Origin: an uncultured Clostridium sp.
GTDB lineage: Bacteria > Bacillota > Clostridia > Peptostreptococcales > Peptostreptococcaceae
Reading direction: 5' to 3'
Assembly (NCBI GenBank): GCA_900550335.1
Contig: URRU01000005.1
Location: forward strand, 1-25,560
Length of the DNA stretch: 25,560 nt
Positions 1 to 25,560 of this stretch are shown here, piece by piece (the stretch's first letter is position 1; the number at the start of each line of letters is the position of its first letter). The notes beneath the pieces were generated by a model. The model searched no databases. It saw only the letters and a program-made list of their open reading frames with translations, and had not been told where the DNA came from. Made by a program: the position numbers and the translations under genes.

Positions 1-385
1 TTTGTCTTACTACACCAATTACAGTCTCAGAAGAAGGTATGTATTGCTTAGAGCTATCGAGCTTAGTTGAAGTAGTAATATTTAACTTATCTACTATATC
101 TTGTAGTATATCGTTATAATTTGTTAAACCTGTATATAATGATACAAATTTAACTATATTACCACATTCTCCTGTTCCATGATCTTTGAACAAAAGTTGT
201 TTTGTACGCTTACTATAATATATTCCAAAAGAAGGATTTTTATCCTTACGGAATGGACTATTATAAATAGCGCCTACTTTAAATTGTCCAAGATAGTGAG
301 TATATATATCATACTCTGTTACTTTAGATAAAATATAATCTAAAGTAATATTAGTAGGGGTTTTAACCCTTCTTTTGTCATACAT
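1..385 (-). CDS. DNA primase, DnaG-type, N-terminal part (runs off the window)
   Basis: Translating from the ATG at 385 gives 128 residues with no stop before the window edge. Residues 43-53 read SPFRKDKNPSF, followed by FKDHGTGECGNIVKFV (66-81). This is the pattern of the zinc-binding or zinc-finger-like N-terminal domain of phage DnaG-type primases: a Pro-Phe-Arg-x-Asp-x-x-Pro-Ser-Phe core, then a strand leading to a Gly-(Asp/Asn)-hydrophobic turn. Only one Cys is visible, so zinc binding may be lost. The TOPRIM catalytic domain would lie beyond the window. The gene sits downstream of polymerase, helicase and SSB, which suits a primer-synthesis role at the fork. Family is fairly sure; the exact primase class is not. 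Confidence 0.75.
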   Translation of the reverse strand, partial: MYDKRRVKTPTNITLDYILSKVTEYDIYTHYLGQFKVGAIYNSPFRKDKNPSFGIYYSKRTKQLLFKDHGTGECGNIVKFVSLYTGLTNYNDILQDIVDKLNITTSTKLDSSKQYIPSSETVIGVVRQ

Positions 386-403
386 AATATATGATTTTTA
401 TTG

Positions 404-463
404 TGGAATGTGTGGGAATCGAACCCACTACATTAGTATCTTTCCTTTTTTAAAGAACATTCC
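404..463 (-). ncRNA. Miniature tRNA-like element (about 60 nt)
   Basis: A perfect 7-bp acceptor stem (GGAATGT with ACATTCC) and a perfect T-arm (GTGGG, loop TTCGATT, CCCAC) are present, followed by a discriminator A. Only 28 nt lie between the acceptor strand and the T-arm, where a normal tRNA has about 42. Those 28 nt can form one 5-bp hairpin (TCTTT/AAAGA) and a 3-bp hairpin (TAC/GTA), so either the D-arm or the anticodon arm is missing and no anticodon can be assigned. It lies just upstream of the primase gene and just after a 10-bp hairpin (TATCCTATAG/CTATAGGATA). It could be a decayed tRNA, a processing signal or a tRNA mimic. CCA is not encoded. Confidence 0.6.
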
Positions 464-561
464 GTATATCCTATAGGCTCTCACACTATAGGATAAAATT
501 TGTTATTGTTTATTAATATAATAAATTATTTTTTACAGTTCTATGTTTGCACAGATTAACT

Positions 562-790
562 AAAAAAAAGAAAACCCTTGGTTCTATATTCAAGAGCGAC
601 TTGACCATCAACTCAGGCTCGAATTCTTATATAGTTAAGCAGAGAACAACAAAATTCTTTAAAAATATAAAGACTATAATTTTCTCTGAACTGTCAAGAT
701 AAATATGTATCATAGGACTTACACCTATCATTCATTACATCTCATCATTATACTTTAGGAATAGTATAATAGCTCTTTATGGCTTAACGT
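562..790 (-). ncRNA. Candidate structured small RNA ending in a terminator
   Basis: There is no gene in this gap. On the minus strand a chain of hairpins is visible: 747-770 (ATTATAC/GTATAAT arms), 712-728 (ATAGG/CCTAT around a 7-nt loop) and 640-688 (7-bp closing stem CAGAGAA/TTCTCTG with an inner CTTTA/TAAAG hairpin). It ends with a short hairpin at 570-584 (GAACC paired to GGTTTTC) followed by a run of eight T at 562-569, which reads as an intrinsic terminator. This could be a stand-alone small RNA or a structured 3' UTR of the gene at 793-1587. I do not recognise a known RNA family. Confidence 0.45.
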
Positions 791-792
791 TT

Positions 793-1587
793 CTAATCTA
801 CCTTGAATAATTCTTCAATTTGTTTCAATTTTGCATCAGCAGATTCTTTAGATAAACACTGACCATGATTAATTACTATATTTTCTTTTGTTTGCTCTAT
901 ATTAAGTGGTATAGCATGTCCCATTCCCCAGCCATTTTTGTAATGACCTTTTTGATGAGCAAACATATAATAACGAAAAAACCAAGGACTAATACCATTT
1001 AATATTAATCCTTTATTCATAGAATCTTCATGTTTCTTTAAACATACACGTACTTCATATATTACACCTGTTTCTTCTCTCCAGCTACCATAAGCATCTC
1101 TAGTAGAATCACAGGCATATATTGCAACTCTATATCCTATATTTTCAAGCATATCTACAATTTGTATAGCTGTATAGGCTTTATTAAGCATTTCTTTATA
1201 ACCTATGTTGCAATTTTCAGATATTACTACATATACATTTATAAGACGTCCACTTCCTATTCCATGAGTTTTTACTCGTTTTCTCATTGCTGGAAAACCT
1301 TCAAGTAATCTATCATAATTCATGTCATCTCCATCAAACTCGTCATAAGTATAACTACGTTTAGAACCTCCTAAATCAACATTTAATTCTATTTCTTTAA
1401 GACCATCTAAACCTTTAAGATAGCAATACTTACTCTTTTGTATATCATCTATAGATAATCCTCTAAAATCTTTTTCTTCAGTTTTTAAATGAGTGTTAAG
1501 ATCATTAGAATTTCCTTCTGGAGTAGGAGTAATTGCATCATTGTAAAAATCTGTAATGCTATCATAATTATATAATAATTCTTTCAT
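793..1587 (-). CDS. Putative VWA-like partner of the neighbouring AAA+ ATPase
   Basis: 264 residues. The N-terminal third is acidic and polar. From about residue 107 the sequence RLINVYVVISENCNIGY, a helix, then YRVAIYACDSTRDAYGSW has the strand-helix-strand rhythm of a von Willebrand A (Rossmann-like) domain. The metal-site DxSxS motif is absent at the expected place (VISENCN), so metal binding is doubtful. It starts 2 nt after the stop of the MoxR/CobS-like ATPase gene at 1590-2738. AAA+/VWA pairs next to each other are a known arrangement (MoxR with VWA proteins, CobS with CobT), and that context is the main argument for this call. Its job in the phage is unknown. Confidence 0.4.
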   Translation of the reverse strand: MKELLYNYDSITDFYNDAITPTPEGNSNDLNTHLKTEEKDFRGLSIDDIQKSKYCYLKGLDGLKEIELNVDLGGSKRSYTYDEFDGDDMNYDRLLEGFPAMRKRVKTHGIGSGRLINVYVVISENCNIGYKEMLNKAYTAIQIVDMLENIGYRVAIYACDSTRDAYGSWREETGVIYEVRVCLKKHEDSMNKGLILNGISPWFFRYYMFAHQKGHYKNGWGMGHAIPLNIEQTKENIVINHGQCLSKESADAKLKQIEELFKVD

Positions 1588-1589
1588 AA

Positions 1590-2738
1590 CTAACTAGATT
1601 TTTTTTTCGCAGGAGTTTCATCACTAGACTCCAACCATTGTTCTAATGTCTTTCTCTCATTTTCAGACCAATTTATAATTAGTCTTTGTTTCCAATCCAT
1701 AAAGTGATTATACTTAAGAGTATGACCAGCTTGAACCATACGAGTAGATATTACCTTACGTAAATTTGTTTCTTTAGCAAATCTACGTAAAGTATTTATA
1801 TAATCTACTACTTCAGAATCATACTGACTTTCATACTTAGCAGAATACGTAACTTCTACAATACCGCCAATAAAACGGTCTATAGTAGACGCATCTAATT
1901 GGTTATTTGCCACATATTGACGATCACACCCAAACCCAAATGTATTACTTGTGGCAATAATAATACAGTTCGGATGTCGATGAACTAAGCCCGTAGTAGT
2001 CTCAATTTCATCATTTGCTAACGCTGCATTAAGAATTTGCGCAACTGCTGGATCTAATGCCGTTATCTCGTCAATCAATATAATAGATGGTTTCGCATAA
2101 TACTCTCCAAATCGAGTAGATTCACGCGTCGGATACTTATAACCAATAAACTCGGTAGCTGATGTCCCTATACCACAGCTAATACATAGATATGGAATTT
2201 CCATCTCTTCTGCTATATTTCTAGCCATAGTACTCTTACCGCAACCGGCAGGACCAACCATCCATATATTCTTTATGCCAGCTTTGACAGTTCTACGTAA
2301 CTTCTCTTCTGGCTCTAGGTCAGTAAAATTGAATCCTAACCTTTTACTTTCCTCTAGATACTTTAGTCTTTCTGCTTCTTTTAGGTCTCTTTCATAAGTA
2401 TCTAATAAATTATTTATTTCTTGTTCTTTAAGTTTCTTATTTAAACTATTAATAATTTTAATACCTGTAAGAGAGGTTTTATATTCATTACCAAGATAGT
2501 CGACGAAAGTAAATTTACCATAGGAATCTTTAAGCATATAAAGATCCTTTCGTTGATTCAATCTTTTTTTCTTACCATTTTCTTTAATCGTAGTAGAAAT
2601 GGCAGCATAGATTACATCCCCTTCTTTAAGCTCGTCACGCTTTTTATCTACATTGATATTTTCAATCGTGTAGTTAGGATCTACTGTATCTATGTCTTTA
2701 TTAAAGAAATGTTTGTTTATGAATTTTGATAAACGCAT
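1590..2738 (-). CDS. AAA+ ATPase, MoxR/CobS-like
   Basis: About 382 residues from the start chosen here. Walker A GPAGCGKST, Walker B IILIDEI, a sensor 1 region ending IIIATSN, and a downstream arginine in DRF (arginine-finger candidate) are all visible and correctly spaced, as in MoxR/CobS (AAA_5) ATPases. An upstream ATG at 2786 is in frame but lies inside a terminator-like hairpin. The ATG at 2738 is preceded by the AT-rich leader AATCAATTTAAA that other genes here share, so 2738 is preferred. The C-terminus is Lys/Ser-rich. Neighbours are SSB upstream and a VWA-like protein downstream; a remodelling or chelatase-like motor is inferred, with the substrate unknown. Confidence 0.75.
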   Translation of the reverse strand: MRLSKFINKHFFNKDIDTVDPNYTIENINVDKKRDELKEGDVIYAAISTTIKENGKKKRLNQRKDLYMLKDSYGKFTFVDYLGNEYKTSLTGIKIINSLNKKLKEQEINNLLDTYERDLKEAERLKYLEESKRLGFNFTDLEPEEKLRRTVKAGIKNIWMVGPAGCGKSTMARNIAEEMEIPYLCISCGIGTSATEFIGYKYPTRESTRFGEYYAKPSIILIDEITALDPAVAQILNAALANDEIETTTGLVHRHPNCIIIATSNTFGFGCDRQYVANNQLDASTIDRFIGGIVEVTYSAKYESQYDSEVVDYINTLRRFAKETNLRKVISTRMVQAGHTLKYNHFMDWKQRLIINWSENERKTLEQWLESSDETPAKKKSS

Positions 2739-2762
2739 TTTAAATTGATTTTTAATTAGACA

Positions 2763-2808
2763 TAAAATAAACGAGAGTGCTTTCATTAGACTCTACTCAC
2801 ACTCTCGT
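2763..2808 (-). terminator. Intrinsic terminator after the SSB gene
   Basis: A 9-bp stem ACGAGAGTG/CACTCTCGT (2800-2808 with 2771-2779) is followed on the minus strand by TTTATTTT. A second small hairpin, GCCTA/TAGGC, lies just before it at 2821-2833. It probably ends the helicase-Sak4-SSB transcript, or attenuates reading into the AAA+ gene. It also contains the ATG at 2786, which argues against that ATG being the start of the AAA+ gene. Confidence 0.65.
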
Positions 2809-2854
2809 ATCGCTATATTAGCCTAGCGTAGGCATTTAATTTAAACCTTATTTA

Positions 2855-3466
2855 TTAAAATGGCAAATCGTTCAAATTACCTGTATTAAATGAAGTTGTT
2901 TCATTCTTAATTACACTATCAAGTGTATCTACAGGAGTTTCTACATCTGCTACAATAGGTTTTTCAAAATTGTCAATACCTAATTTAGCAATTGCAGAAG
3001 TCATACCATCGGGTAAGATCATAGGCTCAATAAACGTGTATTTTGCATATGAAGGCAAAGTAGTGTATCCTTTATTGTTATATACAATCTTTACTCTTAC
3101 TAACTTAGACTTATCTGCATTATTTAAATAGTTAACTACTTCCGTAGCAAACTCTTCAAATGTAGAACCATTGAAAATCAATTGTTCATCTTTATAAAAA
3201 CAAAGCAAAATTTGCATCATACGAGAAAATTGAGTATCTTCTTTCTTCTGTAATGCTGCTTCGTCCATACCTTCAAACTTCGTAGGTTTCCACTCAGTCT
3301 GAGTTAAGGTTGCCCCATCTTTTTCAAAGACAATTTCAAGAAACTTATTACCTGTAGGAGATTCTGCTAAACGTGCACTTTTTAATTGTACATTCTCATG
3401 AATGCCTGCAGGAATAAATCTAACGTCATTTTTTGTTATCTGTTGTGCTCTTTCTTTACTATACAT
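2855..3466 (-). CDS. ssb: Single-stranded DNA-binding protein (phage type)
   Basis: 203 residues. The N-terminal half (IHENVQLKSARLAES, KFLEIVFEKDG, TLTQTEWKPT) alternates strands as in an OB-fold, with the typical later segment LVRVKIVYNNKGYTTLPSYA. The C-terminus is low-complexity and ends NLNDLPF, which resembles the acidic tip (D-D-I-P-F) that bacterial SSBs use to bind partner proteins. It lies directly downstream of a Sak4-like ATPase (13 nt apart). Sak4 recombinases are known to occur beside an SSB in phages, so the two probably work together in strand annealing and in coating the fork. The assignment rests on the tail motif and context; overall identity to known SSBs cannot be judged by eye. 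Confidence 0.7.
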   Translation of the reverse strand: MYSKERAQQITKNDVRFIPAGIHENVQLKSARLAESPTGNKFLEIVFEKDGATLTQTEWKPTKFEGMDEAALQKKEDTQFSRMMQILLCFYKDEQLIFNGSTFEEFATEVVNYLNNADKSKLVRVKIVYNNKGYTTLPSYAKYTFIEPMILPDGMTSAIAKLGIDNFEKPIVADVETPVDTLDSVIKNETTSFNTGNLNDLPF

Positions 3467-3478
3467 ATCTTAATCTTT

Positions 3479-4219
3479 TTATTCTGGTAAATAAATTCTT
3501 TCCCAATGAGTAGTAATCTCATTGTTTTCATTACTTTCTGCAATTACTATGTTTTTTCCTCTTAAATGAGGAGCTCTTGCTTCGCGTACTGAGTTATCTC
3601 CACCTTCAAATGAAATATGAGTTTCATTCTTTTTTCGATAGACATAACCTACAGCATCTGCTTCACCACAAACAATATCACCTAGTCTTCCAACTAAATC
3701 TATTGCCATTTCTGTAAGCTCTTCACCATCCTTATTAATCATCTTATCTTTAGTATGACCAATAAGAATAAAGTTATCACATAATTCTTTAAACATAAAA
3801 ATTACTTTCTTTACTGCTTCTCGAAGATATAGATATCCAGATCCGTTAGGAAGCTGTCTTACATCATCTCCTTTAAAGGTTTTCCCCATAGGAGTTTGCC
3901 TATAAAGTGTAGCAGCATATGGTAAGCATATCTCTTCTAAGCGTGTTGCATTATCAATTGCAATATACCTATAAGGTTTTTTACCCGTCTCAGTAATTTT
4001 TTGACGTATTAGATTAGCAATTTCTCCTAAATCACTTACACTTCTTGCTTGAATAGAAAGAGCTTCAAGAAATTCTGAACCTCCTTCTAAGTCTATTATA
4101 AGACATCCTTCAAGCATAGAAAGTAATGTTGTTTTACCAGCTTTAGGTTTTCCAAAAAGTATTAAAAATCTAGGATTTTGTACTTTTGGCGTATTTTTTT
4201 CAGTTGGTAGTATTAACAT
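3479..4219 (-). CDS. Sak4-like / AAA_24 RecA-fold ATPase (recombination)
   Basis: 246 residues. Walker A is FGKPKAGKTT (residues ~23-32), followed by a strand CLIIDLEGGSEFL, a Walker B-like YIAIDNATR, and LIGHTKDK as a sensor strand. This order and the short length match phage RecA-core ATPases of the AAA_24 / Sak4 single-strand annealing group. The gene is followed by ssb, the usual Sak4 partner. It probably acts in recombination-dependent replication or end repair. A generic nucleotide-binding role cannot be excluded from sequence alone. Confidence 0.7.
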   Translation of the reverse strand: MLILPTEKNTPKVQNPRFLILFGKPKAGKTTLLSMLEGCLIIDLEGGSEFLEALSIQARSVSDLGEIANLIRQKITETGKKPYRYIAIDNATRLEEICLPYAATLYRQTPMGKTFKGDDVRQLPNGSGYLYLREAVKKVIFMFKELCDNFILIGHTKDKMINKDGEELTEMAIDLVGRLGDIVCGEADAVGYVYRKKNETHISFEGGDNSVREARAPHLRGKNIVIAESNENNEITTHWERIYLPE

Positions 4220-4250
4220 ATTAAATTTGTATTATGTAAAGTAAAAGTTA

Positions 4251-4799
4251 TTAGATATTAAGTTCTGCATTAATTTCAGTATTATTAATCATAATAATAA
4301 TGTTATTAATGATAGTTTTTTCTTCATCGTTGATCGTGTTAAAATAACTAAGATCATATTTCGGAATTAGTTTATAACCAACCTGGATGAAATTTCCATA
4401 CTCATTAACGGGAGTTCCATCTGCTAATCGAAAATCGTACAGAGGTTTATAATTACGTTTTGCTTTTGCATAATCGTCTAAACGTTTCATTGCAAGAGCA
4501 AACTGTGTTGCTAAATTATAATTTTCCACTTTTTCAGCAGGATAATATGGTGTAGCATATGGGCAATATTTGCAATCCACATACTTAGCAACGTCACACT
4601 TTGAAAATAAATCAGCACCAAAACGTATCTTGTTGTTCGGGCCAATGTACTGATAACTAAACGGAGTTTCCTCAGTATCAATACCGTCAATAACTAATTC
4701 TGGATAACTAGTAAGCAAACGCTTCAAAAGATAATTCTTATATTCACCAGTCGGATCACATTTTGCATTCGGAGTAGTTATTGTAAAAGTCTTTTTCAT
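4251..4799 (-). CDS. Unknown protein with a Cys cluster, replication operon
   Basis: 182 residues, family not recognised. A cluster CDVAKYVDCKYC (about residues 68-79) with a further Cys near the N-terminus could bind zinc or an iron-sulfur cluster. The remainder is mixed helix and strand, with a Lys/Arg-rich helix (MKRLDDYAKAKRNYK) suggesting nucleic-acid contact. Its ATG overlaps the TGA of the DnaB-like helicase gene (ATGA), so translation is coupled, and it lies just before the Sak4-like gene. A replication accessory role is inferred from position only. Confidence 0.5.
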   Translation of the reverse strand: MKKTFTITTPNAKCDPTGEYKNYLLKRLLTSYPELVIDGIDTEETPFSYQYIGPNNKIRFGADLFSKCDVAKYVDCKYCPYATPYYPAEKVENYNLATQFALAMKRLDDYAKAKRNYKPLYDFRLADGTPVNEYGNFIQVGYKLIPKYDLSYFNTINDEEKTIINNIIIMINNTEINAELNI

Positions 4800-5803
4800 A
4801 ATTTCAGCCTATTTTTATTGTTAAATACTACATTTTGCTGCATAGTAGTATTTCCTTCAGTTTCTATCAGATTACCATATTTAAGTTCATTGTCAAACTC
4901 TAATATACAAGGTTCTCCAGCATCTCTTACTTTAAGAAAATGTAGATATACCTTATTCTTCACAGGTAAGCGATTGACCCCATAACTTTGAATATTAAGT
5001 AATTCTGGACGTGATAATGCTATCACATAGTCACTTGCTTGGAATATAGCATCTGATGCAGCTAAATCACTACGCAACGGAAAATGCATAGATGGGTTAT
5101 TTATACGATCAGGCAATTCAATATTTCGATTCATCTGTGAAATCTGTATAATACTCGTATTAGATAATTTCTTTTTACGAATAAACATTTTCTGTAAATC
5201 TACTATTGTTCCACGTTCCGTATCTCCTTCAACTAATAAAGCATGGTCTAGGATAACAATTAACCATTTATCTTTGGCTATTGTTTCGTGGAAATAATCT
5301 ATAGTTTTTTCGATATTTTCGACAGTGCTAGGAGTATCTATATAATATATCTGATACTTCTTAATACGTTCTGCTTCTTCCCTTACTTTAGTAAATGTAG
5401 CATCATCTATACTGTCTTCTGCACTATATAATTCCGAGGTAGTGCGTCTTAATCGATTACTCAGTTTTCGACCTATTTGTCTATAACTAAGCATCTCAAA
5501 CGAAAAATCTAAAATTACAATTTCTTGATCTGTATTAAGATCAATTAAATCAGTTTCAAGCGTATTTGCAAATGCTGATTTACCAGATCCAGAACCTCCT
5601 GCAATTGTTAAAATCATGTTTGGTTCTAATCCTCCACAACAAACTCTATTGAACTTTTTCCATCTTGTTTTAAGAGGAATAATAGTTCTATCCTTTCTTG
5701 CTTGAATATAACTAACAGATTCATTAGTTACTTCAGCAATAGTCTTATACGGTAGTGTCTTAAATAACTGTTGCTCCATATAATTCTGCATTTTGTTGTT
5801 CAT
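4796..5803 (-). CDS. dnaB: Replicative DNA helicase, DnaB-like (SF4)
   Basis: 335 residues. Walker A is AGGSGSGKSAFA (about residues 68-79). The next motif ELVILDFSFEM-like segment (EIVILDFSFEM) matches the DnaB motif in which a Glu follows the second strand. Walker B is WLIVILDHALLV, and IIQISQMNR is the motif 3 glutamine sensor. Near the C-terminus FLKVRDAGEP matches the K-x-R-x-G arginine-finger region. The DnaB N-terminal helical domain is missing or reduced, as in many phage helicases. It overlaps the 3' end of the probable loader gene by 44 nt. It should unwind the replication fork 5' to 3' as a hexamer, working with the primase at the left edge. Confidence 0.88.
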   Translation of the reverse strand: MNNKMQNYMEQQLFKTLPYKTIAEVTNESVSYIQARKDRTIIPLKTRWKKFNRVCCGGLEPNMILTIAGGSGSGKSAFANTLETDLIDLNTDQEIVILDFSFEMLSYRQIGRKLSNRLRRTTSELYSAEDSIDDATFTKVREEAERIKKYQIYYIDTPSTVENIEKTIDYFHETIAKDKWLIVILDHALLVEGDTERGTIVDLQKMFIRKKKLSNTSIIQISQMNRNIELPDRINNPSMHFPLRSDLAASDAIFQASDYVIALSRPELLNIQSYGVNRLPVKNKVYLHFLKVRDAGEPCILEFDNELKYGNLIETEGNTTMQQNVVFNNKNRLKL

Positions 5804-6326
5804 TTATTTGCTCTTCGTAACATTCCCACTCATGTTGAGTAAGCCATTTCCACATAGTTTTCATATAACCTATTTTACCTGTCTGCAACTTATCATCTAT
5901 CTCATATCTTAAACAGGATAGAATATGCTCATGCATAGCTTTAGATTTACCGATAATACGGTTATATTCTTTTCTACATTTATTTACGTTAGACCTAAGA
6001 AAACCTCTAGTTCCATCTGGTCTTGTTACATAAATAGGAAATACTTCATAGAACTCATCAAACATACTCTGTTCATTCTTTTTAATGAAATCAAGTAGTT
6101 CTTTTGAAGGACTATAAATTTTATTATCGTCAGAAATAGTAACTACGATAATGTTACGTTGAATTAAGTCTTGTATTTCTTCTTCATTAACTCGGCTGAG
6201 AAGTTCATGAATGTCTTGATTATTTATTTGATTATCATTCAATACAAGGCTAATAAATACTAATTGATTAATTGATATACTAAATTTGTTTAATAGAGAT
6301 GTATCTAATTCTAGTATCATAAGCAT
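5760..6326 (-). CDS. Probable replication initiation / helicase-loader protein
   Basis: 188 residues. The N-terminal ~80 residues are helix-rich and read like a winged-helix replication module: SINQLVFISLVL, then NNQDIHELLSRV, then EEIQDLIQRNIIVV. After that comes FYEVFPIYVTRPDGTRGFLR, resembling the FYxxYPxxxGK segment at the C-terminal domain of phage replication and DnaD/DnaT-like loaders, then a helical C-terminus with WKWLTQHEWE. It sits directly between DNA polymerase and the DnaB-like helicase and overlaps the helicase gene, the classic place for a loader. No Walker motif is present, so it is not a DnaC-type ATPase. Confidence 0.6.
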   Translation of the reverse strand: MLMILELDTSLLNKFSISINQLVFISLVLNDNQINNQDIHELLSRVNEEEIQDLIQRNIIVVTISDDNKIYSPSKELLDFIKKNEQSMFDEFYEVFPIYVTRPDGTRGFLRSNVNKCRKEYNRIIGKSKAMHEHILSCLRYEIDDKLQTGKIGYMKTMWKWLTQHEWECYEEQINEQQNAELYGATVI

Positions 6327-6376
6327 TAAAGTTTATGACAATTTTATAAGAATTTGATACGATATGTTAGATTCTG

Positions 6377-8374
6377 TTAAAACAGTTCTAATTGTCTTGG
6401 TTGTAATTCTTCAATTATCTTAAGAGCTTCTCTAAGATAATATCTATAATTAATCTTACGCTCTTCTATTGGTTTATCGTCAAATTTATTTAGAAGAGTA
6501 ACACCAGATGCTGTTAGCATATTCTGATACTGTCTTGCAGAAGCCTTATATTTATGTTCTCCTACATATGGTTCAGTATATGTTATAATTTCACCTTCTT
6601 TGTGACCAGTATCTTTCCATTTCCATAAGTATCCACCATTGGTAGATGCATAGAAACGATTAGTTCTCTGTTGCTCCTCGTTCATATATTCAACATGCCA
6701 TTGTTTACCAGTCTTTTCAGACATTAAAAACTTTTTAATATCTTTACATTCCTTAATAGTTTGTTCAACCGGTATACCATCTACAAAGTACTTTATTATA
6801 GCTTCAGGAATTATCTTTGCAGATAGCCCTTTACCTAATAATACTTTAGTAATAAACATTCCTTTTGTTTTAATTAAATCAGAATTTTTAGTTTTTTGGT
6901 ATCCTTCTTTAACTGCTATATAATCATTAATAGCGTATTGGTACATAGCTTCAAAACGCTCTTCTTCAAGAGTAAGTTTAGTAAGTTGTTCCCAATTTCT
7001 ACAAATAGTGTTAACCTGTTGATAGTTATCTTTCTTAAGTAATACAAATAAACCATCTGTATTAGCTTGGATGATTCGGCATCCTACTTGTGTTAACTTT
7101 TCAGCTAACATAAGTAATAATAACTGTCCATTAATTCTAATTTTCATTACAGCTTCAGGGCTATAACAAAAATTATGTTCATTTTGTAAATTTCCTGATA
7201 AACCATTTAGAGCTAACTTTAATGTCTCATTCTTTACCTTATCTCCATTATGTTTTGCTTCTATTCTCTCATTTTTAATTTGAGAATATACTTCTAGAAA
7301 TTCAGGTCCTAAATGTTTAGGATAGAACCCATATTCAATTAACATACTTGGGTATAGAGATGCGACATCGATGTCTATAAGTATTTCATCTTCCTTAGGA
7401 ATAATTATTTCAGGATCATTCTTAGAATGAATTCCTCCTACTCCTACAGTATAACGTAAGCCTGCAAATACAAAGTTATTTTCATATCCTTTTCTACCTG
7501 GAGATACTATCTGATCTTTCATATCTTCTAGTACTCTATTTAGAATAGGACTATCATACTTAATAAACGGTAATATTACATCCTTTAAAGGAATATAATC
7601 CATTGGAGACCTTAAGTCTTTAATATCCCACCAAGTTAAACCTGTTTTTTCAAGATATTTCTGAGTTAAAATCTTCATTCCAATATTTACACCATCTTTA
7701 CTAAGTACTCTTACTCCATATTCGTCTTCAATAGCTATACGTAAATCAACTGCATCTTTGCATCTATTTAATAATTCTGAAGTAGATTCAATATCATTGA
7801 TATTATAATCTATCATAGAGTCAAAATCTTCTAAAGGAAGCGGTTTAGTCCAATCACATACAAATTCCTGTACATTAGGATATTGCATTGTTACTTGGAT
7901 TTCCTTTAAACCTACTCTAAGCTTATTAGAATATAACATAGTAAGAATATCAAAAGTATCAAACCATATTTGATACTTCCAATGTTTCCATGCATCTATA
8001 TTATCTTCTTTAGAAGTAGTAATAGTCTTACTTAAGTTGAATATAGAACTACAAATAGTAAATACATTGTGATTCATTAAAGTATCCTCATATTCAATTA
8101 TATAATTGATTATTGGATTATCATAATGCAGATTATTATAACCACAGAATATAATATTAGATTCTATTTGTCTAGTTGTAGTATAATATTCTCCCCAAGT
8201 AATATACTTATTTACCTGTTTAAAGAATTTAACTAATTCTCTTAGTTGATTTTTTCTTTCTGATATTTCAAATTTATAAATAGTATTTGTTTCTGTGTCT
8301 TTTACAGAACAATGAAAGATGTTTTGAAATACTTCGATATCGAATACAAATACCGCTTTTCCACGTATTTGCAT
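6377..8374 (-). CDS. DNA polymerase, family B, with 3'-5' exonuclease
   Basis: 665 residues. The exonuclease motifs are VFDIEVFQN (Exo I), CGYNNLHYDNPI (Exo II) and MIDYNINDIEST (Exo III, YxxxD). The polymerase motifs are DIDVASLYPSM (motif A), KLALNGLSGNLQN (motif B, with SG in place of YG) and QANTDGLFV (motif C, with Asn replacing the first Asp of DTD). The protein is short for family B and has the palm layout of phage polymerases. It ends RQLELF, which fits the QLxLF beta-clamp-binding peptide, implying use of the host sliding clamp. It heads the replication operon and is preceded by tRNA-Arg. The family is clear; the Asn in motif C is worth checking. Confidence 0.9.
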   Translation of the reverse strand: MQIRGKAVFVFDIEVFQNIFHCSVKDTETNTIYKFEISERKNQLRELVKFFKQVNKYITWGEYYTTTRQIESNIIFCGYNNLHYDNPIINYIIEYEDTLMNHNVFTICSSIFNLSKTITTSKEDNIDAWKHWKYQIWFDTFDILTMLYSNKLRVGLKEIQVTMQYPNVQEFVCDWTKPLPLEDFDSMIDYNINDIESTSELLNRCKDAVDLRIAIEDEYGVRVLSKDGVNIGMKILTQKYLEKTGLTWWDIKDLRSPMDYIPLKDVILPFIKYDSPILNRVLEDMKDQIVSPGRKGYENNFVFAGLRYTVGVGGIHSKNDPEIIIPKEDEILIDIDVASLYPSMLIEYGFYPKHLGPEFLEVYSQIKNERIEAKHNGDKVKNETLKLALNGLSGNLQNEHNFCYSPEAVMKIRINGQLLLLMLAEKLTQVGCRIIQANTDGLFVLLKKDNYQQVNTICRNWEQLTKLTLEEERFEAMYQYAINDYIAVKEGYQKTKNSDLIKTKGMFITKVLLGKGLSAKIIPEAIIKYFVDGIPVEQTIKECKDIKKFLMSEKTGKQWHVEYMNEEQQRTNRFYASTNGGYLWKWKDTGHKEGEIITYTEPYVGEHKYKASARQYQNMLTASGVTLLNKFDDKPIEERKINYRYYLREALKIIEELQPRQLELF

Positions 8375-8393
8375 ATTATTAAAGTTTAGTTAG

Positions 8394-8467
8394 TGATCCT
8401 ATTGCGACTCGAACGCAAAACCTACAGATTAGAAGTCTGTTGCTCTATCCAATTGAGCTATAGGACC
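8394..8467 (-). tRNA. tRNA-Arg (anticodon TCT)
   Basis: A complete cloverleaf: acceptor GGTCCTA with TAGGATC (one G.T pair), D-arm GCTC/GAGC with GG in the loop, anticodon arm ACAGA-CTTCTAA-TCTGT giving anticodon TCT, and T-arm TTGCG/CGCAA with loop TTCGAGT. CCA is not encoded. AGA is a frequent Arg codon in this AT-rich genome, so the tRNA probably supplements the host pool. It lies just upstream of the polymerase gene, where its processing would separate transcripts. Confidence 0.95.
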
Positions 8468-8474
8468 GAAGACG

Positions 8475-8699
8475 CTATTCAGCGTCTAATTTTTGTAATT
8501 CTTCTAAAAAGATAGGCATTCTGCTATCTTCATAAAAACAATCACATGGTGTTCCAGATAATTTATCTGTTGATTTAGGGAACAAATCATAAGAAGCGCA
8601 AAACAGAGCTTGTCCTTCTCTAATTTCAGTGTTCTTTTTAATATACGTATCAGCTTTCTTTTTGATATGTATAACATCTAATTTATCAATTTTTCTCAT
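8475..8699 (-). CDS. Small unknown protein
   Basis: 74 residues, family not recognised. A basic N-terminal half (KLDVIHIKKKADTYIKKN) is followed by a short Cys-containing middle (ALFCASYDLF, TPCDCFYE) and an acidic C-terminal helix. Its ATG shares a base with the TAA of the gene upstream (TAATG), so the two are translationally coupled. It ends a few bases before tRNA-Arg. Reality as a gene rests on this coupling and on the absence of alternatives. Confidence 0.6.
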   Translation of the reverse strand: MRKIDKLDVIHIKKKADTYIKKNTEIREGQALFCASYDLFPKSTDKLSGTPCDCFYEDSRMPIFLEELQKLDAE

Positions 8700-9373
8700 T
8701 ATGCTGCACTTTTAATAGTTTCTTTATTTTTAAAGATACAATAACGATAATTCGTTGGAACACCGGTTCCTTTTAGTTCATATCGAGACTTTTCCCAAAT
8801 TTCGATACCACAATAATCTCGCATAGTTTTACTAAATGTATTATTTAGCTCTTCTCCGTCTTTACGGAGTTCTTCTAATGTTTTACGAGATGGATTTATA
8901 CTAAAATCATATGGTAAACCTTTACTGTTCTTTCTTTGTATAATAAGCAAATTAGGATATTCACCTTTAATTCTCTGCTTACTTACTAAAGTACGTACTT
9001 TTTTGTTAAACATAATATTGTTAATTTTATCCTCATGTGCTGCTTTTTCTGCTTGCTTCTTAAAGATATTATTTATCTTTCCATATAGGTTAGATACTAA
9101 CTTATCATGTTTATCACTATATTTAGCATTATTGAATCTTTCCTCTTTTTGCTCCTTTGTAAGAGCAAAATTTTTTGCTGGTAAAGATTCAAACGTTAAA
9201 TCACTTAATTTAGGATGACGGTATGTTGTACAAGTACGTAAATTTCCTTTACTATCCTTATAAGTAGTTGTAATTGCAATCTTCATCGCTCTATTAATTT
9301 CTTTAGAAGATTTACCATTTTCTGTCCAGTAATTGATATACTTATTATTTTTCTGTTGATCAGTCTTATTCAT
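8699..9373 (-). CDS. Unknown basic protein
   Basis: 224 residues from the ATG at 9373; an in-frame ATG further upstream falls inside the terminator-like hairpin at 9403-9471 and is not used here. The protein is lysine-rich, with a long helical middle (KEQKEERFNNAKYSDKHDKLVSNL, shown only in part: LTKEQKEERFNNAKYSDKH) and a mixed C-terminal part with NPSRKTLEELRK. No enzyme motif is seen. Coupled to the 74-aa gene downstream. DNA or RNA binding is possible from its charge but not demonstrated. Confidence 0.6.
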   Translation of the reverse strand: MNKTDQQKNNKYINYWTENGKSSKEINRAMKIAITTTYKDSKGNLRTCTTYRHPKLSDLTFESLPAKNFALTKEQKEERFNNAKYSDKHDKLVSNLYGKINNIFKKQAEKAAHEDKINNIMFNKKVRTLVSKQRIKGEYPNLLIIQRKNSKGLPYDFSINPSRKTLEELRKDGEELNNTFSKTMRDYCGIEIWEKSRYELKGTGVPTNYRYCIFKNKETIKSAA

Positions 9374-9394
9374 AATGTTATTGTTTTTAAAGAT

Positions 9395-9471
9395 TAAAAA
9401 ATAAGGAATAGATGCCTCCGACACACCTCACATTCGGCGTATTACCGTCGATTGTTACTTATCTATTCCTT
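9395..9471 (-). terminator. Long-stem terminator or small structured RNA
   Basis: A perfect 11-bp stem (AAGGAATAGAT with ATCTATTCCTT; 9461-9471 with 9403-9413) encloses about 47 nt that can fold further (CGAC/GTCG and CGG/CCG arms), and is followed on the minus strand by a T-rich run at 9395-9402. The large, GC-richer apical part is unusual for a plain terminator, so it may be the stable 3' end of a small RNA. It separates the gene at 9516-10037 from the gene at 8699-9373. Confidence 0.55.
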
Positions 9472-9515
9472 TAAGATTACTTTATTATTTTTTCAAATTT
9501 TAAAAATATGATTTC

Positions 9516-10037
9516 TTATGCTGCTAAGAATAAAGGAATTTCTTCCTCATTCAAATCAGTATTGTCATTAAATTCTGCGATTTTCTTTCGTAATTCATTT
9601 AATGGTAACGAGCATTCATTCTTTTTAGCACGTAAATAGTTATATGTAAGTTCCTCATTTACTGCTAAACCTTTTTTCCCTCGTTTAGCCTTAAGTACAG
9701 GATTAATTGTATGATGTTTCATCATTTCATCTAACTTAACCATATACTCATTTAAAGCAGATAGTTTATAGATATTAATAATATTTGCATCACTAGATAA
9801 ATCCTTTAACTTAATACCCATATTTGCACACTGAATACGTAATTTAACAATTACTAATTCATCATATGTTGCTCTAATATGAATTAATAGAGATTTTAGG
9901 TCATAATTGCGTGTTAAACCTTTTTTAAGTACATTTTCTGTTGCTATAATTTTCCAATAACGAGAAATTTCATTAGTTAATTTATCACGCTTATCGATTA
10001 ACATGTTCGGCTTAATAGTTTTTGTAATTGATCTCAT
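9516..10037 (-). CDS. Unknown helical protein
   Basis: 173 residues, basic and mostly helical; no recognised family. Notable segments are TNEISRYWKIIATEN, a repeated Leu-rich middle (YKLSALNEYMVKLDEMM) and KAKRGKKGLAVNEELTYNYLRAKK near the C-terminus, in which a Lys/Arg/Gly patch could contact nucleic acid. It lies between tRNA-Leu and a long-stem terminator, so it may be a single-gene transcription unit. It could be a DNA-binding or structural accessory protein; this is a guess. Confidence 0.6.
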   Translation of the reverse strand: MRSITKTIKPNMLIDKRDKLTNEISRYWKIIATENVLKKGLTRNYDLKSLLIHIRATYDELVIVKLRIQCANMGIKLKDLSSDANIINIYKLSALNEYMVKLDEMMKHHTINPVLKAKRGKKGLAVNEELTYNYLRAKKNECSLPLNELRKKIAEFNDNTDLNEEEIPLFLAA

Positions 10038-10104
10038 ATATAGTTGATATTATTTTAGTTAATACTTGATTTAAATATCGTATATTAGAAATCGCTTACC
10101 TGTG

Positions 10105-10190
10105 TAGCCAAGGAGGGAATCGAACCCTCAAGACCATTTCTGATCATCGGATTTTAAGTCCGACGCGTTTACCAATTTCGCCACAAGGCC
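10105..10190 (-). tRNA. tRNA-Leu (anticodon TAA)
   Basis: 86 nt with a long variable arm, as in class II tRNAs. D-stem GCG/CGC, anticodon arm TCGGA-CTTAAAA-TCCGA giving TAA, T-arm GAGGG-TTCGATT-CCCTC. The acceptor stem GGCCTTG with CTTGGCT holds two T.T mismatches (positions 5 and 6) and a G.T pair, so it is weaker than usual; the tRNA may be partly decayed or need tolerance by processing enzymes. TTA is a common Leu codon in this AT-rich genome. CCA is not encoded. Confidence 0.88.
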
Positions 10191-10397
10191 ATAAAACCAA
10201 GATACCCGACCCATCGTCTTGGGCTCTACGGTTTTATATATAAATGTTTAACGTTTTCATTCTCTATATAACTATAGTAAGTAGATATTTACATCTAATC
10301 TACTAACTCAGTTATACTTTGTACTACTTTATTAAACAAATCTATTCAATCCAAAGTATGAATAAGCGTCCATCTGCTAATACTTATTCATGAATAA
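10191..10397 (-). ncRNA. Structured spacer upstream of tRNA-Leu
   Basis: There is no gene here. Two strong structures are visible on the minus strand. One at 10193-10235 has AAAACC/GGTTTT closing arms and an inner CCAAGA/TCTTGG pairing, abutting the tRNA 5' end. The other at 10267-10316 is a long hairpin (TATAACT/AGTTATA outer, AGT-AGTAG/CTACTTACT inner). Its loop side carries a 24-nt sequence, 10275-10298, that is identical to 18919-18942 in the tmRNA spacer. A role as a processing signal is inferred. Confidence 0.45.
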
Positions 10398-10931
10398 TTA
10401 ATCTTCTTCTAGACGTACTCCAATTGGAATTTGTCCTCCTCCAAGGTCAAGATATGCAATACCTTCACCTCGGAAACGTTTTTTTCGACCACAATCATTT
10501 TTTTGCTGTTGCTGTGGGTTCTCATCTATCAGCTGTAGGATACTCAATTTGTAGTCACCTTCTGTTACACCTAGAAAAGCATACATAACAAATCGATCAA
10601 TAACAAAATCATACTGTTGCTTATTAATAGCATTAGTAATAATTTCTTCTGTCAGAATTCGTGGTAAATTACTGTCTTTTGGTAAATACCGTGAAAATGC
10701 ATTAAGCATTTTAAAACACAAATCTGTAAAAGACAGAGTTGTGTAATCTCGAAAAATTTTATTCCACCAATGTTTTGGAGTTCTACCAAATGTTACCGAC
10801 CCATCGTCATTGATAACAATTGATTCTGGAATCTCATTATTCAAAAGAACAATGCTACTAATACGATTATCTTTTAATAAAAGCTTTAGTAAGTCTTCTC
10901 GAGATTTGGAGATTAGTCTTACTTTTGACAT
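10398..10931 (-). CDS. Unknown protein
   Basis: 177 residues, not recognised. N-terminal half is mixed strand and helix (RISSIVLLNNEIPESIVIN), middle is helical (FTDLCFKMLNAFSRYL), and the C-terminal part has a poly-Gln stretch (PQQQQKND) followed by a Gly-rich tail ending LGGGQIPIGVRLEED. It starts 14 nt after the gene at 10946-11512, so both are likely co-transcribed downstream of the large non-coding region. No catalytic motif seen. Confidence 0.6.
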   Translation of the reverse strand: MSKVRLISKSREDLLKLLLKDNRISSIVLLNNEIPESIVINDDGSVTFGRTPKHWWNKIFRDYTTLSFTDLCFKMLNAFSRYLPKDSNLPRILTEEIITNAINKQQYDFVIDRFVMYAFLGVTEGDYKLSILQLIDENPQQQQKNDCGRKKRFRGEGIAYLDLGGGQIPIGVRLEED

Positions 10932-10945
10932 AGCTCAAATACGAT

Positions 10946-11512
10946 TTATTTCGTAATAGGAGTGCCAAGCTCAGTATAATACTTATCACACTCCGTCAAA
11001 TGAATGTCATTAAGATCGCTTAACAACTTAGCCTGGTTAAGCATATCTTCTGCAATAGCCTCAGCTTTTGCTTTCTCTAGAGCATTCAGCTTATTAACCT
11101 GCTCAGTAAGAGAAATCAAATCATCAAACAAAATTGGTTCCCGTCCAAGAGAAGAATTCTTCTCATTATTTTCTACTGCTTCAGTGATAGTTTCCATAGT
11201 AACTTCACGGAATTTAGCAGGTCCAATCTTAAACTGCAGAGTTGGATTGTTGTTTAACTCCACTACAAGAGTAGTCTTATCAGGAAGTGGAACTAACCGC
11301 ACACCGAAGATATTAGTACCTTCAATAATGTACTTCATGATTGGTTTCATTGTCAAAGTTGGATCACCGTCCCGTTTACGGTCATTGAACATAAGATCTG
11401 CTGGCTCCCGCCGAACAACAAAAATCTTTTTACCAATTAAGTTCCAAGATTCAAGAATAGCTCTGTTTTTACCGATCAATTCAGGATTGATCACTGCATT
11501 CATTTCGTTCAT
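10946..11512 (-). CDS. Unknown protein with a strong Shine-Dalgarno site
   Basis: 188 residues, not recognised. The first 110 residues are mixed beta (WNLIGKKIFVVRREP, KTTLVVELNNNPTLQFKIG) and the C-terminal 80 are helical and probably coiled-coil (LNALEKAKAEAIAEDMLNQA). Its leader reads AAAAAGGAGAAATAAATATG, one of only two clear Shine-Dalgarno sites in the window, and its codons are less AT-biased than those of neighbouring small genes; both suggest high expression. It is the first gene after the 2.1-kb structured non-coding region. A long open frame on the opposite strand is a shadow. Confidence 0.65.
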   Translation of the reverse strand: MNEMNAVINPELIGKNRAILESWNLIGKKIFVVRREPADLMFNDRKRDGDPTLTMKPIMKYIIEGTNIFGVRLVPLPDKTTLVVELNNNPTLQFKIGPAKFREVTMETITEAVENNEKNSSLGREPILFDDLISLTEQVNKLNALEKAKAEAIAEDMLNQAKLLSDLNDIHLTECDKYYTELGTPITK

Positions 11513-11559
11513 ATTTATTTCTCCTTTTTGATTTTAAGATTGATTTCTTTAACGAGAAA

Positions 11560-13700
11560 TTAATCAGTTAATAAATAAAATTAAAAATTAATGTATTACC
11601 TTTTATTCTAACCTTATCCTGTACCTAAAGGATACGCTTTAAAAAGCTTTGAATGAGGTTAATCAATCTCAATGATGCATATGGTAATACAACGTTGGTT
11701 AAGATTCTGATAAATTTTGTTAGTACTGTAAAAAAGTCAAAGTATAATAAAACTCATTACTAGAACGTAGTGATATTTCACTACTCGGCATTCCCCGTAG
11801 GACTTTACTTATTAGACAGATAAGTCAGCCGTTCTTCACTTATTTATTTCTACTTTTTTAAAACATAATATTTTCTGCTAATATCTGTTAATATTTGCAA
11901 TTTTGGGTTTCGAGATTGTACTTAAAGAGGACTCGTAACACCTACCGTTTCCCTTTGTTTGCCGTACTCTACAACGCGATTTGATGCAAAGATGTAGAGA
12001 GCTCCATCATCAATAGTACGATACTATCTACGGGCATATAAGCTATTACAACATTCTTATCTTAAATAGACTTGGCGAATGAGGGTCGTTTCTGTTGAGA
12101 AACGTTACTAAAACTACTAATACAAAAGCTGCTGATGTTTCGCAGCACCCACTTTTGGACATTTCACTTCTGACATTGCGATAAATCTCAGGTTACTATC
12201 TTCTACTCATGGTATTTCCAACCATTCAACAAACGTTTTAGTACACTCTAATGAGAAGCGTACCAGCCGTCTCAGCGATCTCCTTAGCTAATGTGTTGCG
12301 CACATTAGTTTACAGAATTTCATGTAGCAAGTTACTTCAATAGCGGGGTGGCTCATACTTTGTCAAGGTACTACCATTGAACTTCCCTATTGTTTTAAAA
12401 ATTAAACATGTTTACACTCTCCTTATTTGTTTTAGCTGTTCGTTTCAGCGTAGGCACTCATTGATTAGACTTACTAAAGTATATAACATCTTATATAACA
12501 TTAACTAACCAAGGCAATACGTAGATTACTTCCATTCTACTTCGTGTCGGCCTCTTAAGACGCATTGTAAGATCCTGCTCTATGCTGGAGTGCATAGCTC
12601 TTACCTAATTATTTCTAGCGAATCTTGGTTAAAGATACCTCACTTACTTTGTCTGAGTTTTATGGGTGGGCTCAGTTCCACCTTCCTTTGTTTCCCATGA
12701 ATATACTTATATTGATCATATATTCAACCACTAATAGTCTTTTCGCGGACTTCAAGCGCTAGTTAGTTTATTACTCGGTGCAAAGCACACTAAGCTTTAT
12801 AGTGACATTACTAACAAGTCACTTTATAATATAATAACCTAAACCTCATTATGCTTATTTCTAAACACTATAGTAATTGCAACTATATTATGAAATCTCT
12901 TAAGCTGTAAGACACGCAATTTACTTTCCATAGGGATTTCTCCCAAACAGCTAACTCTAACGTTCACTGTATTGCGTAAGGGTTTTGCACCCAATCCGGT
13001 TAATCTGTCATATAACTCTAATACAAAAAGATATTATACGGATCATAGCCACTCAGCCATGTCTTAATTAATTTCTGCTCATTATTATATTATCCTCCTC
13101 CTTCATATATACCATATCCAAGTACTAATCTTGCTATCGATTTTCCCGATTCCCAATTGAATTTTACACTTCTATACAACAGAAGATCTTTAGATATAAT
13201 ATAGAACACTAAGGCAATATTCTTTAGGCTCGTACACACTTAAGTAGTGGGCCAAGGGGGTTTTGGAGACACCCTAGAATGCTAGTCGATTCTCAGTTAA
13301 GATGACAACGTATAAACAGCACGTGTTCACATTCCTTCGTGATTTCACCAGTGATATTGGTCAACGAATGTGTATAGAGGTGAACGATACCCCTTGCTTT
13401 GTTTAGATGCGATAGCTGCTCCTTCCACATCTGCGTCTTTTAGCCACCAGTACGGTTCTCGCTTATGGGTTATGCACGCTCTCCCATTTTCCTGTTGCTT
13501 CTTCAGTTATAGAGTAATTTTATAACACAACAAGTTATCATACTATAGTATAAATAAAAGTGTTAGCTTTTATTTAATACATTTCAGTATCCTGTATTAC
13601 TCACATTACACGGCTTAGTTAGGCTCAAATAATGAATATTTATACTTATAGCTCTTGTATACCGCTTGTATAGTTCTAGTAGCGGTCTGCGTTTCTCTTC
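11560..13700 (-). ncRNA. Candidate giant structured non-coding RNA region (about 2.1 kb)
   Basis: No credible reading frame on either strand over about 2.1 kb, in a genome that is otherwise densely coded. Many strong hairpins are visible: 11768-11785 (7 bp, GTAGTGA/TCACTAC), 12087-12104 (7 bp, CGTTTCT/AGAAACG), 12128-12146 (GCTGC/GCAGC), 12288-12308 (8 bp, CTAATGTG/CACATTAG), 12567-12604 (two-part stem GTAAGA/TCTTAC around GCTATGC/GCATAG) and 13328-13372 (CACATTC/GAATGTG). The setting, near phage tRNAs, is that of the large ornate RNAs GOLLD and ROOL, but I cannot match either consensus by eye. It could be one RNA or two. Strand is inferred from the neighbouring genes. Confidence 0.55.
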
Positions 13701-13705
13701 GGCAG

Positions 13706-14089
13706 TTACCAATTTTTCACTGGCAGTTCTTTATTAATCGGCTTTAAACGATTAAAAAATTTGCTTCTATAGGCAATATCTTCAGGTAAATATACTACCT
13801 TTTCTACTACCTTGGTTATATACTCTGGACGTGTCTCAACGTCCGTTTTAATTGTCACAGTAGTATTATCAACATTCCCATTAAATAATACAGTCTTTTC
13901 CTGCAAGTCAATGTTGATAGATTTCTCTTCATTCAAACCTAGTACGTCTACTGGCATTTTAGGTACGTCTACCCAACGAATTCGAGTTTCTTCAGCATTT
14001 GCAGTTTGAGACGGAGAATTAGGATCAAATCCTATGAATCCTCCTAAACACACCATTATTAGTGTGATTAACATATTAAAACGCTTCAT
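13706..14089 (-). CDS. Small exported protein, function unknown
   Basis: 127 residues. MKRF then a hydrophobic stretch NMLITLIMVCLGGFIGF, followed by SQTANA-EE, reads as a signal peptide with an A-x-A cleavage site, so the mature protein (about 94 residues) would be exported. The mature part is beta-rich (KSINIDLQEKTVLFNGNVD, TTVTIKTDVETRPEY) and then basic. It starts 5 nt after the 455-aa gene, in the same operon as the sigma factor. Function not recognised; an envelope-facing role such as superinfection exclusion or lysis timing is possible but unsupported. Confidence 0.6.
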   Translation of the reverse strand: MKRFNMLITLIMVCLGGFIGFDPNSPSQTANAEETRIRWVDVPKMPVDVLGLNEEKSINIDLQEKTVLFNGNVDNTTVTIKTDVETRPEYITKVVEKVVYLPEDIAYRSKFFNRLKPINKELPVKNW

Positions 14090-14094
14090 ATTGA

Positions 14095-15462
14095 TTACTT
14101 TTTAGCCTCAGCGTATGCTGACTTGTCTACATATGAAGACAAACGCATAATTGGCTTAGCATAATATTGAACAAGTTCTTTTAACTTGTCTTTTAGGATA
14201 TTCTCAGAATCTCCATATGCTGCAATAAGCGTTTTACGGATAGAATTTGGATGAACAATCATGTCAAGTTGACTATCTGGAACCTTTACAGCAACGTCTT
14301 CAACATTACCCTTTAAGATAGCATCGATTACATTTCCTGCATTTGCTGCTAAAATCTGACGATTCACTACAGTAAGTTCTCCGTCATAAGTCGGCTTTCC
14401 ATGAGATGAACCACCCTTCTCGTTCCAATCATCAACTTTCTTCTTAGAAGCAGCAGACATAAGTACTGCGGTCAATTCTGCAACTTCTTGTTCACTCAAT
14501 GTAGGACACCAAGCTTTCAATAATGCATGAGCTCCAAGAATACTATGCTCAGCTCCCATCTTACCATTAACCATACCACGTAGGCAGTTAATCATAGTAG
14601 CTTCAGTACCCTTGTGAAGGATATTTGCAAAGATAACAGATTTCTTCTCTTCAGCAGCAAATGAGAATGCTTTACGTGCCCATTCAATACCACTCAAGAG
14701 ATTACCTCCAATTCCACCCTTATTAGTTTGAGCAAAGATTGTACGCAATGCTTCTAGCTTCTCTTTTTCAGGAAGTTCAGGACTTGGTTCCGGTATAGGT
14801 TTTTCCTTAGCCTTATTGTCCTGTGCAGCAGTCTTACGAGTTTCAGTTGGAATTTCTTCAAACTGAAGCAGCAATTGACCATCATCCTGAGCAGTAGTCT
14901 TTACTTTAACTCCAAGATAATTCGTAAGAACATTTTCTGCTTGTTCACGCATATGTGGTTTAATGCGTACTCCTAGATTCTCAAAGTCTTCCTCTAGCTG
15001 AGTAAAATACTGAAGCAAAGCAACTCCAGTCATTACATCAAATTGCTTTTTAGCAGTCTGTCGAATACTACTAGGAGTATCCGGATTATTTACATACTCC
15101 TGATATACCATCTTTGCAAGGTCAATTGCATGATTCTTGTCAATACGGTCTGTAGAACCTCCAGCTGAAGAAAGTGCAGCACCTAAAGATGTCACTTTTG
15201 GTGCATTTACTACTGGAGTAGTATGCTTAGGTTCTTCAGTACTAGTCTCTTCAACTACTTCTGGATCGATTACCTCTCCATTTGGACTAGTAATTTCCTC
15301 CTTTTTCTCTTCTACAGGAGTAGGAGTAGGCTCTTCAACCTTAGTTTCCTCTGCTTTTGGCGCTTCAACTGCAGCTTCTGCTGCTTGAGTCTTCACTTTT
15401 TCCTCTGCAGTCTTAGTTTGTTTCTTTGCAGTTTTAATTGCATTCTTATTATTCTTTGCCAT
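14095..15462 (-). CDS. Large unknown protein with an acidic, Pro/Glu-rich N-terminal tail
   Basis: 455 residues. The first ~90 are Lys/Ala then Glu/Pro/Thr-rich low complexity (EEPTPTPVEEKKEE), probably disordered. A helical domain follows (HAIDLAKMVYQEYV, QYFTQLEEDFENLG), then a second charged linker near 205-230, then a globular alpha-rich region (residues ~240-455) with GGIGGNLLSGIEWARKAFSF and GMVNGKMGAEHSILGAHALL. Codon use is more GC-rich than that of the small genes, a sign of high expression. The leader contains AAGGAG unusually far (about 16 nt) from the ATG and the sequence ATTATCAAAAT. It might be a structural or scaffold-like protein; the family is not recognised. Confidence 0.7.
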   Translation of the reverse strand: MAKNNKNAIKTAKKQTKTAEEKVKTQAAEAAVEAPKAEETKVEEPTPTPVEEKKEEITSPNGEVIDPEVVEETSTEEPKHTTPVVNAPKVTSLGAALSSAGGSTDRIDKNHAIDLAKMVYQEYVNNPDTPSSIRQTAKKQFDVMTGVALLQYFTQLEEDFENLGVRIKPHMREQAENVLTNYLGVKVKTTAQDDGQLLLQFEEIPTETRKTAAQDNKAKEKPIPEPSPELPEKEKLEALRTIFAQTNKGGIGGNLLSGIEWARKAFSFAAEEKKSVIFANILHKGTEATMINCLRGMVNGKMGAEHSILGAHALLKAWCPTLSEQEVAELTAVLMSAASKKKVDDWNEKGGSSHGKPTYDGELTVVNRQILAANAGNVIDAILKGNVEDVAVKVPDSQLDMIVHPNSIRKTLIAAYGDSENILKDKLKELVQYYAKPIMRLSSYVDKSAYAEAKK

Positions 15463-15528
15463 TTTGATAATGATGCGCTCCTTACGCGTAAATTAGATTA
15501 AATACTTGTAGATATATATAAATAATAT

Positions 15529-15547
15529 TGAGAGTAATGTACTCTCA
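15529..15547 (-). terminator. Hairpin between membrane-protein gene and 455-aa gene
   Basis: Perfect 7-bp stem TGAGAGT/ACTCTCA with a 5-nt loop, overlapping the stop codon of the gene at 15545-15910 and followed by AT-rich DNA on the minus strand. There is no clean T-run, so it may be an attenuator or mRNA stabiliser as easily as a terminator. Confidence 0.4.
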
Positions 15548-15910
15548 TGAATCATCTATATAACTACTTTTCACTCTCTGTTTTGTAGGTACTCCTTCTG
15601 CTTCAATTTCTACACTGTCACGCTCTACTATTTCCTTACTTGCACAATCTGGAATAGCAACAGTATCCTCCAATACAAAAGGAGAAATACTACTGTGCAT
15701 GGGAGTAGATTCTGTAGAAACTACTGCAGTTTTCTCAGAAGTAATGTCATCATTAGTAATATCTACCAACTCTTTTACTCCTGCACCTACAAGCAAGCTT
15801 ATCAGCATGATGGCCATTAATTTGCCGAAAGCTTTGGCATCCTTCATTACTATAGAAGCAATGAATCCAATTACTACTGCAAGACACAGTAGACCAAATG
15901 AATTTGCCAT
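15545..15910 (-). CDS. Small membrane protein next to the sigma factor
   Basis: 121 residues. Two transmembrane segments are apparent near the N-terminus: FGLLCLAVVIGFIASIVM (about 5-22) and LMAIMLISLLVGAGV (about 31-45). They are joined by a short basic loop (KDAKAFGK), with a polar acidic tail of about 70 residues. It starts 16 nt after the ECF sigma gene. Cellular ECF factors are often followed by a membrane anti-sigma factor, but this protein lacks the cytoplasmic N-terminal anti-sigma domain, so position alone suggests a link. Function not recognised. Confidence 0.6.
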   Translation of the reverse strand: MANSFGLLCLAVVIGFIASIVMKDAKAFGKLMAIMLISLLVGAGVKELVDITNDDITSEKTAVVSTESTPMHSSISPFVLEDTVAIPDCASKEIVERDSVEIEAEGVPTKQRVKSSYIDDS

Positions 15911-15926
15911 AATTTGTAAGTATTAG

Positions 15927-16475
15927 TTAATATTTGTTAAACATCTCTCTCAGTCTTTGTCTTGCTTTATTCAAACACGTCTTTACAGTCGCTTCTGGAA
16001 TAGCAAGCTCTTCTGAAATTTGTTGATAGGATTTCCCATCTAACCGAGCATAAATTAAATCCCTATATTTCTTCTTAAGACGAGGTATACAATCCATAAC
16101 AATGTTTATATTCTGTTGAAATATAAGATTATCTTCTGGACTATGTTCTAATCCATTTAATTGAATTGTAGAGTCTTCTTCATCAATATAGTTATTTAAT
16201 TGCTCTTTTTTGTTCCTTCTTATATAATCTATTGCAGTATTAACTGTAATAGTTTTTAACCACATCTCAAATGATAAGTGATGTGTATAAGATTTAAGCT
16301 TTAAATATACTTTAGTAAATACTTGGGATGTTATATCATCTGCTGCATCTGCGTTGTTTACCACTTTAAAAGCAGTATACCAAACAGTCTTTTTATAGGT
16401 ATTATAAAGCGTACTAAAAGCTCTTTCGGAACCATCTCTAGCTTGCTCTACAAGAAGCTTTTCTTCTTCTTTCAT
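15927..16475 (-). CDS. RNA polymerase sigma factor, sigma-70 family (ECF type)
   Basis: 182 residues, normal length for an ECF factor. Region 2 runs from about 8 to 88: AFSTLYNTYKKTVWYTAFKVV, shown in part as FSTLYNTYKKTVWYTAF, then DAADDITSQVFTKVYLKL and FEMWLKTITVNTAIDYIRR. Region 4 runs from about 122 to 178 with YRDLIYARLDGKSYQQISEE (YQQISEELAIPEATVKTCLN as the helix-turn-helix) and LNKARQRLREMF at the end. Region 3 is absent. It should recruit host RNA polymerase to phage promoters, probably for a middle or late gene class. It is first in a run with the membrane protein, the 455-aa protein and the exported protein. Confidence 0.92.
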   Translation of the reverse strand: MKEEEKLLVEQARDGSERAFSTLYNTYKKTVWYTAFKVVNNADAADDITSQVFTKVYLKLKSYTHHLSFEMWLKTITVNTAIDYIRRNKKEQLNNYIDEEDSTIQLNGLEHSPEDNLIFQQNINIVMDCIPRLKKKYRDLIYARLDGKSYQQISEELAIPEATVKTCLNKARQRLREMFNKY

Positions 16476-16534
16476 AGTTCGCTAGATTTTAGTGGACTAA
16501 AGCCAACCCAATGACTTTAATCCTTATTCAGTAA

Positions 16535-17017
16535 TTAAAATGGTAAAACATATTCTAGATACCATCTGTGTAGTATCTTTTTTCTCTCCCAGTAAAGTTC
16601 TTTTATCCAATTAGCCCAGAGAATTCTATCATCTGAACTAAGACATTTGAGATTCATAATCATACTATTTGCTATTCTTAACTGAACTAACTCAGTTTTA
16701 GTTTGTTGCATTTCTGCATGGCTGACAGCAAATACCATAATTTTGTCTTGGATTCTTTGTGCTATTGTATTAAGCATAGGATATTCTATTCTTTTATATA
16801 TACTATCAGGTAATCCACTAAAGATTGCACCATCACTAGATTCATCTTTTAGAAAATTATAATACTGATTACCTATTTTAGTTCTTCCAGTACAATATTC
16901 CTTTCCATTAAGCTTAAATGGAGTAACCGCATCTTTAGTAGTTAAAGATATAACTGTACCAGGATAGAAAGAATATTCTTTCTTAATATTTTTTTGTAAA
17001 TACTCAAATGCTTTCAT
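16535..17017 (-). CDS. Unknown protein, last gene of the small-gene operon
   Basis: 160 residues, not recognised. N-terminal half is mixed strand (YSFYPGTVISLTTKDAVTPF, TKIGNQYYNFLKD); C-terminal half is helical with aromatic residues (ILWANWIKELYWERKKILHRW). It starts 6 nt after the gene at 17024-17482. A palindromic hairpin (TTTAG/CTAAA) lies in the 59-nt gap to the sigma factor gene. Possibly DNA- or membrane-associated; no motif supports either. Confidence 0.6.
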   Translation of the reverse strand: MKAFEYLQKNIKKEYSFYPGTVISLTTKDAVTPFKLNGKEYCTGRTKIGNQYYNFLKDESSDGAIFSGLPDSIYKRIEYPMLNTIAQRIQDKIMVFAVSHAEMQQTKTELVQLRIANSMIMNLKCLSSDDRILWANWIKELYWERKKILHRWYLEYVLPF

Positions 17018-17023
17018 AATACT

Positions 17024-17482
17024 TTACATAATACCACGTAAACGAAGTCTTGTTTGAATTTGTTGAATGATAAGATCAGCTTGAGATATGCTAAATCCTG
17101 CACTGATAATCATTACTTGAGCTTTAACATTATATTGTTCTGGGTACATTTTAGTAAAGCTAATATATTTATTAACCCACTCATCAAATTGCTCATTTGT
17201 AAACTCAATAGACTTCTTCTCGGTAGTCTTTAATCCATTTTCATTCTTAATAGAACTACTTACAGATGGGAGATCAAAGATATAGTTCTTTGGATTACAT
17301 ACTATATCCTGCAATTCAGGATCATCTTCTTTTAAGACAGTAACTGTACCATCTTTCTCCATATCGTTCAATAGAACGCCACTAATTACTCGTAAATAAG
17401 GATATTCACCAGCAACTCTTACTAAAACACTTGTGTTTTTTCCATTGGCTATATATAAGCCAGCTCTTTTAAGTTCTAACAT
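17024..17482 (-). CDS. Unknown protein with a strong Shine-Dalgarno site
   Basis: 152 residues. N-terminal part is beta-rich (KRAGLYIANGKNTSVLVRVAG, shown in part: GLYIANGKNTSVLVRVAG), with a middle of mixed charge and a C-terminal helical domain (QFDEWVNKYISF, then NVKAQVMIISAGFSISQADL). The leader TTAAAAAGGAGGTATAAATG has a perfect AAGGAGG site, rare in this window, so expression may be high. The start abuts the end of the 61-aa gene. Family not recognised. Confidence 0.62.
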   Translation of the reverse strand: MLELKRAGLYIANGKNTSVLVRVAGEYPYLRVISGVLLNDMEKDGTVTVLKEDDPELQDIVCNPKNYIFDLPSVSSSIKNENGLKTTEKKSIEFTNEQFDEWVNKYISFTKMYPEQYNVKAQVMIISAGFSISQADLIIQQIQTRLRLRGIM

Positions 17483-17668
17483 TTATACCTCCTTTTTAAA
17501 GAATTTGTCTGCAACAATTTTAGCATCAGATAATGATAAATTATACTGATCTTTTACTCTTGAAAGAAAATCCATTTTAGATGTAGACTTTTCTGCAAGT
17601 TTTTCGATTTCTTGTTTTACTCCTGGATCATTAAACTTAACCCAAGGAATGATTTCAATTTTATTCAT
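17483..17668 (-). CDS. Small helical protein, faint L7/L12 C-domain resemblance
   Basis: 61 residues, predicted all-helical after a short N-terminal strand (NKIEIIPWVKF). The segment KMDFLSRVKDQYNLSLSDAK resembles the helix-turn-helix of the ribosomal L7/L12 C-terminal domain (KIxVIKxVRxxTGLGLKEAK), but the last strand is missing. Its ATG overlaps the stop of the gene upstream by 4 nt (ATGA). The resemblance is weak and may be coincidental. Confidence 0.55.
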   Translation of the reverse strand: MNKIEIIPWVKFNDPGVKQEIEKLAEKSTSKMDFLSRVKDQYNLSLSDAKIVADKFFKKEV

Positions 17669-17946
17669 CGTATTTGCTCTTTATATATTTCTATTTCTAA
17701 TTCAATTTTCTTCCAAAAATGATATCCTTCTGAAGTATTTATAGCATCAATACAATCTAAAATTCCTCGACTAAATTTAAATCGAATTCTTTCAATTGCT
17801 TTTCTATGATACTTATTATTTCTCCAGTAAGTTGGTACGCAAAATTCATACATATAATCTATGAACTTTGTTAGAACTTTGTTCTTTCTAAGAACATAAT
17901 CCCACTCAGGTGGAATTAAATCATTGATTGCTTTCTTTACACTCAT
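17665..17946 (-). CDS. Unknown small basic protein
   Basis: 93 residues, rich in Lys, Arg and aromatic residues (YMYEFCVPTYWRNNKYHRKA, then IERIRFKFSRGILDCIDAI). No known motif. It overlaps the upstream gene by 26 nt and the downstream one by 4 nt, typical of a tightly packed phage operon. Charge suggests nucleic-acid contact, with no direct support. Confidence 0.6.
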   Translation of the reverse strand: MSVKKAINDLIPPEWDYVLRKNKVLTKFIDYMYEFCVPTYWRNNKYHRKAIERIRFKFSRGILDCIDAINTSEGYHFWKKIELEIEIYKEQIR

Positions 17947-18166
17947 ACTTTACATCTGTTTGAGGTCCATAAAAAGAATGTTCGTAATTTGTATCTTTTA
18001 TTACTAATATAGCATATTTAGTAGAGTTTCTAGTCATCCTTATAGCTTCTTTTATAGAATAATTTCTAGTCCAAGACTCTATACGATCTAACATTTTTAG
18101 AACACTAGTAAGATACAAAATAGAAAAGTTTCTTTTTGTTGCTTTAATTTGCTTTACTGTTCTCAT
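17921..18166 (-). CDS. Unknown small basic protein
   Basis: 81 residues. Basic N-terminal helix (MRTVKQIKATKRNFSILYL), then a helical segment (MLDRIESWTRNYSIKEAIR) and a strand-like end (KYAILVIKDTNYEH). The leader shares ATTATCAAAAT with several other genes here. Not recognised; reality supported by its place in an uninterrupted co-directional run. Confidence 0.58.
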   Translation of the reverse strand: MRTVKQIKATKRNFSILYLTSVLKMLDRIESWTRNYSIKEAIRMTRNSTKYAILVIKDTNYEHSFYGPQTDVKYECKESNQ

Positions 18167-18177
18167 AATTTTGATAA

Positions 18178-18672
18178 TTATTTACTACTATTACCTTTTA
18201 ATAGGTCTTTATAGTAATGTTTAACTGCTGTAAGTACTTCTTTAAATTCAACTATATTATCTATTATCCCACAATATTTTATATCTCCAGCAAAAGGAAT
18301 AGGATATAAAGCACAGAAATAATAGGAATTTAAAAATAATCTACTACTTTTAATTCTAGTTGTAAGTCCAATTGTAGGATCAGAAGTAATAGGTATAACC
18401 CATATAGTATTGAAATCGATATCTATACTTACCACAATCGCATAATGAACTGTTGGACCAATAATCGTACGTACAATATCATACTTTTGTAAAGTAGTAT
18501 ATACTTCAGTAGCATTTAATTTAGTAGCAGGTATATCTATTATTTTTCTATACTCTGTTAATTGTAATTTAGTAGCTACTTTTTCTAATGCATCTTCGTC
18601 TGGTATTACACTATTATTTATAATACTACTTAGTGTATTACGTAAATTTTTATTATCAGTTTTACTATCCAT
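18178..18672 (-). CDS. MazF/PemK-like protein
   Basis: 164 residues. After a 60-residue helical N-terminal extension, the core YDIVRTIIGPTVHYAIVVS (about 67-85), then IWVIPITSDPTIGL and the basic strand IKSSRLFLN match the layout of the MazF/PemK fold (GDIV..., GPTVG...PxxVVS, xVxPITS). In MazF toxins this is an endoribonuclease that cuts mRNA. No antitoxin gene is evident next to it; the N-terminal extension could serve that role or tether it. Catalytic residues cannot be confirmed, so it may be a binding domain using the same fold. Its leader carries AAAATCAATTTAA. Confidence 0.5.
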   Translation of the reverse strand: MDSKTDNKNLRNTLSSIINNSVIPDEDALEKVATKLQLTEYRKIIDIPATKLNATEVYTTLQKYDIVRTIIGPTVHYAIVVSIDIDFNTIWVIPITSDPTIGLTTRIKSSRLFLNSYYFCALYPIPFAGDIKYCGIIDNIVEFKEVLTAVKHYYKDLLKGNSSK

Positions 18673-18694
18673 AAATTAAATTGATTTTAATTAG

Positions 18695-18775
18695 TAGTAA
18701 GGGGAGGACTCGAACCTCCGATACCAGCTTTTGATATTATCTCACCGCTCTACCATCTGAGTACTATCCTTACTC
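18695..18775 (-). ncRNA. Irregular tRNA-like element just after the tmRNA
   Basis: Perfect 7-bp acceptor (AGTAAGG with CCTTACT), discriminator A, and perfect T-arm (GGAGG-TTCGAGT-CCTCC). The D-arm CTC/GAG has a 2-nt insertion. The anticodon region fits poorly: the best hairpin (TGA-GATAATA-TCA) has only 3 bp and lacks the universal T33, so I cannot give an anticodon. It begins right at the 3' side of the tmRNA coding piece, so its 5' processing by RNase P could define that end. It is a decayed tRNA, an intron-bearing one, or a tRNA mimic used for processing. Confidence 0.55.
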
Positions 18776-18915
18776 CAGCTTTCTACGACATTAGCTTAGC
18801 CGTTTTGAACTTACGCCGCAATACGGCTATAGTTCATAATATAACTTGTATTGCCAGTTATCTGCTTATTGACCTATTCTACTTCACACTGTCGCTGTCA
18901 AATTCATTCAGCCCC
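18776..18915 (-). ncRNA. ssrA: tmRNA, coding piece of a circularly permuted gene
   Basis: It starts with GGGGCTG at 18915-18909, which pairs over all 7 bp with CAGCTCC of the acceptor piece (19029-19023), with the G.T wobble at pair 3 that marks alanine-accepting tmRNAs. GAATTTGACAG follows as the D-loop region. Three P2 helix arms, CGAC (18894-18891), GTAGA (18882-18878) and GGTCAAT (18874-18868), pair in nested order with arms in the acceptor piece. A tag frame and a stem AGCCGT/ACGGCT come next, with the tag stop codon in the loop, as in helix 5 of standard tmRNA. There is too little room for a standard PK1. The 3' end is uncertain. Confidence 0.75.
18811..18855 (-). other. tmRNA tag reading frame (14 codons plus TAA)
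   Basis: Reading from GGC at 18855 to TAA at 18811 gives GNTSYIMNYSRIAA, then stop. The Ala-Ala end preceded by a hydrophobic residue is the usual degradation signal recognised by ClpXP-type proteases, and 14 residues is a normal tag length (known permuted tmRNAs have similar lengths). The stop sits in the loop of the AGCCGT/ACGGCT stem. The resume codon is inferred, so the first residues are less certain than the last. Confidence 0.55.
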
Positions 18916-19021
18916 CAGTAGTAAGTAGATATTTACATCTAACCTACCCACTATGCATTTCCTATCATTTTACTTCGAGGGAGATGCTAGCAATAGAAGT
19001 CACCTTAGACGTCATAGTGAG
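18916..19021 (-). ncRNA. Intervening segment of the permuted tmRNA, with a repeated hairpin
   Basis: This spacer of about 106 nt joins the acceptor 3' end to the coding 5' end and would be cut out during maturation. It contains a 9-bp hairpin at 18920-18952 (AGTGGGTAG with CTACTTACT). The sequence 18919-18942 is identical over 24 nt to 10275-10298 upstream of tRNA-Leu. There the stem's other arm differs by A-to-G and T-to-G changes that alter pairing with T only mildly, so the hairpin shape is preserved. Confidence 0.55.
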
Positions 19022-19100
19022 TGGAGCTGGAGGGGATCAAACCCTCGTCCATACGACTGATTCATAGACCTAACAGTCAATTTCTTTAATTTCTTTAAAA
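19022..19100 (-). ncRNA. ssrA: tmRNA, acceptor piece of a circularly permuted gene
   Basis: On the minus strand it reads P2 arms ATTGACT (19081-19075), TCTAT (19068-19064), GTCG (19057-19054), then GGACGAGGG leading into the T-arm GAGGG-TTTGATC-CCCTC (19046-19030) and the acceptor strand CAGCTCC (19029-19023) with discriminator A. GGAC-x-GGG before the T-loop is a hallmark of the tmRNA 3' end. CCA is not encoded. This piece precedes the coding piece in transcription order, the reverse of an ordinary ssrA gene, so the mature RNA would be two-piece. The 5' boundary is approximate. Confidence 0.75.
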
Positions 19101-19299
19101 AACTACTATCCTATTTATTCGTATCTCTTATTCATAGGCAACCCTTTTCCTTCATCTTAGACCAATATTAGATACTGGTTGACCGTTGTATAGTCCATTG
19201 TACTCTTGCTTAGTAGCTTAGTTGTTACTAAGCTTCCATTAGGGATTTGGTTGATAATAGTAGTTCTGGGTTGACTGCACCATACTAACTTGTTTAGGG
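19101..19299 (-). ncRNA. Structured stretch upstream of the tmRNA acceptor piece
   Basis: No gene. On the minus strand there is an 8-bp hairpin AGCTTAGT/ACTAAGCT at 19215-19234, and another with arms ACCAGTAT/ATATTGGT and a 3-nt loop near 19157-19175. They could be pseudoknot or stem elements of a longer acceptor RNA or simply leader structure. A 14-codon frame (MVQSTQNYYYQPNP) occurs here but has no further support. Confidence 0.35.
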
Positions 19300-19488
19300 T
19301 TAATAATACATATCTCTACCATATACCTCTGGCGAAGGAGTATTAGTAGTTACTGTTGGAATCGATTCAGATTTGTCATTTCTGAATTGACATACATCAC
19401 AATGTTTTTTATTACATTGCAACGGACAATCGTTCTTTAAAAGATTGTTTACTGTTGCTTTAAGCTTTTGATTACTTATCAATTTCAT
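19300..19488 (-). CDS. Small Cys-rich protein
   Basis: 62 residues from the ATG at 19488. The cluster CPLQCNKKHCDVC (four Cys, with a His before the third) could bind zinc. The tail is Ser/Thr/Pro-rich and ends YGRDMYY. An upstream in-frame ATG at 19557 would add 23 residues but overlaps most of the 41-aa gene at 19472-19597, so the shorter start with a 17-nt overlap is preferred. Function unknown. Confidence 0.5.
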   Translation of the reverse strand: MKLISNQKLKATVNNLLKNDCPLQCNKKHCDVCQFRNDKSESIPTVTTNTPSPEVYGRDMYY

Positions 19489-19597
19489 AATCTCTGGATT
19501 TGCGATCATAAGGCTGTAATTTAGCTCTACGCGATCTTGTTTTTTTAGTATTACCATATTTCATGGTATAATTACTATCTTTGAATGTCTTTCCCAT
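19472..19597 (-). CDS. Small basic protein, 41 residues
   Basis: ATG at 19597 overlaps the TAA of the gene upstream (TAATG), the coupling seen elsewhere in this window. The product begins MGKTFKDSNYTMKYGN and continues KKTRSRRAKLQPYDRKSRDY, ending EIDK. It is strongly basic, with the look of short phage nucleic-acid-binding or ribosome-associated peptides. It shares 17 nt or more with the Cys-rich gene in another frame. The coupling and composition make it likely real; the function is unknown. Confidence 0.55.
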   Translation of the reverse strand: MGKTFKDSNYTMKYGNTKKTRSRRAKLQPYDRKSRDYEIDK

Positions 19598-19995
19598 TAT
19601 GAAATCATTGATAAAGCTACACGAGCATATTCTACAATATTTTCCATTTCTTTTCTTTTAGAAAGAAATTCAAGGTCTCTATTAGTTTTAGGACCATACG
19701 ATAGTACTTCAAGAATAGGTCTTTCTATTACTCCTTTTAATACAAGAGTATAAAAAGAGCTACGGAAAGCTATACTATCTGATTCTTCTCCACATACCTC
19801 GATAATCTTTTCTATAGCAATCATAAAATCGCTCTTACGAATAGATTTCTTATTTTTGTTAGTAGGTAGAAATTCATCTTCAGTATAGATAGTAGCTTTA
19901 ACATCTATACCCATTATACCTTGAAGAGCAATTACACCATTTTCGATGAGTTCATCATTAACTCCATCTTTAAATCCAATAATTAAAAGTTTCAT
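19597..19995 (-). CDS. Unknown protein
   Basis: 132 residues. Begins with a strand MKLLIIGF, then a helix and a second strand (VKATIYTEDEF), followed by a helical part (KSDFMIAIEKIIEVCG) and a C-terminal helix. The alpha/beta start suggests a small Rossmann-like fold but no motif is clear. The leader has TTTAATCAATAAAA. The gene is co-directional and coupled to the 41-aa gene downstream. Confidence 0.6.
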   Translation of the reverse strand: MKLLIIGFKDGVNDELIENGVIALQGIMGIDVKATIYTEDEFLPTNKNKKSIRKSDFMIAIEKIIEVCGEESDSIAFRSSFYTLVLKGVIERPILEVLSYGPKTNRDLEFLSKRKEMENIVEYARVALSMIS

Positions 19996-20020
19996 TTGTT
20001 TAAGTTTTATTGATTAAATA

Positions 20021-20284
20021 CTATAAGTCTTCTTTATAAGTGTGAGTATGATAGTATACTCCACAATGTTTGCAGTATACTCTCTTAGTAGTGCCTTTGG
20101 CTATTTCCTTTTTAGGATCAAATTCACTACTCCATTTATGACCATCGATAATACAATCTATTTCAGCAATTGCTCTAGAGTATTTCAATGGTGATAGACA
20201 TAATGCTTCATAAGCTTTTTGCCTAGCTTCTCTGCGTATTTTTCTAATACGCATTGTTCTGGTTAATTTTGATAATATTCCCAT
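20021..20284 (-). CDS. Small zinc-ribbon-like protein
   Basis: 87 residues. A basic N-terminal helix (KLTRTMRIRKIRREARQKA) leads to IDCIIDGHKW and then RVYCKHCGVYYHTHTYKEDL. The CKHCG knuckle plus the Cys and His of IDCIIDGH would provide four zinc ligands. Such small basic zinc ribbons usually bind nucleic acid. The leader carries AATCAATTTAAA. Immediately downstream on the transcript is a hatchet ribozyme region. Confidence 0.6.
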   Translation of the reverse strand: MGILSKLTRTMRIRKIRREARQKAYEALCLSPLKYSRAIAEIDCIIDGHKWSSEFDPKKEIAKGTTKRVYCKHCGVYYHTHTYKEDL

Positions 20285-20474
20285 AATTTAAACGTTTAAA
20301 TTGATTAATAATGACGCCTGGACACTCAGGATTTAATTAAGTTAGTGCCAACTCTTAGTTTATAGCATTTGTTATAAGACAAAGATAAACGACCACAATC
20401 GTTACTTACTATGACTCTCACTATAGTTTTAACTCATAAGCAGAAATAGCTGTCAAACTAAATCTTATTGGAGT
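20285..20474 (-). other. Non-coding gap downstream of hatchet ribozyme 1
   Basis: No gene. On the minus strand it can form ACTAT/ATAGT, AACGA/TCGTT and TTTGT/ACAAA hairpins and a small CCTG/CAGG hairpin, ending at the leader of the zinc-ribbon gene. If ribozyme 1 cleaves, this stretch plus the ribozyme would form the 5' leader of that gene's mRNA. One part (GTGAGAGTC, then TTGTGG) faintly recalls hatchet core sequence but lacks the 3' core. Confidence 0.3.
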
Positions 20475-20624
20475 ACATGGTTTTAACGTCCGCACGATCA
20501 TATATACCATTTATTCTATCAATCCCGTTTTTTACAGTTGCGCAATTAACCTGTATAAATGAGGATAAACGATAACCTTGCTGTATATACTTACGCCCCA
20601 CATGCTTGTCATTTTCTGAGGACG
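20475..20624 (-). ncRNA. Hatchet self-cleaving ribozyme 1 (expanded)
   Basis: On the minus strand CTCAGAAAATGACAA is followed by GCATG and the core TGGGGCGTAAG, and later by GATCGTGCGGACGTTAAAAC and CATGT. This reproduces the two conserved strands of the hatchet ribozyme as I remember it (CTCAGAAAATGACAA, GTGGGGCGTAAG, GATCGTGCAGACGTTAAAATCA). Helix P2 is GCATG/CATGT and P3 is GTATATAC/GTATATA. About 75 nt are inserted at the end of P3. Hatchet cleaves at its own 5' boundary. It sits between the genes at 20695 and 20284. A 60-codon frame across it is spurious. Confidence 0.85.
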
Positions 20625-20653
20625 TATACTCTATCTTCACAGACTGAGTATAC
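20624..20653 (-). other. Hairpin at the 5' edge of hatchet ribozyme 1
   Basis: Perfect 8-bp stem GTATACTC/GAGTATAC with a 14-nt loop, directly upstream of the ribozyme on the transcript and after the stop of the gene at 20695. After self-cleavage near here it would leave a stable 3' end on the upstream mRNA. Confidence 0.5.
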
Positions 20654-20694
20654 TAGACTCTAATATTCATTTAAAACAGAAAGAAGGTTTGGTT

Positions 20695-21159
20695 TTAATT
20701 CTGAATAGAGTCATTTACAACCGTCGATATAACATGAGTTTGTATAGAGTCATCAAGATATTTTTGAGCTCTTGCTCCAGATAACACTGTATTATACGTT
20801 GATGTGTTTGATTCATATATGTAAATCATGTCTTTTATAGACAACGATGTACCATGTTGCATCAAAATATCAATTAATACTACCTTTGGCATAGCTAAAA
20901 ATACACTATCAATCCTTCTATCTTCTCTCATTTGCTCTCTCATGTCGAGAATATCCTGTATTGTTGTTACAGGTTCCTCAATGATAACTTGAGGATCTTC
21001 TTGTACTTCTTCTTGGTTTACACCATTTAAGAAATTAGCAATGTTTTCACGCTCTGCGTAAATTATTGCTCCCATCATGCCTATTAAGGCAAGAGTTATT
21101 AATGATACCCAAACTATTATTCTTGGCGGTTTAGGTCTCGCCATCATTTCATTTTCCAT
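20695..21159 (-). CDS. Single-pass membrane protein, function unknown
   Basis: 154 residues. A short polar head (MENEMMARPKPPR) precedes one hydrophobic segment IIVWVSLITLALIGMMGAII (about 14-33), so the protein is probably anchored with its C-terminal 120 residues outside the cytoplasm. That part starts acidic and is helical (IQDILDMREQMREDRRID). No enzyme motif is seen. The leader has ACATTATCAAAATGG. It could be a spanin-like or superinfection-exclusion protein, but nothing specific supports this. Confidence 0.6.
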   Translation of the reverse strand: MENEMMARPKPPRIIVWVSLITLALIGMMGAIIYAERENIANFLNGVNQEEVQEDPQVIIEEPVTTIQDILDMREQMREDRRIDSVFLAMPKVVLIDILMQHGTSLSIKDMIYIYESNTSTYNTVLSGARAQKYLDDSIQTHVISTVVNDSIQN

Positions 21160-21184
21160 TTTGATAATGTTTTAAAATTAGTAA

Positions 21185-21553
21185 TTAATCTCCCCAAAAC
21201 CAATCTTGGAGTAGTTCTTTAAAGTTTTCTATTATGTAATTTCCATCCTCTCTTTCTTTTATCTTCAGAGAAGTCCCGACAGCAGCATCGGAAAGGCCCA
21301 ACCCAGCGCCAGAATCCAAATAGAACAAACCCGCAGATTTATTATATCCATCTTTTCTGTATAACCAAGAATAGATGTAATAATAATCGAACTTAGGTGT
21401 CCAAGGTTTATTACCATTACTAATGAAATTTAGAGCAGCTATAATTGTACTAAGCTGTTCATACAGATTCAAATGCTTATCTTTATAAGTTCTGGGTTTT
21501 CTACCTATTACTTTACAAGCATCTTTGTAAGTTTTAATTTCTTCTCTTTTCAT
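21185..21553 (-). CDS. Bacteroides-phage family protein with a possible variable region
   Basis: 122 residues from the ATG at 21553, chosen because TTTAATCAATAAAAGTATG precedes it. N-terminal IKTYKDACKVIGRKP, middle STIIAALNFISNG with KPWTPKFDYYYIYSWLY, then a C-terminal part AVGTSLKIKE and FKELLQDW. I recognise this order from a common family in Bacteroides phages and mobile elements (TYEDACKVLG ... ALNxGWxPxW ... YPW ... VGSRLCFK ... FxDLY), whose stretch before VGSRLC differs greatly between members. Here that stretch (residues ~73-97) is encoded by markedly GC-rich DNA. Function unknown; a ligand-binding role is inferred. Confidence 0.6.
   Translation of the reverse strand: MKREEIKTYKDACKVIGRKPRTYKDKHLNLYEQLSTIIAALNFISNGNKPWTPKFDYYYIYSWLYRKDGYNKSAGLFYLDSGAGLGLSDAAVGTSLKIKEREDGNYIIENFKELLQDWFWGD
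21271..21336 (-). other. GC-rich patch, candidate variable repeat (DGR-type)
   Basis: The 40 bases 21271-21310 hold 26 G or C, against roughly 30 percent in surrounding DNA. On the coding strand the patch uses GCG, GGC, GGG, GTC, TCC and CTG codons scarcely seen in neighbouring genes. Diversity-generating retroelements change template adenines to other bases, which raises GC locally in exactly this way. No template repeat or reverse transcriptase is visible within the window. Confidence 0.35.
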
Positions 21554-21557
21554 ACTT

Positions 21558-21869
21558 TTATTGATTAAAATATATCTGCTTTTTCTTACCAATGGTATCT
21601 CCTATAGAATAGTTATACCATAATCCAGAAGGAACAACTATATTAGTAATTCGATATCTAATATCTAGAGTATAAGGATTTTTAATAGTAAGTATATAGT
21701 CGTTTGTACTCTTATCTTTTCTCACTATTATACAATTCTTATAATTGTCTAAAAACTCTGTAGCTGTGTTAACACGTGCAACAGATAGTCTGTTAACTAT
21801 CCATATGACTATAAGCACAAATATTATAGCACCTACTATAGATTTAGTAATACTATTTAAACTTCCCAT
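21558..21869 (-). CDS. Small single-pass membrane protein
   Basis: 103 residues. N-terminal hydrophobic segment SIVGAIIFVLIVIWIVN (about 10-26), then an outside or cytoplasmic domain of about 75 residues that is beta-rich (NYKNCIIVRKDKSTNDYILT and LDIRYRITNIVVP). Starts inside the 3' end of the upstream gene (13-nt overlap). Not recognised. Confidence 0.58.
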   Translation of the reverse strand: MGSLNSITKSIVGAIIFVLIVIWIVNRLSVARVNTATEFLDNYKNCIIVRKDKSTNDYILTIKNPYTLDIRYRITNIVVPSGLWYNYSIGDTIGKKKQIYFNQ

Positions 21870-22156
21870 GGATACTCCTCCCTATACTTAAATGCATATC
21901 TCCACCAAGCACTTTCAGCAAGAGTAGTAGATACACCAAATGTGAAATAATTTTCAAATTCATACATATCGTGTAATATAATACTTCTTTGAAATACTCC
22001 TTGTTCTATTATTCTGCTTTTAAGAATCCAAGAATAGTCATTGTTTAAGCATTCAGTTAGAAATACACTAAGTATTTTTTCCTTTATAAGGAAATGTAAG
22101 AGATTATACGACATTACTCTTAAAACTCTTAATCTTGTAAGTTTTTCTTCTTTCAT
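21857..22156 (-). CDS. Small unknown protein
   Basis: 99 residues with a helical, hydrophobic-aromatic sequence (LRVLRVMSYNLLHFLIKEKI, then ESAWWRYAFKYREEYPWE). Preceded by the shared leader TTAAAATCAATTTAATATG. Overlaps the next gene by 13 nt. No motif identified. Confidence 0.58.
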   Translation of the reverse strand: MKEEKLTRLRVLRVMSYNLLHFLIKEKILSVFLTECLNNDYSWILKSRIIEQGVFQRSIILHDMYEFENYFTFGVSTTLAESAWWRYAFKYREEYPWEV

Positions 22157-22490
22157 ATTAAATTGATTTTAATGTTAATTACTAATTATAAAAGGCATTA
22201 GTTTTCATAGGTACAAACTGGAAGATTCTTTAGACCTACTACTTAACACACTCGCCACGTGAAGGCTGCCTTAATGAGTGCAATCAGTATATCTATATTC
22301 ACATATAAATATACTGACAACAGTACGCTTACTGTTATGCTTAATTAATCAATCTGTAAATTAAGAATGAACAATGATTAAATAAACAAATGGCTGATAC
22401 TGTAAATCTAAGGACGAACGAACTTGGCTATATTAAACTATATGACATCTGCGACTAGGAGAAGGTAATATTGCTGTCTAATATAGTTGT
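22157..22490 (-). ncRNA. Structured non-coding gap downstream of hatchet ribozyme 2
   Basis: No gene. Clear hairpins on the minus strand are 22319-22336 (7 bp AACAGTA/TACTGTT), 22284-22317 (9 bp TCAGTATAT/ATATACTGA) and an AAGGC/GCCTT element with CACTC/GAGTG arms near 22240-22280. After ribozyme cleavage this stretch would lie in the 5' leader of the gene at 21857-22156. It may be a further small RNA of unknown type. Confidence 0.4.
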
Positions 22491-22581
22491 TCCTGATTTT
22501 AACGTCTGCACTAATACTCGTGACACCACTACTATAAACACGAGATATAAGCCCCACAGGATTGTTAAGGATTCTCACCTT
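22491..22581 (-). ncRNA. Hatchet self-cleaving ribozyme 2
   Basis: P1 is AAGG-TGAGAAT-CCTT (22581-22567), then P2 5' strand TCCTG, the core TGTGGGGCTTATAT, P3 CTCGTG/CACGAG (22544-22539 with 22522-22517), the core TATTAGTGCAGACGTTAAAA and P2 3' strand CAGGA (22495-22491). All conserved segments of the hatchet consensus appear in order. Compared with ribozyme 3 all three helices differ in sequence but keep pairing, which is direct covariation evidence for the fold. Confidence 0.9.
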
Positions 22582-22685
22582 AAAGATACCTAGCTACAGG
22601 TCAGCTAGGATTTTTTGTATTACGCTACCCAGTCTTACGACGACTTGACTTGTTCATATCCCGCAATACCGCAAATACGAACTAT
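22582..22685. other. Linker between two tandem hatchet ribozymes, with hairpins
   Basis: About 104 nt. It contains a 7-bp hairpin CCTAGCT/AGCTAGG at 22589-22609 that on the plus strand is followed by A and six T (22610-22617), so it resembles an intrinsic terminator for plus-strand transcription. The rest can fold with GTATT/AATAC arms. If both ribozymes cleave at their 5' edges, a defined RNA of roughly 210 nt would be released, made of ribozyme 3 plus this linker. Confidence 0.45.
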
Positions 22686-22791
22686 CTTTGATTTCATCTG
22701 CACTAATATTAGATTATATAATAACATTTGCAACTATTATCATACATTGTCTAAATATAAGCCCCACAAAGTTGATACTGATTCTCACAGT
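22686..22791 (-). ncRNA. Hatchet self-cleaving ribozyme 3
   Basis: P1 is ACTG-TGAGAAT-CAGT (22791-22777), P2 5' strand CTTTG, core TGGGGCTTATAT, P3 TTAGA/TCTAA (22754-22750 with 22713-22709), core TATTAGTGCAGATG then AAATCA, and P2 3' strand CAAAG (22690-22686). The core differs from copy 2 only by GATG for GACGTT, which may weaken activity. It lies directly after the gene at 22824-23270 on the transcript. Confidence 0.85.
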
Positions 22792-22823
22792 ATAGATGCA
22801 GTAATATTTACTGCATTAACTTA

Positions 22824-23270
22824 TTAATAAAACACTGCTGTAGATACAATTACATTGTAAGGTTCTAATTTTTTAGTAACTTCATCTACTTCCGTTTGTA
22901 GAATAATATTGGGTAGTATACTATATTTTCCTATGCAACTATCTACATATTCTTTAGTTTGATTAAGACTAAAGTTGAATTGTTCTTTTAGTATTTTTAT
23001 TATTTCTATTTTAGCCTTAGTGCTAGTTTTTTCAGGTATAAACATACTCATTCTTACTAAGTTTGTTTCATTCTCCGAGTCTTCCTTACGCTCTAATTCA
23101 GGTATATTTGTACAAGGAATAGGTGTTTCTATAAGAATAGATAGTATGTTATCAAACTGTTCTTTTGAACATACTTTAGATGTTGCATCTATTAAACTAC
23201 CTATAGATAATTTCTCATCATCGATGAGCTTATCTATTATATACTGTTGAATACAATCTATTTTCTTCAT
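22824..23270 (-). CDS. Protein with a ribosomal L7/L12 C-terminal-like domain
   Basis: 148 residues. The N-terminal ~65 residues are helical and not recognised. Residues ~75-148 (KAKIEIIKILKEQFNFSLNQ, then TKEYVDSCIGKY, then VDEVTKKLEPYNVIVST) follow the L7/L12 C-terminal domain: KIxVIKxVRxxTGLGLKEAKxLV, then an ALKKxLExAGAxVxV end. In ribosomes this domain recruits GTPase translation factors. Phage-borne L12-like proteins have been reported in metagenomic surveys of viral ribosomal proteins. It lacks the usual N-terminal dimer domain. The hatchet pair follows directly. Similarity was judged by pattern only. Confidence 0.5.
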   Translation of the reverse strand: MKKIDCIQQYIIDKLIDDEKLSIGSLIDATSKVCSKEQFDNILSILIETPIPCTNIPELERKEDSENETNLVRMSMFIPEKTSTKAKIEIIKILKEQFNFSLNQTKEYVDSCIGKYSILPNIILQTEVDEVTKKLEPYNVIVSTAVFY

Positions 23271-23279
23271 AATTTGATA

Positions 23280-23483
23280 TTATTTCTTTTTTAATATTTT
23301 AATATTTTCAGCACTGTCCATTAATATGCAAAATATAGCAATTGGCCAGATAATTACTAAAAATGGGCATATTAATATATCTCTTAGGGTTATCTCTTCA
23401 CCTTTATTATAAAGATAGATTAGACATACAATATCAAATAGTATACCTAAAAGAATATAAATATAAAATATTTTTGTTTCCAT
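23280..23483 (-). CDS. Small two-pass membrane protein
   Basis: 67 residues with two hydrophobic segments, FYIYILLGILFDIVCLIYLY (about 6-25) and ILICPFLVIIWPIAIFCIL (about 37-55), separated by an acidic turn (NKGEEI) and ending with a Lys-rich tail. Leader CAAATAAATCAATTATATG. No family recognised; small phage membrane peptides of this kind may be holin-like or act on the host envelope. Confidence 0.55.
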   Translation of the reverse strand: METKIFYIYILLGILFDIVCLIYLYNKGEEITLRDILICPFLVIIWPIAIFCILMDSAENIKILKKK

Positions 23484-23509
23484 ATAATTGATTTATTTGT
23501 TAGTTAATG

Positions 23510-24200
23510 CAATAAAAATAATAGAGTAAGCGCATTAATATAGTTATGGAAAACACCACTATAAGCTATGCTAAGAGCTGTCTGATATAAGACCTCATTT
23601 TCTCTTACTCTATTAAAAAATACTTTAGTTCTAACGCCTCTGCGCCTTCATACTACGTTTCTGGAACGTCGTAACGCCCTAATTAAGGAGATATACATCA
23701 TACACGAGTTTTCATATATCATTGTGTTGATATAATAGTTAGATACTAAAGTATCAACACTTATTGTTCAGTTAGTGTCAGACTGTTAAGCACCTCATTA
23801 AGCCTATCGAGGTATAGCTAATTGTCTTCGCTCTGCTTACTTCGAGCTTGGTTGCTGTCTCTAAAAGATGTGCACCAGTTGGAACCTACAACTGCATCTA
23901 CCACGTGGATTCATAATCGGTCTTTACTTGTGCATAGTAAATAGGATTATGTTTTTCTTGACTCTGCATCTTTATTCCTAACTGTTTGTGCTATAGCAAG
24001 GAATTATTATCCAGGCTTGTCACTGGTTTTCTAGCTGCATTAAGAAGAGAAGTATAATAATATAGTCCTTAGCGCTACCTAAGTCTTTATAAGGGCATAC
24101 CTAACTTATATTATTATATTTTAACGTGGTTAAATTATGTTTCACAACATATGAGGATAATTTGCATTTCATAGAATAATTACTTTGCGAATAAATCTGT
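23510..24200 (-). ncRNA. Candidate large structured non-coding RNA (about 0.7 kb)
   Basis: No credible gene. The 3' end on the minus strand is a domain closed by a perfect 11-bp stem AATAGAGTAAG/CTTACTCTATT (23604-23614 with 23520-23530) followed by ATTTTTATT, like a terminator. Inside the region 23912-23951 is a nested hairpin (CATAATC/GATTATG around TTTACT/AGTAAA). Its loop, ATGCACA, can pair with GTGCA at 23870-23875, just beside a 6-bp T-arm-like hairpin CAGTTG/CAACTG (23876-23894). A loop-loop or pseudoknot contact of this kind is typical of large phage RNAs such as ROOL and GOLLD; identity with either is not established. Confidence 0.5.
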
Positions 24201-24205
24201 ATATC

Positions 24206-24289
24206 TTAGTTGAATAACCATATAGATAGATATAATACTATCATTGTGATTATTACTGATAACATACCTAATTCTGTGTCTCTATCCAT
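24206..24289 (-). CDS. Putative 27-residue membrane microprotein
   Basis: The frame starts MDRDTELGM and continues LSVIITMIVLYLSIWLFN, stop. The second part is one transmembrane helix. The leader CTAAATAAATAATCATATG is AT-rich like that of other genes here. Its length allows chance occurrence, but the clean charged-head/hydrophobic-tail layout in an otherwise gene-free stretch makes it worth listing. Confidence 0.4.
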   Translation of the reverse strand: MDRDTELGMLSVIITMIVLYLSIWLFN

Positions 24290-24567
24290 ATGATTATTTA
24301 TTTAGTTAATGATTAAATTGCATTTTACACCTAAAACTTATATCTTTATAGCTGCATACTGTTATAGCGCTGAGTTATTAACTCTAAGTACGTCTTTTCA
24401 TCCATGTAGGAACTATAACTTCTTCTGTAAGCCTTACGCTAATATAAGAAACTGGTGCCCTCAATGTCTTGGGAAGTTATTGAGTTTTTTAGTAAGTTAC
24501 TTATCAGAGGCCGTCCACTCCTGAATTCTAGTCAGGTAGGTGTGATAAAATACTTACTTTTGTTCTC
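24290..24567 (-). other. Non-coding gap upstream of the microprotein
   Basis: About 280 nt with no convincing gene on either strand. A small CCTGA/TCAGG hairpin lies at 24520-24536. An open frame on the plus strand here has no leader or co-directional context and is treated as chance. It could be the 5' part of the structured region that follows. Confidence 0.3.
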
Positions 24568-24759
24568 TTACTCATCATCTAATCTTAAAGTAAGATATAG
24601 AATGTGAAATACATTAAAGACGAGATAAAAGATTAAACCATTAATCTCTCCTATAGCAAAATAACAAAATAGGAAAGATACAATGTTCAATAGTCCGTGT
24701 ATTAATGAATACATAGGCAAAGTTGTTATGTTGATAATAAATGTTGATTTGCAAAGCAA
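24568..24759 (-). CDS. Small membrane protein
   Basis: Up to 63 residues; the second Met (position 16, ATG at 24714) may be the true start because the first lies near a composition boundary. The sequence is mostly hydrophobic, with LLNIVSFLFCYFAI and GLIFYLVFNVFHILYL as two membrane segments and an acidic end (RLDDE). No family recognised. Confidence 0.45.
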   Translation of the reverse strand: MLCKSTFIINITTLPMYSLIHGLLNIVSFLFCYFAIGEINGLIFYLVFNVFHILYLTLRLDDE

Positions 24760-24764
24760 GCAAA

Positions 24765-24783
24765 GTCTACATAATCTGTAGAC
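24765..24783. terminator. Hairpin after the GC-richer gene
   Basis: Perfect 7-bp stem GTCTACA/TGTAGAC with a 5-nt loop, 29 nt past the stop of the gene at 24812-25396. There is no long T-run on the minus strand, so termination is possible rather than certain. It also marks the boundary between GC-richer and AT-rich DNA. Confidence 0.4.
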
Positions 24784-24811
24784 CGTGCTTGTCGGATAGA
24801 ACCGCCATATA

Positions 24812-25396
24812 TTAAGCGATTACTTCGGTAATGTCGGTTGCGGTTTCGCATGGAATATAAGCGCCTGATTCAAGTCCCCTTTCAAAAGTCCTTTTGCATA
24901 AGGCATCAGCATTTCCACCGTTTTCGGCGCATGTACCGTCAGCATTTTCAAACAGTGTTAAATTAACACTTTTAAACACTTTCGGTATGTACTTTGTTTT
25001 AGTCACTTCGATGGTTTTGCCATTACGAACAACCTTTTCCGTTACTTCCTCCTCCGTTTCATAGACACCAGTAACAGAGCCTTCTTTGCGAATGTAAAAC
25101 TCCGTACCCGTTGCCCAAGATACCGACATTAACCGTATTGGCGCACCCTTAACTACTTTTCCGTCCTTGTCCACCTCATAGAGTTTTTCTAATTGCTCTA
25201 CTTGCTTGTCCGTTGATGGAAATAGTGTCTTTGTAAAGTTAAAACGCCTTGACATCATAGCAAACGGATTAATACAGCCGTCCTCATCTACTACGTTTGC
25301 GCTCTCATCACCTTCGACACCCGTTGCTTTAATAATAAAGTACGGCATTTCGTTTTCTCTCTCTACTTTAACAAAGCTTGTTACATTACATTTCAT
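24812..25396 (-). CDS. Unknown protein of higher GC content
   Basis: 194 residues, not recognised. The start (KCNVTSFVKVERENEMPYFI) and the middle (RLMSVSWATGTEFYIRKEG) look beta-rich, with an acidic hinge (YETEEEVTEKVVRNGK) and a C-terminal part containing three Cys (DGTCAEN, DALCKR, IPCETA). Codon use and base composition differ plainly from the rest of the window, with many GCC, ACC, GTC and CCG codons, and its leader lacks the shared AATCAA sequence. It could be recently acquired, belong to another element integrated here, or reflect an assembly join at the contig edge. Confidence 0.6.
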   Translation of the reverse strand: MKCNVTSFVKVERENEMPYFIIKATGVEGDESANVVDEDGCINPFAMMSRRFNFTKTLFPSTDKQVEQLEKLYEVDKDGKVVKGAPIRLMSVSWATGTEFYIRKEGSVTGVYETEEEVTEKVVRNGKTIEVTKTKYIPKVFKSVNLTLFENADGTCAENGGNADALCKRTFERGLESGAYIPCETATDITEVIA

Positions 25397-25431
25397 AACT
25401 ACACAATTTTAAGAATTACACAATACACGAT

Positions 25432-25471
25432 AAAAGGGAACGCCAATACCGAAACAGTACTGGGTGTTCCC
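25432..25471 (-). terminator. Terminator-like hairpin upstream of the GC-richer gene
   Basis: An imperfect stem of about 14 bp (GGGAACACCCAGTAC with GTATTGGCGTTCCC) and a 7-nt loop, followed on the minus strand by TTTTAT. It would end a transcript arriving from beyond the window. The remaining 25472-25560 holds no gene. Confidence 0.5.
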
Positions 25472-25560
25472 TGCCGATACTTAATAGAGGGGAGTGAATC
25501 TTTGCTGTTTCGCACACGCGGGGGTATTTTATATTTTTTTAATTCCACACACGCACCACC

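Follow-up and report, generated by a model that had tools for sequence, protein, structure and literature searches.

The DNA stretch analyzed here, 25,560 nucleotides long and termed the window, raises two questions: does it encode a working tmRNA in two pieces, and from which tmRNA genes did such a gene descend? A preliminary description had placed a phage-borne tmRNA gene with circularly permuted order (two pieces), in what would be a new, compact form, at positions 18776 to 19100. By its sequence, the window is a Suoliviridae crAss-like phage, with 88% of 25,000 window bases matching NC_055898 (phage cr115_1; Crassvirales, Suoliviridae, Uncouvirinae) at 97%. The best explanation for the locus is that it is a working, circularly permuted tmRNA gene of this phage, and we consider this very probable.

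The structural elements proposed previously are all present (Table 1). On the transcribed minus strand, the 3' half lies ahead of the 5' half, which is the permuted order. The two pieces are joined by the 7-bp acceptor pairing of GGGGCTG with CAGCTCC, including a G.T at pair 3, and by three P2 helices (ATTGAC/GTCAAT, TCTAT/GTAGA, and GTCG/CGAC). The tmRNA-type T arm, described previously as having GGAC-x-GGG, reads GGAC-GAGGG-TTTGATC-CCCTC (19050-19030), and the stop codon of the tag frame lies inside the span of a predicted hairpin. Of the proposed extent, the tmRNA gene stands but the start does not, because an adjoining tRNA-like element takes the unit to 18696.

Table 1. Positions of the permuted tmRNA gene and its adjoining element in the window
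Feature	Position	Strand	Basis or remark
tmRNA acceptor piece	19081-19021	-	Helices, T arm, covariation
P2a strand, acceptor piece	19081-19076	-	
P2b strand, acceptor piece	19068-19064	-	
P2c strand, acceptor piece	19057-19054	-	
GGAC, acceptor piece	19050-19047	-	
T stem, acceptor piece	19046-19042 with 19034-19030	-	
3' acceptor strand CAGCTCC	19029-19023	-	
Discriminator A	19022	-	CCA not encoded
Intervening sequence, 105 nt	19020-18916	-	Presumably removed
tmRNA coding piece	18915-18775	-	Helices, covariation
5' acceptor strand GGGGCTG, coding piece	18915-18909	-	
P2c strand, coding piece	18894-18891	-	
P2b strand, coding piece	18882-18878	-	
P2a strand, coding piece	18873-18868	-	
Tag frame GNTSYIMNYSRIAA and stop TAA	GGC at 18855 to TAA at 18811	-	ARAGORN, tag comparison
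Predicted hairpin over tag end and stop codon	18836-18806	-	Folding
Candidate H-type pseudoknot, ACGGC/GTCGT, loop AGCT with AGCT	18803-18777	-	
tRNA-like element adjoining coding piece	18774-18696	-	Role putative
Acceptor of tRNA-like element, AGTAAGG with CCTTACT, plus T arm	18774-18768 with 18702-18696	-	

Both program checks that had been proposed support the permuted form. ARAGORN calls a permuted tmRNA on the minus strand of the window, with the tag GNTSYIMNYSRIAA. The Rfam model tmRNA_permuted (RF04321) matches positions 18811-19081 in permuted order, but barely (47.4 bits versus a gathering score of 47.0). The same model gives 30 matches above 113 bits, and 17 further matches at 47-65 bits, in 120 genomes of one proteobacterial phylum. 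Because the score in the window is marginal, we took the comparison among relatives as decisive. The model of the colinear one-piece tmRNA (RF00023) scores 21.3 bits in the window, where 47 bits are required. The betaproteobacterial two-piece model (RF01850, beta_tmRNA; cut-off 84 bits) reaches 24.3 bits in the window and 49.3 bits in phage cr7_1, and the latter match was set aside when inspection found its support to come mostly from the tRNA domain. ARAGORN applied to 200 dinucleotide-shuffled windows produced no permuted call and one standard-form call. Of 185 viral loci retrieved with short patterns, it called two as permuted, both in crAss-like records, and missed at least three that have the gene (L027, L043, and L056). 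Among the matches listed for loci from another pattern scan, it found no tmRNA.

Fourteen loci were obtained from phage records found by similarity. Both pieces occur in permuted order in 13 of these, and with a broader script in all 14, one of which is cut by the record end. The scored set comprises 33 loci: the window, phage records, contigs from IMG/VR and from MAGs, and records chosen via a neighboring sigma factor gene; L083 (cut), L332, and cr272_1 were left out of the P1 scoring. Ten strand combinations of the P1 acceptor helix are paired at 70 of 70 positions, a value matched by none of 5000 shuffles of the partners (mean 52.8, maximum 65). Pair 3 is G.U in all 33 loci, and this G3.U70 pair is presumably an alanine identity signal. 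The T stem is likewise fully paired (12 combinations, 60/60 positions, 0/5000 shuffles as good). P2c is paired at 40 of 44 positions in 11 combinations (0/2000 shuffles), although a G/C end pair served to anchor its strands and three of its four pairs are therefore informative. P2a (4 combinations, 21/24 paired, 79/2000 shuffles) and P2b (5 combinations, 25/25 paired, 67/2000 shuffles) have few combinations and are each weak alone. A C.A mismatch was read by eye in P1 of cr272_1, which is outside the 33, yet ARAGORN makes a permuted call there. Five loci (L007, L009, L010, L011, and L043) have an 8-nt T loop, TATCGTAT or TCTCGGAT, and a GC-rich T stem, whereas the usual T loop is of the 7-nt TTCGA type.

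The preliminary description would have been abandoned if no covariance model matched in permuted order and if the acceptor or P2 arms failed to covary in homologous phages. The helices between the pieces do covary, and because ARAGORN, RF04321, and this covariation are concordant, both grounds for abandoning it fall away. A chance resemblance, or a decayed relic of a tmRNA gene, would fit the marginal Rfam score of the window and the scores of several relatives that lie under the cut-off. However, the changes in P1 and the T stem are compensatory and no pair is lost in any of their combinations, on which grounds we reject a relic, and the lack of permuted calls in shuffled windows leads us to reject chance. 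This explanation is thus barely conceivable.

Complete tags are found in 26 of 27 loci, and all 26 end in Ala; GNTSYVTDYTRIAA is a typical phage tag. The first tag codon is GGC in 22 of these and GAC in four, with the script having demanded one or the other. When 19 distinct tags are compared without gaps over their final nine codons, the differences at the three codon positions number 447, 382, and 779, and thus are mostly at the third. Nonsynonymous codon differences exceed synonymous ones in this comparison (590 versus 371), in part because ungapped alignment misaligns length variants. A hairpin over the stop codon is predicted in 23 of 23 distinct sequences folded, with a mean z of -2.6; this set excludes L005, L011, L093, and L094, which were not extracted.

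If the gene functions as a tmRNA, host tRNA enzymes would process a single precursor, with RNase P cutting ahead of GGGGCTG and ahead of the tRNA-like element, and with the 3' end being trimmed and CCA being added after CTCCA. The two RNAs expected to remain would be held together through P1 and P2. Host AlaRS would then charge the phage tmRNA, host SmpB would take it to ribosomes stalled during infection, and the Ala-ending tag would mark the unfinished protein for proteolysis. None of eight phage records has an SmpB match. A group of common gut phages would then bring its own ribosome-rescue RNA and, as it lacks SmpB, presumably borrow that of the host.

Phages that lack SmpB might instead produce a decoy, which would compete with host tmRNA or SmpB without rescuing ribosomes. 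A precedent is mentioned in excerpts of PMC11915505, namely a tag-less tmRNA of phage DS6A that inhibits the endogenous tmRNA in E. coli. However, the C-terminal Ala is present in every complete tag of the crAss-like phages, and the stop hairpin in every fold. Because both features are kept, a decoy role is quite unlikely, and a working tmRNA is the preferred reading.

The preliminary description was correct in proposing that PK1 is lacking. In the window, the gap from P2 to the resume codon is only 12 nt, which is too short for PK1. The tag start falls at nt 59-63 in the coding pieces of 27 phage loci, versus 95-97 in eight Bacteroidota one-piece genes, 80-97 in two other phyla, and 86-205 in a third. 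On the 3' side of the stop codon is one candidate H-type pseudoknot, which is nearly invariant and has two compensated changes as read by eye (L097 and L012). A two-piece tmRNA that is very short and has no PK1 could serve as a test bed for what a tmRNA really needs.

The anchor AAAGCTGG, or a close variant, is found in 25 of 28 loci, and an acceptor-like helix and T arm follow it directly in 23 of the 25. In the two loci missed (L027 and L090), a similar tRNA-like element is visible by eye. The 18 distinct acceptor pairs are paired at 113 of 126 positions (shuffle mean 66, maximum 87), a figure that is favored because the strand offset was picked for best pairing. The distance from helix to T arm is tRNA-sized (40-48 nt) in 11 loci, but is 24-27 nt in three, 11-16 nt in eight, and 91 nt in one; D and anticodon arms would not fit in the shortest of these forms. 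Rfam finds a tRNA at the end of the coding piece in L329, L330, L331, and L333 (42-54 bits). We propose that this element is an RNase P signal, with cleavage there defining where the coding piece ends on its 3' side. Degenerate tRNAs at this site would be a natural case in which the sole role of a tRNA may be to mark a cutting site. Elsewhere in the window, a short tRNA match at 404-463 (minus strand) scores 30.5 bits against a cut-off of 29 and has no ARAGORN call.

The origin of the gene was approached by comparing sequence signatures among reference genes whose phyla were assigned from the record titles of the centre genomes. Eight Bacteroidota genes, two of them identical, were picked by their tags, which we take to be Bacteroidales-type. 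The tmRNA stretch of one (L234) has a 95% match to a Bacteroides finegoldii record, and like checks of L237 and L240 gave no match. Three signatures set these genes apart from 60 standard genes of three other phyla: TTTGAC in the 5' tRNA domain (8/8 versus 0/60), GTAGAAAGC near the 3' part (8/8 versus 1/60), and a GGC resume codon (8/8, in genes selected by a tag pattern with a GGN start, versus 2/60). The phage genes carry TTGAC or TTGAT; a count of 27/27 is circular because the extraction script demanded one of the two, and eight loci read by eye without this filter have it in all cases (L083, L329, L330, L331, L333, L334, L336, and L343). GTAGAAAGC is present exactly in 7 of 27 phage loci, and as GTA[AG]AAAGC in 20 of 27. 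CCA is encoded in none of the eight Bacteroidota genes and none of 35 phage loci.

Thus, the phage gene has in common with the Bacteroidota one-piece tmRNA (RF00023; tags GENNYALAA and GETNYALAA) the TTTGAC signature, GTAGAAAGC, the GGC resume codon, the GTTTGGACGAGGG T arm, and an unencoded CCA. It differs in being opened and reordered, in its longer tag and earlier tag start, and in the loss of PK1 and of the long pseudoknot region. In Bacteroidota genes, the P2 3' strand and the T arm come after the GTAGAAAGC block, whereas the coding piece of the phages ends with this block. The circle therefore appears to have been opened just after this block. The opening site and the shared signatures suggest that the gene came from a Bacteroidota one-piece tmRNA through a permutation separate from those of the three known lineages.

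Those lineages are the permuted tmRNAs of alphaproteobacteria, betaproteobacteria, and cyanobacteria (RF04321; RF01849, RF01850, and RF01851), the latter two being compared here through Rfam models alone. In these genes too, the acceptor piece comes first, an intervening sequence precedes the coding piece, P1 and P2 link the two pieces, and the tag ends in Ala. This identical gene order, the match to RF04321, which was made from these lineages, and the beta_tmRNA scores, although below cut-off, could mean that phages acquired the permuted gene ready-made from one of them. However, TCGAC is present in 30 of 30 proteobacterial permuted genes, and CCA is encoded in 23 of these. These reference genes, which we name alphaproteobacterial from their tags, have tags of the ANDN type, whereas the phage tags are of the GN type. 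We reject a simple origin from an alpha-type permuted gene on the basis of these differences. The phage gene is further distinguished from the RF04321 lineages by its GGC or GAC resume codon, its lack of PK1, and its adjoining tRNA-like element. Ready-made acquisition is thus highly improbable.

Another alternative is that the permutation arose in an unsampled Bacteroidota bacterium and was then captured by phages. The Bacteroidota signatures fit this history, and Bacteroidota chromosomes lay outside the direct search. However, an exact 18-mer from the coding piece, which detects close relatives alone, retrieved seven contigs from 84,980 species genomes, four with crAss-like genes and three without. 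We regard a host-born permutation as unlikely.

Instead, it is probable that the phage genes constitute a fourth independent two-piece lineage, which is widespread in Suoliviridae, derived from Bacteroidota, and devoid of PK1. This lineage would often carry an arm-less tRNA-like end signal, and some members would be split by a T-loop group I intron, such that one rescue RNA is produced from three segments encoded separately. If so, one more circular permutation of tmRNA would have taken place in, or close to, viruses of abundant gut bacteria. A separately rearranged and shortened copy of a Bacteroides-type gene would constitute a new branch of a known rescue system.

The permuted gene was found in all 19 Suoliviridae records examined, by ARAGORN, by RF04321, or by the pieces themselves. 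Six of the 19 were chosen via the sigma factor alone (cr1_1, cr55_1, cr118_1, cr130_1, cr272_1, and cr7_1), and the sample excludes cr131_1, cr273_1, cr124_1, and other listed records. RF04321 has no match in crAss001 (Steigviridae) or crAss002 (Intestiviridae), which is weak evidence given that the model also misses 9 of the 19 Suoliviridae records. These two phages are recorded with Bacteroides hosts, and the Suoliviridae records examined name no host. Four crAss-like contigs (L084, L087, L089, and L090) are binned in MAGs titled uncultured bacterium, Mollicutes, Sphaerochaeta, and Erysipelotrichaceae, which is probably mis-binning.

Some of these genes have been annotated before. GenBank records of cr115_1, cr114_1, cr125_1, cr60_1, cr52_1, cr10_1, cr50_1, cr130_1, and cr7_1 include a "transfer-messenger RNA, SsrA" feature whose form is not specified. 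According to excerpts of PMC9004378, the marine phage Melnitz has a two-piece tmRNA, and ARAGORN found 53 two-piece tmRNAs in 18,146 phage genomes, with 50 of the 53 being marine or aquatic. Melnitz and the crAss-like phages have in common a permuted tmRNA in a lytic phage. However, these excerpts trace the Melnitz tmRNA to alphaproteobacteria and link it to a glutamine riboswitch, and the crAss-like gene is set apart from it, by description rather than by sequence comparison, through other hosts and signatures. Excerpts of PMC11915505 count 79 phage tmRNA sequences in RefSeq viruses as of October 2023, which may include crAss-like genes. The term "tmRNA" is absent from the main text of a crAss-like survey (PMC7886860), these genes are not described in excerpts of two papers on crAss phages (PMC6235969 and PMC9805569), and among the matches listed we found no open-licence paper whose title or abstract describes them. 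Given the published two-piece phage tmRNAs and the GenBank features, a permuted phage tmRNA is not in itself new. The lineage, which is Bacteroidota-like, appears to be new, as do the compact form, the adjoining tRNA-like element, and the existence of relatives that are both permuted and intron-bearing.

The T loop of the window gene is uninterrupted, and thus the gene has no group I intron at this site. In contrast, seven relatives have a T-loop insert (L012, L013, L027, L089, L331, L332, and L333). Rfam Intron_gpI matches begin in or at the T loop of L012 (cr4_1), L013 (cr6_1), L027, and L331 (cr1_1), in a scan of all these seven relatives but L089 and L332; splice sites are approximate for L013 and L331. 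L083, whose T arm is cut off, has one Intron_gpI match upstream of the coding piece, and L333 (cr118_1) has no Rfam intron match at its insert. A script located the complementary second T-stem half, joined to a fitting acceptor strand, 757-874 nt downstream in L012, L013, L027, L089, and L333, and the two T-stem halves of L332 (cr55_1) are ~700 nt apart. Excerpts of PMC11915505 (2025) name standard, intron, and permuted forms of tmRNA, in a table of forms without a permuted-plus-intron class. The intron form described there, in which a group I intron interrupts the T loop, has its insertion site in common with the phage relatives, but the interrupted phage gene is permuted. An HNH endonuclease gene lies on the opposite strand within the T-loop insert of L331 (2542-3051, minus strand).

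Among relatives, the intervening sequence between the two pieces is 13 nt long at its shortest and about 1050 nt at its longest, with the insert counted in. In L009 and L010, it contains endonuclease genes on the opposite strand (2218-2799, plus strand, in each). An intact tRNA-His resides in that of cr114_1 (L002 3230-3302, minus strand); excerpts of PMC11915505 report a single similar arrangement, in which a nominally archaeal permuted gene contains a tRNA-Ala.

Elsewhere in the window, the cr115_1 counterpart of a small protein encoded at 17483-17668 (minus strand) is annotated as "ribosomal protein-like". We take this protein, and likewise part of the protein encoded at 22824-23270, to resemble the C-terminal domain of L7/L12.

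We weighed RAGATH-9 as a component of the tmRNA unit and left it out because its distance to the acceptor piece varies. It ends 17-18 nt upstream of this piece in the window, L001, L003, and L007, but the distance is 287 nt in L002 and about 1.0-1.7 kb in L004-L006 and L008-L011. The window also carries three Hatchet ribozymes, RAGATH-7-assoc, RAGATH-7, a weak twister-P1, and RAGATH-6 (just below cut-off); together with RAGATH-9, these RNAs are located at 19099-19278, 20475-20623, 22491-22587, 22686-22797, and 23622-24197, all on the minus strand. Related phages also have RAGATH-9, RAGATH-20, RAGATH-22, and Hatchet RNAs, and these orphan RNA families appear here to be RNAs of crAss-like phages.
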